Assembly (NCBI GenBank): GCA_004376055.2
Contig: CP049016.1
Coordinates: forward strand, 1,488,001 to 1,552,000
Direction: 5' to 3'
DNA: 64,000 nucleotides
Source: Nitrospirales bacterium LBB_01
Lineage (GTDB): Bacteria > Nitrospirota > Thermodesulfovibrionia > Thermodesulfovibrionales > Magnetobacteriaceae
In this document: piece after piece, positions 1 to 64,000 of the stretch
Numbering within the stretch: position 1 is the first letter of the stretch
How the letters are laid out: every line of letters begins with the position of its first letter
Notes under the pieces: generated by a model
Seen by the model: only the letters and a program-made list of their open reading frames with translations
What the model was told of the DNA's origin: nothing
Database searches by the model: none
Position numbers and translations under genes: made by a program

Positions 1-386
1 ACAACACCATTATATTCGTACACTACCGAGACGGGAATCGCAACGTCAGTACTTAAATGACCTATAACCGCTATGACATTTTCATTATCTGCAAATTCAC
101 GCGCTATTTTGATAGCCAGTTTCGGTTTTATCATGTCATCTCTTTCTATGTACCTCATTTTTCTTCCCTTAAAGCCGCCCTTTGCGTTGAATTCCTCTAT
201 CGCTAACCTAATGCCATCTATCATATCTTCGGTTTGTGTAGAAGATTTCACGACCCCGATAACTATATCCCCTCCAATGTTCTCTGCTTTTTTACCTCTT
301 TCCTCTGATTTTTCATAATAATTCTTGCATGAATTAAGTATTAGTATAAAAAGCAGAAACAAAATTAAAGCAAATGTTCTCTTCAA
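1..386 (-). CDS. Branched-chain amino-acid-type ABC substrate-binding lipoprotein (partial)
   Basis: The first about 128 codons of a periplasmic binding protein; the C-terminal part lies beyond base 1. Translation from a TTG at 386 gives a hydrophobic signal ending in a lipobox (LNSC, Cys about residue 20), so a lipid-anchored protein is expected. The rest matches the start of the Leu/Ile/Val-binding family (Peripla_BP_6): a strand like IVIGVV, then a helix with IRLAIEEFNAKGG and GRK, and an AVIGH segment. No ATG or GTG lies in frame upstream, so TTG is the only ordinary start. It begins 5 bases after the SPFH gene stop and is probably cotranscribed with it and the ABC exporter. The ligand is unknown. 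Such domains also serve as sensors, so transport is not proven. Confidence 0.75.
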   Translation of the reverse strand, partial: MKRTFALILFLLFILILNSCKNYYEKSEERGKKAENIGGDIVIGVVKSSTQTEDMIDGIRLAIEEFNAKGGFKGRKMRYIERDDMIKPKLAIKIAREFADNENVIAVIGHLSTDVAIPVSVVYEYNGV

Positions 387-391
387 ATCCG

Positions 392-1258
392 CTATTTCCC
401 TGTGTCCAAAAGAACAGGCAATCCGGACTTACCGGCCCCTATGACTATAACCTTTGAGTTAGGAGATTTTGACAGCTCTTTGGTAGCATTTATACCCTCA
501 TATCGTAGTATGTTTTCGCTTAAAGAAGCGTTTATTGTATCGTTATAAAGTTTTATTCCATCGGCCTCCACCTTTTTTCTTATGGCCTCTTGTTTTTCTC
601 TTTCTATCTTGAACAAGTATGCGAGCGCTAGTTGTTCCTGTTCAACTTTATTTAAAATGGCTTTCTGTATTTCTTCTGGCAGTGTTACCTTTGTTATCAT
701 AACGCTGTCTATTTGAACAAATCTGCGCGATACCTGTTTGAGAGTCTCGTTTAAGAATGTCTGGATCGCTGCATTTTTGTTTGAATAAATTTCCTCAGCG
801 TCATAATTACCTACTACGGCACGCAGGGCGGCCTCCACCTCCGGTTTTACTATTGCGTTATAATAATCAGTCCCGACTGCCTGGTGCAGCACTCCTAACA
901 CCTGGTAATCCGGACGATATCTGACAGCAACATCCAGATGTACCATTAACCCTAGTTTGGTTAGTGCATCTACTCCTTGATGGGATGTCTGAAATCTGAC
1001 ATTGTAAACAGTCATCTTATCCCATGGGAATATCAGTTGTATTCCCTCTCCGTAAAATATATCTACCACCGTGCCGCCAAAAAACCTCTTATAAAGTACG
1101 CCCATCTCTCCGGAGCCTATAGTGATAACCATCCTGTTCCAGAGAAATGCAAGTGTTAGCGCTATCAATATCAGAGTTACCAGCATCTGCGGGATGTGCT
1201 CACTAAGGTTATTTCTGAAACAGGTTATGCGTTTTCTTAGTTTAGTTGTGATTCCCAT
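392..1258 (-). CDS. SPFH/prohibitin (Band 7) domain membrane protein
   Basis: About 288 residues. One membrane segment near residues 25-45 is followed by an SPFH domain (IGSGEMGVLYKRFFGG, then a prohibitin-like stretch with FQTSHQGVDALTK and VRYRP) and a long charged helix rich in E, K and Q that likely forms a coiled coil. Family members scaffold membrane microdomains or regulate membrane proteases; the specific partner here is unknown. ATG at 1258 is preferred over ATG at 1267 because a GAGG lies at usable distance only for the former. The start overlaps the end of the ABC transporter gene, which suggests translational coupling. The neighbours suggest it assists the exporter or the binding lipoprotein; this is inference. 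Confidence 0.8.
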   Translation of the reverse strand: MGITTKLRKRITCFRNNLSEHIPQMLVTLILIALTLAFLWNRMVITIGSGEMGVLYKRFFGGTVVDIFYGEGIQLIFPWDKMTVYNVRFQTSHQGVDALTKLGLMVHLDVAVRYRPDYQVLGVLHQAVGTDYYNAIVKPEVEAALRAVVGNYDAEEIYSNKNAAIQTFLNETLKQVSRRFVQIDSVMITKVTLPEEIQKAILNKVEQEQLALAYLFKIEREKQEAIRKKVEADGIKLYNDTINASLSENILRYEGINATKELSKSPNSKVIVIGAGKSGLPVLLDTGK

Positions 1259-2882
1259 GATGTCCATCCTCAGTTATTTTTCCGTAATCCATCTTAAACA
1301 CCCGGTCTGCGACATAAAAGTACTTGTCATCATGAGTGGCTGCGATTATCGTTTTACCCTCGTTCTGCATTTTCCTCAATATTGTGTCATAAAAATATTT
1401 TCTAAAATGCGGGTCCTGATCTGCCGCCACCTCATCCAGCACATAAACCGCTTTGTCCTCCATTAGGGATTCAATAAGAGCAAGCCGTTTTCTCTGTCCT
1501 GTGGAGAGTTTTATATCAGTAAACTTACCATCAACGTATGAGGCTTTCTCCGCAAGTTCCATCAAGTTAATCAGCTCGTTTAACTTTATCTCGTCAACAT
1601 TGTCTATTCCATAGAGCCTGTCAAAAACATGGGATTCAGTGAAAATAACTGAAATCAGGTCCCTGTAATAGGTGTAATTTGTCATATTTACCGCTATATC
1701 ATCCACCATAATTGTTCCAGACTGAGGGTAATAGAGTCCTGTCAGCATTTTAAGCAGGGTGGTTTTGCCGGAACCGTTTCCACCGACTAAGAATACTATT
1801 TCACCACGTTTGATGCTCAGGTCTATAGGCCCAACGGTAAAGGATTGTTTTGCCTCACTTTCAGGGTAAGTAAATGTTAGTCTTTTGAGAGTTATTGCAT
1901 CAAATGTTTCCTTACTTTTTAGAATTGCATCAGGAGCCGTGTGTTTCATGTCGTCAGCATTTTCCAGAAGTTTTTCAAGATTATCAAAGCGCTCAAGCGA
2001 CATGTTTGCCTTAAGTATAAGCGGTATGGCCTCTACCACGTTACCAAGCGGGCCTATTATAAACAGTATGACCGCAGTTATTTGTCCTATGGTCTTTACC
2101 GTTACTGAAGAGGTCTGTGGCAGCACAAAGACGATAGAGCCAAGCAGTAAATAGAAAAATATCTGAATAAATATGTAGTTGGCTATCACTTTATTCTCTG
2201 TGCCTATCTGCATTTCTTTGGTGGAACGAGATATTTTTTCAAGATAATTCCGTAACAGGTCTTCGCTCTTTTTCACATTCATCTTGATTTCTTTAAAACC
2301 CTCAAGGATGTGATTCATAGTGTCAAAGTACTCACCCTCTTTCTTAGCTGCAGAGCGAAGTCCCTCGCTTATTGCTTTTTGATTTATAATATAGATTATA
2401 ATTGCACTGCCTATCATGGCTGCCGCAAACCAAAAAGCAGTCGTTGAAAGCACAGCTATATAGATGAAGCAGAAAAACAGCATTACTAATGATGACAATC
2501 CGTTGACCATTTTTCTTGACGCCTCATAGACAATCTCTGTGTTATCAGCCATAGTGGTATATATGTGTGTTTTGCCGATTGTCTCCAAAGACATCAGGGA
2601 GGTGCGCCTGATTTTATCAGAAATCCGCATATTGGAACGATACATGGCTGTGCGAACTGTTGTGGCAGTTTCATAGAGAGAATATTTTTTTGTAACTACA
2701 TACAGTAAAATGCACAAAGAAAACATTAAAAGCGACCTAAAATTAAGTTGTGAAAAATCCTGAGCGACGTTGTTTATAATTACCACCACCATTGCATTGG
2801 CGGAACCTGCCAGAGCGGACATCACTATAACTCTCGTGCTTCTGAGGTCAGTCTCAGCAGTTAGGAAATCTAAGAGTCTCAT
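1242..2882 (-). CDS. Cyclic-peptide-type ABC exporter (SyrD/PvdE-like), fused membrane and ATPase domains
   Basis: 546 residues. The N-terminal half (about 1-300) has several hydrophobic helices of an exporter membrane domain. The C-terminal half is an ABC ATPase: Walker A GGNGSGKT at 367-374, signature LSTGQRKRLAL from 459, Walker B VLDE ending at 484, and an H-loop in AATHDD. The LSTGQRKRLAL signature and a Q-loop region without glutamine (VIFTESHVFDRL) are typical of the SyrD/PvdE cyclic peptide or siderophore exporter family. No peptide synthetase gene is in the window, so the substrate is unknown. It heads a three-gene unit with the SPFH protein and the binding lipoprotein. A promoter is visible at 2960-2989. 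Confidence 0.85.
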   Translation of the reverse strand: MRLLDFLTAETDLRSTRVIVMSALAGSANAMVVVIINNVAQDFSQLNFRSLLMFSLCILLYVVTKKYSLYETATTVRTAMYRSNMRISDKIRRTSLMSLETIGKTHIYTTMADNTEIVYEASRKMVNGLSSLVMLFFCFIYIAVLSTTAFWFAAAMIGSAIIIYIINQKAISEGLRSAAKKEGEYFDTMNHILEGFKEIKMNVKKSEDLLRNYLEKISRSTKEMQIGTENKVIANYIFIQIFFYLLLGSIVFVLPQTSSVTVKTIGQITAVILFIIGPLGNVVEAIPLILKANMSLERFDNLEKLLENADDMKHTAPDAILKSKETFDAITLKRLTFTYPESEAKQSFTVGPIDLSIKRGEIVFLVGGNGSGKTTLLKMLTGLYYPQSGTIMVDDIAVNMTNYTYYRDLISVIFTESHVFDRLYGIDNVDEIKLNELINLMELAEKASYVDGKFTDIKLSTGQRKRLALIESLMEDKAVYVLDEVAADQDPHFRKYFYDTILRKMQNEGKTIIAATHDDKYFYVADRVFKMDYGKITEDGHHGNHN

Positions 2883-2959
2883 TTGTCAGTATTTACCCCG
2901 TTATGAAAGTATGATATACACTAAGGTCTGATTGGCAGTCGAGCTTTTTAACACATTTG

Positions 2960-2989
2960 ATTATACAAGCTGTTATAACAAAAATGCAA
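2960..2989 (-). promoter_or_regulatory. Sigma-70-type promoter for the ABC/SPFH/lipoprotein unit
   Basis: On the minus strand TTGCAT (2984-2989) is followed after 18 bases by TATAAT (2960-2965). The predicted transcript would begin near 2953 and leave a leader of about 70 bases before the ABC gene. The -10 is a perfect match and the -35 matches 4 of 6. Confidence 0.45.
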
Positions 2990-3000
2990 TACGTACGCTT

Positions 3001-4386
3001 CTAATCAATACCATACTTCTTAAGCCTGTGTCTGAATTGCCGAAAGGATATATTTAGCATTTTTGCGGCCTCAGTCTTATTGCCGGAGGTTACCTCAAGA
3101 GCTTTTTTGAGATATTGTTTTTCTGTCTCCATCAAAATGTCATCAAGAAACTCCCCCTCAGGCGGGAACTCTAACGTTACAATTAGTTGTCTTATTATTT
3201 CCATAAACGTGCGCTTGCCAAGTTGCTCCCTGAGTTCTCCGGGGAGCTCCTCCTCTATTATTGTCTCTTTTTCGGAAAATGTCAGCACCCTGTCAATTAT
3301 ATTTTCAAGTTCCCTTACGTTGCCGGGCCACGAGTACTTCATCAGGGCGTCAATGGCGCCGCTGGTAAATTTCCTGTCAGTTATGTTGTTTTTCTCCAAA
3401 AAGTAATCTATGAGTATAGGTATATCATCTCTTCTGTTTCTTAACGGCGGAATGTGAACAGGGATGACGTTTAATCTGTAATAGAGGTCAGTTCTGAATC
3501 GTCCGGCCATGGATTCCTCTTTAAGGATTTTGTTTGTTGCCGAGATTACCCTGACATCCGTCTTAAGGTCTTTGGTGCCGCCGATTCTTCTGAATGTGCC
3601 GTCTTCAAGCACCCTGAGAAGTTTTGCCTGTAACGCAAGCGGCATATCGCCTATCTCATCCAAAAACATCGTACCGTCGTTTGCCACTTCAAAAAGACCC
3701 TCTTTGTTTGAGGATGCACCTGTAAAGGATCCCCTCATATGCCCAAACAGCTCACTCTCTAAAAGCCCCTCAGGCATGGCCGCACAGTTGATTGCAACAA
3801 AATCTTTGCCGGCTCGCTTACTCAATTTATGTATGGCGTGGGCAAACAGTTCCTTACCGCAGCCTGTTTCGCCTGTCAGTAATACGTTTGAATTGCTCTC
3901 TGCCACCTTTGGCACTGCCATAAGGAGATCCCTCATACACTTACTTTTGCCTATTATATTTTCAAAGCGGTAAGAGCCGTCCAGTTGATCTTTAAGGTTT
4001 TTAACTTCTCTGCTAAGATGTCTTTTTTCGAGCGCTTTTTTTATTATTAATCGTATTTCGTCTATTTTAAATGGCTTATTTACATAGTCGTAAGCTCCGG
4101 CCTTCATTGCCTCAATAGCATCCTCTGTGGTACCAAAGGCTGTTATCATTATAACTATTGTCTCCGGGCTGTGCTCTTTGACCTCCCTTAAAACTTCAAA
4201 TCCGGTTTGCACTGGCATTTTAATATCTGTCAGCACGATGTCAAATATGTCTTTTTTTACAGCCTCAAGCCCCTCACGACCGTCATACGCTGATACGACC
4301 TCATACCCTTCTCCCTCTAAAAGCATCCTTAGAATTTCATTCATGCTTTTCTCATCTTCCACTATCAGGATTTTCCCATATTCCAT
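3001..4386 (-). CDS. pilR: Sigma-54-dependent response regulator PilR (NtrC family)
   Basis: 461 residues. A receiver domain (1-120; acidic pocket E10/D11, phospho-acceptor D54, K104) is followed by an AAA+ sigma-54 activation domain (about 140-375; Walker A GETGCGKE at 172-179, Walker B MFLDEIG) and a C-terminal Fis-type helix-turn-helix (NKTEAAKMLNISFRQFRHRL). The sigma-54 contact loop reads GSFTGA (219-224) instead of the usual GAFTGA. It starts 2 bases after the sensor kinase stop and lies in one run with the kinase and pilC, so pilus gene control is the likely role. Targets such as pilA are not in the window, and other NtrC-type regulators look alike, so the name rests on context. Confidence 0.85.
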   Translation of the reverse strand: MEYGKILIVEDEKSMNEILRMLLEGEGYEVVSAYDGREGLEAVKKDIFDIVLTDIKMPVQTGFEVLREVKEHSPETIVIMITAFGTTEDAIEAMKAGAYDYVNKPFKIDEIRLIIKKALEKRHLSREVKNLKDQLDGSYRFENIIGKSKCMRDLLMAVPKVAESNSNVLLTGETGCGKELFAHAIHKLSKRAGKDFVAINCAAMPEGLLESELFGHMRGSFTGASSNKEGLFEVANDGTMFLDEIGDMPLALQAKLLRVLEDGTFRRIGGTKDLKTDVRVISATNKILKEESMAGRFRTDLYYRLNVIPVHIPPLRNRRDDIPILIDYFLEKNNITDRKFTSGAIDALMKYSWPGNVRELENIIDRVLTFSEKETIIEEELPGELREQLGKRTFMEIIRQLIVTLEFPPEGEFLDDILMETEKQYLKKALEVTSGNKTEAAKMLNISFRQFRHRLKKYGID

Positions 4387-4388
4387 TT

Positions 4389-6026
4389 CTATCCACCTCC
4401 AGGTAAAAAGACGTCAAACGTAGTACCTTTTTGGGGAAAACTAACCACCTTTACTTTCCCCGAATGCTCCTCTATTATCCTATAGACTATGGCAAGTCCT
4501 AAACCTGACCCCCCTTTTTTGGTAGTATAAAAGGGGTAAAATATCTTTTTTAAAACATCTTTTTCAATACCAGTACCGGTATCGCTAAATGTTATTTTAA
4601 CAAAACCGCCCAAGTGTTTAACCGAAATACTGAGACTCCCGCCGTCTGTCAACGATTGCAGGGCATTTATCCCCAGATTCAGAAACACCTGTTTGATTTT
4701 ATCCTCATCACAGTTAATTGTTAGTAAACGTTCCGGTTCTTCAAAGTTAATGCTTATCTGTTTGCCGCCCTCTGCATAGGTTATCACAGAGGTGCGCAGC
4801 ATGTCCACACTCTCTCGCAGCACTTTATTTAAATCCACAGAGGTAAGACTGGGAGGTTTTGGGCTTGAGTATATTAGAAAGTCAGTTATAATCTTATTGA
4901 GTCTGTCCATTTCCTTAATCGCAATGTCCATGATGCGGGTTGTACGTTCGGGTTTGAGTGTGCCTGAGAGGCTGTCCTCCCTAAGCATTTCTACTGAGGT
5001 TCTGAGGGCGGCCAGAGGATTTCTTATCTCATGGGCAATGTTTGCGGAAAGCTCTCCTATGGCTGCCAGTTTCTCCTTTTCTTTCATATCCCTTTGAAGC
5101 TCCGTGATTCTTGTCTGATCCTCAAAGGCTATGACAAACCCCAGCAAATGCCCTGAATTGTTTATATGGGCTGATATTTTCATCTCTATAATCTTTTCGC
5201 TATCATCCGTGTAGTCTGTAATCGTACCCTTAAAAATTCCAATATCAATTTGAACCGGTACAAATTCAAAGATGTCATAGAGGGTTTTTTCGGCTGCCTT
5301 CTCTCTTAAGATGCCTGTTATCTTTTCAGCCGGTCGGTTAAAAAGCATTATCTTGCCGGCCTTATCTGTGTAAATCAAGCCGGCAGGTATATTTTCTATC
5401 ACCTCTCTATGAAATGAATAGAGGTCTTGAAAATCACTTTCGGTCTGTTTAAGCGTGCTTGAGGTTCTTTCAAGCCTGATAAGAAGATTGCGGCTTAAGT
5501 AAGCGGTTAGAAAAAGAGCCGTCATATTTGCAAATATGTTGTAAAAGAAATCTTGACCAATCAGTGTAGGAGAATATGGAACTTTTAATATTTGATAAAA
5601 TTGCAGCACTATAATCACACCGTAGCCGATTGAATTTAATGACGCCGCTATCATAATGGGCGCCCTGCCAAGAGTAACACCGGCAGAGATAACATTTACA
5701 AGCAGCAAAAATGAAAACCAGCTGTCTATCCCTCCAGTTATGATAATCAGAAAAAGAATAATAAAGGAATCAAAAACAATCTGAAAGTAGGTAAATACAT
5801 GAAACCTGCCGCTGGTTTTAATATCAGGTGATTTTTGGAGTTTTTTAAGGACAAGCAGGTAAAGAATCGTAAGAATGAATATAAACACAGCCAAGTTGGA
5901 AAGCAAATCAGGGAATGGGAAAACGGCAAACTTTCCGCCGTAAAGAAAAAACGATGCAAGCAAAAGATATGTAACTCCGACCCTGAGAAGAATCAGCGCT
6001 CGGATTTTTCTTATTTCAACAAACAA
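4389..6026 (-). CDS. pilS: PilS-like sensor histidine kinase
   Basis: 545 residues. Six hydrophobic helices in about 1-180, a PAS domain (about 205-315), a dimerisation/phospho-acceptor domain with the H-box NIAHEIRNPLAAL (His332), and an ATPase domain with N-box NLGINAL, DTGTGI and GGSGLGLAI. This arrangement matches PilS, which phosphorylates PilR. The signal sensed is not evident from sequence; in known PilS the membrane part senses pilin. Only 2 bases separate it from pilC upstream and from pilR downstream, so the three genes form one transcription unit. Confidence 0.85.
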   Translation of the reverse strand: MFVEIRKIRALILLRVGVTYLLLASFFLYGGKFAVFPFPDLLSNLAVFIFILTILYLLVLKKLQKSPDIKTSGRFHVFTYFQIVFDSFIILFLIIITGGIDSWFSFLLLVNVISAGVTLGRAPIMIAASLNSIGYGVIIVLQFYQILKVPYSPTLIGQDFFYNIFANMTALFLTAYLSRNLLIRLERTSSTLKQTESDFQDLYSFHREVIENIPAGLIYTDKAGKIMLFNRPAEKITGILREKAAEKTLYDIFEFVPVQIDIGIFKGTITDYTDDSEKIIEMKISAHINNSGHLLGFVIAFEDQTRITELQRDMKEKEKLAAIGELSANIAHEIRNPLAALRTSVEMLREDSLSGTLKPERTTRIMDIAIKEMDRLNKIITDFLIYSSPKPPSLTSVDLNKVLRESVDMLRTSVITYAEGGKQISINFEEPERLLTINCDEDKIKQVFLNLGINALQSLTDGGSLSISVKHLGGFVKITFSDTGTGIEKDVLKKIFYPFYTTKKGGSGLGLAIVYRIIEEHSGKVKVVSFPQKGTTFDVFLPGGG

Positions 6027-6028
6027 GT

Positions 6029-7123
6029 TTACTTAATAAGAGTGACCATCTTAAAGATGGGCAAGTACATTGCAACAACAGTGAACCCAACGGTTCCGCC
6101 CAGAAAGACAATCATAAGAGGTTCCATGAGGGCTGTCAGATTTGAAACTGTGTTGTCAACCTCTTCGTCGTAAAAATCGGCTATTTTAGAGAGCATTGCA
6201 TCCAGCGCTCCGGTTGACTCTCCTATTGCAATCATACTGGTAACCATGGGCGGGAAAACCCCTGCCTTGCTAAGCGGGTCTGACAACGCCAAGCCCTCTG
6301 TAACTGCGGCCCTTACCGTGTATATGGTTCTTTCCACTACTTTATTTCCAGAGGTTCTTGCGGTGTTTTCAAGCCCCTCAAGGATAGGCACACCGCTTGA
6401 GATAAGTGTACCAAGGGTTCTCGTAAATTTAGCAACTGCCACCTTTCTTATAAGAATACCGAATATGGGCATTCTGAGCATTATTTTATCCGTTATGTAC
6501 TTGCCGTTGTCGGTACTCCGAATTTGCTTATAGACAAAAACAGTTGCCACTACTACTACTACAATCATAGCGCCGCCCCAGCCAGCTATAAAATTGCTGA
6601 GGGCTATGATTACCCTTGTTGGAGCTGGTAGTGTGCCGCCCAGTGAGGCAAACATCTTAGCAAACGTAGGTACAACAAAAACCATTATGACGCCTATACA
6701 GATGACCGCTATAGAAATGATAACTATCGGATAAGTCATGGCGCCTTTTACTTTCTTTTTAAGCCTCATAGACTTTTCAATATAGTCGGCAAGCCTCTGA
6801 AGCACCGTATCCAAAATACCGCCTGCCTCGCCTGCCTGAACCATGTTGGCATATAGTTCATCAAAAACCTTAGGATACCTTTTCAGTGCATCAGAAAATG
6901 TTGAACCACCCTCTACTTCTAATTTCATTTCATATATGATGTTTTTAAATGTGGGATTTTCCGATTGCTCAGACAATATGTCAAGCGACTGAACAAGCGG
7001 AAGCCCGGCATCAATCATTGTTGAAAACTGGCGTGTAAATACCACCAGATCTTTATCAGATACTGAACCGCCGAATGAAAAACTCTTTTTCTTTAGCTGC
7101 CCTGTCGTTTTTTGCACCGCCAT
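6029..7123 (-). CDS. pilC: Type IV pilus inner-membrane platform protein PilC (GspF family)
   Basis: 364 residues with two T2SSF repeats: LVVFTRQFSTMIDAGLPLVQSL near residue 28, and a second copy after VAKFTRTLGTLISSGVPIL. Three long hydrophobic helices separate and end the repeats. PilC/GspF proteins form the inner-membrane platform that the assembly ATPases work on. At 364 residues it is somewhat shorter than the usual about 400 because the N-terminal leader is short, but both repeats look complete. A strong Shine-Dalgarno (AAGGAGGGAA) precedes the start. It heads the pilC-pilS-pilR run; pilB and pilT are not in the window. Confidence 0.9.
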   Translation of the reverse strand: MAVQKTTGQLKKKSFSFGGSVSDKDLVVFTRQFSTMIDAGLPLVQSLDILSEQSENPTFKNIIYEMKLEVEGGSTFSDALKRYPKVFDELYANMVQAGEAGGILDTVLQRLADYIEKSMRLKKKVKGAMTYPIVIISIAVICIGVIMVFVVPTFAKMFASLGGTLPAPTRVIIALSNFIAGWGGAMIVVVVVATVFVYKQIRSTDNGKYITDKIMLRMPIFGILIRKVAVAKFTRTLGTLISSGVPILEGLENTARTSGNKVVERTIYTVRAAVTEGLALSDPLSKAGVFPPMVTSMIAIGESTGALDAMLSKIADFYDEEVDNTVSNLTALMEPLMIVFLGGTVGFTVVAMYLPIFKMVTLIK

Positions 7124-7219
7124 ACATTTCCCTCCTTAAGCACATTCAGGCAATTAGCTATTTTATACTAAAGCTACAGATTTTTTCTTGTATGTATTTA
7201 CAATTACATTGCCAGCTGT

Positions 7220-7648
7220 TTAAGGTTTCTTAATAGACTTCAAGTAAACAATACAGTCCTCACAATTTACACCATTTTCTTTAATACACCTCTTTTTGCT
7301 TAGCTCCCAGCAGGACATGGATTTGTTGACAAAGGCTGAACACATGCTTTTCTTTTGCTCCGGACAGTTTGTTATCTCCCAGCATGGAGCATAGTCAAGG
7401 AGGAGTTTCAGTCCTTCAATGCTTATCTTTCTGTGATGAATCAAGTCTCTTATACACTGGAGCCATTTAATGTCATTTTCCGAGTAGTATCTGTTTTTAT
7501 TTCTTCTTGCTGGCTTGATAAGTCCGTGTTTTTCATATAATCTTAGTGTCTGGTCAGTTATGCCTACTAACTCGGCTGCCACCCCGATAGCATAAAGAGG
7601 CATGTCATTTCTATGTACAACCGAACTCTTTTTCACATCTGGCATCAT
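7220..7648 (-). CDS. MerR-family regulator with C-terminal two-CW cysteine domain
   Basis: About 142 residues. The N-terminal part is a MerR DNA-binding domain (YAIGVAAELVGITDQTLRLYE, then NRYYSENDIKWLQ). The C-terminal third holds eight cysteines in CWEITNCPEQ, MCSAF, SCWELSKKRC and CEDC, the pattern of a two-CW domain also present in the 31695-32321 protein. The cysteines may bind a metal or iron-sulfur cluster, or sense redox; that is inference. ATG at 7648 is chosen over ATG at 7666 because GAGAG sits about 5 bases before it and the upstream ATG has no ribosome site. A promoter with a dyad in its spacer (7716-7745) suggests autoregulation. Confidence 0.8.
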   Translation of the reverse strand: MMPDVKKSSVVHRNDMPLYAIGVAAELVGITDQTLRLYEKHGLIKPARRNKNRYYSENDIKWLQCIRDLIHHRKISIEGLKLLLDYAPCWEITNCPEQKKSMCSAFVNKSMSCWELSKKRCIKENGVNCEDCIVYLKSIKKP

Positions 7649-7715
7649 AATGTCTCTTTCCTTCATGCGCCGGTAATAACGTATTTAGTAATTGCCGCTA
7701 TCAACATCTGTACTA

Positions 7716-7745
7716 ATAGTATCTTAATTAAAATTAAAAAATCAA
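7716..7745 (-). promoter_or_regulatory. Promoter of the MerR gene with dyad in the spacer
   Basis: Minus strand: TTGATT (7740-7745), an 18-base spacer, TACTAT (7716-7721). The spacer contains TTAATT-TT-AATTAA, an exact inverted repeat. MerR-family proteins bind dyads between -35 and -10, usually with 19-20 base spacers, so this could be the autoregulatory operator. The region is AT-rich, so chance is possible. Confidence 0.4.
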
Positions 7746-7823
7746 GATTTTTTTTTATTGTCGCAGCAAGGTCACAATGTCAGGATATTAGCAAAATGAA
7801 AAAGTGCAAAAAGGTGATTGGCC

Positions 7824-9734
7824 TTAAGCAGTACCCACTAAACTCATCAACGTTGTAAGCATTACATCTGTCACATTTACTAATTTAGCTGCCGCCTGAT
7901 AAGCCTTTTGATACTGTATAAGGTTCATCGCCTCCTCATCAAGCGACACACCCGAAACACTGTCCCTTTGTAGTTGTAACTGTTGTTGTACATTTTGTGT
8001 GAACGTGAGATTGTCCTTTGCTGATTTAGCAAATCCGCCCTGAGTTGTCACTATATTGGTATAGTAGGTGTTGAATGTAACGTTTATAAGAGCTGTTTGA
8101 TTTGTTTGGCTCAACGCTACCATGGCAAGTGCGTTGCTATTGTCGCCATAATTACCCGCCGAGTTACTGGCTGCAGCAACATCGTTTGTGTCAGTTATGG
8201 CAACCCCTCCGGCAGTTACAGCAAGGTCTGTAGGAGATACCTTTAAAATATCATGGTTTGCAGGGGTTCCTGTAATTTTTACCTGCATACCGTCTATTAA
8301 AATCGTATCGCCACCTAATACGCTGCCTGAACCTGTTATTTTCCCCTTTTGTATATCATACAGCTGATAATTAGTTGAATCAGTAAACCTGACCTCATAG
8401 TTGTTATAAGTCAGGGCTGTCCTGTCATAGATATTGATAGAGGAAATGCCCATTGTTGATGACTGCTTAACGGAGGCTGTTGGAGTCAAATCATTAAAAA
8501 AATTCTTATTCCTTGCTGATACATAGTATGTATCTCCTGAGGCGGGCGCAGATGCAAATTGAACGCTCACACCGTTAAAATCCAAAGTGTTTGCCCCAGT
8601 GTAGGTATTATCTGTACTTACGGCTGAACCGTTCCGGTATAAATCATAGGTGGTTGGTGATGTAAACTTAATCTGATAGTCACCAGGCGCAAGGTTAGCA
8701 AAATCTGACATCGAAACTGAGTTTATACTGCCTGCCGTGGTGTGGTCAGGGGTGAGGTTCATAACAGTGATGTCAGTTGCCGTAGGTTGTAAGCCAAAAC
8801 CGCTGGAGTGAATTATGTTGACTTGATTGGTTATAGCTCCCACGATTTTTCTTAGCTCCGAAAGGGTATATGGTATGCCGGTCTGATCGTTGTTTCTCAA
8901 CTGTAGAACCGATGCTAATCGTCCATTAGTGATTCTATCTGTTATATCTATGTTGTCTATGAGCAGTTTGTCCTTTTGATCCGATGTCCTATTTTGGGTA
9001 AGTTCATGAACACCATTTGGGCCTACAAGATTTCTATCCCCCATAATAACAGTCAATCGTCCGGAATTGTCCTCTATCGTGTCAAATTTAGTGAGTTGAG
9101 AAAGTTCTGTTAAAAGTGATCCTCTTTGGTCTCTTAAATCATTTATCTTAAACTTAGTACCAGCTTCTCCATTAGCAATCTGTTCATTGAGAACGGATAT
9201 GCTTTTAGCAATATCATTTATTCTGTTAATATCTGCAGTCAATTCAACGCCAAGAGAGTATGATAATTTCTGAAATGTGGTTTGAATTTGTTTAGCGTTA
9301 GATATAAGCTCGTTCCCTGCAGTTAGGAGAATATTACGTTGTTCAAGAGTATCAGGGTTGGCTGCTACCTCGTTCCAGCTGTTAAAGTAGTTAGTTATAT
9401 TATCCATCAACCCATTGCCGTTTTGCTCGTTATAAGCATTCTCTATTGAAGAGTATGTATCATCCTGAACCGTATATTTGCCAACAGAGTTATTTCCCAA
9501 AAGCAGCTGTCTTTCAACAAAGTTATCAACTCGCCTTGTTACGCTCTCAAAATCAACGCCTTGTCCGATGTAACCATTAGTGCTGTAACGAGGTTCTCTG
9601 GAATTAAGTGCAGCGTCCTGCTTGCTGTAGCCTGGGGTGTTTACATTGGCTATATTGTTACCGGTTATGTCAAGTGCTGCCGTTGAGGCATACAGCCCTG
9701 AACGAGCTATGTCAAAAAGTGCGCCAACAGACAC
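7824..9734 (-). CDS. flgK: Flagellar hook-filament junction protein FlgK (HAP1)
   Basis: 636 residues from a GTG start at 9734, preceded by AAAGGAGG at 6 bases; the longer frame back to 9779 has no such site. The N-terminus has the rod/hook signature (ALDITGNNIANVNTPGYSKQ). The C-terminus has the matching flagellar motif (SLDEEAMNLIQYQKAYQAAAK). Between them lies a long variable region of threonine/serine-rich strands, as usual in HAP1. It joins the hook to the filament outside the cell and is exported through the flagellar apparatus. flgL, flgM and fliC are not adjacent in the window. Expression is likely sigma-54 dependent (9826-9841). Confidence 0.93.
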   Translation of the reverse strand: MSVGALFDIARSGLYASTAALDITGNNIANVNTPGYSKQDAALNSREPRYSTNGYIGQGVDFESVTRRVDNFVERQLLLGNNSVGKYTVQDDTYSSIENAYNEQNGNGLMDNITNYFNSWNEVAANPDTLEQRNILLTAGNELISNAKQIQTTFQKLSYSLGVELTADINRINDIAKSISVLNEQIANGEAGTKFKINDLRDQRGSLLTELSQLTKFDTIEDNSGRLTVIMGDRNLVGPNGVHELTQNRTSDQKDKLLIDNIDITDRITNGRLASVLQLRNNDQTGIPYTLSELRKIVGAITNQVNIIHSSGFGLQPTATDITVMNLTPDHTTAGSINSVSMSDFANLAPGDYQIKFTSPTTYDLYRNGSAVSTDNTYTGANTLDFNGVSVQFASAPASGDTYYVSARNKNFFNDLTPTASVKQSSTMGISSINIYDRTALTYNNYEVRFTDSTNYQLYDIQKGKITGSGSVLGGDTILIDGMQVKITGTPANHDILKVSPTDLAVTAGGVAITDTNDVAAASNSAGNYGDNSNALAMVALSQTNQTALINVTFNTYYTNIVTTQGGFAKSAKDNLTFTQNVQQQLQLQRDSVSGVSLDEEAMNLIQYQKAYQAAAKLVNVTDVMLTTLMSLVGTA

Positions 9735-9825
9735 ATTATACCTCCTTTGTCTGAAACACCAGCTACCGTAATCTCTCAACGGATGCTATGATTATTTATG
9801 CGTATATTCCGTTCTTCGAGTGAAC

Positions 9826-9841
9826 TGCAATATTTGTGCCA
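9826..9841 (-). promoter_or_regulatory. Sigma-54 promoter of flgK
   Basis: On the minus strand the bases read TGGCAC-AAATA-TTGCA, a full match to the -24/-12 consensus TGGCAC-N5-TTGCA. The start site would be near 9814, leaving a leader of about 80 bases before the flgK GTG. Sigma-54 control is common for mid-class flagellar genes. Confidence 0.8.
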
Positions 9842-9923
9842 ATATCATAACATATTGAAACTAAACTATTATTTTATTTTTTAAACTATATTAATAGGTA
9901 TTTTAAGTGAAAATTTTTTTATC

Positions 9924-9954
9924 AAGCCGGAAAATTTTTCCGGTCTTCTGGCTT
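9924..9954. promoter_or_regulatory. Palindrome between flgK and the AAA+ gene, candidate enhancer site
   Basis: CCGGAAAA-T-TTTTCCGG at 9927-9943 is an exact inverted repeat with 8-base arms, flanked by AAGCC (9924-9928) and GGCTT (9950-9954). It lies about 120 bases upstream of the expected flgK start, where sigma-54 activators usually bind, and immediately upstream of the -35 of the divergent promoter at 9957-9986. Confidence 0.45.
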
Positions 9955-9956
9955 AT

Positions 9957-9986
9957 TTGACTAAATCCACGCAACTAAGTTAGTAT
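9957..9986 (+). promoter_or_regulatory. Sigma-70-type promoter for the AAA+/VWA pair
   Basis: TTGACT (9957-9962), an 18-base spacer, TAGTAT (9981-9986). The transcript would start near 9993, about 15 bases before the ATG at 10008. Confidence 0.5.
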
Positions 9987-10007
9987 AAACGCTGAGGATG
10001 AAAAGTA

Positions 10008-11348
10008 ATGAGTTCAATGGTTAGAGAAAAGCAAAGTGATATAATACCCTTAAGCCGTCTTGATGTAGGTCTTATATGCAATAAAGCTTTGAGTGTCCGT
10101 TTCATGACACAATTGAAGAGTGATTTGGATGCCGGTAAGGATGTATTTCCCTCCATATTTGGTCTTGACCATGTGAAGAGAAGATTGGTTGAGATTCTGA
10201 TGACAGGACACGGAGTGCTTCTTAAGGGCGATTTTGGAGTCGGGAAAACTCATCTAAGTAACGCCATCTTTACAATCCTTAGAGATTATTACCAACACAA
10301 CCGGGTATTTACCAATAAAGGATGTCCCGTAAGAGAAAACACCATTCATCTATATAATTATTTAAACAATAATGATGTAATTGCCTATGATAACATCTGT
10401 CCAGTGTGCAGACATAAGTACATAGAGGAGTTTACCGATATGGACAGTATTATGACAGAGCGAGTGTATTTAAGCGAGGGCAGCGGCTTTGCCCGAGTGC
10501 AGGGGAATGAAGACATTGAGCCTGAGAGAATCCTTGGCATGTATCACTTGCACAGGTACGCTGAAATTGGCGATCCCTTTGACCCCAGAGTGCTTGAACC
10601 GGGAAAGATTGCTCAAAGCTCAGGCGGCGTCCTGTTTGTTGATGAGCTTGGTCTATTAAATAAAGAGGCGCAGTATGCGCTGATTCAGGGACTTCAGGAA
10701 AAACAATTCACTCCTGCAAACAGCCGCATGACTTTCCCCGTGGATTTCTTATTTGTAGCAACGACAAACAACATCAACGAGTATCAGATTCATACTGCTA
10801 TAAACAATCGTCTTGTCGGATTGAGGGTAGATCGTGTCGGTCTTGACGATGAGGTGCGGATAGTGAAAAAGGAGCTTGAAGGAAAGGGGTTTAATGTGGA
10901 TTTCCCTGAGTTATTTCTTGAATTTCTCGTTGATACGATTCAACTTTTAAGTGACTCAACCGTATATCTTGGGCCGCGCTCCTCTATACGAGCCTCTCAG
11001 ATAGCCGCCGCAAGTGCTGTCTTGGAAGGACGCTCTGTTGTCAGCTACTGTGACGTTAAAGAGGGACTTCACACAGAAATTACCGGTCAGGCGGATGAGG
11101 AGACATTTTCAACCTGCACTGAAATGCTTGCCAAAGATTTCCCATCTATCAGAGATTTTTTGCTGAACAGACTTCCTAGTATAGAAAACGTTGCTGCGTA
11201 TTTTGATTTATTTGATGATTTTGATTCAGCTTTAGAAAACGTTGACTCTGAGGTTATTTCCCCACTGGAGGAGATGCTGCCTGAGGGTGAGAGAAAACGC
11301 AGCATTGTTATTTCCTACTTGGATGCTTACGTAAGAACCTGTCCTTAA
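10008..11348 (+). CDS. MoxR/ChlI-type AAA+ ATPase with cysteine-rich insertion
   Basis: 446 residues. Walker A GDFGVGKT at 74-81 and Walker B VLFVDEL ending at 213 place it with the MoxR / Mg-chelatase ChlI-like AAA+ ATPases. Between them is an insertion with C106, C131 and C134 plus a nearby His137 (GCPV ... ICPVCRHK), a plausible zinc site not usual in ChlI or MoxR. Later segments (LFVATTNNINEYQ, LVGLRVDRVGLDDE) are the sensor-1 and following helices. The next gene encodes a VWA protein. In such pairs (ChlI/ChlD, NorQ/NorD, CbbQ/CbbO, RavA/ViaA) the ATPase remodels or inserts metal into a client through the VWA partner. The client here is unknown and no obvious one is adjacent. Confidence 0.8.
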   Translation: MSSMVREKQSDIIPLSRLDVGLICNKALSVRFMTQLKSDLDAGKDVFPSIFGLDHVKRRLVEILMTGHGVLLKGDFGVGKTHLSNAIFTILRDYYQHNRVFTNKGCPVRENTIHLYNYLNNNDVIAYDNICPVCRHKYIEEFTDMDSIMTERVYLSEGSGFARVQGNEDIEPERILGMYHLHRYAEIGDPFDPRVLEPGKIAQSSGGVLFVDELGLLNKEAQYALIQGLQEKQFTPANSRMTFPVDFLFVATTNNINEYQIHTAINNRLVGLRVDRVGLDDEVRIVKKELEGKGFNVDFPELFLEFLVDTIQLLSDSTVYLGPRSSIRASQIAAASAVLEGRSVVSYCDVKEGLHTEITGQADEETFSTCTEMLAKDFPSIRDFLLNRLPSIENVAAYFDLFDDFDSALENVDSEVISPLEEMLPEGERKRSIVISYLDAYVRTCP

Positions 11349-11383
11349 TATTTTTTGTCGTATGAACCATCAGTGAGGTAGAG

Positions 11384-12553
11384 GTGTTAACTAAGATAAA
11401 GCACTGGTGTGAAACTCCTCTCAATTACGAAAAAACGTTTATACTGCCGCCCTCTGTGATTGCTCTTTTGCTTGATGAGGATAACAATACGGAGGATAAA
11501 TTTCTATATGCTGCATTAGAAAAAATCCATCCAAGGGTTGTCAACCTTGAAGTACCCTTTAACCCACCTGTTTTCCCGTTTGACAACAATGATTTTCAGG
11601 ATCCCTTCTATCTTGTTCACACAGAGACTCAGGAGGCAATAGACTTGGGGGGCATTAAGAGCATGGATGAGACTGAGGCAAAGGAGTATCTTAAGGAGAT
11701 TTACGGCAGGTTTACGTTTTTATCAAACGGTAGGGTCAGAGTGAGAAAACGAGACCTTGTAAGTTATGCAGGGAAAAGTTACTATTTTGATACGCTTAAA
11801 AAAAGCGGACTAAAAGCGCTGAAAGACGACAGTGCACACAGGCGTAAGAAGGATTTTCTGACCCGCAAGACATCCTCACTTTCAGAGGTCAACATGCCTG
11901 CAACTCTGGTAAAAGGGGTTATAAGACGGGTGGTAACGGGAGCAATGACTCTTTTAGAACAGGACGACCTCATGGGTTACCGGAGGCACTCCGCCGACAG
12001 AGCAAACATACTTGTTGCCATAGACAGCAGCACCTCAATGGAGCAGTACGGCAAACTTGAATATGCACGGATGGCTGCTTTGTCATTTCATTACTATAAG
12101 TCAACCCATAACAGGGAAAACAGGGTGGAATTTGTGGCTTTTAACGAAACTATTCAAAGGACTGATCCTGTGGATATTCTCAGTATTAAAGCCTGCGGGA
12201 TGACCCATACTGCGGAGCTTCTTGAGTTTGTATTCAAATATTTTTCAAGAAAACATGTGTGTGAAAACCCTGAGCTTTACATCATAACGGACGGTTATCC
12301 GCAAAAGGGTGGAATCAGCGATTCCACATACCAACGGCAGACACTAAAAGCGGCGGAGCGGCTAAAAACCCTTAAAATCAGAACAAAGATACTGCTGGTT
12401 TACACTGAGGACTGCCCCCTTAGCGACTCCACAGTTTCATATAACAAACTGATAAGTGACGCACTTTCAGGGGAACTGATTGAAGTTGGCCCAGAGGACA
12501 TTTCACTGACGCTTATTAATGCCAGTTCACCATCTAAAAGAAACTCCTCGTAA
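11384..12553 (+). CDS. VWA (MIDAS) domain partner of the AAA+ ATPase
   Basis: 389 residues from a GTG at 11384 with GAGG 5 bases upstream. The C-terminal half is a von Willebrand A domain with the metal-ion site DSSTS (in VAIDSSTSMEQYGK), a later threonine in GMTHTAE and an aspartate in IITDGYPQ, so the MIDAS site looks intact. The N-terminal 200 residues resemble no family I can name; a basic stretch with RVRKRD and RRKK may contact a partner. It lies 35 bases after the AAA+ gene and is surely its partner. The pair is reminiscent of ChlI/ChlD-like chaperone systems. The function is open. Confidence 0.8.
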   Translation: MLTKIKHWCETPLNYEKTFILPPSVIALLLDEDNNTEDKFLYAALEKIHPRVVNLEVPFNPPVFPFDNNDFQDPFYLVHTETQEAIDLGGIKSMDETEAKEYLKEIYGRFTFLSNGRVRVRKRDLVSYAGKSYYFDTLKKSGLKALKDDSAHRRKKDFLTRKTSSLSEVNMPATLVKGVIRRVVTGAMTLLEQDDLMGYRRHSADRANILVAIDSSTSMEQYGKLEYARMAALSFHYYKSTHNRENRVEFVAFNETIQRTDPVDILSIKACGMTHTAELLEFVFKYFSRKHVCENPELYIITDGYPQKGGISDSTYQRQTLKAAERLKTLKIRTKILLVYTEDCPLSDSTVSYNKLISDALSGELIEVGPEDISLTLINASSPSKRNSS

Positions 12554-12605
12554 CAAATTAATGGGTTTATTCATTTGCACTTCAGATGTAGTACAATAAC
12601 GTCAT

Positions 12606-15293
12606 ATGGATGACGAAAGACCATCGCCAGATGCGCTTTTAGCACAGGTTAAAATGGAGGAGGCACGCAAGAGTCAGGGTAGTCTGAAGATTTTTTTTGG
12701 AGCAGCTCCCGGTGTTGGGAAAACCTATGCAATGCTTGAAGCGGCACGGCAGAAACAGTCAGAAGGGGTTGAAGTTGTTGTTGCAGTGGTGGAAACCCAC
12801 AAGCGGAAAGAAACCGAAAAGCTGCTTGAAGGACTTGAAGTATTACAGAGAACAAGGGTAGAGTACCGGGGGGCTGTTTTATATGAATTAGATATAGACC
12901 AGGCACTGAAGCGTCACCCCTCGCTTATTTTAGTTGATGAGCTGGCACATACAAACGCACCGGAGAGCCGCCATAAAAAACGGTGGCAAGATGTCTTTGA
13001 ACTGCTTGAGACCGGTATTGACGTTTATACGACACTTAACGTTCAACACCTTGAAAGCCTCAGCGATGTTGTCGCTCAAATTACAGGAGTAACAATACGG
13101 GAAACCGTACCTGATTTTGTTATAGAACGAGCTGATGAGGTTGCTCTTGTGGATCTTCCCCCTGATGAGCTTTTACAAAGACTCAAAGAGGGAAAAGTGT
13201 ATATGCCTGAGCTTTTAGAGCAAGCAAGAGGTAATTTTTTCAGAAAAGGCAATCTGCTTGCTTTACGAGAATTAGCATTACGTAGAACAGCCGAGCGCGT
13301 GGATGAACAAATTCAGGATTATCGGGTGGTCAAAGGCGTAAAAGAAGTGTGGCCGGTATCTGAGCGGATTTTAGTAAGTATCAGCGCTAATCCACGCTCT
13401 ATACGTCTGATACGGGCTGCAAAGCGTATGGCTGCAGGACTTAGGGCTGAATGGATAGCAGTGAACGTTGAAGCACCTTCAAAAGTAAAACCGACAAAGA
13501 CCGACCTTGCAAAACTTGCAGCTCACATTCGTCTTGCCGAGGAACTAGGAGCTGAAACTGTAACGCTTTCAGGTCAGCGTGCAAGCGAAGAAATCCTTCG
13601 GTATGCAGCAAGCCGAAATGTTACTAAAATTATAATTGGAAAACCAACACACCCGAGATGGAAAGACACCCTATTTGGTTCTATGCTGGATGAGATTGTG
13701 CGAGGAAGCGGCAATATTGATGTGTATGTAATCAGCGGTGACAGAGGAGAGCCAATCTCTGAGCCTGTTACAAAATTAAAAAAACAGAACACGTTAATAA
13801 CAAAAGATATACCCCTGACTATTGCCACAGTTGCTGTGTGCACTCTTGTTGCACAACTGATGGATCCTTATGTAGCCTTAGCCGACCTTGCAATGGTGTA
13901 TTTAATCGGTGTTGTGTTTATTGCAACACACTCAGGGAAATTGCCGTCACTCCTTATGGCTTTATTTGGTGTTTTAGCGTTTGATTTTTTCTTTGTGCCG
14001 CCACGTTATAGCTTTGAAGTCAGCTCTACCGGATATCTTATCACCTTTATCGTAATGCTTGCTCTATCGTATATAATCAGCAAGCTAACATTGAGTGTAA
14101 AGGCACAGGCTGATTCCGCCCGTGAGCGTCAACAAACAACGGAGTCGCTTTACAATCTGAGCCGTAAACTTGTTAACAAACAGAGCATAGAGCAAGTCTG
14201 CATGCTTGTCATCAGCCACATAGCCGAGATTTTATCATGTCTTGCAGTGGTGCTTTTGCCTGACGAGGATGGAATGTTGAAATCAAGGATAACCACAGCT
14301 GAGACCTTTGAGCTTGATCAAAAGGAATACAGTGTGGCAAAGTGGTGTTTTGACCACAGACAGAAGGCTGGTTTTGCTACCGATACACTCTCCGGAGCCA
14401 AAGCCATGTACCTTCCGCTTGTTGCCTCAGCTAAGACCATAGGTGTAATCGGAGTTCTAATGTCTCAGTCACACGAGTTTTTTGAACAAAGACAAATGCA
14501 TATTCTTGAGAGTTTTGCAAACCAAAGCGCTATGGCTATTGAACAGGTAATGTTAGCAAATGAAACTCAGCAGGCGCTCTTAAAAGCTGAGACGGAAACT
14601 TTGCGTAATACCCTGCTTAGCTCAATTTCCCATGATCTGCGCACGCCCCTTGCTGCCATTACCGGTGCGGCATCCACCATCCTGCAAAAAGATATTACGC
14701 TTGATTACAATGAGAACCATGAGCTCCTCCTGACCATATACGAAGAGGCGGAACATCTCAACCAAATCATTAGAAACGTTCTTAATATGACACGCATAGA
14801 GGCTGGGGCAATAACTGTGAAAAAACAGTGGCAGCCAATAGAGGAAATCATAGGTGCAGCACTTAACCGTATGTCGGAGAAACTGGGAGGCAAACCTGTA
14901 GAGATAAATCTGCCGGGGGATTTACCGATGGTTTTTTTCGATTCGCTTTTGATCGAACAGGTGCTTATGAATCTGCTGGATAATGCTATTAAGTACACGC
15001 CGCCGGAGACTCCTATAGAGCTTACTGCAACGGTAAAAGACAGTAATGTTGTTGTGAGTGTTAGGGACAGGGGGCCTGGGATAATTGACGGTGAAGAGCA
15101 GCGGATATTCGATAAGTTTGTGCGAAGCACCTCCAAAGGTGGAGGAATCGGGCTTGGGTTAACTATTTGCCGTGCCATATTAACTGCACATGGAGGGGAA
15201 ATCAGCGCGCAAAACAGGTCTGACGGTGGTTCTGAGTTTAGTTTTACGCTGCCTGTTGTAAACCAACCCGATATGATGCAGACCACGGAGTAA
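12606..15293 (+). CDS. kdpD: Sensor histidine kinase KdpD
   Basis: 895 residues, the same length as classical KdpD (894 in E. coli). Domains in order: N-terminal KdpD domain with P-loop GAAPGVGKT (32-40); a universal-stress-like domain (about 250-370; ILVSISANPRS); four membrane helices (about 395-500); a GAF-like domain; a kinase core with H-box SSISHDLRTPLAA; and an ATPase domain with NLLDNAIKYTPP, DRGPGI and GGGIGLGLTI. KdpD senses low potassium and phosphorylates KdpE. No Shine-Dalgarno precedes the ATG; a TACAAT ends 8 bases upstream, so the transcript may be leaderless. The kdpABC genes are absent from both sides. Confidence 0.92.
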   Translation: MDDERPSPDALLAQVKMEEARKSQGSLKIFFGAAPGVGKTYAMLEAARQKQSEGVEVVVAVVETHKRKETEKLLEGLEVLQRTRVEYRGAVLYELDIDQALKRHPSLILVDELAHTNAPESRHKKRWQDVFELLETGIDVYTTLNVQHLESLSDVVAQITGVTIRETVPDFVIERADEVALVDLPPDELLQRLKEGKVYMPELLEQARGNFFRKGNLLALRELALRRTAERVDEQIQDYRVVKGVKEVWPVSERILVSISANPRSIRLIRAAKRMAAGLRAEWIAVNVEAPSKVKPTKTDLAKLAAHIRLAEELGAETVTLSGQRASEEILRYAASRNVTKIIIGKPTHPRWKDTLFGSMLDEIVRGSGNIDVYVISGDRGEPISEPVTKLKKQNTLITKDIPLTIATVAVCTLVAQLMDPYVALADLAMVYLIGVVFIATHSGKLPSLLMALFGVLAFDFFFVPPRYSFEVSSTGYLITFIVMLALSYIISKLTLSVKAQADSARERQQTTESLYNLSRKLVNKQSIEQVCMLVISHIAEILSCLAVVLLPDEDGMLKSRITTAETFELDQKEYSVAKWCFDHRQKAGFATDTLSGAKAMYLPLVASAKTIGVIGVLMSQSHEFFEQRQMHILESFANQSAMAIEQVMLANETQQALLKAETETLRNTLLSSISHDLRTPLAAITGAASTILQKDITLDYNENHELLLTIYEEAEHLNQIIRNVLNMTRIEAGAITVKKQWQPIEEIIGAALNRMSEKLGGKPVEINLPGDLPMVFFDSLLIEQVLMNLLDNAIKYTPPETPIELTATVKDSNVVVSVRDRGPGIIDGEEQRIFDKFVRSTSKGGGIGLGLTICRAILTAHGGEISAQNRSDGGSEFSFTLPVVNQPDMMQTTE

Positions 15294-15299
15294 CCTAAG

Positions 15300-15995
15300 A
15301 TGGAAAACGGTCTGATACTTTTGATAGAGGACGAAACACAAATGCTCCGATTTTTGAGAATTACGCTTAAAGGACATGGTTACAAGCTTGTTGAGGCTGT
15401 TACCGGTAGAGAGGGGTTGATGCAGGCGGCAATGCGTAATCCAGACGTCATACTGCTTGACCTTGGCCTTCCCGATTTAGACGGTCTTGAGGTAATAAAA
15501 CAGCTTCGTGACTGGAGTGACGTTTCTATCATAGTTATTTCAGCAAGAGAACAGGAGGAGGATAAAATCAGGGCTTTGGATACAGGAGCAGACGACTATC
15601 TCACAAAACCGTTCAGTGCCGGCGAACTGCTTGCCCGCATACGAGTTGCTCTTCGGCACAAGATGTATGCTTCACAGGGACAGAAAGAGCACACATTTAC
15701 CGTTTATAACTTGAAGGTTGATCTTTCTACCAGGCAAGTATTTATAAATGATGTTGAAATTCATCTAACCCCAATTGAGTATAACCTTTTAGCGATTTTG
15801 ATTAAAAATGCAGGGAAAGTGGTAACTCATTCCCAACTTCTTAAAGAAGTCTGGGGGGTAAATTATAAAGACCAAACCCAATACCTAAGAGTTTACATGG
15901 CTCAACTTCGTCGAAAACTTGAATCAGATCCTGCACGCCCAAAATTTCTAATCAATGAACCGGCAATAGGCTATAGACTCAAGTTAAGCGAATAA
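15300..15995 (+). CDS. kdpE: Response regulator KdpE (OmpR family)
   Basis: 231 residues: a receiver domain with DE pocket (LLIEDETQ), phospho-acceptor Asp in VILLDLGLPDLDG and the K of DDYLTKPF, then an OmpR-type winged helix (LTPIEYNLLAILIKNAG, VWGVNYKDQTQYLRVYMAQLRRKLE). It begins 6 bases after the kdpD stop with a GGAG ribosome site inside the end of kdpD. Classical KdpE activates kdpFABC. That operon is not near, so the target must be elsewhere or differ. Confidence 0.93.
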   Translation: MENGLILLIEDETQMLRFLRITLKGHGYKLVEAVTGREGLMQAAMRNPDVILLDLGLPDLDGLEVIKQLRDWSDVSIIVISAREQEEDKIRALDTGADDYLTKPFSAGELLARIRVALRHKMYASQGQKEHTFTVYNLKVDLSTRQVFINDVEIHLTPIEYNLLAILIKNAGKVVTHSQLLKEVWGVNYKDQTQYLRVYMAQLRRKLESDPARPKFLINEPAIGYRLKLSE

Positions 15996-16131
15996 TTAGC
16001 TTAATTTATAAAATCTTTATATATCTGCCATATTTATTAACATCTATTTTACTCATCAAACAGTTAAGCTGAAAATGAGTAGAGAAACTATATATTTAGC
16101 AAAATAATAAGGCAGAGAAGGAGGATTTATA

Positions 16132-16665
16132 ATGGGTTTAAATAAGTTTTTACCAAAAAAAATAATAGTTACTTTATGTACAATACTTTTTTCTGTGTTA
16201 CCAGCAACTATTGCTATGCCGACATCTTACCCTCCTTCTACAGATAACATTAGAATTGACATACCAGTCAAACAGGTAGATTCCAAGGTAGTTGTTAATA
16301 TAGGCAACGACATTATGTCAGGAGATTTACCACTTGGCATCAAATATATGACAAGAATAGTGAAAAGATTCATAGATAAAAATGTTAACTGGAAACTCTC
16401 AGGAGTTTTTTACGAAAAAGCCGGTTATATGCTTCTTAAAGATGATATTTATAATACAAAACGGCAGGTGTCAACAGGAAACCCGTATAAGGCTCTAATT
16501 TTAAATTTAATAAAAGAGGGTGTGTCAATCGAAATATGTGCGTTAACAATGAAAGCAGCCGGTTACACAAACAATAACCTTATTGAGGGCGTAAAAGTAA
16601 TTGATTCTGCTGAGCTCCGGATTATTCAACTTGTACAAGAGCATTATATTCAGATTGTTCCATAA
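16132..16665 (+). CDS. Exported DsrE-fold protein
   Basis: 177 residues with an N-terminal signal peptide (KKIIVTLCTILFSVLPATIA) and a mature part resembling the DsrE/DsrF family: VVNIGNDIMSG, then GVSIEICALTMKAAGY and GVKVIDSAELRIIQLVQEHY. The conserved cysteine in the ICALTMKA segment is present. Cytoplasmic DsrE proteins carry sulfur as persulfide; exported versions are widespread but poorly understood. A strong site (AAGGAGG) precedes the start. It lies about 135 bases after kdpE, convergent with bioA. Codon use is AT-rich relative to neighbours. Sulfur handling in the periplasm is inference from the fold. Confidence 0.75.
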   Translation: MGLNKFLPKKIIVTLCTILFSVLPATIAMPTSYPPSTDNIRIDIPVKQVDSKVVVNIGNDIMSGDLPLGIKYMTRIVKRFIDKNVNWKLSGVFYEKAGYMLLKDDIYNTKRQVSTGNPYKALILNLIKEGVSIEICALTMKAAGYTNNNLIEGVKVIDSAELRIIQLVQEHYIQIVP

Positions 16666-16689
16666 AATCATCATCAGAAAGTTGGCTCC

Positions 16690-18027
16690 TTACTTAAAAG
16701 CAGCATCAATTGATTTTTCAATGCGGATGAGCATAGCTGAGAGGTTTTCTTGAGATATTGCAAGAGGAGGCATAATCACCAAGACATTACCAAGCGGTCT
16801 GATAAATACCGACCGTTTGCGAGCCTCATGGGCGACTTGCCATCCTGCTTTTTCTTCAAACTGGAAAGGCTCCATAGTTGCCTTGTCCTTTATCAGTTCA
16901 ATGCCTGCCATCAAGCCATAAACTCTCACATCGGAAACATGAGGGTGATTAAATATTGAGTTTAACCAGTCTCTGAGAATTTTTATTTTTGGCTTGAGGT
17001 TATTGAGCACATTGTCTTTTTCAAAAATCTCCAGCGAGGCCAGCGCTGCGGCGCAGCCAAGTTGGTTTCCGGTGTAAGAGTGGCCGTTAAAGAAAGTTTT
17101 CATTTCGGCAAATTCACCTAAGAAAGCATTATAGACTTTCTCAGTAGCAATTGTTACGGCAAGTGGCAGGTAGCCACCCGTTATACCCTTAGACAAGCAC
17201 AAAATATCCGGCACAACGCCCTCATGCTCACAGGCAAACATTGTACCGGTTCTGCCAAATCCGGTAGCCACCTCATCGGCTATCAAAAGCGTGTCAAACT
17301 TAGTGCAGAGATTGCGCACAGCTTTTAAATACCCCACGGGAGCTGTTATCATGCCGCCTGCGGCCTGAATCAGCGGTTCTATCAAAACTGCCGCCACATT
17401 AGGCGTTAAATGCTCTAAAATATTCCTTAATTTTGTAAGACAAGGGAACTCCCCGTCTGCTGTGCATCTGTATTTAGACGGTGCATCGGTTTCGTCCGAG
17501 AGTATGCCGTCAGGGCAGCTAAAACAGTACGGTGAGGGCGCTTTAATGGTCTTAAAAAGCAGTGGAGCATAAGTCTTATGAAACAAATCAATTCCGCCTG
17601 CGCTAACTGCGCCTATAGTGTCTCCGTGATAGCCGTTTCCAAGGGTCACAAAGACAGCATCTGCGCATTTCTTTGTGTGCTGCATGTACTGAAATGCCAT
17701 CTTTAACGCCGCCTCAACTGCTGTTGAGCCGTTATCGGAATAAAACACCTTGTTAAGTTTGTCGGTTTTAAGGTGCTCACTTATGAGGCTTACGAGTTTT
17801 CCGGCAAATTCAACAGATGGCTCATTGGCAAGCCCTAACAGTGTGGAATGAGAAATGTGCGAAAGCTGATTTATAAGAGCGGCATTAATTTCTTTTCTTG
17901 CGTGCCCGTGAATATTTACCCACATAGAGGACACCCCGTCAATGTACCATCTGCCGTACGTATCCTTAATAAAACAATCACGCCCCTCAGTTATCACAAT
18001 GGGAGTGTCGTTTATCCAGTCTCTCAT
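16690..18027 (-). CDS. bioA: Adenosylmethionine-8-amino-7-oxononanoate aminotransferase BioA (start unresolved)
   Basis: PLP aminotransferase of biotin synthesis, converting KAPA to DAPA with SAM as amino donor. Seen: the SSMWVNIHGH region, NGYHGDTIGAVS, LIADEVATGFGRTG, and the PLP lysine in CLSKGITGGYLPL. The first ATG at 18027 gives 445 residues but cuts off the conserved entry segment: the same frame upstream reads RAYIWHPFTQM directly before it, which is where E. coli BioA begins (HIWHPYTSM). Between the stop at about 18127 and 18027 no ATG, GTG or TTG is in frame. An AGAGG at 18118-18122 suggests that translation starts near 18106-18113, either at a rare codon (GTC, ATC or ATT) or in a shifted frame. 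See findings. Confidence 0.9.
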   Translation of the reverse strand: MRDWINDTPIVITEGRDCFIKDTYGRWYIDGVSSMWVNIHGHARKEINAALINQLSHISHSTLLGLANEPSVEFAGKLVSLISEHLKTDKLNKVFYSDNGSTAVEAALKMAFQYMQHTKKCADAVFVTLGNGYHGDTIGAVSAGGIDLFHKTYAPLLFKTIKAPSPYCFSCPDGILSDETDAPSKYRCTADGEFPCLTKLRNILEHLTPNVAAVLIEPLIQAAGGMITAPVGYLKAVRNLCTKFDTLLIADEVATGFGRTGTMFACEHEGVVPDILCLSKGITGGYLPLAVTIATEKVYNAFLGEFAEMKTFFNGHSYTGNQLGCAAALASLEIFEKDNVLNNLKPKIKILRDWLNSIFNHPHVSDVRVYGLMAGIELIKDKATMEPFQFEEKAGWQVAHEARKRSVFIRPLGNVLVIMPPLAISQENLSAMLIRIEKSIDAAFK

Positions 18028-18122
18028 CTGGGTAAATGGATGCCAGATATAGGCTCTGTCGAGGTCTTCGAGCCTCTTATTATTTTTTACAATGTCAAGG
18101 TCTGAGATGACAAAATACCTCT

Positions 18123-19037
18123 TTATTTAAATATTTCTTTGAATATCACTACTAATTCGTTGTCTATATTGGCTGGTAACTTTGTGTGTGGAATTTTTAA
18201 GTTTTTTAATACCGTATCAAATCTTTCAAAGCCGCCATTACTTCTTAGTTCAACCCACTGGACGCTTAAACTGTTCAGCTGCTTTTTATTAGTGTCAGAC
18301 AGTTTGTCAGCAACAAAAACCTTACTGTCTCTCGCTATGACGGCATCCGCACTTTCTGGATTTGCACGTCCCATTAATTTCACTTCGCATTTATACTGAT
18401 TTTTTCCATAAACTAAGTAAAAATATATTTCTCTATTAAAATCATCATCTTCAATCTCTTTTCCTTTTATCCTTAAGGCATAGTTTTGTTCAGGCACACC
18501 GTATAACTTGCAGAGTGTCTGCATCAACGGTTTTTCAACTCTTTTTCCGGCAGCACTCCAAAGGCCGCCCCTCAACTCAGCTCTTTTTACCGCTAAAGTG
18601 TTTACAACTATCAAACTTTCACTGACATTAAGGTCAACGCTAACACCTTTAAATTTAATTGTTAGTGTTAGTTCAAGGTCGTGTTCATTATCAACTACGT
18701 TTCTTATGGATTCATATAACAAGTCATAGTGTTCATTTGAAGCATTAATAACAATTTCTTTGGTAGAGGAATTAAACATATTGTGAATAGTCTTTTTATT
18801 TAAACCAGAATTGATAGCTATTTCTTTTGCAGGCAAGTCTGGATTTAGAAATGCTCTTTTATACCAATCAACGGTAATATCCATATTATTTAATTTTGCA
18901 TCAACTATATTCTTGAAAAAATCAATCGCAAACTGCAAAAACTCAGCATTGATAAGAGTTACAATTTCAATTCTATAATCATCACCTTTTAGTAATTTTT
19001 TAATTATATTTTTAGCAACCTCTTCAGTTAGTGTCAT
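18123..19037 (-). CDS. Type II restriction endonuclease (CfrBI-like)
   Basis: 304 residues, overlapping the methyltransferase stop by 4 bases (ATGA), so it is the restriction partner. I recognise a PD-(D/E)xK-like centre: an acidic stretch followed by YKCEVKLMGRANPESADAVI, where E and K of CEVK would be catalytic, then a strand with SKVFVADKLSD. A helix-turn-helix-like segment lies near residues 68-92 (LPAKEIAINSGLNKKTIHNM). The overall look fits the CfrBI family (C^CWWGG cutters), but this is from memory of the family, not a search, and the target site is not known. The gene is AT-rich compared with bioA and trpB, as expected for a transferred R-M system. Confidence 0.65.
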   Translation of the reverse strand: MTLTEEVAKNIIKKLLKGDDYRIEIVTLINAEFLQFAIDFFKNIVDAKLNNMDITVDWYKRAFLNPDLPAKEIAINSGLNKKTIHNMFNSSTKEIVINASNEHYDLLYESIRNVVDNEHDLELTLTIKFKGVSVDLNVSESLIVVNTLAVKRAELRGGLWSAAGKRVEKPLMQTLCKLYGVPEQNYALRIKGKEIEDDDFNREIYFYLVYGKNQYKCEVKLMGRANPESADAVIARDSKVFVADKLSDTNKKQLNSLSVQWVELRSNGGFERFDTVLKNLKIPHTKLPANIDNELVVIFKEIFK

Positions 19038-20449
19038 ATTTTTCCTTTAATGAGCGCTATAAAATTTTTGATATCAAGAAATTTTGGCTGCGAGTCTTTT
19101 GAGTTAAATAGATTTCCCTTGTTAATCAAGTCTTCTTTCATACGGCTTATATATTTTGGCTCTTTTTCTGTTAAAAAGAAATGTTGGTCTAAATTAGCAG
19201 CAGCTCGGCCAAGTGTTCCACTCCCAGCAAAAGGATCAAAAATTAAATCACCAACAAATGAATAATATTTTATAACTCTATTACATAATTCTAAAGGAAA
19301 AACTGCACTATGGATCCTATCAAAAGTTGGATCTACAAACCAAACATTTGAAGTTTCAAACTTGTCTGAAACCTTACTATTTCTAACCTTGTCCAAGTCA
19401 TATTGGTGTATATTCCAATCAATTAGTTTATCTGTTTTTTTCCTATAAACCATAAGCATTTCAGAGATAGCGTTTGGTTTATACCCTAAGGGCTTTCTGT
19501 GCTGCGCAAAACCAGCATTTCTATTTTTTACACTTGCCTCAGGTTTTACCCATACAATATCATCAATAAATTCCCAGCCCATTTTTACTAATAACGGATG
19601 AATATCATAAGGAATAGGGTATCTTTTGCTTGAGTGAGCCCTGCTCACTCTTGGAATAATAATCGGAGATGTATTAAGCACAAAAAATCTGCCCTCCTTA
19701 GTAATGCGATGAACCCCTTTAAAAACTTCTTCTAAAAATTTCAAATACTCATCATAACTCTGATAAATTGAATAATCTCTGGCATTATAATATGGTGGTG
19801 AAGTAAAAGTAAGATGAATGGATTCATCAGGGACGTATTTCAATATTTCTACAACATCGCCATGCACAATCGCATTTTTAAGAGAGATCGGAAACTCATC
19901 ATGCTTTCCATTGGTTTTGCAATCATAGCTTACTCCATTTATTTCTTTACCAATAACTTCTTTAATTAACTCGTTAGGATGATCAAGTAGTTTTGATAAT
20001 TCATCTTTTACTTGAGTATTATTTGCAAAAACAAGCAAACCCCTAATGGCTTGCAGCACAACTTTTGGGTCTCTGTCAGATAGCAATTTAATCAAGATTG
20101 GTATCGTTTTTTCGTTTCTTAATCGTCCAATAGCAGAGACTGACTCGCGTCTAACCTCTGTGCTTTCATCTTGTTTTGCAAAGTCAATGAAAGTGTCAAG
20201 CAAGGATATGTCACCTATTTTTGCAAGATTTTTTATAGCAAGAGAGCGAATTGTTTCATTATTGCGGCTTAATAAATTTAACAAAGGTTGTTTGCTGAAA
20301 CCATTTTCTAACCTGCCTAACTTCTGCAGCATATAAACTATAGTGCTGTCGTTTTGATCTTGCAAAAAAGATAGAAGAGCAGCTGTATTATTTTTCAAGC
20401 TGCCTATCCTATCACTATCTATTTGCTTATTTAATACTGAACGATTCAT
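19034..20449 (-). CDS. HEAT-repeat-fused DNA methyltransferase (N4-cytosine/N6-adenine, beta class)
   Basis: 471 residues. The N-terminal about 170 residues are HEAT-like helical repeats (RSLAIKNLAKIGD, RRESVSAIGRLRNEKTI, PKVVLQAIRGLLV). The C-terminal part is an amino-methyltransferase with catalytic motif IV TSPPY (217-220) before the SAM motif FDPFAGSGTLGRA, the beta-class order. An S-P-P-Y motif fits N4-cytosine or N6-adenine methylation; a CfrBI-like partner would favour N4-cytosine. HEAT repeats joined to a restriction-modification methylase are uncommon and may bind DNA or the nuclease. It lies upstream of, and overlaps, the endonuclease gene, so methylation precedes cutting on expression. 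Confidence 0.85.
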   Translation of the reverse strand: MNRSVLNKQIDSDRIGSLKNNTAALLSFLQDQNDSTIVYMLQKLGRLENGFSKQPLLNLLSRNNETIRSLAIKNLAKIGDISLLDTFIDFAKQDESTEVRRESVSAIGRLRNEKTIPILIKLLSDRDPKVVLQAIRGLLVFANNTQVKDELSKLLDHPNELIKEVIGKEINGVSYDCKTNGKHDEFPISLKNAIVHGDVVEILKYVPDESIHLTFTSPPYYNARDYSIYQSYDEYLKFLEEVFKGVHRITKEGRFFVLNTSPIIIPRVSRAHSSKRYPIPYDIHPLLVKMGWEFIDDIVWVKPEASVKNRNAGFAQHRKPLGYKPNAISEMLMVYRKKTDKLIDWNIHQYDLDKVRNSKVSDKFETSNVWFVDPTFDRIHSAVFPLELCNRVIKYYSFVGDLIFDPFAGSGTLGRAAANLDQHFFLTEKEPKYISRMKEDLINKGNLFNSKDSQPKFLDIKNFIALIKGKI

Positions 20450-20548
20450 ATTTTTTTATTTCAATAAAGCGCCAATGGTAATTCAATGCCATTATTCTTC
20501 TTATAACAGTTAAATATAGGATTTCCCCCCGTTTTATATGTAATTATC

Positions 20549-20578
20549 AATATAACAATTGTAGGCTCTCTCCGTCAA
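20549..20578 (-). promoter_or_regulatory. Promoter of the restriction-modification pair
   Basis: Minus strand: TTGACG (20573-20578), then TATATT (20549-20554) after 18 bases, or TTATAT after 17. The leader to the methyltransferase ATG would be about 95 bases and contains a G6 run and an AATGG...CCATT inverted repeat. Confidence 0.45.
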
Positions 20579-20638
20579 CTTTATGAATTACGATAGTTAA
20601 TTGGCACTGACCTACAAGCAATTTGGCGTTCCTTAAAA

Positions 20639-20821
20639 TTATTTACGCACTTCTGGTTTTCTAACAAACTTGAGACAATCAGTCCCAGAGGCAGCCTTAA
20701 CATCTCTTGATGGCAGCCCTTTGCTCTTAAAACCAAGCCCACGGCAGCCGTACGGGAACTTGCTGTCCCATGTTATATAGAAATTCCTGCACTTAAAACA
20801 GTCTATTCTGTTTGCGTTCAT
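20639..20821 (-). CDS. Small cysteine-rich conserved protein
   Basis: 60 residues with four cysteines: CFKCRNFYITWD, PYGCRGLGFKSK, LPSRDV, SGTDCLKF. I recognise this as a small conserved family seen in Nitrospirota and Desulfobacterota and often labelled hypothetical or, wrongly, uracil-DNA glycosylase. The cysteines probably bind a metal. No function is known to me. It is divergent from trpB. The ribosome site is weak (GGAG about 12 bases upstream). Confidence 0.6.
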   Translation of the reverse strand: MNANRIDCFKCRNFYITWDSKFPYGCRGLGFKSKGLPSRDVKAASGTDCLKFVRKPEVRK

Positions 20822-20869
20822 TAAAGTGAAATTCTCCAGAGCTTCACAGTGTTTCAGATTATATCATGA

Positions 20870-20899
20870 TTGCCTGTATTTCGTTAAATAAGTTAAAAT
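20870..20899 (+). promoter_or_regulatory. trpB promoter, block shared with selB
   Basis: TTGCCT (20870-20875), 18-base spacer, TAAAAT (20894-20899), inside a 41-base block (20866-20906) that closely matches the block before selB (24316-24354). The spacer holds TATTT-CGTT-AAATA, a small dyad. Confidence 0.5.
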
Positions 20900-20949
20900 T
20901 TAAAACTGTTTTTTAATAGCAGTGAAAACTATATTATCAGGGGGTACTT

Positions 20950-22305
20950 ATGAATACTACAAAAATCGTATTAGATGAAAAGGATATGCCGCGCAAGTGG
21001 TACAACATAATGGCTGATATGCCTAATCTTCCCGCTGCACCCCTTCATCCTGCAACCAGAAAACCCGTTGGGCCTGATGACTTATCGGTTATTTTTCCGA
21101 TGTCACTCATTGAGCAGGAGGTAACTCAAGAGAGGTGGATAGATATTCCAGAGGAGGTACTTAACATTTATACACTGTGGAGACCAAGCCCGCTCTACCG
21201 TGCCTACAGGCTTGAAAAGCACCTCGGAACTCCGGCTAAGATTTATTATAAGTACGAGGGAGTGAGTCCTGCTGGAAGCCATAAGACAAACACGTCTGTT
21301 CCTCAAGCATACTACAATAAACAAGCCGGTATAAAGCGAATTGCAACAGAGACCGGAGCAGGTCAGTGGGGCTCTGCGATGTCTATGGCATGTAAATTCT
21401 TTGGCCTTGATGTAACCGTCTATATGGTAAGGGTTAGCTATAATCAAAAACCCTACAGGCGCATTATGATGGAAACATGGGGCGGTAAAGTATTTGCAAG
21501 CCCAAGCACTCAGACTGAATCTGGCAAAGCGATTCTCTCAGCCGACCCTGAAAATCCCGGAAGCCTTGGCATTGCAATATCTGAGGCTGTTGAAGATGCC
21601 GCTACACATAAGGATACAAACTATGCGCTTGGATCGGTTCTTAACCATGTAGTGCTTCATCAAACAGTAATTGGTCTTGAATTAAAGAAACAGTTTGAAT
21701 TAATCAATGAATACCCGGATGTTGTGATAGGGTGCTGCGGAGGCGGTAGTAACCTGGGCGGCGTGAGTTTTCCGTTTATCCATGATAAGATAAACGGTAA
21801 GCAAGTGCGCGTTATTGCGGTAGAACCGGAGTCCTGCCCAACATTAACCAAAGGTGAATTCAGATATGATTTTGGAGACTCGGCAGGACTTACCCCGCTT
21901 CTTATGATGTACACACTGGGGCACAATTTTATGCCACCTGGGATTCATGCTGGAGGTCTCAGATACCATGCCGATTCACCGTTGGTCTCTCAACTTGTCC
22001 ATGACAAACTGATTGAGGCTGTAGCATATGGGCAGACAAAAGTGTTCGGGGCAGCCGTTACCTTTGCTCAAACAGAGGGGATAATACCGGCTCCTGAGAG
22101 TTCTCATGCCATCTGTGCCGCCATTGATGAGGCGGTAAGGGCTAAGGAGGAGGGTAAGGAAAAGACGATAGTCTTTAACCTCAGCGGCCACGGTTATCTT
22201 GATATGACAGCCTATGCCGATTTCATAGACGGCAAGATTATTGATTCCCCATATCCGGTTGAAAAAATAAAAGAAGCCCTGAATAAACTTCCGGTTATAA
22301 AGTAA
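20950..22305 (+). CDS. trpB: TrpB2-type tryptophan synthase beta subunit
   Basis: 451 residues, longer than TrpB1 (about 400) and with the TrpB2 N-terminal extension ([30 protein letters not shown]). The PLP lysine is in AGSHKTNTS, the phosphate-binding loop is [10 protein letters not shown], and the C-terminus has NLSGHGYLD. TrpB2 enzymes make tryptophan from indole and serine and are often encoded away from trpA, as here where no trp gene is adjacent; salvage of indole is therefore possible. A good ribosome site (AGGGGG) lies 5 bases before the ATG. It neighbours an accessory stretch but has housekeeping codon use. Confidence 0.92.
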
Positions 22306-22384
22306 CAATGTGATACGCTGTATTGAGCACAGCTCTCCGTGCCTAAGTTCATTTTGCCTATTGTTATTGAAACGCCACAGATTC

Positions 22385-22413
22385 TTGACATTGTTTACAA
22401 TTGTGGTTACAAT
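22385..22413 (+). promoter_or_regulatory. Consensus promoter of brnTA with overlapping repeats
   Basis: TTGACA (22385-22390), exactly 17 bases, TACAAT (22408-22413). The predicted start falls on or next to the brnT ATG at 22419, so the message is probably leaderless. TTACAAT occurs twice (inside the spacer and over the -10), and ATTGT...ACAAT arms surround it, a plausible BrnA operator. Confidence 0.7.
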
Positions 22414-22418
22414 AGGGT

Positions 22419-22688
22419 ATGATATTTGAATGGTCTGAGGAGAAACGGCTTAAGGTTTTAAAGGAACGAAAACTGGATTTTATAGATGCCCAGCTTTTGT
22501 TCGACGGACGAAGCTTAAACACTGTTCCATCGCCAAGAGACACAGAAGAGAGATGGCTCAGCGTAGGGGAAATAAACGGTCGGCTTATTGCCGTTGTGTG
22601 GACAAAACGGGATGACGCTATCCGTATTATCACCATGAGGAGGGCAAGAGATGAAGAAAGAAGAGCATATTGTATGCTACACAACTGA
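22419..22688 (+). CDS. brnT: BrnT-family toxin
   Basis: 89 residues matching BrnT: IFEWSEEKRLKVLKERKLDF near the start, then RWLSVGEINGRLIAVVWT and IRIITMRRARDEERRAY. BrnT is a RelE-fold ribonuclease held by BrnA. It overlaps brnA by 38 bases, as in other brnTA operons where the toxin comes first. No ribosome site precedes it and a consensus promoter ends 5 bases upstream. The catalytic lysine and two arginines of the family appear to be retained. Confidence 0.85.
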   Translation: MIFEWSEEKRLKVLKERKLDFIDAQLLFDGRSLNTVPSPRDTEERWLSVGEINGRLIAVVWTKRDDAIRIITMRRARDEERRAYCMLHN

Positions 22689-23007
22689 AGAGCTTATCGC
22701 TATGCGTGAGCGCGGCGAGAACCGCACCGATTGGGCAAAGGTTGACGCCATGACAGAGGAGGAGCTGGAGGCAAGCATTGCCGCCGATCCCGACGATGTG
22801 CATGAGGAATTAGACTGGACGCAAGCATTTGTAGGATTGCCCCCGGGAAAGAAGCATATCAATATCCGTGTGGATGCCGATGTGCTTGACTGGTTCCGCA
22901 GCAAGGGCAGGGGATACCAAACCTACATGAACAGCGTGTTACGCGCCTTTGTAGCATCAAAAGCGAAAAGCGGACAAGATAACGTAAACCATGCTAAAAA
23001 GGGTTGA
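22651..23007 (+). CDS. brnA: BrnA-family antitoxin
   Basis: 118 residues. The C-terminal part is the BrnA ribbon-helix-helix (HINIRVDADVLDWFRSKGRGYQTYMNSVLRAF), which binds DNA and autorepresses the operon. The N-terminal part (TEELIAMRERGENRTDW) wraps the toxin. It is longer at the C-terminus than minimal BrnA. The start lies inside brnT, so translation is coupled. Confidence 0.85.
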   Translation: MKKEEHIVCYTTEELIAMRERGENRTDWAKVDAMTEEELEASIAADPDDVHEELDWTQAFVGLPPGKKHINIRVDADVLDWFRSKGRGYQTYMNSVLRAFVASKAKSGQDNVNHAKKG

Positions 23008-23024
23008 AAGGGACAGTTTAACCT

Positions 23025-23059
23025 CACTGTGGAGCAATCTTGCAGATTGCTCCACAGTG
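23025..23059. repeat. Perfect 16-bp inverted repeat (hairpin)
   Basis: Arms 23025-23040 and 23044-23059 are exact reverse complements with a 3-base loop (TGC). It starts 18 bases after the brnA stop. It could end brnTA transcription, though the T-run after it is weak (TTTGGAATTT), or be the remnant of a mobile element. Confidence 0.7.
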
Positions 23060-23161
23060 TTTGGAATTTAGAAAATTTTGGTGTTGCAGTCAAATGTTAA
23101 GGAGTATGAGTGCTCCAAAACGTAGAAAGAAGGTAAAGCTTAATGCCAACTATAATATTCC

Positions 23162-23611
23162 TCATGAACTTTTCAACCGTTGTGCATTGACTATTACAGG
23201 CTGAGTTAGGACATTAGGAATGACTATAGGGGTGTATCTGGCGAGATTTGGAGTGGGTGTCAACCTCACTCCTTTAACCAATTCTGCCACACCAATAATC
23301 CTCCACCCATAATTTATAAACTCCCCAAGATAAGTCGCTGCATCAGGGAAAGGTTTACCATGTTTAGTCGTACCATTTGTGCGAAGTGTCACAATTACGA
23401 TGCTAACGTTATGCTTATTTACCTCGGTAAAAAAATCTTTTGCGTACATTTCCGATTCCTGAAGAGCTGGTATTTACACATAAGTATTCTGGCTACCATT
23501 TATGTAATGAATAGACCGTAGACCAGTACGTGATGCGCCAGTAAGCTCTTTGATGGTAGAACTTTTCCCTGTATTAGTATTACCAATTATAGCCATAATA
23601 TCAATAGGCAT
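23162..23611 (-). pseudogene. P-loop NTPase-like gene broken by an in-frame TAA
   Basis: A strong ribosome site (AGGAGG, 7 bases) precedes ATG at 23611. The frame encodes a P-loop (AIIGNTNTGKSST, residues about 7-19) and runs to a TAA at codon 46 (23474-23476). After this stop the same frame stays open for 103 codons to 23162, with protein-like content (YAKDFFTEVNKHNVSIVIVTLR). The whole 149-codon frame therefore looks like one gene with a single nonsense change. TAA is not a selenocysteine codon. I do not recognise the family; the P-loop suggests a small nucleotide-binding protein, perhaps from a mobile element. Confidence 0.65.
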
Positions 23612-23682
23612 GACAGATCCTCCTGCTGGATTCATTTTTTGAAAACTATTTATACCACCTGCGGGGCATTTGCCCTCTACAC

Positions 23683-23925
23683 TTAATCTAAGTGTTTTTT
23701 ACTTTCTAAATATATTGTATCCGGGCAAAAATCCAAACCATTCACCCATTGGACAGTTCCTAAAAAAACCTTAGCGGAATTAAACATGCTGCGGTCTCTT
23801 AGCTGCTTAAAAATGCCTTTATCCAAATAAGGTGTGACGTCAAATATTCCCACCTCGCCATTGTCAAATATGATTCTTAATGTATAATCATTATTTGAGT
23901 AAACTTCTTTGACTCTTGGGTTCAT
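23683..23925 (-). CDS. DUF2442 protein
   Basis: 80 residues: PRVKEVYSNNDYTLRIIFDNGEVGIFDVTPYL, then WVNGLDFCPDTIYLES, the pattern of DUF2442. These small proteins commonly sit beside DUF4160 proteins, as here (12 bases downstream of that gene's end), and are suspected toxin-antitoxin-like partners. No function is proven. Confidence 0.8.
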   Translation of the reverse strand: MNPRVKEVYSNNDYTLRIIFDNGEVGIFDVTPYLDKGIFKQLRDRSMFNSAKVFLGTVQWVNGLDFCPDTIYLESKKHLD

Positions 23926-23937
23926 ATTTATTACAAA

Positions 23938-24207
23938 TTATCTTAAAGGCTCTATTTTAAATATCTCTTGGCCTGTAGAGGCAAGCTCCCAGTCTGCCAA
24001 TAAATCATCTCTATGTATTTCTATCCAAGCCTGGACCAGACGTGTTTTACTTAGCGGTAATTGTCCCTCCATCAATGCTCCGTCCGATATTGAAAACACT
24101 GCTTCACTCCCCTGATAGCGAACATGAATGTGTGGTAATTTATGCTGTCTGTTATCGAAAAAATACAGCGATATAATTATGCCATAAAACATTGATATAA
24201 CAGCCAT
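23938..24207 (-). CDS. DUF4160 protein
   Basis: 89 residues with the DUF4160 hallmarks: IISLYFFDNRQHKLPHIHVRYQGSEAVFSI and a C-terminal AWIEIHRDDLLADWELASTGQ. It is first in a two-gene unit with the DUF2442 gene. The pair recurs in bacterial genomes near mobile regions and is often regarded as a toxin-antitoxin candidate. Confidence 0.85.
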   Translation of the reverse strand: MAVISMFYGIIISLYFFDNRQHKLPHIHVRYQGSEAVFSISDGALMEGQLPLSKTRLVQAWIEIHRDDLLADWELASTGQEIFKIEPLR

Positions 24208-24319
24208 ACTTTGTAACCTCCGTTGGTATTCATTTTACCACATAAACGGTCACATAATGCAACATGTCTCCTTGCCCCCTTTGTCAACGGATTGGCGTTT
24301 AGAAGCAAAACTGTGATGA

Positions 24320-24348
24320 TTGCGTTATCTCGTTAGATAAGTTAAAAT
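24320..24348 (+). promoter_or_regulatory. selB promoter, block shared with trpB
   Basis: TTGCGT (24320-24325), 17-base spacer, TAAAAT (24343-24348). The ATG at 24357 is 8 bases after the -10, so a leaderless transcript is expected. The spacer contains TTATCT-CGTT-AGATAA, an exact 6-bp dyad that matches in position the TATTT-CGTT-AAATA dyad before trpB with paired changes. Confidence 0.5.
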
Positions 24349-24356
24349 TTAACACA

Positions 24357-26231
24357 ATGAGATACGCAGTTCTTGGCACAGCAGGGCACATAGACCACGG
24401 TAAGAGTTCCCTTGTTAAGGCTATGACGGGAGTTGACCCTGACAGGCTCAAAGAGGAAAAACAGCGCGGCATAACTATTGACCTTGGGTTTGCCGAGTTA
24501 AAGTACGCAGAGGCAACGGTGGGGATTGTTGATGTGCCGGGACACGAAAAACTCATTAAAAACATGCTTGCAGGCGCTCAGGGCATAGATATGGTGCTTT
24601 TTGTAATTGCAGCAGATGAAAGCATTATGCCCCAAAGCAGAGAACATCTTGCTATTTGTAACCTGCTTGGCATTAAGACCGGTATTGTGGCAATTACCAA
24701 GTGCGATTTAGTTGACCCAGAGTTTCTATCGCTTGTCATTGAAGATGTTCGGCAGTTTGTAAGCGGTACATTTTTAGAAAGCGCCGACATCATACCGGTA
24801 TCCGCTAAGGATGGCACTAATATTGACAATCTAAAAAAAATGATAGGCGATCTTGCAATGAAAACTATGCCAAAATCCAACGGAGGCATATTTCGTCTTC
24901 CTGTTGACAGAGTGTTTACGCTAAAGGGCTTTGGCACTGTTGTAACCGGAACGGCAATATCGGGTGTGATACGGGTTGACGACCAGATAGAGGTGCATCC
25001 CCCTGGGATTAAAACCAAAGTGCGGGGGCTGCATAGCCATAACGAGCCTATAACCATAGGAGTAGCCGGTCAGCGCATAGCAGTAAATCTTCAGGGAGTT
25101 GACAGGGATGACTTAAGCCGCGGTAATCTTTTGACAGAACAGGGTAGGGGGATTAGAACTAAGCGCCTTGATGTTAAAATCTCACTGCTTAAGAACGCTG
25201 TGGCTTTGGATGGTAAGGCAATTGTCCATTTTCATATAGGAACGTCAGAGTTAACGGCACGACTGATAGTCTATGGAGGAGGGAAAATTCAACCCGGTGA
25301 GAGCGCCTGCTGCCAGATTCGCTTGAAAGAACCCATTACGGCAATGGTTAATGACAGATTTATCATAAGGAGATTTTCTCCGGTTGAGACCATAGGCGGA
25401 GGTGTCGTGCTTGACATTTTACCGCCCATCAGAGGAAAAGACATAACGAGCCTTGAGATTTATGAAAAAGGCACGCTGGAACAAAAAATTTCAGAAAAGG
25501 TCAGACGGACAGCTCTGACAGGCTTTTTACGCCGACAGCTCCACAGTTGGATTAACGAAGACGTCAAAAACATAGATGCTGTTATAGAAAAGTTAAAGCA
25601 AAACTTTATAATTATAGAAGTTTCTGATATTTTGTACCATACTGAAACGATAAAAGCACTGGAGTCAAAAGTGGCCGCATTGCTAAAAGATTTCCATAAG
25701 TCTAATCCCCTTAAAGCAGGGATTTCCAAAGACGAACTCTGTGGAAAGTTTAAAGCAATTGATTCAAAAACGTTTTTTAAAATTCTGCCGACTTTTACCC
25801 ACCTTGTATTAGACAAAGACATAGTGCGGTTAAAATCTTTTAATCCCACACTTACCGCTGATGATGAAAATGTTCGTTCGGTGATAGTCAAGATGCTTAA
25901 GGCTGCCGGATTTCAACCGCCGCTTAAAGAGGAAATCGCTGCAAAGCTCACATTAAAAGTAACTGCTGTCTCAGATATTTTAAAACTCATGGTCTCAGAC
26001 GGAACGATTAGCAGAATAAACGATTCTATATATCTTTTAAAAGAAGACTACGATAAAATGCTTACCGCTTTAAAGGATTTTGCAAAGAATAAAACCGAAA
26101 TAAGTGTCTCAGAATTCAGAGACCTCCTGCAAACCTCAAGAAAGTACGCACTCCCTTTCCTTGAACATCTTGACGGTAAAAAAATAACTATGAGAATTGG
26201 CGAGACCAGAAAGATTATTGGAGGAGGTTAA
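24357..26231 (+). CDS. selB: Selenocysteine-specific elongation factor SelB
   Basis: 624 residues. A GTPase domain ([11 protein letters not shown] at 8-18, [16 protein letters not shown]) is followed by EF-Tu-like domains and a C-terminal half of winged helices ([45 protein letters not shown]-like end). SelB delivers Sec-tRNA to UGA codons by binding the SECIS hairpin. Its presence implies that the organism inserts selenocysteine; selA, selD and the tRNA-Sec gene are not in the window. It has no Shine-Dalgarno and a -10 hexamer 8 bases upstream. Confidence 0.92.
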
Positions 26232-26420
26232 AAATTTTAAATGCTTATTGAGTTAACTCCTGTAAATTTTTTCATTCAACAAATGATACAGTTAAAAGAA
26301 CTGGATTCCCGCTCGTAGGCGGGAATGACAAAGGGGGGCAATTTCTTTTTATTGTCATTCCTGCGAAGGCAGGAATCCATTTTTTCGTTTGCGGAGCTAA
26401 CTGCATAGGCAATTAAATTT
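26232..26420. repeat. MITE-like inverted-repeat element, copy A
   Basis: The ends (26232-26266 and about 26388-26420) align as imperfect inverted repeats around AGTTAACTCC / GGAGCTAACT. Inside are two hairpins: ATTCCCGC-TCGTAG-GCGGGAAT (about 26306-26327) and ATTCCTGC-GAAG-GCAGGAAT (about 26357-26376). Related copies lie at 50346-50480 and 50480-50660, with decayed ones at 38276-38336 and 41249-41305. Confidence 0.75.
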
Positions 26421-26494
26421 TATTATCTTGCTCAAATTAAAACAATAATTACTTTTTTTTGTTATAATAGGCAGGTGATAAGTGCAGGGGTGCA

Positions 26495-28309
26495 ATGGAG
26501 GGTAGTCATCCTAAAAGGGGAACGGGGATGGACGTAGCCAAAGATTTAAAAGACGGCGCCACTAAGGAGACAAGTGGAGTGCATCAGTTTACAGGGAACC
26601 TCGAAGCTGTTTTGACATGTGGTAATAATGGTGACTGTCATTTGCTTGATATAGTCTTAAACATTGTGGGTGCTCTTGTTATGGTTTCAGATATAAACGG
26701 CTCAATTGTGCGCTTTAACAAGACATGTGAGACTACAACGGATTACTCATTTGAGGAGCTAAAGGGAAAATGTATATGGGAGTGTTTACTGAGAAATGAG
26801 GATGTCGAGCAGTTTAAGGTGGATTTTGCAAAAATTATAGAGGGTCATTACCCTCTTAGCTTTGAAAACATCCTGCTCGGTAAAAAAGGTCAACAAAGAT
26901 TGATAGCATGGTCAAACACAGCTCTTTTAAACGAACAAAGTGGTCAGATTGAATACGTGGTAATGACAGGAATAGATATAACTGAAAGAAAAATAGCGGA
27001 GCAGCGCCTTCAATACCTTGCCCATTTTGACTCACTTACAGATTTGCCAAATAGAACGCTTTTTTACGATAGATTAAGCCACACGCTTGGACACTCACGC
27101 AGGTACAACCAGATGTTTGCCCTGTTGTTTTTAGACCTTGACGGCTTTAAGCACATTAATGACACACTTGGGCATGATATGGGGGATTTACTTCTGAAAA
27201 AAATAGCAAAAAAACTTCCCGACTGTGTCAGGGACACCGATACAGTAGCCCATGTTGGAGGCGATGAGTTTGTAGTAATTCTACCGTTTATAAAAAAAGT
27301 GCAGGATGCCGCCATGGTAGCAGAAAAAATTATAGAGACAATCTCTGAGCCTTTTTCCCTTGACGGACATGAGTGTTTTGCAGGAGCAAGCATTGGCATA
27401 AGTATATATCCTAGTGACGGAGACGACATAGATACACTTTTGAAAAACTCCGACATTGCCATGTATCAGGCAAAAGACAAGGGCAGGAACAACTACCAGT
27501 TTTTTAACTCAGATATGAACGTAAAAGCATTAAGACGTCTTAAACTTGAAAATAATCTGAGAAAAGCATTGGAAAGAAATGAATTTGTTCTTTACTACCA
27601 ACCTAAAATAAATCTTGCAACCGGTAAGATTTGTGCTGCAGAGGCGCTAATTAGATGGATAAACCCACAGCACGGTGTCATATCTCCTGTAGAGTTTATC
27701 CCCCTTGCAGAAGAAACCGGATTGATTATACCAATAGGAGAGTGGGTACTAAGGACTGCCTGCATGGAAAGTATTGCGTGGCAGAAAGCCGGCTATCCTC
27801 CTATTGTAATTGCGGTAAATCTTTCAGCCAAGCAATTTAACTCTGAAAATCTTATGAAAACCATAGAGGATATTCTTGATGAAACGCAATTAACTCCGGA
27901 GCTTCTTGAACTGGAATTAACCGAGAGTATAGTGATGGGGGATGCCGAAAAGGCCATAAAGGTGCTGCGCAATGTCAGAGACAAGGGCATACACGTTGCT
28001 ATTGATGATTTTGGCATGGGGTATTCGTCTTTGAGTTATTTAAAGCGGTTTCCTATATGCAGACTTAAGATAGATAGATCATTTGTAAGAGATATAACGA
28101 CCGACCCAGATGACGAGGCAATATCCAGGGCCATAATAGCGATGTCTCACAGCCTCAAGCTTGACGTCACTGCAGAAGGTGTGGAAACTCTTGAGCAGTT
28201 GGAGTTTTTGCGGGCGCTTAAATGTGATGAGGCACAGGGCTTTCTATTCTCCAAACCCCTGCCATCAAAAGAATTCCTTGAATTTCTTGACAATTTCACT
28301 ATCTTTTAG
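26495..28309 (+). CDS. PAS-GGDEF-EAL c-di-GMP signalling protein
   Basis: 604 residues, no membrane segment seen. Order: a low-complexity start, a PAS domain (about 55-165; ALVMVSDINGSIVRFNKTCE), a GGDEF domain (about 170-335) with intact HVGGDEFVV, and an EAL domain (about 350-600) with AAEALIRW, a D-D pair (HVAIDDFGMGYSSL) and AEGVET. Both synthesis and breakdown sites therefore look complete, so the protein may be bifunctional. ATG at 26528 is an alternative start. It stands alone between the repeat element and the TrmN6-like gene. Confidence 0.9.
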   Translation: MEGSHPKRGTGMDVAKDLKDGATKETSGVHQFTGNLEAVLTCGNNGDCHLLDIVLNIVGALVMVSDINGSIVRFNKTCETTTDYSFEELKGKCIWECLLRNEDVEQFKVDFAKIIEGHYPLSFENILLGKKGQQRLIAWSNTALLNEQSGQIEYVVMTGIDITERKIAEQRLQYLAHFDSLTDLPNRTLFYDRLSHTLGHSRRYNQMFALLFLDLDGFKHINDTLGHDMGDLLLKKIAKKLPDCVRDTDTVAHVGGDEFVVILPFIKKVQDAAMVAEKIIETISEPFSLDGHECFAGASIGISIYPSDGDDIDTLLKNSDIAMYQAKDKGRNNYQFFNSDMNVKALRRLKLENNLRKALERNEFVLYYQPKINLATGKICAAEALIRWINPQHGVISPVEFIPLAEETGLIIPIGEWVLRTACMESIAWQKAGYPPIVIAVNLSAKQFNSENLMKTIEDILDETQLTPELLELELTESIVMGDAEKAIKVLRNVRDKGIHVAIDDFGMGYSSLSYLKRFPICRLKIDRSFVRDITTDPDDEAISRAIIAMSHSLKLDVTAEGVETLEQLEFLRALKCDEAQGFLFSKPLPSKEFLEFLDNFTIF

Positions 28310-28354
28310 AAGTTTTGGATATTAACACTCCCTTTTGCTAGTTGTACAACATGA

Positions 28355-29077
28355 ATGTTGACACTTGATTTCATTAAAGATATAAAAATATATCAAAGAA
28401 AGAGCGGGTACAGGTTTTCCGTAGATGCGCTGTTGCTTAGTGATTTTGTAAGGGCTGGCATTAATACAAAGTTAGTAGCCGATTTTGGCGCAGGCTCAGG
28501 GATTATTGGAATTCTGCTTGCCAAGAAATTTACAAAACCCCGAGTTCACCTTGTAGATATTCAGGAGGATTTATCGGCGCTTGCTAAAAAAAATGTTGAA
28601 ATGAACTCCCTTAATGACAACATCACTGTTCACACACTTGATGTTAGAAAAGTAAACGGATATTTTAGTCAAAACAGTTTTGACATCGTCGTTTCAAACC
28701 CCCCATTTCGCAGGCCGGTTACCGGTATGACTTGCCCAGACACTGAAAAAGCAATCGCAAGACATGAGATTAAAGTCACATTTAACGATCTTGTTGACTC
28801 AGCTTTTTACATGCTTAAAGGCAAGGGGAAATTTGTCTTTATATACCACCCTGCCAGATTTGTTGAAACCATAGAGACCCTTAGGAATAATAAATTTGAG
28901 CCTAAACGGATACGATTTATACATTCAAACACGGAAACTGAGGCAAAAATGTTTTTAATGGAGGCTGTTAAAGAGGGAAAGCCCGAGATTATAATTGAAC
29001 CCCCTCTTTTTCTCTATGAAAAACAAGGAGTTTATACCTCAGAGGCTCTTTCAATTATTGGAAAGACGATTCTTTAA
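28355..29077 (+). CDS. TrmN6-like tRNA (adenine-N6)-methyltransferase
   Basis: 240 residues. A SAM-binding motif (VADFGAGSGIIGILLAK), an acidic ligand strand (VHLVDIQ) and the N6-adenine catalytic motif SNPPF are seen. The start (IKDIKIYQRKSGYRFSVDALLLSDF) is typical of the YfiC/TrmN6 family that methylates A37 of tRNA1(Val). Other members act on unknown RNAs, so the substrate is a family-level guess. It may be cotranscribed with the upstream GGDEF-EAL gene. Confidence 0.85.
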   Translation: MLTLDFIKDIKIYQRKSGYRFSVDALLLSDFVRAGINTKLVADFGAGSGIIGILLAKKFTKPRVHLVDIQEDLSALAKKNVEMNSLNDNITVHTLDVRKVNGYFSQNSFDIVVSNPPFRRPVTGMTCPDTEKAIARHEIKVTFNDLVDSAFYMLKGKGKFVFIYHPARFVETIETLRNNKFEPKRIRFIHSNTETEAKMFLMEAVKEGKPEIIIEPPLFLYEKQGVYTSEALSIIGKTIL

Positions 29078-29351
29078 GCTATTCTTACTGAATCTTTGTT
29101 TTTTTTATAAATTTTTTAAACCACTAAACCTTTTGTTCAATAGATGTGTCTAAGCATAGAGAGGTTTAATTTTATGGCTTTACTAACACCTTATTAAATA
29201 ATCTCAAAGGATGTTTGTATTGTAAATAAGTAAGCTGTAGGTTTTGTAAAAGAAGTTGTCAGTATAATTTTTTTTTAGATGAAGTGTATGTTGACTTATC
29301 TGTGATTAATGTTACATGCTGTTGAATAGGAAAATTTAAAAGGGAGGGAAT

Positions 29352-30140
29352 ATGTTTGACTTAACATTTAAGCGTAGGAGAGGAGTAATCAGTGGCGTGT
29401 ATATTTTTTTGCTGTTTTTTGCTGTGTGCATTCTCATAGCACATAGTGCTTATGCGGCAGACAACGGGAAAAAACTATACGAGGATCGTTGTATGATTTG
29501 TCACGGAACAAAAGGCGACGGGAAAGGGCATGTAATCACTTTGCCTCGTTATGAGAGATTCGGTAAAATATGGACAGTTAAACCGAGGGACTTTACAACT
29601 GGCACATTCAAGTTTCGCACCACTCCATCAGGTTGTCTGCCAACCGAGCAGAACCTTGTCAATATTGTTGAAAACGGTATCCCTAAGGCTTATATGCCTT
29701 CAAATGCCGACCTTACATCCAGTGAGACCAAAGCGATTATCGATTATATAAAGACGTTTTCTACTGTGTGGAAAGACAGTCCCAACGACAGCTCCTGCGC
29801 TCCGATTGGTGTAAGTAGACCATCCTACGTCAGCACTGAGGAGTCCGCAGCCAAAGGGAAACAGTTATGGGAAAAGATGAAGTGCTGGGAGTGCCACGGT
29901 CAAGAGGGTAGAGGTGACGGCCCAAAATCCAAAGAAATAAAGGACGACTGGGGTGATCCAGTTCTGCCGTTTGACTTTACATCGTGCGCTTCAAAGTTCA
30001 CATTTAGTCCTGAGAAGGCATACATCGCATACACAACCGGCCTCAATGGCTCCGGTATGCCGTCCTATCAGGATACTCTGAACGAAGAGCAGAGGTGGAA
30101 TCTTGTCTCATATACCCTAAAGCTCATGGGGAAACTATAG
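29352..30140 (+). CDS. Periplasmic diheme c-type cytochrome
   Basis: 262 residues. A signal peptide (YIFLLFFAVCILIAHSAYA) directs it to the periplasm. Two heme sites are present, CMICH (about residue 47) and CWECH (about residue 180), each followed by a cytochrome-c-like segment (GTKGDGKG; GQEGRGDGPKS). Met axial ligands are plausible in AYMPSN and SGMPSY. It lies 32 bases upstream of the fused cytochrome/barrel gene and has a good site (GGGAGGG). The likely role is electron transfer between inner-membrane carriers and the outer-membrane protein; this is inferred from heme sites and gene order. Confidence 0.85.
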   Translation: MFDLTFKRRRGVISGVYIFLLFFAVCILIAHSAYAADNGKKLYEDRCMICHGTKGDGKGHVITLPRYERFGKIWTVKPRDFTTGTFKFRTTPSGCLPTEQNLVNIVENGIPKAYMPSNADLTSSETKAIIDYIKTFSTVWKDSPNDSSCAPIGVSRPSYVSTEESAAKGKQLWEKMKCWECHGQEGRGDGPKSKEIKDDWGDPVLPFDFTSCASKFTFSPEKAYIAYTTGLNGSGMPSYQDTLNEEQRWNLVSYTLKLMGKL

Positions 30141-30172
30141 TGAAGAATCTATATAATCTACGGAGGGAAACC

Positions 30173-31573
30173 ATGTTTAAATATAATAAAATATGTTTGT
30201 CCTTATTAGCGGTTGCGTTGTTTATTGTAACGCTACTATTGCCGCTGGATAAATCCTATGCGCTGCCGAGTTTTGCGCGTCAAACTGGACTGAATTGCTA
30301 CAACTGTCACACAATATGGCCGGAATTAACGCCTATGGGGCGCGCCTTTAAGTTAACCGGCTATGTGCAAAGCACAAGCGATAGGCCATACGAACCATTC
30401 CCTCCTTTGTCCGTAGGAGGCGTAATATCCTATACCGGAGGTGATCAAGCCGGAGGTCTAACAAATGGGATATCTCCTTTTGACAATGCCGACCATAAAT
30501 ATACTGACAAGACGAATGCCCTGCAGGAATTTAATGCGTTTTACGGCGGTAGAATTTATGGTGATTTTGGCGCTTTTTTACAGGGCACATTTGATGGCGT
30601 TGCAAAAAAAGTTATTTTGGATATGGCAGATATTCGTTACGCTAAAAGCGATGCCACGCTGTTTGGTAAACCACTCGTGTTTGGAGTTACAGTCAATAAC
30701 CGGCCTTCAATACAGGATGTGTGGAACAGTACACCGGTATGGGGCTTTCCTTACGCAAGCTCATCCGTGGCATCAACCCCTTCAGCCGCCACAGTCATAG
30801 ACGGTGGACTGGATACGCAAGTGGGCGGTGCTGGCGTCTATGCTTTATGGGATAATTTAATATACGTGGAGGGCACTCTATATCGTACAACCGAAAATAG
30901 TATTACAAAACCTCTTGGTGCCGGTAACCCTACGGACACCATAGTGAGAGGCGTTGCCCCGTACTGGCGCGTTGCTTTAGAAAAACAATGCGGTCAGGAG
31001 CACTCTTTTATGGTTGGCACGTATGGAATTGTCTCTAATCTTTATCCCGGAGGTTTTGCCGAGGGACCTACCGACAGATACACAGATATCGCTTTTGATG
31101 CCCAGTATCAGTACATTGCACCTCGGCATGTACTGACCACAGCAGCCACATGGATTCATGAAAAGCAGAATTTAGACGCCACGTATGCGCTTGGGGGTTC
31201 AGTAAATAATGTTAACTATCTGAACACATTCAAGGCACGCATAAGCTATGCCTATAGAAGCAAAATTGGTACAGTAGGAGGGACTGTAGGCTATTTCAAC
31301 ACATCCGGCAGTTCTGACTATGCACTCGTAGATGACGGTACCGGCACTGGCACATTAGTAGCTACAGGGCTTTATGCTGGCAACGCTTCGGGGACTCCCA
31401 ACAGCAGCGGTGTCATATTGGAGGCAAATTATCTGCCGATAAAGTATGTTAAACTTGGCGTACAATACACCATTTATGATAAATTCAATGGCTCACGTAC
31501 AAACTATGACGGCAATGGCACTGATGCCTCCAGCAATAACACGATTTATCTGTACACGCGAATCATGTATTAG
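30173..31573 (+). CDS. Fused monoheme cytochrome/outer-membrane barrel protein (Cyc2-like candidate)
   Basis: 466 residues from ATG at 30173 (GGAGGG 6 bases upstream); the longer frame from 30095 overlaps the previous gene and lacks a signal. A signal peptide ends about residue 30 (KSYA). The mature start carries one heme motif CYNCH (42-46) in the stretch FARQTGLNCYNCHTIWPELT, followed by GRAFKLTGYV. The remaining about 400 residues are alternating strands rich in Gly, Tyr and Thr ending in an aromatic residue (YLYTRIMY), as in outer-membrane barrels. This layout matches fused cytochrome-porins related to the Cyc2 iron oxidase family. That it oxidises Fe(II) is a hypothesis. Confidence 0.7.
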   Translation: MFKYNKICLSLLAVALFIVTLLLPLDKSYALPSFARQTGLNCYNCHTIWPELTPMGRAFKLTGYVQSTSDRPYEPFPPLSVGGVISYTGGDQAGGLTNGISPFDNADHKYTDKTNALQEFNAFYGGRIYGDFGAFLQGTFDGVAKKVILDMADIRYAKSDATLFGKPLVFGVTVNNRPSIQDVWNSTPVWGFPYASSSVASTPSAATVIDGGLDTQVGGAGVYALWDNLIYVEGTLYRTTENSITKPLGAGNPTDTIVRGVAPYWRVALEKQCGQEHSFMVGTYGIVSNLYPGGFAEGPTDRYTDIAFDAQYQYIAPRHVLTTAATWIHEKQNLDATYALGGSVNNVNYLNTFKARISYAYRSKIGTVGGTVGYFNTSGSSDYALVDDGTGTGTLVATGLYAGNASGTPNSSGVILEANYLPIKYVKLGVQYTIYDKFNGSRTNYDGNGTDASSNNTIYLYTRIMY

Positions 31574-31598
31574 TAACACCTTGAGATATAAAAGCTTT

Positions 31599-31628
31599 CA
31601 CCCCACTGCTTTGCAGTGGAGTGTTGTA
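31599..31628 (+). terminator. Terminator after the cytochrome/barrel gene
   Basis: CACCCCACTGC-TTT-GCAGTGGAGTG forms an 11-bp stem with one mismatch and a 3-base loop, followed by TTGTATTT. It lies 26 bases past the stop of the fused cytochrome. Confidence 0.55.
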
Positions 31629-31694
31629 TTTACAGGAACTTTATGAGGGGTCATGTTATTATAAACCTATAAATATAAAAAGACTGAGGTGAGA

Positions 31695-32321
31695 ATGGAG
31701 ACTGTTAAGTTAAATTGCTGGGAGTTCAATCGGTGTCAAAGAGAGGTTGGTGGTAAGAAGGCAGAGGAGTTGGGCGTGTGTCCTGTTCCGTTAGAAAGTC
31801 GTCTGGATGGATTTAATGGAGGAGTGAATGCCGGCAGATCGTGCTGGGCAATAGCAGGTACTCTTTGCGGCGGTAAGCCAAGGGGCACACTGGCTCAAAA
31901 ATTAAAGGACTGTACGCTGTGTAAGTTTCATCAATTAGTCATAGGTGAGGAGGGGGACAGTTATACAAGCGTTGCCAAATTTCTAAAGAAATCCAGAACT
32001 GATGAAAAGAAAAATATTTTCAAGGAGCCAAGTTTTTTACAGCATGTTTACTCAAAGAGCAAACTGGCGTCTGAAGACAGTGTTGATTCTTTGTATATAA
32101 CACTCCTAATAGCATGGACAAGCCTTTGTCCGTCTATTAGTATGCTGGAGGGGTCAAAGAGACTTTGCAAGGATGATCTTGTTGATGAGTTGATGATTAT
32201 AGACGCTGTTGCTGATATGCCAAATACAAGGGCTACCAGATTGTTTTTTAAGACAATATTTAAATCTATTGGTAAACAGATCACTAATTATTTTGCACCG
32301 TTACATACTATGACCCAATAG
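31695..32321 (+). CDS. Two-CW domain protein of unknown function
   Basis: 208 residues from ATG at 31695 (GAGGTGAG just upstream; GTG at 31689 is the alternative). The N-terminal 80 residues hold two CW motifs and paired cysteines: NCWEFNRCQREV, GVCPVP, RSCWAIAGTLCGGK, CTLCKFHQLV. This is the same domain as at the C-terminus of the MerR protein at 7220-7648. Eight cysteines could bind a metal or cluster. The C-terminal 125 residues are helical and unfamiliar. It stands alone, convergent with the UDG operon. Confidence 0.65.
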   Translation: METVKLNCWEFNRCQREVGGKKAEELGVCPVPLESRLDGFNGGVNAGRSCWAIAGTLCGGKPRGTLAQKLKDCTLCKFHQLVIGEEGDSYTSVAKFLKKSRTDEKKNIFKEPSFLQHVYSKSKLASEDSVDSLYITLLIAWTSLCPSISMLEGSKRLCKDDLVDELMIIDAVADMPNTRATRLFFKTIFKSIGKQITNYFAPLHTMTQ

Positions 32322-32376
32322 AGGGCATCAGAGTTTGTTGACAAAATGCGGGCACATAGACCGGCACTTTTTTTAC

Positions 32377-33114
32377 TTACGTGCCCACATTTTCAGCAGG
32401 CTCAGGAGCCTCAAGCCCCAGCGCTTTGAGCACTTTCAGCGCATCAGTCCAGACAATTGTCTTAGCTGATGGATTTCTCAGTAAGTATGACGGATGATAG
32501 GTTGGCATTAGCTTAATTCCTTTGTAGTCTCTGAATTCGCCGCGCAGACGCGTTATCGGTTTATCGGTTGAGAGTATTGCCTTAGTTGCAACCGTTCCCA
32601 GTGCCACTATTACCTCAGGCGTTATGGACGCTATCTGGCTCTTCAGAAAACCTATACACGCTTTGACCTCATCCTGCTCAGGGTCTCTGTTACCGGGCGG
32701 TCGGCATTTCACGATGTTCGCGATGTAAACATCCTCACGCCTGAGTCCCATTTTATTTATAAGGCTGGTTAGAAGTTTGCCGGCGCGTCCTACAAATGGC
32801 CGCCCCTGCTCATCCTCGTCTGCTCCAGGTCCCTCCCCTATAAACATCAGTCTTGCATTTGAGCTGCCCTCGCCAAACACCATGTTTTTTCTCGTTTTAT
32901 GGAGCTTACACCGTTTGCAATTGCCAAGTTCCTGTCTTATCGCCTGGAGCGTCATCACCTCAGTGCCGCTGTCTATAGGCCCTGTCACGGACTCTGGTTC
33001 AATTTTGGATGAAAACACTTCGTCTCTTCCTGGTATGGGCAAAAACTCAAATCCCATCGCATCATATACTTTCAAAATTTCCACCATTGTTGCAGCAAAT
33101 TTACTGTTTGTCAT
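32377..33114 (-). CDS. Type-4 (iron-sulfur) uracil-DNA glycosylase
   Basis: 245 residues. The family-4 pattern is clear: NCKRCKLHKTRKNMVFGEG, FIGEGPGADEDEQGRPFVGRAGKLL, NIVKCRPPGNRDP, and MPTYHPSYLLRN near the end. Four cysteines, including CKRC, KCRPP and ACIGF, would hold the [4Fe-4S] cluster. The enzyme removes uracil from DNA. It carries a roughly 60-residue N-terminal extension. It is last in a tight operon, 6 bases after nadK. Confidence 0.88.
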   Translation of the reverse strand: MTNSKFAATMVEILKVYDAMGFEFLPIPGRDEVFSSKIEPESVTGPIDSGTEVMTLQAIRQELGNCKRCKLHKTRKNMVFGEGSSNARLMFIGEGPGADEDEQGRPFVGRAGKLLTSLINKMGLRREDVYIANIVKCRPPGNRDPEQDEVKACIGFLKSQIASITPEVIVALGTVATKAILSTDKPITRLRGEFRDYKGIKLMPTYHPSYLLRNPSAKTIVWTDALKVLKALGLEAPEPAENVGT

Positions 33115-33120
33115 ACCCCG

Positions 33121-33972
33121 TTACCTTTCGCCCCACTTGAGTTTTTCTCTAAGAATCTGAAAATAGTCCCGTTCACAGGGAATTAAGAGCCTTGTCATGT
33201 GCTCAGAGCGTTTAACGCTTACTACGTCTTTTTCCTTTAAATGCTGACCCAGTTGTCCATCAAGAGTTAAATACACGTCATCGCTGCCCGGCCCCACCAC
33301 TATCTCTATCACCATGTTGTCATTAACCACTATCGGACGGTTTGTCAACGTGTGCGAACAGATTGGCGTAATCACAAAACAGTGCAGGGTTGGATAAAGA
33401 ATAGGCCCCCCTGCCGATAGAGAATATGCCGTTGAGCCGGTTGGTGAAGATACTATCATCCCATCCGCTCTGAATGTGGTTACATAAGAGCCGTCAATAA
33501 ACATCTCAAGGTCAAATATCCTTGCAAGCGCACCCTTTGTTATCACTACGTCGTTTAACACCGTGTAAGTTGCAAGCGTTTTGCCATCCCTTATGACTGA
33601 GGCATTTAACATAATCCTGTCCTCAGCCGGACACTTACCAGTTATCACTTTCTCTATGACGTCAAATAACTCACCAATGCTTACCTCTGTGATAAAGCCA
33701 AGTCCCCCAAGATTTATGCCAAAAATCGGAATATTCCTCTGTGCTACAAGACGTGAGGCTGCAAGCATGGTGCCATCTCCTCCAAGCACCATTACCATAT
33801 CACAGTGCTCAGCAATGTCCTCCTGCGCTACCCCCGGCTCCTCTATCTCACGTGCCGAGTATGAGTCAATGCAAACCTCTATTGCCCGCTCCCTAAGCCA
33901 CGGGACAAGTTGTCTCAGAAGCTCAACAGCCTCCTTCTTGCCGCGTTTACAGATTATTCCAACTATCATCAT
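33121..33972 (-). CDS. nadK: NAD kinase
   Basis: 283 residues. Seen: the catalytic GGDGT (VMVLGGDGTMLAASR), NLGGLGFITEV, RADGMIVSSPTGSTAYSLSAGGPI, and TPICSHTLTNRPIVV. It phosphorylates NAD to NADP in the cytosol. The start overlaps the end of tsaE by 26 bases, so translation is coupled. Confidence 0.93.
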   Translation of the reverse strand: MMIVGIICKRGKKEAVELLRQLVPWLRERAIEVCIDSYSAREIEEPGVAQEDIAEHCDMVMVLGGDGTMLAASRLVAQRNIPIFGINLGGLGFITEVSIGELFDVIEKVITGKCPAEDRIMLNASVIRDGKTLATYTVLNDVVITKGALARIFDLEMFIDGSYVTTFRADGMIVSSPTGSTAYSLSAGGPILYPTLHCFVITPICSHTLTNRPIVVNDNMVIEIVVGPGSDDVYLTLDGQLGQHLKEKDVVSVKRSEHMTRLLIPCERDYFQILREKLKWGER

Positions 33973-34384
33973 CCAATCCCTCTATGGTTATCTCGCGTTC
34001 ATTTTCACTAACGTACTTTATATCAATTGTAACAGTTGCTGTCTCTGTCCCTTGAAGCCTCTCTGCCCACTCAATGACCGCAACCCCGTCTCCTCCAATA
34101 TACTCATAAAGTCCAATGTCATCTATCGCGCTTAAGCACTCCAGCCGGTAAAGGTCTATGTGATAGAGCGGTACAGTGCCCTCATGCTCGGCAATAATCG
34201 TAAAACTTGCACTTGTTATATCACGTGCGCTAATTCCAAACGCTTCGGCTATACCCTTAACCAATGTGGTCTTACCGCATCCAAGCTCACCTGTGAGAAA
34301 TACAGTGTCTCCCGGAGTAAGTAATTTCCCAAGTTTAAACCCAATACGCTGAGTGTCACCGTCTGAGCTGCTCCTAATCCGCAT
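33947..34384 (-). CDS. tsaE: tRNA threonylcarbamoyladenosine biosynthesis ATPase TsaE
   Basis: 145 residues from ATG at 34384, which matches the family N-terminus better than the GTG at 34414. P-loop GELGCGKTTLVKG, then SASFTIIAEHEG and LYHIDLYRL, all typical of TsaE. With TsaB and TsaD it makes the t6A37 modification of tRNA; those partners are not here. The start overlaps the pgeF end and the end overlaps nadK. Confidence 0.92.
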   Translation of the reverse strand: MRIRSSSDGDTQRIGFKLGKLLTPGDTVFLTGELGCGKTTLVKGIAEAFGISARDITSASFTIIAEHEGTVPLYHIDLYRLECLSAIDDIGLYEYIGGDGVAVIEWAERLQGTETATVTIDIKYVSENEREITIEGLDDDSWNNL

Positions 34385-35153
34385 CGTCGGATGATGAGAG
34401 GGTGATAAAAGCACCCTGTCTGCCCGTAGTAGCTGTGTTTTGCTTTTGTGCCCGCCTGTACGAATGGTATCTGCCTGTGCAATAGGTACAATCTGGCGAT
34501 ATCCAAATATTTTCAGAATTTATCCCCAATCGCAGTGCCTGAAGTTTATTGGCAGCACTTAAATCTATATGCTTACCGCCGGTTAACTGTGTATAAATAT
34601 AATCTCCCTCTCCGGAGGCGTTTAAAACCGCTCTTATTACCTCATCGCCAACCTCATAGCAGCAACCCTTGATTGACGGCCCAATAGCTATTAAAATGTC
34701 TGACGCATCCGATTCAAATTCACTGAAAAACCGGCTGAGAACACCGCTTAAAATCCCCTTAGAAGTCCCTTTCCAACCGGCATGAATTGCGCCTGTTACT
34801 TTGCGCTTTTTGTCATATACCAAAATCGGTACACAGTCAGCGCTCTGCACCCCTGTTATGATGTCGCCTCTGTCAGTTATAACAGCATCGGCAACAGTGT
34901 CAGGGGTTGGCAGAGATGAGCCTTTCCTTAAAACCACTATAGTATCAGTGTGTTTTTGAACGGGCATAAATATAGGTTTTGCAGGGTTTAAGACGTCTTG
35001 AATTTTAAGCCCGCGGCTGCCATCCGTAAAAACCCCATCTGCTTTAGTATGACTAAATATTGAAGGGTATATTAAGTCATCTCCGTTATTAACAGGATCT
35101 TTAGCAAAATCATTTTGAGTTTTTAACAAGCAAAAATCCCTTAACAAATCCAA
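34374..35153 (-). CDS. pgeF: Purine nucleoside phosphorylase/peptidoglycan editing factor PgeF (YfiH family)
   Basis: 259 residues. The copper/zinc site of the family is visible: PVQKHTDTI, VQSADCVPILVYD, AIHAGWKGT and GRYHSYRR. Family members act on purine nucleosides and in cell-wall editing; older annotations say laccase. The gene overlaps the SAM methyltransferase by 44 bases and tsaE by 11, so it is part of one dense operon. Confidence 0.9.
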   Translation of the reverse strand: MDLLRDFCLLKTQNDFAKDPVNNGDDLIYPSIFSHTKADGVFTDGSRGLKIQDVLNPAKPIFMPVQKHTDTIVVLRKGSSLPTPDTVADAVITDRGDIITGVQSADCVPILVYDKKRKVTGAIHAGWKGTSKGILSGVLSRFFSEFESDASDILIAIGPSIKGCCYEVGDEVIRAVLNASGEGDYIYTQLTGGKHIDLSAANKLQALRLGINSENIWISPDCTYCTGRYHSYRRAQKQNTATTGRQGAFITLSSSDDAD

Positions 35154-35733
35154 CCGGGTCGCCGTCTTTTACATCAACTATTTTAACCGGTAAACCCTCT
35201 ATAATATCGTCAATCATTCTGGTAACGCTTGCAAAACTGTAGCTTAAAACAGTGTCAACTGTTTTTGCCACACTCTGAGGCACAGCACCGTGACGAAACA
35301 GATGGTCATATACAAGTATCTCACCGCCCGGTTTTACCACTCGCACTATCTCTGCCATTGCCTTACGAGGGTCAAACACCACTGTAAGAAACAGGCTCAG
35401 GATGGCCTTGTCAAAAGTGTTGTCGTCAAATTTAAGGTCCTCGGCGTCCATCTTGTGTAATTTTGTGTTGTGTGGATAATGAAAGGCCTTTGTTTTAATT
35501 TTCCCAATTCCGAGCATCACGTCGCTAATGTCAATGCCATCAACATCGACGTTGTCAGGAATAAAGGGAAGATCATGACCCGTTCCCACTCCGGGCACTA
35601 TCACTCTGTCGCCCTCTTTAAAGTTTAGCATGTTGATAGCTTTCTTTCTCCATGGCCTAAGTGGCAGCATCAAGGCTGGGTAAAAAAAAGGGATAAATGT
35701 GTTAAAAGAAAGTGTTTTCAGTACATTTTTCAC
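35110..35733 (-). CDS. Class I SAM-dependent methyltransferase (UbiE-like)
   Basis: 207 residues with SAM-binding motif VIVPGVGTGHDLPF, acidic VDGIDIS, and HKMDAEDLKFDDNTFD followed by VRVVKPGGEILVYDH. The N-terminus (FIPFFYPALMLPLRPWRKKA) is hydrophobic and may touch the membrane. This suggests a lipid or quinone substrate, as in UbiE or phospholipid methylases, but the substrate is not determined by sequence. First gene of the run pgeF-tsaE-nadK-UDG. Confidence 0.75.
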   Translation of the reverse strand: MKNVLKTLSFNTFIPFFYPALMLPLRPWRKKAINMLNFKEGDRVIVPGVGTGHDLPFIPDNVDVDGIDISDVMLGIGKIKTKAFHYPHNTKLHKMDAEDLKFDDNTFDKAILSLFLTVVFDPRKAMAEIVRVVKPGGEILVYDHLFRHGAVPQSVAKTVDTVLSYSFASVTRMIDDIIEGLPVKIVDVKDGDPVGFVKGFLLVKNSK

Positions 35734-35786
35734 AGATTACCTCCTAAATTATGGTTTTTATCTTCTTTGCAGGTTAAATCAGTGTC

Positions 35787-37544
35787 TCAGCAAAGCGGGT
35801 CATATTGTTTTCCATTGTACGTAAATGAATCTATTTGTTCCGGAGTCAGCTCTCTTTTTGCATATTCAACAAACAATCCGCTGGTTAGAAAGAAGTCCAC
35901 AATTTCAGCATCAAGGTGATTGTCTTTAACCATAAAGCCAACGATTTTAACACACTCGGAGAGTTTCTTCCCAGGCCTGTACGGTCTGTCCTTTGCAGTT
36001 AATGCCTCAAAAATATCCGCTATTGCCAATATTCTTGACTTCAAACCAAGTTGTTCCGCCTTCTTTTTGTCCGGATACCCAGAGCCATCCAGTTTCTCGT
36101 GGTGCTCTGCTGCATATCTGGGAACGTTCTTAAACTTCTTTGGCCATGGCAGCTCGCTTAACATTTTCCCGGTCATCACAGCATGGTTATTGATTATATT
36201 TCTCTCATCATCCGTAAGCGTACCCCTTCGTATTGAAAGATTCATAAGCTCATCCTCAGTTAAAAGCGGCGCCTTTTTACCGTTTATCTCTATTTCCATC
36301 GCTGATACCTCTTTGAGTTTAGCAATCTTTTCATCAGCCATAAACTCACCGCCTAAGTTGGATACTCGTATCAGCTCTAAAGCAACACTAAAACCCTCTA
36401 ATTTGTCGTTTAGTTCCTGTTCTAATTTGCCGAGTTCCTCATCAGTGTTGTCAGTCCTTGAACTAAGGATTTCACATTTCTTTTTAAGGAACTCATTTTC
36501 AGCCTGATGTCTCAAGATTTCAAACCGAGCCTCAACTGTGTGTATTCTGTCATATATTTTTTCAAGTTTGGTTGCCTTATCAACAACGTGCTCCGGTGTT
36601 GTTATTTTACCTATATCATGCATCCATGCGGCTATGCGAAGTTCATTTTCTTCATCAGGCGTAAGGGCAACATACTGCCACCTCTCGTCATTTGAATTAC
36701 ACAGTCCTTTGGCTATTGAAAGCGTAAGCTCAGCAACACGCCTGATGTGACCTCCCGTGTAGGCGGATTTAGCATCAATAGCGTCAGCAATTACCTGTAT
36801 GAAAGATTCCAGCAGAACCCTAAGCCCTCTTATCAAAGAAGAATTGGTTATGGCAATTGCCGCCTGTGACGCCAGCGATTCCACCAGTTTCTGAAAACGT
36901 GGTGAAAATAATGTGATTTTGCCATTGATATTGGTTGCGTTTAGAAGCTGCAATACTCCAATGATTTCGTTTTCATGGTTTCTCATGGCGGTTACGAGCA
37001 TGGATTTTGACCGGTATCCTGTTTTTTCGTCAAATGCTCTGGTGCCCTGAAAATCAAACCCATCCACCTCATAGACATCTTCTATATTTACCGTTTTGCC
37101 AGTCAGTGCTACATAAGCTGACACGTTGTTTTCGTTCTTTGAACCGTCCTCTTTATAAAGCTGCACCGGCGGAAACTTTATTTCGCTGCCATGTGTCCCA
37201 CCCATTACAAAACCCAGTGATTTGGTACGGATTATTTTAAAAGCCAGAGTCTTCTCATCATCACTCATTATGTACAGAGTGCCGCCGTCAGCCCCTGTAA
37301 ACAGCATTGCTTTTTCTACTATCATTTCAAGCAGAGCCTCCTGATTTCGCTCCGCAGACAGGGCAATCCCTATTGTCATAAGTTCATTTTTGTAGTGCTC
37401 ACTGTTCTCTACAAGAGACTTCACTTCTCTTAAAACAATATCAACAAGCTCAGCGCCGGACTTTCCACCCCCTGAGAGAGAGGCTTTCAGCTTTTCAGCA
37501 AACCCTGTTACAATTTCATTTACAACATCTTCTTTAGTAAACAT
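35787..37544 (-). CDS. GAF/HD-GYP phosphodiesterase with long internal insertion
   Basis: 585 residues. A GAF domain (about 55-235; GGTLYIMSDDEKTLAF) is followed by an HD-GYP domain: HIRRVAEL (266-), HDIGK (309-313) and HHEKLDGSGYPD (481-492). About 105 extra residues (roughly 340-445), largely coiled-coil, separate HDIGK from the GYP part; ordinary HD-GYP domains have about 60 residues there. It probably degrades c-di-GMP under control of a small ligand in the GAF domain. It is 45 bases downstream of the CheX-like gene, so they are likely cotranscribed. Confidence 0.85.
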   Translation of the reverse strand: MFTKEDVVNEIVTGFAEKLKASLSGGGKSGAELVDIVLREVKSLVENSEHYKNELMTIGIALSAERNQEALLEMIVEKAMLFTGADGGTLYIMSDDEKTLAFKIIRTKSLGFVMGGTHGSEIKFPPVQLYKEDGSKNENNVSAYVALTGKTVNIEDVYEVDGFDFQGTRAFDEKTGYRSKSMLVTAMRNHENEIIGVLQLLNATNINGKITLFSPRFQKLVESLASQAAIAITNSSLIRGLRVLLESFIQVIADAIDAKSAYTGGHIRRVAELTLSIAKGLCNSNDERWQYVALTPDEENELRIAAWMHDIGKITTPEHVVDKATKLEKIYDRIHTVEARFEILRHQAENEFLKKKCEILSSRTDNTDEELGKLEQELNDKLEGFSVALELIRVSNLGGEFMADEKIAKLKEVSAMEIEINGKKAPLLTEDELMNLSIRRGTLTDDERNIINNHAVMTGKMLSELPWPKKFKNVPRYAAEHHEKLDGSGYPDKKKAEQLGLKSRILAIADIFEALTAKDRPYRPGKKLSECVKIVGFMVKDNHLDAEIVDFFLTSGLFVEYAKRELTPEQIDSFTYNGKQYDPLC

Positions 37545-37589
37545 TTTGTCCGCCTGCTATAGTATTTCAGTTATTTAAGCACAGTCATT

Positions 37590-38105
37590 TTATTTTTTAT
37601 AAATAACCTTGTTTCTTACATTGTATGCTGCTGAGGGTTTCACTTCTTCAAAGCTAATTTCCACGTAAAACGGACCAGCCGGAGTCTTAAACGGCACAAG
37701 AACCGTTGTACCCTTTGACCTATGTGTTACCGTGTGATCTCTACCCACTATAGTCGTTGGAATTGCCATATTAAACTTGTAACCCTCTTCTGAGAGAATT
37801 TTACGGCCGCCGCCTGAGACCATGTTAGTGATTTCGCCAACCATGTCGGCTACCTCAGCGTTTACCTCTGTAAACTTCTCACCAAGCATGTTTGACGCTA
37901 TATGTAAAACTGCCTCCTCTGTAAAAGTAATCGCTATAGAGCCAGAGGTTCTCTCACCTGCTAAACCTATCATACCGGTTATATAACCCATTGCAACGCT
38001 GTCAGCCTTTAGACACGGACTTTCATATGTCACATCAACATTTGCCATAGTCTTAAGAACGTTTATGAGTGCATCCAAAAAAGGATTGACAAACTCCACG
38101 TTCAC
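37590..38105 (-). CDS. CheX-like chemotaxis phosphatase domain protein
   Basis: 171 residues. The N-terminus (VEFVNPFLDALINVLKTMANVDV), the GSIAITFTEEAVLHIASNMLGE segment and the E-x2-N signature (ADMVGEITNMVSGGGRK) match the CheX/CheC family of CheY-P phosphatases. No che genes are adjacent; it precedes an HD-GYP gene, so it may act on a different receiver protein. Confidence 0.8.
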   Translation of the reverse strand: MNVEFVNPFLDALINVLKTMANVDVTYESPCLKADSVAMGYITGMIGLAGERTSGSIAITFTEEAVLHIASNMLGEKFTEVNAEVADMVGEITNMVSGGGRKILSEEGYKFNMAIPTTIVGRDHTVTHRSKGTTVLVPFKTPAGPFYVEISFEEVKPSAAYNVRNKVIYKK

Positions 38106-38275
38106 GGCTGTTTCTCTGCAATCACGCTATAAAGCCCACTTACATTTATCTACGCAACCTATAAAAATGCTCAGTCCTCCTCTTAAGTGTACGCCACAAA
38201 CACCTAAGGACATTATAGCAAAAAAACGCAGATTAAAAAAACTTTTTATGTCAAGTAAATTTTTTTTAAAATACA

Positions 38276-38336
38276 AATTGCCTATGCACTTAACTCCGCT
38301 AATCAAAAACTGGATTCGTATTTTCATGGGAATTAC
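38276..38336 (-). repeat. Decayed half-copy of the inverted-repeat element
   Basis: Read on the minus strand this matches the right half of copy A: TTGTAATTCC...GAATCCAG, then GCGGAGTTAAGTGCATAGG and CAATT. The internal hairpin has lost most of its pairing. It lies in the 527-base gene-free stretch 38106-38632. Confidence 0.6.
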
Positions 38337-38352
38337 AAAAAAATAAGGATTA

Positions 38353-38416
38353 ATCCGCAGATGACGCAGATGGACACAGATGAAAAAATCTGCGAGAATC
38401 TGCGCAATCTGCGGAT
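38353..38416. repeat. CGCAGAT-type inverted repeat
   Basis: ATCCGCAGAT and ATCTGCGGAT form perfect 10-bp ends around repeated CGCAGAT / ATCTGCG heptamers. Such sequences are dispersed through many genomes as non-coding repeats. Confidence 0.65.
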
Positions 38417-38567
38417 AAAATCTTTTCTCTGTATCCTTGATTATGATTTTTTGATGTTATAGAAAAAATTTTAAAATACTATATTTGAACGTCAATCGGT
38501 ATTACATGGTAAAAACTCATCTGCCGGACTTAACTCAATAAGCATTGAAAACAATTCGTTACTACAT

Positions 38568-38605
38568 AAAAAAAAGGGATTACCTTTAGGTAATCCCTTT
38601 TTAAA
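38568..38605 (-). terminator. Strong terminator after the ferredoxin gene
   Basis: A 13-bp stem, AAAAGGGATTACC / GGTAATCCCTTTT, with a 4-base loop, followed on the minus strand by a run of eight T. It lies about 30 bases after the ferredoxin stop. Confidence 0.85.
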
Positions 38606-38632
38606 ATACAATGATTGCAGCTATTTAGAAAC

Positions 38633-38815
38633 TTACTCCCACTTAATTGCTTCAACAGGACAGGTGTCCATAGCCTCTTGGCAATCACAAGCGTCGCATT
38701 TACCAGGGTTAGCGGCAAAAGCCTTATCTCCCTGCATTTCAAACACATCAGGGCATAAAGATACACACGTCTCACAACCTGTACAAAGGTCTTGGTCAAC
38801 AACAGGGTTTTTCAT
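38633..38815 (-). CDS. Small [4Fe-4S] ferredoxin
   Basis: 60 residues. LCTGCETCVSLCPDVFEM supplies C-x2-C-x5-C-P, and a C-terminal DTCPVEAIKWE gives the fourth cluster cysteine; the extra CDACDC between them could form a disulfide or a second site. This is the D. gigas / Thermotoga-type single-cluster ferredoxin pattern. It carries electrons in the cytosol. A very good ribosome site (AAGGAGGAG) and a strong terminator make it a single-gene unit, divergent from copA. Confidence 0.88.
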   Translation of the reverse strand: MKNPVVDQDLCTGCETCVSLCPDVFEMQGDKAFAANPGKCDACDCQEAMDTCPVEAIKWE

Positions 38816-38984
38816 TTAACACTCCTCCTTAGTTTAGTTTTGTGTTTATTCTATATCTGTAACGTTCCATACATCTTATGGAAATCCGACAATTAACGCA
38901 TAGATTTAGGCTATAATATGCAAAGAGCAAAATTCACATGACAATGATACACAAATTTTTAAAAAATTAGCAAGGAAAAAAATT

Positions 38985-41180
38985 ATGTCAAAGAAAAAAA
39001 CGATGATCATACCGATAAGCGGCATGAGCTGTGCCGCCTGTGCTGCTAATGCAGAAAAAGCTATACGCTCCCTTAGTGGTGTGCTTGAAGCTGGAGTTAA
39101 CATTGCAACACACAAGGCCACTGTTACTTACAATCCTGCTCTTACATCGCCTGAAGAAATAGCAGGGGCAGTGAAGCGTGCCGGATATACGGCAGTTATT
39201 ACGGAAAGCGATACACATGAAACTAACGATGAGCGTGCTGATTTGAAATTTCACCTGATAATAAGCGCAACACTCTCGGCTGTGATAATGGCTGGCTCTA
39301 TGCTTACAATCCCTGTGCTTTCCAATCCGGGGCTATTGCTTATTCTATCCACAGTGGTGCAGTTTTGGCCTGGGGCAATGTTTTACAAAGCGGCACTTTC
39401 GGCACTGAAACATTTTTCGTCAAACATGAACACACTTGTAGCCGTAGGGACATCGGCAGCGTATTTTTACAGCGCTTTTGAAGTGTTGTTTCCAAACACA
39501 CTCTCTCATCATGGAGCGCATCCCCACTTGTACTTTGAAACCAGTGCGGTAATCATTACTTTTGTCCTTATGGGGCGTTTTCTTGAGTTAACTGCACGTG
39601 GGCGCACATCAGAGGCTATCAAGAAGCTTATTAATTTGCAGGCACTCACAGCCTCAGTGATCAGAGACGGTGTGGAACAGCAAATTGCTATTGATAAGGT
39701 AACTGTTGGGGACATTTTGTTGGTGAGGCCTGGGGAGAGGATACCCGTAGATGGCGAAATAATGGATGGCAGCTCTGCTGTAGATGAATCTATGCTGACC
39801 GGTGAAAGTCTGCCTGTGGATAAAGCTGTTGGAGATAAAACTTATAGCGGCACGGTTAACACCTTTGGAGCCTTTATAATGCGTGCTCTTAAAACGGGGC
39901 AACAATCAACATTAGCCCGTATAATTAAACTGATAGAGGAGGCACAAGGCTCTAAAGCGCCAATTCAGAGACTTGCCGACAAAGCTGCCGCTGTGTTTGT
40001 TCCCTCAGTCATAGGGATAGCGGCGCTGACCTTTGTGCTATGGTTTGCGTTTAGCAATGACGGAACTAAAGCTATGATGAGTGCAATTGCGGTATTAATA
40101 ATAGCCTGTCCGTGCGCTTTGGGACTTGCCACACCGACAGCTATAATGGTTGCTGCAGGCGTTGGGGCACAAAGGGGGATATTAATACGAAACGCCGAAG
40201 CGCTTGAAAATCTGCACAGAGTAAATGCTATAGCGTTTGATAAAACTGGAACCATTACGGAGGGTAAACCTGCCGTTACCGGCATTTTTGTTGACAGTGA
40301 CATTAGTGAAGATGAGGCTCTTAAAATAGCGGCCTCTGGCGAGCATTACTCAGAGCACCCGATAGCAAGGGCAATAGTGAGTGAAGCTCTTAAGCGCGGG
40401 ATTGAGCTTTTCCCATTTGATACGTTTAGTTCGATAACAGGCGGAGGAATAACCGGCTGCATAAATGATGGCAAAGATACGGTTTTAATCGGAGGAGAGA
40501 AACTTATCAGTAGCTCAAAAGTGGACTTATCCGGTTTTAGAGAAACTCTTAACTCTGTCTATGATGAGGCTAAAACCGCTGTAATATTGGCAATTAACAA
40601 TAAAGCAGTGGCATTATTTTCCATTGCCGACACGGTTAAAGACACTTCAAAGGCTGCCATCACTGAGTTGAAGCACTACGGGATAGTGCCTGTCATGCTT
40701 ACCGGAGACAATGAAACTGTGGCACAGTTGATTGCCAAAGAGACCGGTATAGAGCGGGTTTATTCCGGGCTCTATCCAGAGGATAAATTAAGAGTAATTA
40801 AAGAGCTGAAGGACTCAGGGATGTTTACTGCAATGGTGGGAGACGGGATAAACGACGCCCCGGCACTGACAGAAGCTCACGTTGGTATTGCAATGGGGAC
40901 AGGAACAGGGATTGCTGTAGAATCAGCCGATATAACCCTTATTAAGGGCGACTTACTGAGTGTGTATGAGGCGATTAAACTATCACATCTAACTATTAAA
41001 ACAATAAAACAAAACCTGTTCTGGGCTTTTCTATATAACATCATAGGGATACCTGTAGCTGCCGGTGTCTTGACACTTTTTGGCGGCCCAACCTTAAACC
41101 CAATGCTTGCCTCGCTTGCAATGTCTCTAAGCTCCGTATCGGTTGTCACAAATTCTCTGAGGCTTAGGAATAGTACTTAA
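38985..41180 (+). CDS. copA: Copper-translocating P-type ATPase CopA
   Basis: 731 residues. One heavy-metal-binding domain (GMSCAACA at 12-20) precedes a P1B-type ATPase core: MLTGESLPV, the membrane metal site [10 protein letters not shown], the phosphorylation motif DKTGTITEG, the SEHPIARA segment and [13 protein letters not shown] with the following membrane asparagine/tyrosine and M-x2-S-S helix fits Cu(I) export (P1B-1). It moves copper from the cytosol to the periplasm. AAGGA lies before the ATG. No CueR or CopZ is adjacent; a TATAAT at 38912-38917 may be its -10. Confidence 0.92.
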
Positions 41181-41248
41181 GTAAATAACTCATGAAAAGG
41201 AATATTTTCTCTTTTGTAATTTATTAATTTCATTGCATTCTTAATTTC

Positions 41249-41305
41249 ATTGTCATTCCTGCGAAAGCAGGAATCCAGTTTTTATCAAAGCTATCCGCAT
41301 TAAAC
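41249..41305 (+). repeat. Truncated copy (right half) of the inverted-repeat element
   Basis: ATTGTCATTCCTGCGAAAGC followed by AGGAATCCAG matches the right hairpin of copies A and C and then decays (AAGCTATCCGCATTAAAC). The left half is missing. Confidence 0.65.
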
Positions 41306-41441
41306 ACAACACTACAATGGTGTCTAATCAATTGTTCACAATTGATATAGTGGAAAAATATTATTGAACTTATTTATTGGTATGTGTTTAAATACGTTTA
41401 TTGGCTTTGAGATTATTATAAATGAATGGAGGATTTAACTT

Positions 41442-42170
41442 ATGGGAAATATTCCTTATGATTGCACGAAATTCAAATGTGAGGATCTAATTGAAATATA
41501 TAAGCAGTTTAGAACAGAAAAGCATAAATCAATTGATTTGCATTTACAACATTTCCGTAATTATCTTACTTTGCTTAGTGCTATATTCGCTGGTATCTTA
41601 TATATTTTTGTATCACCTAAAACATCACTATTTGCATTACCATTAATTTTTGGTCTATCATTTTCAGGCGCAGGACTTGCGTGGAGAGCGAGAAAAACCT
41701 GTGACCGTTTTTATTTAGGGGTAGTTGAAGCTATAACAATGTCTGCAAAGATTGAAGATCTTTTAGGATTAACGAGTAACACATTATTAGGCACCAGACC
41801 AGAAAGCGAAAGACCTTTTCCCAATGATTTGTCTATTTTACCTCAACGATGGATTTGTGATTGGTTTAAATCCACTAAAACTAAAGCATATAAATGTAAT
41901 AAGTTTAAAATAACTATACCTACTGAAAAGGAGCAAAATCAATTTCAGGAAGCAATGATGAAAGAAGGAAGCAATAAATATGTTACAAGAACATTCTATG
42001 TATTTATTGGAGTATATGTGTTAATAGCTATAGTAAGCGCATTTTATTATATTGGGAATGGGAATTTGAATGCACTATTAACGGAACTTGAAACGTTCAG
42101 GTTATTAAAAAACCTTAAAGATGCCTGGGGTCAGCTTATTTCAATCAAAAATCTTATTTTCTCACCCTAA
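41442..42170 (+). CDS. Membrane protein of unknown function
   Basis: 242 residues. Two hydrophobic helices at about 45-85 (LTLLSAIFAGILYIFV and LFALPLIFGLSFSGAGLAW) and one near 190-210 (FYVFIGVYVLIAIVSAFYYIG) flank a cytosolic middle part. It is strongly AT-rich compared with copA and the downstream genes, which suggests transfer. The site AATGGAGG precedes the ATG. I do not recognise the family. The two-helix hairpin plus soluble part resembles small membrane proteins seen beside defence genes, but no such partner is present. Confidence 0.55.
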   Translation: MGNIPYDCTKFKCEDLIEIYKQFRTEKHKSIDLHLQHFRNYLTLLSAIFAGILYIFVSPKTSLFALPLIFGLSFSGAGLAWRARKTCDRFYLGVVEAITMSAKIEDLLGLTSNTLLGTRPESERPFPNDLSILPQRWICDWFKSTKTKAYKCNKFKITIPTEKEQNQFQEAMMKEGSNKYVTRTFYVFIGVYVLIAIVSAFYYIGNGNLNALLTELETFRLLKNLKDAWGQLISIKNLIFSP

Positions 42171-42265
42171 AATAGTCTCTATAACTAAATCCTTGCGACC
42201 TGCTTTCACTCAATCAAAGCAATCTTTTTGTATAAGCTTTTCCATTTAGAAGTGATACATCATCT

Positions 42266-42799
42266 CTAAATTCCCAGTAATTTGTTTTTAAATTGTTTGC
42301 GCACTTTGTGTAAGAGTTCAAGAGTCTCTGTTTTTGTAAAATCCGTATATGTGAAAAGGTGAGGTTTAAAGCTGTCTCCAATATAGATTAAAGTGGTCTC
42401 AGCGTATATGCCGTTTTTTAAATATATCCTGTGTGAGCGGTTTTTGGTTGTTGGCAGCACTACTTTGGCAAGGGTTAGGTAGCCCGGGTCTATGTTTATC
42501 TTTCTAATGCCGTCAACAGATAGCGTTTTTTCAATTGCGATTGTCTTTAATTTTGTTTCTGCAATTAATCCGGTACTTATTAGGTTGTCAAAAAAAACAA
42601 AACGTCTTTTTATGGGGACACCAAGTTCTTGCTCATAATAGACTGAATGATCCCACAGTATTTCATCAGATTCAACAAGGATTGAACCAAAATCGGCAGT
42701 TAATAATTCTCTTGCCTGTTCCAGATATTCACTTTGAGCATAGAGAAGCCCTGCAAACAAAACCCCCTGTTCAGACTCCCCGGACGGAGGCACAGTCAA
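42266..42799 (-). CDS. DUF4416 protein
   Basis: 177 residues. LFAGLLYAQSEYLEQARELL, RRFVFFDNLIS, INIDPGYLTLAKVVLPTTK and RIYLKNGIYAETTLIY match DUF4416, a family common in Nitrospirota and Desulfobacterota. Its function is not known to me. It begins directly after the stop of the TlpA-like gene and must be cotranslated with it. Confidence 0.85.
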   Translation of the reverse strand: MTVPPSGESEQGVLFAGLLYAQSEYLEQARELLTADFGSILVESDEILWDHSVYYEQELGVPIKRRFVFFDNLISTGLIAETKLKTIAIEKTLSVDGIRKINIDPGYLTLAKVVLPTTKNRSHRIYLKNGIYAETTLIYIGDSFKPHLFTYTDFTKTETLELLHKVRKQFKNKLLGI

Positions 42800-43330
42800 T
42801 TATCCCCGGCTTAGGAGTTCACTAAGCAACTGTTTTCCTGATGAGTTCTGCCAATCAAGAGGCCCCAGAATACGTCTTACTAAAACACCGTTTTTATCAA
42901 TAAGATAGGTTTCAGGCACACCGGTAAGCCCAAAGGAGCGGGCAACGCCGCTTGAATCCGTATAAACAGGAAAGCTATAGTTGTGCTTTTTCATAAAACT
43001 CTGTGCTGATGACATATCATCCCTAAATAAGACAGTCACTATGTTTACACTCTGACCGGATTTTTGCTCATCGTAAAAAGTCTGTAGTGACGGTATCTCA
43101 TCTTTGCACGCAGGACACCACGTTGCCCAGAAATTAAGAATTAAGGGTTTTCCTTTAAACGCATCAGAGCTGACCTCTTTACCGCCTGAGTCTGTAAGTG
43201 TAAATGCCGGTATCGTTGTTCCCTCTACCGTGTTTACGTTTGCTACCTGTCCACTTTTCCTGCCAAGCTGTAAGACAACAACCGCTGCCACTATCAACAC
43301 TCCTAGTATTAAAGCCTTTGATGTTTTCAT
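42800..43330 (-). CDS. TlpA/ResA-like thiol-disulfide oxidoreductase
   Basis: 176 residues. One N-terminal membrane anchor (ALILGVLIVAAVVVL) precedes a thioredoxin fold with active site FWATWCPACKDE and the cis-proline region GVPETYLID. Such anchored proteins reduce disulfides or apocytochrome cysteines in the periplasm; a role in cytochrome c maturation is plausible in an organism with c-type cytochromes. It is directly followed by the DUF4416 gene. Confidence 0.88.
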   Translation of the reverse strand: MKTSKALILGVLIVAAVVVLQLGRKSGQVANVNTVEGTTIPAFTLTDSGGKEVSSDAFKGKPLILNFWATWCPACKDEIPSLQTFYDEQKSGQSVNIVTVLFRDDMSSAQSFMKKHNYSFPVYTDSSGVARSFGLTGVPETYLIDKNGVLVRRILGPLDWQNSSGKQLLSELLSRG

Positions 43331-43366
43331 CTGCTTACATTCACCCCTGTCTGTCTTCTTTTCATT

Positions 43367-45823
43367 CTAATTAACACTGCCTAAATCTATGGACGCATAC
43401 TCTAAATCCTCTGCCTCTATAAAAGTTGGCGCATTGTCCCGTAACACTATCCGCAGCCGGTTGATGTTTTTAAAGCTGCCCCTTAAAATTTCCTCAGAAA
43501 GCTGGTCGTCAATCTCTTTCTGTATCGCTCTTCTCATAGGTCTTGCTCCGTATGCAGGCTGATAATATTTCTCTATTAACCAGTCCTTTACTGTGTGGTC
43601 AAGTTCTATGAACAGTTCCTGTTCGATAAGCTGCTTGTTTGTATCATTTATAAGTAAATCAATTATAGCATACAGGTCAGTCTTTTCCAGAGGGTGAAAC
43701 ACCACTGTCTCATCTATCCGGTTTAAAAACTCAGGGTTAAAGGTCTTTTTCAACTCATCCAAAACAGTGTCTTTTAGCTTGGCGTAAACACTGGATTTTG
43801 CATTTTTCTGAAATCCAAGGGGAGTAGCTTTTTCAATTAACCTGGCGCCCAAATTTGAAGTCATTATTATGATGGTGTTTTTGAAATCCACCTTTCTGCC
43901 ATAACTGTCGGTAAGAACTCCCTCATCCAAAATCTGGAGCAGCACGTTAAACACGTCGTAGTGGGCTTTTTCAAGCTCGTCAAACAGAACGACTGAGTAG
44001 GGCTTTTTTCTGACTTTTTCGGTTAACTGCCCTCCGTCATCATATCCGATATAGCCAGGAGGAGCGCCGGTTAGACGCGACACATTAAACCGCTCCATAT
44101 ACTCAGACATGTCCAGCTTAATCAGAGCCTTCTCATCGTTAAACAGAAACTCGGCAAGTGCCCGTGCCAACTCAGTTTTTCCAACCCCTGTGGGCCCAAG
44201 AAAGAAAAATGACCCCACCGGTTTCTTTCTGCTTTTTATTCCGGCTCTTGAACGCCGAATCGCTCTACACACAGCACTTATGGCGTCGTCCTGAGAGATG
44301 ATTCTTTTGTGGATTTCCTCCTCCATGTGCAAAAGCCGCTCTGTCTCCTCCTCTTCAAGTCTGGAAAGAGGAATCCCTGTCATCTTGGATACCGTGTAAG
44401 CTATATCATCCTCTGCCAGTACGGAAATCTCTCTGCTGAGGTTTTCCTGCCATTTTCTCTGAGCAAGGTAGTGGAGTTTCTTATGTTTCTCCTCCTCGCC
44501 TCTTACAGCGGCTGCCCTTTCTATATCGTTTAATTTTATGTACAGGGCTTTTTCCTTGTACAGTCTTTCAAGGTCCTTCTCAATGTCTCTAATTTCCACA
44601 GGAGGCGTGAAACGTTTTAGCTTAATCCGTGAACCGGTCTCATCTATTACGTCAATGGCTTTATCGGGAAGGTTTCTGTCTGTAATGTAGAGGTCAGAAA
44701 GTTTTGCGGCAGCCGCAATAGCAGCTCCGGTTATTTTTACGCCGTGATGGGACTCGTACCGGCTCTTTAAACCGCTCAGTATTCTTATTGTGTCCTCTAC
44801 TGTGGGCGGCTGTATGTAAATTGGTTGAAAACGCCTTTCAAGTGCGCCGTCTTTCTCAATGTACTTTCTAAACTCATTAGATGTGGTCGCTCCTATACAC
44901 TGTATCTCTCCTCTTGAAAGGGCTGGTTTTAGCATACTTGAGGCATCCACTGAGCCCTCAGCAGCCCCAGCTCCTATCAGCGTATGGAACTCATCAATAA
45001 ACAGGATTATATTGTCAGATTGCCTTATTTCTTTCATTATCACTTTGAGTCTTTCTTCAAACTGCCCCCTGTATTTGGTGCCGGCTATCAGAGAACCCAA
45101 ATCAAGTGAGATTATCCGCTTTCCTATCAGATTTTCCGGTATGTCACCGGTGTTGATTTTCTGAGCCAGACCCTCCACAACTGCGGTTTTTCCAACCCCT
45201 GGTTCGCCAACTATAGCGGGATTGTTTTTTATCCTTCTGCCTAAAACCTGAAGAACCCTCTCTATCTCATCCTCACGCCCTATTACTGGGTCAAGAAGAC
45301 CATCGGCTGCCATCTGGGTCAGGTCCCTGCCAAACTCATTCAGAGCCGGTGTGTTGCTTTTCCTTATCTTTGCAAATGTCTGGCCCCTCATGGAAAGGTT
45401 TATGGTCAACTGTCTTGCTCCAAGGAGGTTAGCTCCGAGGCTTCTTAATATTTTACCGCCTATGCCGTCATCCTCCCTAATTAATCCCAAAAGAAGATGC
45501 TCGCTCCCTATGTAGTTATGCCCTAAAAGGCGCGCTTCTTCAACAGCCAGCTCAAGTACCTTTTTTGCGCGCGGCGTAAAGGGTATCTCACCAAAAGTCA
45601 GTAGATTACTCCCGGCTGGGAGGTTCCTTTCCACCTCCATGCGTAAGTCCTCGGTAGCTACTCCCATCTTTCGTAGTATCGTTACCGGAAGACCGTCTTT
45701 GTCCCTAAGTACCGCCAAAAGCAGATGTTCTGTACCAAGGTAATCGTTCTGCCTGCTCTCGGCCTCCTCCTTAGCGTATATAATTACTTTTCTGCCTCTT
45801 TCCGTAAATTTCTCAAACATCAT
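43367..45823 (-). CDS. clpC: ATP-dependent Clp protease ATPase subunit ClpC
   Basis: About 818 residues. Two N-terminal repeats (FTERGRKVIIYAKEEA, YLGTEHLLLAVLRD; GSEHLLLGLIRE), AAA-1 with GEPGVGKTAVVEG, a middle coiled-coil domain, AAA-2 with GPTGVGKTELARA, and the C-terminal D2 domain. It unfolds substrates for ClpP. The size and middle domain fit ClpC rather than ClpA or ClpB. ATG at 45823 has AGAGG 5 bases upstream, so it is preferred to GTG at 45829. clpP is not in the window. Confidence 0.9.
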   Translation of the reverse strand: MMFEKFTERGRKVIIYAKEEAESRQNDYLGTEHLLLAVLRDKDGLPVTILRKMGVATEDLRMEVERNLPAGSNLLTFGEIPFTPRAKKVLELAVEEARLLGHNYIGSEHLLLGLIREDDGIGGKILRSLGANLLGARQLTINLSMRGQTFAKIRKSNTPALNEFGRDLTQMAADGLLDPVIGREDEIERVLQVLGRRIKNNPAIVGEPGVGKTAVVEGLAQKINTGDIPENLIGKRIISLDLGSLIAGTKYRGQFEERLKVIMKEIRQSDNIILFIDEFHTLIGAGAAEGSVDASSMLKPALSRGEIQCIGATTSNEFRKYIEKDGALERRFQPIYIQPPTVEDTIRILSGLKSRYESHHGVKITGAAIAAAAKLSDLYITDRNLPDKAIDVIDETGSRIKLKRFTPPVEIRDIEKDLERLYKEKALYIKLNDIERAAAVRGEEEKHKKLHYLAQRKWQENLSREISVLAEDDIAYTVSKMTGIPLSRLEEEETERLLHMEEEIHKRIISQDDAISAVCRAIRRSRAGIKSRKKPVGSFFFLGPTGVGKTELARALAEFLFNDEKALIKLDMSEYMERFNVSRLTGAPPGYIGYDDGGQLTEKVRKKPYSVVLFDELEKAHYDVFNVLLQILDEGVLTDSYGRKVDFKNTIIIMTSNLGARLIEKATPLGFQKNAKSSVYAKLKDTVLDELKKTFNPEFLNRIDETVVFHPLEKTDLYAIIDLLINDTNKQLIEQELFIELDHTVKDWLIEKYYQPAYGARPMRRAIQKEIDDQLSEEILRGSFKNINRLRIVLRDNAPTFIEAEDLEYASIDLGSVN

Positions 45824-45893
45824 TCGCACCTCTGTCTATACGTAACTTTCGCCTGGTTAAAATGCTTAGTAACTTTAGTTGTCCCACATATAT

Positions 45894-45923
45894 AAAATAA
45901 ATTTTCCGTAGCTTAGTTGTCAA
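45894..45923 (-). promoter_or_regulatory. clpC promoter
   Basis: Minus strand TTGACA (45918-45923), 18-base spacer, TATTTT (45894-45899). It lies between minE and clpC, so clpC has its own promoter with a leader of about 65 bases. Confidence 0.45.
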
Positions 45924-45952
45924 TATCAAAATGTTCGCTTCAGTAAATGTGT

Positions 45953-46198
45953 TTAATTATTTTTTGCAAACGGAATACTTATTGACAACTCTATGTACTT
46001 ATTTTCATTCATGACCTCAAGCTCTATCTTGCTTGTATCCAACTGTTGATACTTAGCAAAAAGCGATTCCACATCTCCTCTGATACTTTCTATAAAATTA
46101 ACAGGCAGGCCCTTTCTTTCATAAGAGAGCACCATTTTTAATCTCTCTTTCGCTTTATCAGAAGATGTAGCTTTCTTAAAATAACTGAATATTGACAT
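45953..46198 (-). CDS. minE: Cell division topological specificity factor MinE
   Basis: 81 residues. The membrane-targeting/MinD-contact N-terminus (IFSYFKK) and the helix RLKMVLSYERKG (anti-MinCD region) are followed by the topological specificity domain ending in IELSISIPF. It stimulates MinD ATPase and keeps the division inhibitor at the poles. It is 3 bases after minD. Confidence 0.93.
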   Translation of the reverse strand: MSIFSYFKKATSSDKAKERLKMVLSYERKGLPVNFIESIRGDVESLFAKYQQLDTSKIELEVMNENKYIELSISIPFAKNN

Positions 46199-46201
46199 GC
46201 C

Positions 46202-46984
46202 TTAGCCCCTCCATAACCAACTAAAAAGTCCTTTATGATTACTTAACTCATCAAACGGGACATCCACTCCCTCCATCCGATGAGCTACATTCATAAGCGC
46301 TGCTGCCACTATAGAGTTTTTTGAAAGCACAATAGGCTCCCCTTTATTGGTGTAGTCAACCATTTTTTCGTCATCAGGGATAATTCCAATTTTTTTGATA
46401 TGCAGAATATCCTCTATATCCTCAACTGAGAGCATTTCTCCTTTTTTAACCTGATGAATCTTTATTCGGTTTACAAGCAGTTTTATATTGCTTTTTTCCA
46501 TAGACTCAAGGAGTCCTATAATCCTGTCAGCGTCTCTTACTGAGGACACCTCCGGGTTTACCACCACTATGGCCTCCTCAGCCGGTGTTGCAGCAGTTCT
46601 AAAGCCGCCCTCAATTCCTGCCGGTGAATCAATGAATATGTAGTCAAAGTTATCTCTGACACTTTCTATGATTTCTACGAGTTGTTCGGGTGTAACGGCT
46701 TCTTTGTTTTTTGTTTGCGATGCCGGAAGGAGACAAAGCGGGTATCCTCTTTTGTCTTTAACAAATGCCTTTTCGGCTTTAACGGTGCCGTTTACAATAT
46801 CAACAATATCGTAAACAATCCTTTTTTCCAGTCCCAGAATCATATCAAGGTTTCTGAGGCCAATATCGGCATCCAACGTTAACACTCTCTTTCCAAGCAT
46901 TGCCAGCGCTGTTCCCAGGTTAGCAGTTATTGTGGTTTTCCCCACACCGCCTTTCCCGGATGTTACTACTATTATTCTTGACAT
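46202..46984 (-). CDS. minD: Septum site-determining ATPase MinD
   Basis: 260 residues. Deviant Walker A GKGGVGKTT (10-18), LDADIGLRNLD, FIDSPAGIEGG, and a C-terminal amphipathic anchor (HKGLFSWLWRG). It binds the membrane in its ATP form and recruits MinC. The gene lies 10 bases after minC. Confidence 0.95.
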   Translation of the reverse strand: MSRIIVVTSGKGGVGKTTITANLGTALAMLGKRVLTLDADIGLRNLDMILGLEKRIVYDIVDIVNGTVKAEKAFVKDKRGYPLCLLPASQTKNKEAVTPEQLVEIIESVRDNFDYIFIDSPAGIEGGFRTAATPAEEAIVVVNPEVSSVRDADRIIGLLESMEKSNIKLLVNRIKIHQVKKGEMLSVEDIEDILHIKKIGIIPDDEKMVDYTNKGEPIVLSKNSIVAAALMNVAHRMEGVDVPFDELSNHKGLFSWLWRG

Positions 46985-46994
46985 TATAATACTC

Positions 46995-47603
46995 CTATAC
47001 TTTTTCTATGTTTATAGCATTATCAGTTATGTATGCTTTTTCAGGGATATTGGGCAGCTCATCAATGTTGTCAGGGGATTTAGCGATATGATTAGCAATT
47101 CTTAACTGCTGTGGTTTTAAGTTAAGAGCCACTACCATTGATGTCTCATCGCCTGAGGCTCCGGCGTGAGCCACTCCCTTTAATGTACCCATCACGATTA
47201 TATTTCCTGTGGCAACGATGTATGCGTTAGCGTTAACCGTGCCAAAAATCAGGACGTCGCCGTCATATTCAATTTTTTGCCCGCCGCGTACGGTTTGATT
47301 TAAAGTTAGCAGCGATTTTCTGTTACTTGTCTGGACATTTGCTTTGTTGGAGCTTTCTTTTGGATGAAAATCACTTTTAATTTCTAACAATACAGCGTCA
47401 TGCTGTTCAAATATCTTATAAATTTTGTTTAAATGATTGGTTTCCAGGACAAGCCCATTGGTATTAATTACAATTTTAGAGTGATTAAAAAACGGAGTGC
47501 TAAATTTTGTTTCAATCTCGTCAATGTTTCTATCTGCTGAGAGCGCAGCGTCTAAATTTAACAATAGTGCCGGAACCGTTATTCCCTTAATATCTATTCC
47601 CAT
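46995..47603 (-). CDS. minC: Septum site-determining protein MinC
   Basis: 202 residues. The C-terminal beta-helix domain is clear (VRGGQKIEYDGDVLIFGTVNANAYIVATGNIIVMGTLKG, from about residue 105, here cut in shorter motifs: VRGGQKI, GDVLIFG, GNIIVMG, GVAHAGA). The N-terminal domain (1-95) is divergent, as usual. MinC blocks FtsZ ring assembly away from midcell. First gene of minCDE. Confidence 0.9.
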   Translation of the reverse strand: MGIDIKGITVPALLLNLDAALSADRNIDEIETKFSTPFFNHSKIVINTNGLVLETNHLNKIYKIFEQHDAVLLEIKSDFHPKESSNKANVQTSNRKSLLTLNQTVRGGQKIEYDGDVLIFGTVNANAYIVATGNIIVMGTLKGVAHAGASGDETSMVVALNLKPQQLRIANHIAKSPDNIDELPNIPEKAYITDNAINIEKV

Positions 47604-47708
47604 CAGTTTATTAATCCCCCTGCTGTTTGCACTTAGTGTCCCCCTCCAACCAAAGTTGATTGTATCATTGATGCTATAAAAAAAACAAGGACGTGGTATT
47701 ATAGCAGC

Positions 47709-48272
47709 GTGGGAAAGGTTAAAATAATAGCTGGAGCGCTTAAAGGCAAGACTCTTAAAGCCACAGTAACTAAGTCACTCAGACCGACCTCTGCAAAGGT
47801 GCGTGAATCGCTTTTTAATATTATAAGAGAGATTACACATGGGTGCAGATTTCTTGACCTTTATGCCGGCACAGGAGCAGTCGGTCTTGAGGCTCTAAGC
47901 AGAGGCGCCAAGCGGGTTGTCTTTGTTGATAGGAGCGCAAAGGCAATTGAAGCAATTGTCAGTATTCCAGCTTTTAAAATAAGCGGCTCATGTGCGGCGT
48001 TTGTGGGTGTTGCCAAAAGTGTCCTAAAAAAACTGGAAAACATAAACGAAACCTTTAACTGTATCTACATAGACCCTCCATATTACTCAGATGAGATTGA
48101 AAACATTATGCCTGTCATTGCCTCAACCAAGGTGTTGACTGCGGGTTGTCATGTAATACTTGAACATCCGGCAAAAAAACAACTGCCTCATGCAATAGGA
48201 AACCTTATCACAAAAAAACAATATAAATACGGTGATATTTCGTTAACCGTGTATGAATTTTTACAGGACTAA
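47709..48272 (+). CDS. rsmD: 16S rRNA (guanine966-N2)-methyltransferase RsmD
   Basis: 187 residues: KGKTLKA and RPTSAKVRESLFNII, SAM motif FLDLYAGTGAVGLEALSRGA, catalytic YIDPPYY. It modifies G966 of 16S rRNA. The start is GTG at 47709 with no ribosome site; TATTAT with an upstream TGG (extended -10) ends 6 bases before it, so the transcript may be leaderless. It is divergent from minC and followed by coaD, a very common pairing. Confidence 0.93.
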   Translation: MGKVKIIAGALKGKTLKATVTKSLRPTSAKVRESLFNIIREITHGCRFLDLYAGTGAVGLEALSRGAKRVVFVDRSAKAIEAIVSIPAFKISGSCAAFVGVAKSVLKKLENINETFNCIYIDPPYYSDEIENIMPVIASTKVLTAGCHVILEHPAKKQLPHAIGNLITKKQYKYGDISLTVYEFLQD

Positions 48273-48302
48273 AACACCGGCATTTGTGTATAATCTCAGA
48301 GT

Positions 48303-48797
48303 ATGGAAAGACTGGCAATTTATCCTGGTACGTTTGACCCCTTTACAAACGGACACCTTGATATCGTAATAAGAAGCACGAGACTTTTTGACCGGCTGAT
48401 TATAGCAATAGCAACGAACCCAAAAAAGACTCCGCTTTTTTCGGTAGAGGAAAGAAAATCTTTAATTCTCAGTTCCACCAGCCACATAGATAACATTATC
48501 GTGGATAGTTTTGAAGGGCTTATAGTTGAGTATGCCCAAGCTAAACAAAGCTCCGTAATCATAAGAGGTCTCAGAGCGGTTTCTGATTTTGAGTATGAAC
48601 TCCAAATGGCACTAATCAACAGGAGGTTAAATCAAAATGTTGATACAATTTTTAAGATGCCATCTGAGGAGTATTCTTTCATCACATCTACAGCTGTAAA
48701 GGAGATTGCTTCTTTGGGTGGATGTGTGGACGCCCTTGTGCCGCCTCCGGTAAAGGCTGCACTACTTAAGAAGTTTGGTGCAGTTAGTAAGATTTAA
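48303..48797 (+). CDS. coaD: Phosphopantetheine adenylyltransferase CoaD
   Basis: 164 residues: YPGTFDPFTNGHLDIV (nucleotidyltransferase HxGH-type site, T-x-G-H), IIRGLRAVSDFEYELQMA, and EYSFITSTAVKEIA. It performs the fourth step of coenzyme A synthesis. TATAAT ends 8 bases before the ATG and no Shine-Dalgarno is present, so it may have its own leaderless transcript besides reading from rsmD 30 bases upstream. Confidence 0.94.
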   Translation: MERLAIYPGTFDPFTNGHLDIVIRSTRLFDRLIIAIATNPKKTPLFSVEERKSLILSSTSHIDNIIVDSFEGLIVEYAQAKQSSVIIRGLRAVSDFEYELQMALINRRLNQNVDTIFKMPSEEYSFITSTAVKEIASLGGCVDALVPPPVKAALLKKFGAVSKI

Positions 48798-48839
48798 TGA
48801 TTCAATCTTATAAAGTATCACTTTGATTTAACAGCTATA

Positions 48840-49712
48840 ATGGTCTATTATTTATATATAATACTTGCGATGATAATATGGAGCTCACTTGGCGTATTTA
48901 TAAAAAGTGCTGAATTACCTGTTGCAACGATAATGTTTTATCCGTCTGCTATATCGGTCTTTCTTCAGCTTCCAATGTTTCTGAATAAAAAGATGCGTCA
49001 GAATTTTCCATCCATTAAAAAGATTCCATTACTGGGTTTAATAAGTTTGATAGTGCTAACGAACACATATTCGTTTTTTCTTTCTTACTCGTGGACAACC
49101 ATATCTAACGCTGTCTTTACGCACTACATAGCGCCGGTATTAGTTGCTGTGCTTTCACCGATTTTTCTTAAAGATAAACTTCATGTGTCTATCTTTATAT
49201 CACTGACTGTTGCCACTATTGGATTATGGCTGATTTTTAGAGATGTTTCGATTGTTACAATTGTTACAAGCGGAGGGTTTGACAGGAATTTTTTTGGTAT
49301 AATCTCAGGTCTTATTTCAGGCGTCATGTATGCGGTGTTGGTTATAATGTTAAAGCTCTACATGGGCGGGTATAACCGGTACATAATGGTATTTTTGCAA
49401 AACACGTTTGTTTCACTGTATCTCCTGCCATTTGTCACACTGCCGTCACGGCGATATATTTGGATGTTTATAGTTATTGGCGTTTTTCATTCAACTATAG
49501 CCAACTACCTCTACTACAAGGGATTGGAAAAGGTACAGGCTTGCAGGGCTGCCATTTTAGGCTATATTGAACCTGTAGGGGCAATACTATTTGGCATAAT
49601 ATTTCTTTCCGAGCACGTTAATTTACTTTCACTTATTGGAGGGGTCTTGATTATTCTATCTGGCTACATCGTTATGAGGCAAAAAAATGAGGAATGTACG
49701 CAGCCGTTATGA
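48840..49712 (+). CDS. EamA/DMT-superfamily transporter
   Basis: 290 residues with about ten hydrophobic helices in two EamA repeats (IILAMIIWSSLGVFIKSA near the start; FGIISGLISGVMYAVLV in the middle; AAILGYIEPVGAILFG near the end, the conserved A-x2-Y-x2-P-V segment). The substrate is unknown; family members export amino acids or metabolites. No Shine-Dalgarno is seen. It ends 2 bases from the convergent neighbour. Confidence 0.85.
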   Translation: MVYYLYIILAMIIWSSLGVFIKSAELPVATIMFYPSAISVFLQLPMFLNKKMRQNFPSIKKIPLLGLISLIVLTNTYSFFLSYSWTTISNAVFTHYIAPVLVAVLSPIFLKDKLHVSIFISLTVATIGLWLIFRDVSIVTIVTSGGFDRNFFGIISGLISGVMYAVLVIMLKLYMGGYNRYIMVFLQNTFVSLYLLPFVTLPSRRYIWMFIVIGVFHSTIANYLYYKGLEKVQACRAAILGYIEPVGAILFGIIFLSEHVNLLSLIGGVLIILSGYIVMRQKNEECTQPL

Positions 49713-49714
49713 CG

Positions 49715-50209
49715 CTATACGGAGATATTTACAAGCGAACCTTTTCCTTTGTCACCCGCAGCGTTTGCTAAACCAACAGAGGCGCTCTGATACGAATTTA
49801 AGGCTACGCTGCCTCTGTTAAACATAAGAGGCGGTGTTGACTGTGTTGTTGAGGAGAGGTCTGCACTTTTGCTGCCTGTAAGAGTATTGTCCGAATTGCT
49901 CAGGGACGTATTTAAAAGACTTTTATTGTTATCATGATTAGTGTTAACTGTCTTATCTTCTTTGCTCTTTTGCGCTTCTGCCTGTTTCTGTTGAGCCTCA
50001 AGCATGGATTTGCTGAGTTGATCTAACTCATTAAGATTTGGGGGAGTATAGATAGAAGCAGGTGCGATGTTTGCGTTTACCGTTGAGGCAATTGCCTGTC
50101 CAATAGGCAAAGAGGACGAAGCATTCTGTCCGCCTGTGTTTCTCTTTCCGCCGCCTAAGGCGCTGACAGTGTTTTTAAAGTTGTCAATATTATATAAGCT
50201 TATATCCAT
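49715..50209 (-). CDS. Low-complexity protein of unknown function
   Basis: 164 residues rich in Ser, Asn, Gln, Ala and Lys, with a helical middle (LDQLSKSMLEAQQKQAEAQKS) and no hydrophobic segment or cysteine. A purine-rich site (AAAGGGGGG) precedes the ATG. I do not recognise it. Composition resembles small flagellar or secretion accessory proteins, but nothing adjacent supports that. It is convergent with the EamA gene. Confidence 0.5.
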   Translation of the reverse strand: MDISLYNIDNFKNTVSALGGGKRNTGGQNASSSLPIGQAIASTVNANIAPASIYTPPNLNELDQLSKSMLEAQQKQAEAQKSKEDKTVNTNHDNNKSLLNTSLSNSDNTLTGSKSADLSSTTQSTPPLMFNRGSVALNSYQSASVGLANAAGDKGKGSLVNISV

Positions 50210-50345
50210 AATATCAGACCCCCCCTTTGGCCACCACTTCTCAGTTTTAGTATAGCACGTTGTAGCTCAAAAGTCAAGCAGAAAATCAGGGGAAACGCAT
50301 TAGAGAAAAAAGCAGCAAAAGACTTCTCTGTTGCAAGGCAGAATT

Positions 50346-50480
50346 TTTAGAGAAAAGGACTGGATTCCCGCTCGGAGGCGGGAATGACAAGGAAGGATAT
50401 GTCTTTTTTTTGTCATTCCTGCGCAGGCAGGAATCCAGTTTTTTAGCGAAGCTACACTGCATTGGCAATATATTATAATG
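50346..50480. repeat. MITE-like inverted-repeat element, copy B
   Basis: Shares with copy A both hairpins (ATTCCCGC...GCGGGAAT; ATTCCTGC...GCAGGAAT) and the right end (GCGAAGCTACACTGCATTGG). Its left end cannot be recognised. It abuts copy C in the gene-free stretch 50210-50738. Confidence 0.7.
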
Positions 50481-50660
50481 GTTATTAAGTTAACTCCGAC
50501 TGAGAGTTTTCTGTCAGCAGATGATATATTTTAAAGGACTGGATTCCCGCTCGTAGGCGGGAATGACAAAGGGGAGCAATTCTTTTTTTTGTCATTCCTG
50601 CGAAAGCAGGAATCCAGTTCTTTGTTTGCGGAGCTAACTGCATATGCAATTATATTATTA
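50480..50660. repeat. MITE-like inverted-repeat element, copy C
   Basis: Nearly the same as copy A over its whole length, including the left end TTATTAAGTTAACTCCG and the right end GCGGAGCTAACTGCATATGC. The open frame that begins inside it (MSFLRKQESS) is only the repeat read as protein. Confidence 0.75.
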
Positions 50661-50702
50661 TTTCCTGTGAAATGCGTTTGCCCTGAGCAGAAAATTTATT
50701 TG

Positions 50703-50731
50703 TGGACATTTTTTATAAATTATAGTAGAAT
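50703..50731 (+). promoter_or_regulatory. Promoter of the phospholipase C gene
   Basis: TGGACA (50703-50708), exactly 17 bases, TAGAAT (50726-50731). The ATG at 50739 is 7 bases downstream, so the transcript is predicted to be leaderless. Confidence 0.6.
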
Positions 50732-50738
50732 CTGTTGG

Positions 50739-51497
50739 ATGCTCAGGATTTATTACCTGGTTTTGTTTCTGTTACTGCCATCTGTCTGCTATGCCTGGGG
50801 GCCTTTGACCCATACGTATCTGGCAAATGAGGTGATGTTTTTTTCTTTTTTACTGCCCCCTGTTGTTAGTTCCATTATTAACCGGTTTAAGGAGGATTTT
50901 CTCTACGGTAACATAATGGCTGATATAGTGTTGGGGAAGAAGTATCTTCCGCAGGAAAAGAGTTCACATTCGTGGGATTTTGGTTTCAGACTTATTGATG
51001 CAGCAAAAACCTCTCAACAGAAGGCATTTGCTTACGGCTACCTTTCGCACCTTGCTGCTGACACTGTTGCTCACGATATTTTGACTAGAGAGAGCAAAAA
51101 TATTGAACATACTCTCTATGAACTCAAAGCCGACAGTTTTATTAATAGAAAATACTGGCTGCAGGCAGTTGCTATAAAAAAGAGTGTGCAGAAACGCAAT
51201 GACTTGTTTTTAGAGAATTCTATTTGCAAACTTTTTTTATCTTTTAAAATTAATAAGAGAATTTATAAGAGTCTGCTCTTTATGTCTTTGCTTACCACAG
51301 GCGCCGTTATGAACATTGTCGAAGGACATATGCCTTATTCATATACCCCTCCAAGACACATTATTGAGGACCTTACTGAGGAATCCCTAAGCCGTATAAT
51401 CGATATTTTAAGACACGGCAAAGCCTCTAAGATTTCTCACATAAAACCCAGCGGTGAAATAGTCCACGGACGACTGTACAAGAGTCTTTTTTTGTAA
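50739..51497 (+). CDS. Exported zinc-dependent phospholipase C family protein
   Basis: 252 residues from ATG at 50739; longer frames run into the repeat. The signal peptide (YYLVLFLLLPSVCYA) would be cut before Trp20, leaving W at the mature N-terminus (WGPLTHTYLANEV), where zinc-dependent phospholipases use the N-terminal Trp to bind zinc. Other ligands are likely in HSWDF, GYLSHLAADTVAHD and the following helix. Substrate and exact activity are not known; this family is common in Nitrospirota and Desulfobacterota. Confidence 0.75.
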   Translation: MLRIYYLVLFLLLPSVCYAWGPLTHTYLANEVMFFSFLLPPVVSSIINRFKEDFLYGNIMADIVLGKKYLPQEKSSHSWDFGFRLIDAAKTSQQKAFAYGYLSHLAADTVAHDILTRESKNIEHTLYELKADSFINRKYWLQAVAIKKSVQKRNDLFLENSICKLFLSFKINKRIYKSLLFMSLLTTGAVMNIVEGHMPYSYTPPRHIIEDLTEESLSRIIDILRHGKASKISHIKPSGEIVHGRLYKSLFL

Positions 51498-51531
51498 GGG
51501 TGACTGCTGTAAGAGAATTAGAGTTGTAAAT

Positions 51532-52788
51532 ATGCCTGATATGCTTGGTAGAGTAGGGCTGATTTCAGTTGCAGCCGCCAAAGAGTTAATCAACTCTGTT
51601 CATTACGCGGTTACCGGTGTTGACACTGTCAGATTAGAAAATTCAGTTGGGCGAGTGCTTGCCTCTGACATTAAATCCAACGAAGACCTTCCGGCTTTTT
51701 CCCGTTCAACTATGGATGGGTATGCTTTAAGAAGCTCAGATACTTTTGGAGCTACCGAGTCGGTGCCTGCGTATCTTAATGTAAAACATGAAGTATTTAT
51801 GGGTAAGATGCCTGATTTTAAAGTAAACACAGGTGAGTCGGCTAAAATTCCCACCGGTGGAATGCTCCCCGATGGGGCCGACTCTGTCTTAATGCTTGAG
51901 CATACTCAAAAACTGAATGATGACATGATAGAAGTGGTAAGAGCGGTTGCACCAAAGGATAACACAGTATCAAGGGGAGAGGACGTCAAAACAGGGGAAC
52001 TTATCTTTAAGAAAGGACATCAATTAAGACCACAGGATGCAGGAGTTTTGGCTGCACTGGGGATTTCTAAAGTTACGGTATTCAAACTGCCAAAGGTAGC
52101 GATTATATCAACAGGGGATGAGATTGTGCCGCCTGAGGGCAATATTAACCCGGGTCAGGTACGAGACATAAATGCTTATACGCTTGCGGCGCTTGTAAAA
52201 GTTAACGGCGGGGAGTCGTTAATTATGGGAATTTACAGGGACGATTTTGATACGATGTCTGAGGCGTTAAGTAAGTCGCTAAACAGCTCTGATATGGTTT
52301 TGCTAACGGGAGGAAGCTCGGTAGGCACGATGGATTTAACGCCAAAGATAATTAACTCATTAGGGCTGCCCGGCGTCATATTTCACGGAGTGGCTATAAA
52401 GCCAGGAAAACCCACCATTTTTGGCGTAGTAAACGAAAAACCTGTGTTTGGACTACCCGGACATCCATCGGCTGTGATGGTAGCTTTTGATGTATTTGTA
52501 AAGGGTGCATTACGAAAACTTTCCGGTTTAACAGAGGATAGTGTATCTGAGTATGCCGGCAGGATAAGAGCACATATTGCAAAAAACATATCTTCTATGC
52601 CAGGACGAGAAGACCATATCTGGGTTAAAGTGGAAACACGGGATGGTAAGCTGTGGGCAATACCTATCTTAGGCAAATCCGGCCTCATAAATACAATGGT
52701 CAAAGCAGACGGATTTATAGTTATCGGCGCAGATAAGAGGGGAATTTCTGAGGGCGATTTTGTTGACGTCAGATTGTTTCAGAGGTAG
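51532..52788 (+). CDS. moeA: Molybdopterin molybdotransferase MoeA
   Basis: 418 residues. Domain motifs: [22 protein letters not shown]-like [51 protein letters not shown], and [15 protein letters not shown]. It inserts molybdenum (or tungsten) into the adenylylated cofactor. It begins 34 bases after the phospholipase gene; no mob or moa gene is adjacent. Confidence 0.93.
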
Positions 52789-52901
52789 ATTATAATGTAG
52801 AAGTCTATGCTTGGCTATATTCTTACCTACTCGTTGTCTTACCTTTACACAAGGCTTCATGTTACAATACATCAACAAATATAATACGGAGGGTTTTATA
52901 T

Positions 52902-54167
52902 ATGTCAATGACTATAACTGAAAAGATACTTGCCGCTCATGCGGATAAAAAAGCTGTGTCTCCCGGTGAGCTTATAAATGCCGAACTTGACCTTATCCTT
53001 GCTAACGATATAACGGCTCCGATTGCTATAAAAGAGTTTATGAAAATCGGAGCTAAATCCGTTTTTGATAAAAACAAAGTTGCACTGATTCCCGATCATT
53101 TCGTTCCACAGAAAGACATCAAAGCCGCTGAGCAGTGCAAACTTCTGCGGGAGTTTTCCACAGAGCAGGAGCTTAGCCTCTATTTTGAAGTAGGACGGAT
53201 GGGTGTGGAACATGCGCTTTTACCGGAACAAGGACTGGTGTTGCCCGGGGACGTTATAATTGGAGCCGACAGCCACACCTGCACGTATGGTGCGCTCGGA
53301 GCGTTTTCAACCGGCGTTGGTTCTACCGATGTGGCATCCGCAATGGCTACCGGGTACTTATGGTTTAAAGTGCCGGAGAGTATGAAGTTTATCTATCACG
53401 GCAAACTCAATAAGTGGGTTGGCGGTAAGGATTTGATTCTCCACACGATTGGTGACATCGGCGTTGACGGCTCACTTTATTGTGCAATGGAGTTTGAGGG
53501 CGAGGTTATCAGAGCGCTCCCTGTGCATGGCAGGCTTACGATGTGCAACATGGCAATTGAGGCCGGAGGTAAGAGCGGTATAATTGTGCCCGATGACGCC
53601 ACAAAAGAGTATGTCACAAAACGCGCAAAGCGAGAGTTTCGTTTTTACACATCCGATAAGGACGCTAAATATGTAGCTGTAAGAGAGTATGACTGCTCAA
53701 AGATTGAGCCAACGGTAGCATGTCCGCATCTTCCCTCAAACACAAAACCGGCTAAAGAGCTTACAAGTATCAGCATTGATCAGGTTGTGGTAGGCTCATG
53801 CACAAACGGCAGACTTGAGGATTTGCGCGAGGCAGCCTCTGTCATAAAGGGACGAAAGGTCAATCCAAACGTCAGAATGATTGTGATTCCGGCTACCCAA
53901 GAGATTTATAAAAACGCAATGAAAGAGGGACTGCTTGAAATATTTATAGACGCCGAAGCGGTCGTGTCAACTCCAACCTGCGGCCCGTGTTTGGGCGGAT
54001 ATATGGGAATTCTTGCTAAAGGAGAGCGGGCAATAGCCACCACAAACAGAAATTTCGTTGGACGTATGGGGCATACCGAATCTGAGGTCTATCTTTCAAA
54101 CCCAGCCGTTGCTGCGGCTTCTGCCGTGTTGGGACGTATTGGGCTGCCTGAGGAACTTGGATTATGA
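52902..54167 (+). CDS. leuC: 3-isopropylmalate dehydratase large subunit (LeuC2/HacA type)
   Basis: 421 residues. [21 protein letters not shown], the cluster cysteine in [11 protein letters not shown], and [10 protein letters not shown] supply the three [4Fe-4S] ligands. The length of about 420 fits the LeuC2 / homoaconitase-like subgroup. With LeuD it isomerises isopropylmalate in leucine synthesis. leuD usually follows directly, but here a palindromic element starts 1 base after the stop and no leuD is present in the window. A GGAGGG site precedes the ATG. The upstream block is shared with ridA. Confidence 0.92.
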
Positions 54168-54289
54168 TACCAAGGTGCATTCATTTGCCTAACTTTGTTG
54201 GCATCGTCAAAAGCTCCTCAACGTACTAAAAGTACGCCTGCGTCGCTTTCTCCTTGCCGCCTCGTTATGCTTTTGACTACACCTTGGTA
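54168..54289. mobile_element. MITE-like palindromic element after leuC
   Basis: Ends are perfect 10-bp inverted repeats (TACCAAGGTG at 54168-54177; CACCTTGGTA at 54280-54289). Nested inside are GTCAAAAGC / GCTTTTGAC (54206-54214, 54269-54277) and a central hairpin CGTACT-AAA-AGTACG (54222-54236). It has no coding capacity. A non-autonomous element or a dispersed structural repeat is likely. Confidence 0.65.
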
Positions 54290-54333
54290 AAGGGTATGTT
54301 CTGTAGAAGACAATAGGAGCGGGACGGGTTACA

Positions 54334-56169
54334 TTGGACACTAAAGAAACGCTAAAAAAACTGTTACTTGGGAGTTTTTTTAAACGCAGCATAAAGACTG
54401 ACTCAGTAGGTGTTAGGTCGTGGGGTGGTTCGTCCTCAGCTAAGGCTGAAGAAAGCAAAATCCTTAAAGAAGCCCTCGATAAGTCGTCCTCTTACAACAG
54501 AAACCTTCTGATGATTTTTATAGCGTTCCTTGCGTATGTTCTTGTAATAGTTGTTGGAACGACAGACAGGATGTTTGTTATGCCCGATAGCACCATAAAA
54601 CTGCCAATTCTTGGCGCTGACGTTCCGGTTAAGACTTTTTATTCCATCACTCCGCTGATCATTTGGATGTTGCATCTGAATTTGTTTTTAAATCTATTTT
54701 TTCACGCCAAAAAAGTTTATGAGTGGGCACAAAATCCTGAAAGTAAAAATGAACATTCACATCCTTTTATCTTCAATTTTAAAATCAAAACAGGCGGCAA
54801 TTTTTTTGTAAACGTTCTCTTAGCAGTTATTCTTTACTTTTTGTATTACATTGCGCCTCTTGTCGTTTTGGGTTGGGTTAATCTACGGTTTCTGCCCTAT
54901 CACAGTTATTTCATAACCGGCATTCATCATTGGGCTATAATACTTGATTCTGTCATGTCTTTTTTCTTTCTTACAATTCTTATAATTGCTGACAATGAGT
55001 TTAGTAAATATGACCGGTTTAGCTTAAAATCTGTTTTGAATTTCTTAAAAAAATCACTTGTTTATTTTCTGATTATTGTTGCGCCAGTTGTTTCATTGAC
55101 AATCCTTAAAATTCCTGAAAAAAACAATGAGAAGTTTCCATTAGCACCAAAGTGGCAATTTAAAAAATTCGGAATAGAACGATTTGGTGTCGACACTCTT
55201 GATAACATTACCATAAGCAAAGTAATTCATCGCAATCTTGAAGTGCCTGAAGAAAAATTTCTTCTTAAAGAAGTAAGCGATACAATTATTGTGCGTTATC
55301 TTTCTGATAACAAAACAAGAGAAGACGCCGAACGTGATTATTCTGTAGGCATTGACTTAAAAGACAGGGATTTGAGATTTGGCAATTTTGAAAAGACCGT
55401 GTTTTTAAATGCTGATTTCAGAGGGGCTAAAATGGAAAGAGCAGATTTTTCCTTTGCCAACCTTCAGGGTGCAAAATTAGAGAAGACTAACTTACATGGG
55501 ACCAGATTATGGGGTGCTGAGTTAAAGGGAGTTAATCTAAATTTTGGTAACTTACAGGGGGCTTATTTAGGGTATGCTAAGCTACAAGCGGCTTCTTTGG
55601 CTAGTGCAAACTTACAGGGGGCTGACTTCTTTAATGCAAACTTACAGGGGGCTTCTTTATTTGATGCAAACTTACAGGGGGCTGAGTTACTCTCTGCTCG
55701 CTTACAGGGGGCTTACTTTGGTAATGCTAAGTTATATGGGGCTAATTTCAATGGAGCTTCGCTTAAATGTGCAGATTTGACAGCCGCTCATCTTAATGGT
55801 ATATATTATGAGGACATTAGATTTTTAGACATAATAACCGATTTAGATTATGATAATCTGACAAAAATAGAAAGAAGTTCAAGTCTTGAAGTTGTTAAAG
55901 ACAATATAAAGTTAGCCAAGGAAAGATGCGCTAGGTTTGACAATAATACCAAAGACAAACTGATTTCATTATTAAAAAAGAGCGACAATTTAACCGAGTT
56001 CATAAATGTTAGAAGAAGAATGGCGTGTGAAAGCCAGCAAATGGCAAAATCGGTTTTGTATCGTATGAAGCGGGTTAAAACCAACGACAACGTAACTGTT
56101 GCAGATGAAATCAAAAAATATATGAAAATGAAATGCAACGAAGTTTTACAGAAAACTGGTTATAAATAA
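54334..56169 (+). CDS. Membrane pentapeptide-repeat protein
   Basis: 611 residues from TTG at 54334 (AGGAGCGGGACGGG upstream; no in-frame ATG or GTG). The N-terminal 270 residues hold four to five hydrophobic helices. From about 360 to 490 come pentapeptide repeats of the A(D/N)LQG type (ANLQGA, ADFFNANLQGA, AELLSARLQGA). The C-terminal 120 residues are charged and helical. Pentapeptide domains form quadrilateral helices used in protein binding. Function unknown; related membrane pentapeptide proteins are seen in many accessory regions. The repeat part is built of 30-base units (see findings). Confidence 0.75.
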   Translation: MDTKETLKKLLLGSFFKRSIKTDSVGVRSWGGSSSAKAEESKILKEALDKSSSYNRNLLMIFIAFLAYVLVIVVGTTDRMFVMPDSTIKLPILGADVPVKTFYSITPLIIWMLHLNLFLNLFFHAKKVYEWAQNPESKNEHSHPFIFNFKIKTGGNFFVNVLLAVILYFLYYIAPLVVLGWVNLRFLPYHSYFITGIHHWAIILDSVMSFFFLTILIIADNEFSKYDRFSLKSVLNFLKKSLVYFLIIVAPVVSLTILKIPEKNNEKFPLAPKWQFKKFGIERFGVDTLDNITISKVIHRNLEVPEEKFLLKEVSDTIIVRYLSDNKTREDAERDYSVGIDLKDRDLRFGNFEKTVFLNADFRGAKMERADFSFANLQGAKLEKTNLHGTRLWGAELKGVNLNFGNLQGAYLGYAKLQAASLASANLQGADFFNANLQGASLFDANLQGAELLSARLQGAYFGNAKLYGANFNGASLKCADLTAAHLNGIYYEDIRFLDIITDLDYDNLTKIERSSSLEVVKDNIKLAKERCARFDNNTKDKLISLLKKSDNLTEFINVRRRMACESQQMAKSVLYRMKRVKTNDNVTVADEIKKYMKMKCNEVLQKTGYK

Positions 56170-56342
56170 CGGAAATTCTGAACTATGATTAAAATGATTA
56201 AATGAATACTATGATTAAAGAGACGAGAAGTCCCACGTTAGAGCATTCTTGTAGATATAGGGCATGTCAGCGGCTCTGAGGCACATTTGAAAAATTGACT
56301 TATTATATGATAGTATAAGGGATGTCACAGGAGGATTTCAAT

Positions 56343-56519
56343 ATGGCTAATAAGGCTATAGACAGACAGATATTGGATAATGACGGCGGGCTGCTTAACA
56401 GTAAACTACTCAACGTAGATGACGACACGTATTGGATAGAAAAAGCGGTTGAGGCGGAAAAGGGCGGTTACGCCGGGCATGAAAAAACTATAGAATTCCT
56501 TCTTGAAAAGCTTGTATAA
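56343..56519 (+). CDS. Antitoxin-like small protein (RelB/ParD type)
   Basis: 58 residues from ATG at 56343, which has AGGAGG 8 bases upstream; ATG at 56322 is the longer option. It is acidic and helical (WIEKAVEAEKGGYAGHEKTIEFLLEKL) and overlaps the next gene by 17 bases. Position and size fit an antitoxin partner to the RelE-like gene, but the sequence itself is not diagnostic. Confidence 0.6.
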   Translation: MANKAIDRQILDNDGGLLNSKLLNVDDDTYWIEKAVEAEKGGYAGHEKTIEFLLEKLV

Positions 56520-56784
56520 TCTGGATTTTACAAATGATGTATTAACTTTTTTAGACAAACTTGACGCAAAACAGTTTCGTCAGATAATCAAAAAGGTATT
56601 TGGGCTTATGAAAAATCCGTTTCCTACAGATTCAGAAAACCTCAGAGGAAATCAATACAAAAGAGTCGATGCTGGCGAGTATAGGATTGTTTATTTAGTA
56701 GATGATAATATCCTGAAAATAGTTACCATAGGAAAGCGAAATGATAGTGAAGTTTATAGACGATTGAAAAGAAGTAAGAAATAA
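56503..56784 (+). CDS. RelE/ParE-family toxin
   Basis: 93 residues: LDAKQFRQIIKKVFGLMKNPFPTD, LRGNQYKRVDAGEYRIVYLVD and ILKIVTIGKRNDSEVYR, a clear RelE-fold pattern with the basic and arginine residues used for mRNA cleavage. Start TTG at 56503 overlaps the antitoxin gene. RelE proteins cut ribosome-bound mRNA; the activity of this one is not shown. Confidence 0.82.
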   Translation: MKSLYNLDFTNDVLTFLDKLDAKQFRQIIKKVFGLMKNPFPTDSENLRGNQYKRVDAGEYRIVYLVDDNILKIVTIGKRNDSEVYRRLKRSKK

Positions 56785-56795
56785 GTGCACATAAT

Positions 56796-57131
56796 ATGGA
56801 TTTAAACGTTTATAAATACTATCTGAGGTACGGTCTTGACGATAACTACCATACCGTGTGCTCTAGCTGCCAGAGCGATAACGTCATATCCCTTGACACT
56901 GATAAGCATAAGTGCAGTCACTGCGGACAACCGCTTAATATACGGCGATACCCAACATCAATAATTCCCATCAGAGGGAATCAGATAACCTCAGCAGTCA
57001 TTAGAGATAGTGGCGGATTACGCGTTGTATGCGGCTGCTGCGGACTGATTATCTACGTTAAGTGCGAAGGAGAGGAGTTTATAAACTGTGTTGACTGCGG
57101 AATACGCATAGATTATGGCAGCTATCCTTAG
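56796..57131 (+). CDS. Double zinc-ribbon protein of unknown function
   Basis: 111 residues with four C-x2-C knuckles: VCSSC, KCSHC, VCGCC, and NCVDC. They pair into two zinc ribbons, one at about 22-45 and one at about 82-105, joined by a strand segment (SIIPIRGNQITSAVIRD). No other domain is seen and no neighbour suggests a role. It begins 11 bases after the RelE-like toxin. Confidence 0.6.
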   Translation: MDLNVYKYYLRYGLDDNYHTVCSSCQSDNVISLDTDKHKCSHCGQPLNIRRYPTSIIPIRGNQITSAVIRDSGGLRVVCGCCGLIIYVKCEGEEFINCVDCGIRIDYGSYP

Positions 57132-57210
57132 TAATTTAAAGACGCTTCTATAGCTTTCTCTTGTCTATTTCTTATACACAATGCTTAATGTTACAATATA
57201 TCAACAAACT

Positions 57211-57672
57211 ATGAGTGTTGAAGCACGGATTACATCTTTGGGGTTAACTCTTCCTCAGGCGCCAAAGCCGGTGGGTTCATACGTTACTTGTGTAGCAGCC
57301 GGAAATTTGCTATTTCTTAGCGGAGTGCTCCCATTTAGAGATGGGAAACTCACAAGGGTTGGCAGAGTTGGACATGAAGTTAGCATTGAGGAGGGAAAAG
57401 AGGACGCTGCCACGGTTGCTCTTAATGCCCTTTCCATAGTGAAAGATGCAATCGGGAGTTTGGATAAAATCAGGAGGTGTGTAAAGTTGACAGGTTTTGT
57501 ATCATGCGGTGAGGATTTCTACCGGCACCCGGAGGTAATAAACGGGGCGTCGGATTTATTGTTTCAGATTTTGGGAGAAAATGGCAGACACGCCCGGGCT
57601 GCCGTGGGCGCAGTTTCACTGCCACTTAATTCACCGGTAGAAATAGATTTCATATTTGAAGTGGCCTCATAA
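57211..57672 (+). CDS. ridA: RidA-family (YjgF/YER057c/UK114) protein
   Basis: 153 residues from ATG at 57211; the longer frame from 57181 reaches into the promoter-like block. The pattern (LPQAPKPVGSYVTCVAAGNLLFLSG, VALNALSIVKDAIG, RAAVGAVSLPLNSPVEIDFIFE) is the longer RidA subgroup of about 150 residues. RidA deaminates reactive enamines/imines. The usual C-terminal E (PVEIDF) and R (HARAAVG) are present. It overlaps der by one base. The upstream block is shared with leuC. Confidence 0.88.
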   Translation: MSVEARITSLGLTLPQAPKPVGSYVTCVAAGNLLFLSGVLPFRDGKLTRVGRVGHEVSIEEGKEDAATVALNALSIVKDAIGSLDKIRRCVKLTGFVSCGEDFYRHPEVINGASDLLFQILGENGRHARAAVGAVSLPLNSPVEIDFIFEVAS

Positions 57673-58997
57673 TGCCTAAACCAATTGTAGTATTAGCAGG
57701 CAGGCAAAACGTGGGGAAATCCACAATCTTTAACCGGATGACCAAAAGCCGCACAGCTATCGTGAAAGACGAGCCAGGTGTGACCCGTGACCGTATATAC
57801 GGAGAGGCCGAGTGGGAGGGCAGAAAGTTTGCGGTTATTGACACCGGCGGGTTTATCACAGGAGATGAGGACGAGCTTTTAACGATGGTCAGAGAACACG
57901 CTCTGATTGGTCTTGAGGAGGCTGATGTAATTGTTCAGGTTCTTGACGGCAAAGACGGGCTAACGCCCGGAGATTTGGAGCTTGCCGCAGTTATCAGAAA
58001 ATACAACAAGGAAATTATCTGGGTTGTCAATAAAATAGACAGCCCTAAAAATGCCGGTCGAATTCCTGATTTCTATCCGCTTGGGGCATCAGTTATACCA
58101 GTTTCCGGCGAGCACGCTTTTAACTTTGATGAGTACATGGATGAGGTCATAAGCCGTTTTAAGCCGGAGTCTTACTATGAGGAACCTCCATCGGACTGTC
58201 CAAGGGTGGCAATAGTTGGGCGGCCTAATGTGGGGAAGTCAACCCTTGTAAATGCTCTGCTTGGAAAAGACAAGATGATAGTGAGTGCCGTTAGCGGCAC
58301 AACAAGGGATTCTGTTGACAGCCTGTGCACCCACTATGGGCGCAAGTTTATGCTGGTGGATACGGCAGGGCTTAGAAAGAAAAACCGAATTACTTATGAC
58401 GTAGAGCGGTTTTCCTCAATACGCGCTATAAGAAGCATAGAGAGAGCGGACGTGGTGATTCTAATTCTTGATGCCACAGCTGGAGTTGTAGAGCAGGACA
58501 AAAAAATTGCGAGCCTTATTGACAGAGCCGGAAAGGGAATGATCATTCTGATAAATAAGTGGGATTTATTAGAGGAGCCGGAAAAGGCATTCCTTGAGTT
58601 TCAGGAACTAATAGAACGAGAGTTGAATTTTGCCAAATATGCGCCGATTTTAACAACATCCGGCATAAGTAAACAGAGAATCACAAAGGTGTTCCCCATT
58701 ATTGATGAGGTCATGGAGCAGCGGACACTTAGAGTTACAACCGGGTTATTGAATAACCTTTCTGTGATGATAAACCGTGCGCTTCCGCTTCATAAGGGCA
58801 GGCAGACCAGAGTGTTTTACATGACTCAGGTCGATATAAACCCCCCACAGTTTACACTGTTTGTAAATTACAAGGATGCAGTCAGAGACCATCACATACG
58901 GTATGTGGAGGGTATGATACGAAAAGAGTATCCGTTTAAAGGGACTCCGATACGGATTTATGTAAGAAGCAAAACTCGGAGAGCGTTTGTAACCTGA
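57672..58997 (+). CDS. der: Ribosome biogenesis GTPase Der
   Basis: 441 residues with two tandem G domains (GRQNVGKST near 10, GRPNVGKST near 180), both with D-x2-G (DTGGF, DTAGL) and NKID / NKWD, and a C-terminal KH-like domain (HIRYVEGMIRKEYPFKGTPIRIYVRSK). It assists 50S assembly. It begins in the stop of ridA (TAATG). Confidence 0.95.
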   Translation: MPKPIVVLAGRQNVGKSTIFNRMTKSRTAIVKDEPGVTRDRIYGEAEWEGRKFAVIDTGGFITGDEDELLTMVREHALIGLEEADVIVQVLDGKDGLTPGDLELAAVIRKYNKEIIWVVNKIDSPKNAGRIPDFYPLGASVIPVSGEHAFNFDEYMDEVISRFKPESYYEEPPSDCPRVAIVGRPNVGKSTLVNALLGKDKMIVSAVSGTTRDSVDSLCTHYGRKFMLVDTAGLRKKNRITYDVERFSSIRAIRSIERADVVILILDATAGVVEQDKKIASLIDRAGKGMIILINKWDLLEEPEKAFLEFQELIERELNFAKYAPILTTSGISKQRITKVFPIIDEVMEQRTLRVTTGLLNNLSVMINRALPLHKGRQTRVFYMTQVDINPPQFTLFVNYKDAVRDHHIRYVEGMIRKEYPFKGTPIRIYVRSKTRRAFVT

Positions 58998-59015
58998 TAA
59001 GAGGAGAGAGAGAAT

Positions 59016-59375
59016 ATGAGTAAACTAAGAGTGTTGTTTCACGTAAATGAGCCAGAGCGGTGGGATGTGGCGCTGGGTAACGTAACTAATCTGATTAAAG
59101 ACGTTGGAGCTGATGCCGTGGATGCCGTAATGCTTGCTAATGGCCCCTCAGTATTGGCTTATGGGGATGAGGAAAAGTTAAAGACAATGGAGGCGCTATC
59201 GGGGCAGGGCGTGAAATTTTTGGCGTGCCGGAATTCGCTAAAAAAGATGTGTGCCGGCGGCGGCAATGTCTGCATATCGGAGGAGCTAATAAGCCCTTTT
59301 ATTACTGTAATCCCAGCAGGAATTACCGAGCTAATAAGACGGCAGGCGGATGGTTATGCTTATGTGAAGCCGTAG
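59016..59375 (+). CDS. DsrE-family protein
   Basis: 119 residues: KLRVLFHVNEPERWDVALGNVTNLIKDVG, AVMLANGPSVLAY, KFLACRNSLKK and ITVIPAGITELIRRQADGYAYVKP, the DsrE fold with the conserved cysteine in ACRNSLK and further cysteines in MCAGGGNVC. Members handle persulfide sulfur or are of unknown function. It is cytosolic, unlike the exported DsrE protein at 16132. It lies 18 bases after der with a GAGGAGAGAG site. Confidence 0.85.
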   Translation: MSKLRVLFHVNEPERWDVALGNVTNLIKDVGADAVDAVMLANGPSVLAYGDEEKLKTMEALSGQGVKFLACRNSLKKMCAGGGNVCISEELISPFITVIPAGITELIRRQADGYAYVKP

Positions 59376-59408
59376 ATTTATGATATAGGAGATGACGAGC
59401 GTTTATAG

Positions 59409-59672
59409 ATGGAAATCCGGATAGAACATCACACACTAAAAAGGGCTATGGAGCGGGGAACAAATGAAGCTGAAATAAGAGAAGTCATAAAAACAGGTTT
59501 CCCTGTTTCGGCGAAATACGGAAAGGAAGGTAAAGGGAAAATATTTTCATATAAACAAATTCGTTTAAATAAATATTATGAGCACAAAAGGGTTGAGGTG
59601 TTTTATATTGTAGAGGAAAATATTATAATAACAGTAACGGTTTATGTTTTTTATGGAAAGTGGGAGGTGTGA
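59409..59672 (+). CDS. DUF4258 protein
   Basis: 87 residues: RIEHHTLKRAMERGTNEAEIREVIKTG, SYKQIRLNKYYEHKRVEVFYIVEENIIITVTVYVFYGKW. This matches DUF4258, a RelE-like small family. The stop is directly followed by the DUF2283 gene. The pair is a common toxin-antitoxin candidate in genomes, with the DUF4258 protein as the presumed toxin. Confidence 0.8.
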   Translation: MEIRIEHHTLKRAMERGTNEAEIREVIKTGFPVSAKYGKEGKGKIFSYKQIRLNKYYEHKRVEVFYIVEENIIITVTVYVFYGKWEV

Positions 59673-59882
59673 ATGTATGTCTCATACGATGATAGGGGAG
59701 ATGTGCTTTATCTCAGGTTAGACGACGTGACACAAGATGTGGTAAACACACGGGTATCAGAAGATATAGTTTTTGATATTGGATACGGTGATAAAATAGT
59801 TGGCATTGAAATTATGAATGCCTCAAAAAACATAAAGTTGGACAACTTGCTGCCTGTCAAATACGAATTATCGGCAAGATGA
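59673..59882 (+). CDS. DUF2283 protein
   Basis: 69 residues: VSYDDRGDVLYLRLDD, VFDIGYGDKIVGIEIMNASK, the DUF2283 pattern. It starts right after the DUF4258 stop, so translation is coupled. It is the likely antitoxin or partner of that protein. Confidence 0.85.
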   Translation: MYVSYDDRGDVLYLRLDDVTQDVVNTRVSEDIVFDIGYGDKIVGIEIMNASKNIKLDNLLPVKYELSAR

Positions 59883-59961
59883 TCAAACAGGCGGGTAACT
59901 ATGAAAAATGACTATAATTACAGCCAAAAAACGACTCTCTGCCAAATAATCTCAGGCTAAA

Positions 59962-62952
59962 ATGCTAAAGAAATTTATAACTATAGTATTGATAGCATCC
60001 ATCTTGCCTATTACCATAAGCGGGTTTGTTATTTATCATCACTGCAAGGAAAGCTTGATGAAAGTTCTGGAGAATCAATTGCGTGCAACTGCGGCTATTC
60101 AGGAATCCAGAATCAATATACTATTTGACAGATTTTCTGACGATGTCAAGATGATTGCAAATAGGCCGAATCTTAAAAAACAATTAGCATCATACGAAAA
60201 AAACAGGGACGCTGAATCAAAGGACAATCTTGCAAAAGTATTGCACGAACTTATGAGCACCATCACGATATTTCACGAAATATCGCTTGTCGGCATAAAC
60301 GGTGAGGTCATCTATTCAACCAATAACTCAATAATCGGAAAACAAATCAATTATGAACCTTTTTTGGCAAAAAACCATAAAGAGCCCGTGATTATAGATA
60401 CCATTAAGGGACATGATAACGCTCCCGACATTTTGTTTTCATTTCCATTGCTTATGGAGGATAATCTAATAGGCTTTGTGAGCGGCATATTGGACGCTAA
60501 ATACCTTACCGACATTACGGGAGATTACACGGGGTTAGGAAAAACTGGCGAAACAGTGCTGGCAAAAAGAGACGAAAAAGGCGACGCATTATTTATAGTC
60601 CCCCTGCGTAAAGACAAAAACGCCGCCTTTGCCCTTAAAATACCTAAAGACAATACGACCACGCTTATCACTCAGGCATTGCTTAAAAGACAACACGTGT
60701 ATAGCGCTTTTATAGATTACAAGGGGGCTGATGTAATAGGCGTTACGCGTTATATAGCCCGAGCGGACTGGGGAGTTGTCGTTAAGATTGACACAGCCGA
60801 GTTTATGGAGCCGTTAGTCCGATTAAGAAATTTTTTAATCATAAGTTATCTCATGCTGATTGGATTCATATTACTTACTTTATGGCATCTCGTTAGACGT
60901 ATAACCTGGCCGCTTACGCATCTGACAAAAATAGCTACTAAAATTTCTGAAGGGGATATCTCTCAAAGGATTGAAATAACTTCTGACGGCGAGATAGGGA
61001 TTCTATCTATGACGTTTAACCAGATGCTCGATAGAATCAAGGAGATGCATACGGCAGCAGAAGATAAATTCACAGAGCTTAACGTAATTGTTAATACACT
61101 GCCCGGTATTTTTTACCTTACCGATCAAGAAGGGAAAATCCTCATGCACAACAATAACTTTATGGAGGTAACCGGCTACTCTTCTGAGGAGATACATAAT
61201 ATGTCCGTATTTGATTTCTTCATAGCGGACGATAAAGAATGCGTAGATAAAATATTTCATAAGGTAAATGAAGACGGCAGGGCAGACTACGAGCTATTGT
61301 TATCCACAAAGGACAATAACAAGATTTCATATTATTTCATTTTCTCGTTAATCCGGCAAGATAAAAAAGTTGACATCGTATCAATTGGTGTAGATATTTC
61401 AGAGCGCGTCCAGATGGAAAACGAGCTTGGAGAATACCGTGAGCACCTGCAAGAACTTGTCGAGCATAAAACGTTAGAAATACTGACAATAAACAAACAA
61501 TTGGGTCATGAGATAGAAAAAAGTATCGCAAACGCAAAAGAATTAAAAGAAAAAGAAGAGCTGCTGCGCCTGATTACAGACTCACTGCCTGCGCTGATTG
61601 CTTATTTAGACAGCGAAACCCGCTACCGCTTCGCCAACAAACTCTACGAGGACTGGTTTGGGTACTCACATTCTGAGATATTAGGAAAACGCCTCAAGGA
61701 AATATTAGGACAAGACTATCACGAGGTCGTTAAAGATAATCTAATAATGGCGTTATCGGGACAGAAGGTGCAGTTTGACGGATACATAAAGCTAAAAGAC
61801 GGAACACAAAAGATTATCGCCGTAAGGTATATCCCCCACCTCAACGCAGAAGATGGAAATGTCAAAGGTATCTCTGTAATAGCTCATGATATTACTGAAC
61901 TGAAAAACACCGAACTGGCGCTTAGGGAAAGCGAAGAGCGTTTTCGTAGGATATTTGAGGATAGCCCGATAGGAATAGCCGTAACGGACAGTAACGACTA
62001 TTTTATTAAAGTCAACAATACCATGTGCCAGATGCTGGGATATACCGAAGAGGAATTCAAAACCCTCACATATCATGAATTAACCCACAAAGAAGATTTT
62101 AATGAGCACAAGAAACTTGTAAGTAAGCTAAGAAATGCCCTAATACCCGCTTATAAGATGGAAAAACGCTACGTCAGGAAAAATGGAGAGGTAATATGGG
62201 TAAACGTTATCGCTGATTTAATAAGAGATGAAAACGGTGCTGTTGTGTATGGGATAGGAATGATTGAAAATATTACACACCGCAAGGAAATGGAAATGTC
62301 AATTGCCATGTACACAGACCAACTGGAATCAGTGGTACAGGAACGCACAAAGGAATTGCTGGACAGCCTTGATAAACTTCGCTCCCACACTAACGCTATA
62401 ATACAGGCCATGTGCGCTGCCGTAGAGGCCAGAGATCCATACACCGCAGGACATCAACTAAGGGTAAGCAAATTGTCCTCTGCTATTGCCGATGAGTTGG
62501 GACTTAGCGAACAACAGAAGGAAGGTGTGCTGCTATCGTCTGCAATACACGATCTCGGCAAGATATACGTGCCCTCTGAGATACTCAGCAGGCCGGGCAA
62601 GCTGAAAGCCTCCGAGTTTAACCTTATTAAAGAGCATTCGCAGGTCGGGTTTGAAATTTTAAAAGGTATAGATTTTTCCTACCCAGTTGCTCAGATAGTA
62701 TTGCAGCATCATGAACGAATGGACGGCTCAGGGTATCCACTTGGGCTTAAGGGCGACGATATTTTGCTTGAAGCAAGGATAATCTGTGTTTCCGATGTGG
62801 TTGAAGCGATGGCTAACCACAGGCCGTATCGTCCAGCTCTGGGAATAGAGAAGGCATTAGAGGAGATAACGAAAAATAGCGGTGTTTTATATGACAGCGA
62901 CGTCGTCTCGGCATGTGTTTCGGTTTTTAAAAAGTGGTTTAGTTTTACGTAA
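59962..62952 (+). CDS. Cache-HAMP-triple PAS-HD-GYP receptor phosphodiesterase
   Basis: 996 residues. Membrane helix 1 (about 5-27), a periplasmic Cache sensor (about 35-280; IQESRINILFDRFSDDVKMIANRP), membrane helix 2 (about 292-312), HAMP, three PAS domains separated by coiled coils (VNTLPGIFYLTDQEG; ITDSLPALIAYLDSETRY; IFEDSPIGIAVTDSN), and an HD-GYP domain with HDLGKIYVPSEI and HHERMDGSGYPLGLKGDD. The HD-GYP spacing is ordinary, unlike the protein at 35787. It would degrade c-di-GMP in response to an external ligand. A TATAAT lies about 50 bases upstream of the ATG. Confidence 0.9.
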   Translation: MLKKFITIVLIASILPITISGFVIYHHCKESLMKVLENQLRATAAIQESRINILFDRFSDDVKMIANRPNLKKQLASYEKNRDAESKDNLAKVLHELMSTITIFHEISLVGINGEVIYSTNNSIIGKQINYEPFLAKNHKEPVIIDTIKGHDNAPDILFSFPLLMEDNLIGFVSGILDAKYLTDITGDYTGLGKTGETVLAKRDEKGDALFIVPLRKDKNAAFALKIPKDNTTTLITQALLKRQHVYSAFIDYKGADVIGVTRYIARADWGVVVKIDTAEFMEPLVRLRNFLIISYLMLIGFILLTLWHLVRRITWPLTHLTKIATKISEGDISQRIEITSDGEIGILSMTFNQMLDRIKEMHTAAEDKFTELNVIVNTLPGIFYLTDQEGKILMHNNNFMEVTGYSSEEIHNMSVFDFFIADDKECVDKIFHKVNEDGRADYELLLSTKDNNKISYYFIFSLIRQDKKVDIVSIGVDISERVQMENELGEYREHLQELVEHKTLEILTINKQLGHEIEKSIANAKELKEKEELLRLITDSLPALIAYLDSETRYRFANKLYEDWFGYSHSEILGKRLKEILGQDYHEVVKDNLIMALSGQKVQFDGYIKLKDGTQKIIAVRYIPHLNAEDGNVKGISVIAHDITELKNTELALRESEERFRRIFEDSPIGIAVTDSNDYFIKVNNTMCQMLGYTEEEFKTLTYHELTHKEDFNEHKKLVSKLRNALIPAYKMEKRYVRKNGEVIWVNVIADLIRDENGAVVYGIGMIENITHRKEMEMSIAMYTDQLESVVQERTKELLDSLDKLRSHTNAIIQAMCAAVEARDPYTAGHQLRVSKLSSAIADELGLSEQQKEGVLLSSAIHDLGKIYVPSEILSRPGKLKASEFNLIKEHSQVGFEILKGIDFSYPVAQIVLQHHERMDGSGYPLGLKGDDILLEARIICVSDVVEAMANHRPYRPALGIEKALEEITKNSGVLYDSDVVSACVSVFKKWFSFT

Positions 62953-63058
62953 ACGAAGCTATAACGTCAACAATTTCCTAATCATCTGATGAAACAAATA
63001 AGAAAATTTTACTATCCGAAAATATAATATCCACATTTTTCTATCCATCGTCCACACC

Positions 63059-63087
63059 TTGAGTATGACCAGTATCTTTGATATATA
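63059..63087 (+). promoter_or_regulatory. uvrC promoter
   Basis: TTGAGT (63059-63064), 17 bases, TATATA (63082-63087). The leader of about 15 bases includes the GGGAG ribosome site of uvrC. Confidence 0.5.
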
Positions 63088-63109
63088 CTACGGATATGGG
63101 AGTGTTTAT

Positions 63110-64000
63110 ATGAATAAAATGCCGGATAAGTTAAAAACTGTTGCCGCGGCCCCTGGGGTCTATATGTTTAAAAATCAAAAGGAGGTCATCCTTTATGTCG
63201 GTAAGGCACGTGTTCTCAGGAATCGTCTGCGCAGCTATTTTAATTCAAGTATCAAAACTGATCTAAGAAAAACGGCTCTTGTCAGAGAAGCTCATGATTT
63301 TACATTTATCGTGACCGAATCCGAGGTGGAGGCACTTGCTCTTGAGGCTAATCTAATAAAACAGCACCGTCCGAAATATAACATAATCCTCAAAGACGAT
63401 AAAAACTACCCATACCTGAAAGTCACAGTGACCGATAAGTGGCCTAAAATTGACGTTGTACGAAGGGTTCACAACGATGGGAATGTTTACACAGGGCCGT
63501 ATGTATCATCAAGGAGTATGAGAGAAATTTTGGATTTTGTCAAAAAACATTTTCCCCTGCGCACGTGCAACTATCGCCTTGAAAGCATTACACGCCCGTG
63601 TATTGACTACCAGATGGGATTTTGCAGCGCTCCATGTGTGGGACTCATAAGTAAGGACGAGTACATGGAGTATGTTAAAGAAGTAATTGAATTTCTTAAC
63701 GGTAAGCGCCAGACTTTGTTGGATAAACTTACCGAAAAAATGGTTTTTTTGTCGGATTCACTGCAATATGAGGCAGCCGCCAAATACAGAGATAAAATAA
63801 AGGCCATTGCAACCGCATGGGAGATGCAAAAGGTGGTTGACGTTAACTTTGCCGATATGGACGTTTTGGGGCTTTATCACACAGGAACGGAGGGGCTTAT
63901 AAATGTGTTTTTTGTAAGAAACGGCTGTCTAACCGGCGTAAAGGATTTCTACATAAAAGATATCGGTGGAGTTTCTGTAAAAGAGCTGATTTCCACGTTT
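63110..64000 (+). CDS. uvrC: Excinuclease ABC subunit UvrC (partial)
   Basis: ATG at 63110 with GGGAG 7 bases upstream; 297 codons remain open at the window end, so the C-terminal nuclease half is missing here. The N-terminal GIY-YIG domain is clear (GVYMFKNQKEVILYVGKARVL; the tyrosine of the first motif is in VYMF), followed by the helix LALEANLIKQHRPKYNI, DDKNYPYLKVT, TGPYVSS and the cysteine-rich RPCIDYQMGFCSAPCVG. UvrC makes both cuts in nucleotide excision repair. uvrA and uvrB are not in the window. Confidence 0.93.
   Translation, partial: MNKMPDKLKTVAAAPGVYMFKNQKEVILYVGKARVLRNRLRSYFNSSIKTDLRKTALVREAHDFTFIVTESEVEALALEANLIKQHRPKYNIILKDDKNYPYLKVTVTDKWPKIDVVRRVHNDGNVYTGPYVSSRSMREILDFVKKHFPLRTCNYRLESITRPCIDYQMGFCSAPCVGLISKDEYMEYVKEVIEFLNGKRQTLLDKLTEKMVFLSDSLQYEAAAKYRDKIKAIATAWEMQKVVDVNFADMDVLGLYHTGTEGLINVFFVRNGCLTGVKDFYIKDIGGVSVKELISTF

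Follow-up and report, generated by a model that had tools for sequence, protein, structure and literature searches.

Can a magnetotactic bacterium of the phylum Nitrospirota take up electrons from iron outside the cell? The question was raised by two adjoining genes at positions 29352–31573 of the window (the whole stretch of DNA that was analyzed, 64,000 nucleotides), which the first-pass annotation had read as a periplasmic diheme cytochrome preceding a heme-porin of the Cyc2 type. The window represents positions 1488001–1552000 of a closed genome of 3,273,455 bp, which is almost certainly that of Ca. Magnetomonas plexicatena LBB01 (Magnetobacteriaceae). LBB01 has a complete circular chromosome (3.27 Mbp, 42.0% G+C), encodes NarGHI and NosZ, and was predicted to oxidize sulfur, to reduce nitrate and N2O, and to fix carbon via the Wood-Ljungdahl pathway (PMC9376291); the text of that paper mentions neither cytochromes nor Cyc2. 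Cyc2 is also unmentioned in the literature examined on single magnetotactic Nitrospirota cells.

Both open reading frames begin and end exactly where they had first been placed (29352–30140 and 30173–31573); they are separated by 32 bp, and a strong Shine-Dalgarno sequence (GGAGGGA) lies just 5′ of each. Because relatives encode full-length homologs (64% identity) with the diheme gene directly upstream, the gene pair is not a chance reading. The features of the locus are as follows:

28355–29077: methyltransferase gene flanking the pair
29352–30140, plus strand: exported diheme cytochrome c, 262 aa (two PF00034 stretches, match to 6h5l_B, conserved adjacency)
29490–29504, plus strand: heme motif 1 of the diheme cytochrome, CMICH, residues 47–51 (from the translation)
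29883–29897, plus strand: heme motif 2 of the diheme cytochrome, CWECH, residues 178–182 (from the translation)
30173–31573, plus strand: putative Cyc2-type fused monoheme cytochrome-porin, 466 aa (motif, AlphaFold2 model, porin fold, homologs)
30173–30262, plus strand: probable Sec signal peptide of Cyc2, about residues 1–30, ending KSYA|LP (by eye)
30260–30328, plus strand: Cyc2 signature ALPSFARQT-GLN-CYNCH-TIW-PEL, residues 30–52 (translation compared with the consensus in PMC8406198)
30296–30310, plus strand: heme c site CYNCH of Cyc2, residues 42–46, within the signature
30407–31570, plus strand: predicted 16-stranded outer-membrane β-barrel, residues 79–466, with terminal Tyr (DSSP on the model, OmpC match)
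31603–31619, plus strand: stem-loop 3′ of cyc2, possibly a weak terminator (terminator scan, folding)
31689–32321: cysteine-rich 210-aa open reading frame flanking the pair

A terminator at 31599 had been proposed to close the unit. A stable hairpin is indeed present at 31603–31619 (CCACTGC-TTT-GCAGTGG; fold z −3.6), but its function as a terminator is only plausible, given a weak T tail and four terminator-like sites in a scan for which 2.5 were expected. Scanning the diheme-cyc2 unit for promoters yielded sites not above the chance number.

Judging from its sequence, the 466-aa protein is very probably a member of the Cyc2 family. Its signal-like N-terminal segment ends in KSYA-LP and is followed at once by ALPSFARQTGLNCYNCHTIWPELTPMGRAFKLTGY; ∼390 strand-like residues come after the heme segment, the last one being Tyr. 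By eye, the hydrophobic segment and the SYA cleavage site are typical of a signal peptide; together with the C-terminal aromatic residue, they would be compatible with a putative outer-membrane location. Cyc2 proteins are defined by the motif AxPxFAR[Q/K][T/Y] preceding CxxCH, by PxL on its other side, and by a 16-stranded porin (Keffer et al., PMC8406198). The window protein contains ALPSFARQT (residues 30–38) shortly before CYNCH (residues 42–46) and PEL at residues 50–52, and a single CxxCH within 466 aa agrees with the one heme c and the length of at least 365 aa of the family. Motif, single CxxCH, and PxL are shared with Cyc2 of Acidithiobacillus ferrooxidans, Cyc2-PV1 of Mariprofundus, and Cyt572 of Leptospirillum (PMC8406198, PMC7029218); length, the 16-stranded porin (here predicted), and a periplasmic cytochrome partner nearby are further likenesses to known Cyc2 proteins. 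Across 76 full-length sequences, the motif is present in 75 and the whole string including PxL in 71, with A30, P32, F34, A35, R36, Q37, C42, C45, and H46 invariant. Outside CxxCH, and leaving the start Met aside, conservation of a His or Met nowhere exceeds 85% of the 76 rows. Of the 76 proteins, 53 end in Phe and 14 in Tyr. The signature had initially been taken to mark a distinct clade; this was wrong, because FARQTG matches the published consensus (PMC8406198) and is thus the Cyc2 family's own signature.

The barrel was addressed by structure prediction, which the first-pass annotation had called for. AlphaFold2, supplied with the alignment of 76 sequences, returned exactly 16 long strands between residues 79 and 465 (pLDDT 88.2, pTM 0.86), a porin of the strand number known for Cyc2, in a predicted model as opposed to a solved structure. 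The matches of this model in Foldseek are 16-stranded porins, for example, OmpF, OmpC, and OprP; Z is about 22 for OmpC and OmpF, and alignment to OmpC (2j1n) with VIA-align gave a Z of 22.7 and an rmsd of 3.4 over 297 residues. Searching the PDB by sequence retrieved no solved Cyc2 structure, no Pfam or NCBIfam model names the protein, and Pfam has none for its 75 homologs either. The initial description (one N-terminal heme, a barrel-like body ending in Tyr, the class of fused cytochrome-porins) is borne out by the family motif, the single CxxCH, and the model. Of the two outcomes that the first-pass annotation had named as refuting, lack of a predicted barrel did not occur.

Where within its family the protein belongs was examined phylogenetically, again following the first-pass annotation. 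Cyc2 of the window groups first with Magnetobacteriaceae (SH-aLRT 100) and then with other Nitrospirota (98), in a clade with Magnetominusculus and acid-mine-type Nitrospirota; its nearest family records include Ca. Magnetominusculus sp. LBB02 and nDJH bins. Next out is a mixed group of Acidobacteriota, Myxococcota, and others, and the whole grouping is nested inside a large clade of the type FARQTG...CHxxFPELTPFGR together with Burkholderiaceae, Sphaerotilaceae, Methylocapsa, and Sulfurospirillum, which also holds a protein from an A. ferrooxidans plasmid. Long, supported branches separate it from three FQHFP-type sequences, which we take to resemble the Cluster 1 Cyc2 of neutrophiles. The FARKY-type proteins of Leptospirillaceae-like genomes (recognized by a Cyt579 model scoring over its curated cut-off) are located on another, very long branch, and long branches limit the trust in such placements. 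Because the window protein, unlike known Cyc2 proteins, is set apart from both the FQHFP-type and the Leptospirillaceae-type groups, it likely belongs to Cluster 2 (that of A. ferrooxidans), an assignment by elimination in trees that covered the FQHFP-type sequences, the proteins of the Leptospirillaceae-like genomes, and the plasmid-borne A. ferrooxidans protein. The Leptospirillaceae-like genomes (L176, L177, L181, and L182) each encode one or two heme-porins of the FARKY/FSRxY type, 550–560 aa in length, which probably represent the Cyt572 group.

The upstream gene encodes a 262-aa protein with a basic, hydrophobic, export-signal-like N-terminus ending in SAYA-AD, two cytochrome-c stretches (PF00034, E 1e-21), and two CxxCH motifs, as expected for the diheme cytochrome that had been proposed to precede the heme-porin gene. 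It matches PDB entry 6h5l_B with an E of 1.3e-47 over residues 36–259, with both heme sites aligned. From its description, we infer that this chain is Kustc0457 of the anammox bacterium Kuenenia, the diheme partner of the HAO-like protein Kustc0458 (PMC6423088); homology to Kustc0457 extends over both heme domains. Kustc0457 pairs with an HAO-like protein, whereas its homolog in the window adjoins cyc2 and not a gene for an HAO-like octaheme protein; it is another copy in the window genome that has an octaheme neighbor. A genome search recovered seven members of this family, the window copy included; the other six are situated as follows:

beside NosZ (TIGR04244, 814 bits versus a cut-off of 625)
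beside a type II DMSO/NarG-like pair of alpha and beta subunits
beside a COX1/COX2 heme-copper oxidase
beside a cytochrome b/Rieske/hexaheme unit
at 2.304 Mb, beside an octaheme HAO/HDH-like cytochrome
as a fusion within a bd-like oxidase cluster (Cyt_bd_oxida_I protein)

With each of the seven beside a different respiratory enzyme (loci L141–L146 and the window), the family looks like a standard electron-docking subunit.

In other genomes, a diheme gene is present directly upstream of cyc2 at five loci (LBB02, nDJH8bin6, two loci of nDJH13bin3, and nDJH14bin9). In the diheme tree, the window copy and five Cyc2-linked copies of relatives form one clade (99/97), from which all other copies are excluded, also the six others of the window genome. 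Because the Cyc2-linked copies stand apart in a clade of their own, the dihemes appear to be dedicated to one enzyme each, that of the window to Cyc2. Conserved adjacency and co-phylogeny together make a putative role of the diheme protein as electron partner of Cyc2 well supported. At a tandem arrangement of two cyc2 genes in genome G007 (L028:7606–10788), only the first has a diheme gene directly upstream. In the relative G006, the diheme gene and cyc2 are followed, in this order, by genes for a 242-aa protein, the bd-like oxidase, two c-type subunits, and a diheme fusion; an oxidase cluster matching that of G006 is found at 433–439 kb of the window genome. Exported proteins of 242–246 aa are encoded alongside cyc2 and also alongside the bd-like oxidase cluster (L142:1222–1953, L027:8642–9370, and L026:3987–4727), the L142 copy having a carboxypeptidase-regulatory-like domain.

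The partner is not the same throughout the family. At several loci of Nitrospirota, Myxococcota, and Acidobacteriota, a small monoheme cytochrome c is encoded directly upstream of cyc2, and in many Pseudomonadota a diheme protein of 202–229 aa is encoded downstream of it. The rus operon of A. ferrooxidans has Cyc1 (cytochrome c4) beside cyc2, a diheme periplasmic carrier like that of the window (PMC10654088). Unlike Cyc1, the window cytochrome is encoded upstream of cyc2, and a blastp comparison at E 1e-5 did not match it to the diheme proteins that Pseudomonadota encode downstream of cyc2. The partner cytochrome of Magnetobacteriaceae is another one, namely, an upstream diheme protein of the Kustc0457 type, which distinguishes the window from known Cyc2 systems.

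The pair is patchily distributed. Only one of the four genomes of the genus, that of the window, encodes the Cyc2 protein. The methyltransferase gene and the cysteine-rich open reading frame on either side of the pair are about 90 bp apart in two congeners (G002 and G003), whose DNA aligns at 80–84% on both sides with the 2.6 kb containing the pair missing. The pair is thus a presence/absence cassette, either gained by the window genome or lost by the others, and is dispensable, being absent from the other three genomes of the genus. Its G+C content is 45.8%, compared with 41.4% for the window. No mobile genes were found at its joints; the only repeat bracketing it is a two-copy, imperfect direct repeat of 22 nt (77%; at 29180 and 31570), which may be due to chance, and, with a mobile origin considered, the tree keeps Cyc2 inside its own family.

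Additional candidates for conduits are present elsewhere in the genome. A second single-heme, porin-like protein without a Pfam match but with the related motif PSYTRRYGFDCTVCH is encoded at 1727546–1729048 (L031:9546–11048), preceded by a sensor kinase and an NtrC-type regulator; such a protein is also retained by two congeners that lack the FARQTG-type Cyc2. Each of the two heme-porin genes of the window genome is followed by a gene for a cysteine-rich 210-aa protein (LNCWExNxCQREVGG...) to which Pfam assigns no domain; the two copies (window 31689–32321 and L031:11215–11841) are 86% identical. A porin of the MtrB/PioB type (PF11854, E 7e-74) is encoded at about 1985947–1989182 (L184:6947–10182) and follows two small multiheme open reading frames (with three and five CxxCH), which differ in frame and may represent an MtrA-like gene that has been split; this locus is a candidate for a second outer-membrane conduit. 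MtrAB and MtoAB are outer-membrane electron conduits as well, with a separate multiheme cytochrome, whereas the window pair comprises a fused monoheme protein without one.

How, then, might the pair function? The best explanation, and a reasonably probable one by analogy with characterized Cyc2 proteins, is oxidation of extracellular Fe(II) by Cyc2 with inward transfer of the electrons to the diheme cytochrome. The short N-terminal heme-c segment of the predicted 16-stranded outer-membrane porin would take an electron from dissolved Fe(II) at the pore and hand it inward, with heme position, substrate, and direction as in the characterized proteins. In the periplasm, the diheme cytochrome would, given conserved adjacency and co-phylogeny, accept the electrons and pass them on to the respiratory enzymes that have sister dihemes (terminal oxidases, the NarG-like enzyme, and NosZ), the final acceptors presumably being oxygen or nitrogen oxides. 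That the pair of G006 is situated directly upstream of the bd-like oxidase cluster suggests a route from Fe(II) via Cyc2, the diheme cytochrome, and the bd-like oxidase to O2. For a magnetotactic cell at the oxic-anoxic boundary, Fe(II) could thereby serve as an auxiliary donor beside sulfur. Fe(II) oxidation has been measured for one representative of each Cyc2 cluster (PMC8406198), and iron oxidation by Cluster 2 Cyc2 needs a supporting context (PMC10734462). Several observations speak against this reading. In the trees, the window Cyc2 is placed apart from the FQHFP-type sequences, which resemble the proven neutrophile cluster. Among close cultured carriers of Cyc2, Ralstonia, Trinickia, Methylocapsa, and Sulfurospirillum are, to our knowledge, not known as iron oxidizers. 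Moreover, LBB01 has been described as a sulfur oxidizer (PMC9376291), and its genus can dispense with the pair.

A second reading, which we consider rather unlikely, is a true Cyc2 inlet with another donor, such as Mn(II), a redox shuttle, or the surface of a mineral or electrode, or with another purpose, namely, clearing Fe(II) from the cell surface without energy gain. Many carriers in this clade of Cyc2 are not known iron oxidizers, and the proven activities are in other parts of the family (PMC8406198). Also, Manganitrophaceae of the same phylum oxidize Mn(II) and carry a Cyc2 for which a role as metal oxidase, supplying electrons to terminal oxidases, has been proposed; theirs is a different lineage, set beside the window Cyc2 by description and not by sequence (PMC9040806). 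Conversely, the activity measured for the family, in one representative per cluster, is Fe(II) oxidation (PMC8406198), and several of the nearest relatives appear, from the names of their records, to be bins from acid mines or groundwater.

If the conduit operated outward, from the diheme cytochrome via Cyc2 to extracellular Fe(III) or another acceptor, the MtrB/PioB porin and the two small multiheme c genes in the same genome would be in keeping with it, and porin-cytochrome systems like Mto/Mtr may conduct electrons in either direction (PMC10734462). The Cyc2 family, however, is characterized as an oxidase, and a single heme in a porin has been argued to suit dissolved Fe2+ and not minerals (PMC8406198), which renders this direction improbable. 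Even less probable is a role in magnetosome formation, with partial oxidation of Fe(II) at the surface yielding mixed-valence iron for magnetite. The genome does contain, at 2.42 Mb, a magnetosome-like cluster that encodes magnetochrome domains, but such a role is disfavored because the pair is 0.9 Mb away from this cluster and is missing from other genomes of its genus and of its family. Magnetochromes, moreover, are held to fulfill the mixed-valence iron role at the magnetosome. That the protein is an ordinary substrate porin, its CxxCH without redox function and the adjoining cytochrome gene unrelated, is hardly credible despite its going unnamed by Pfam and NCBIfam, as neither the heme site nor the motif around it varies among 76 homologs while the barrel diverges, and as a partner cytochrome adjoins repeatedly.

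The Cyc2 family itself is already known; new are a member in an organism of the LBB01 type, its conserved but unusual partner, and the location of the pair at a site left unoccupied in close relatives. The locus illustrates how patchy iron oxidation genes are within one genus, and the seven-fold use of one diheme family provides a testable picture of a Cyc2 cassette plugged into different electron chains. On the preferred reading of the pair as an Fe(II) oxidation system, it is tempting, if speculative, to suppose that magnetotactic Nitrospirota could respire extracellular Fe(II) via an exchangeable cassette of Cyc2 and diheme cytochrome, which would plug into a diheme interface that every one of their respiratory complexes uses as a standard; near relatives could then gain or lose iron oxidation with nothing else being changed. 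Magnetotactic Nitrospirota store iron in the form of magnetite and have been described as oxidizers of sulfur; with a Cyc2 pathway, iron would become a further source of energy in a group that is already important for the cycling of iron and sulfur.
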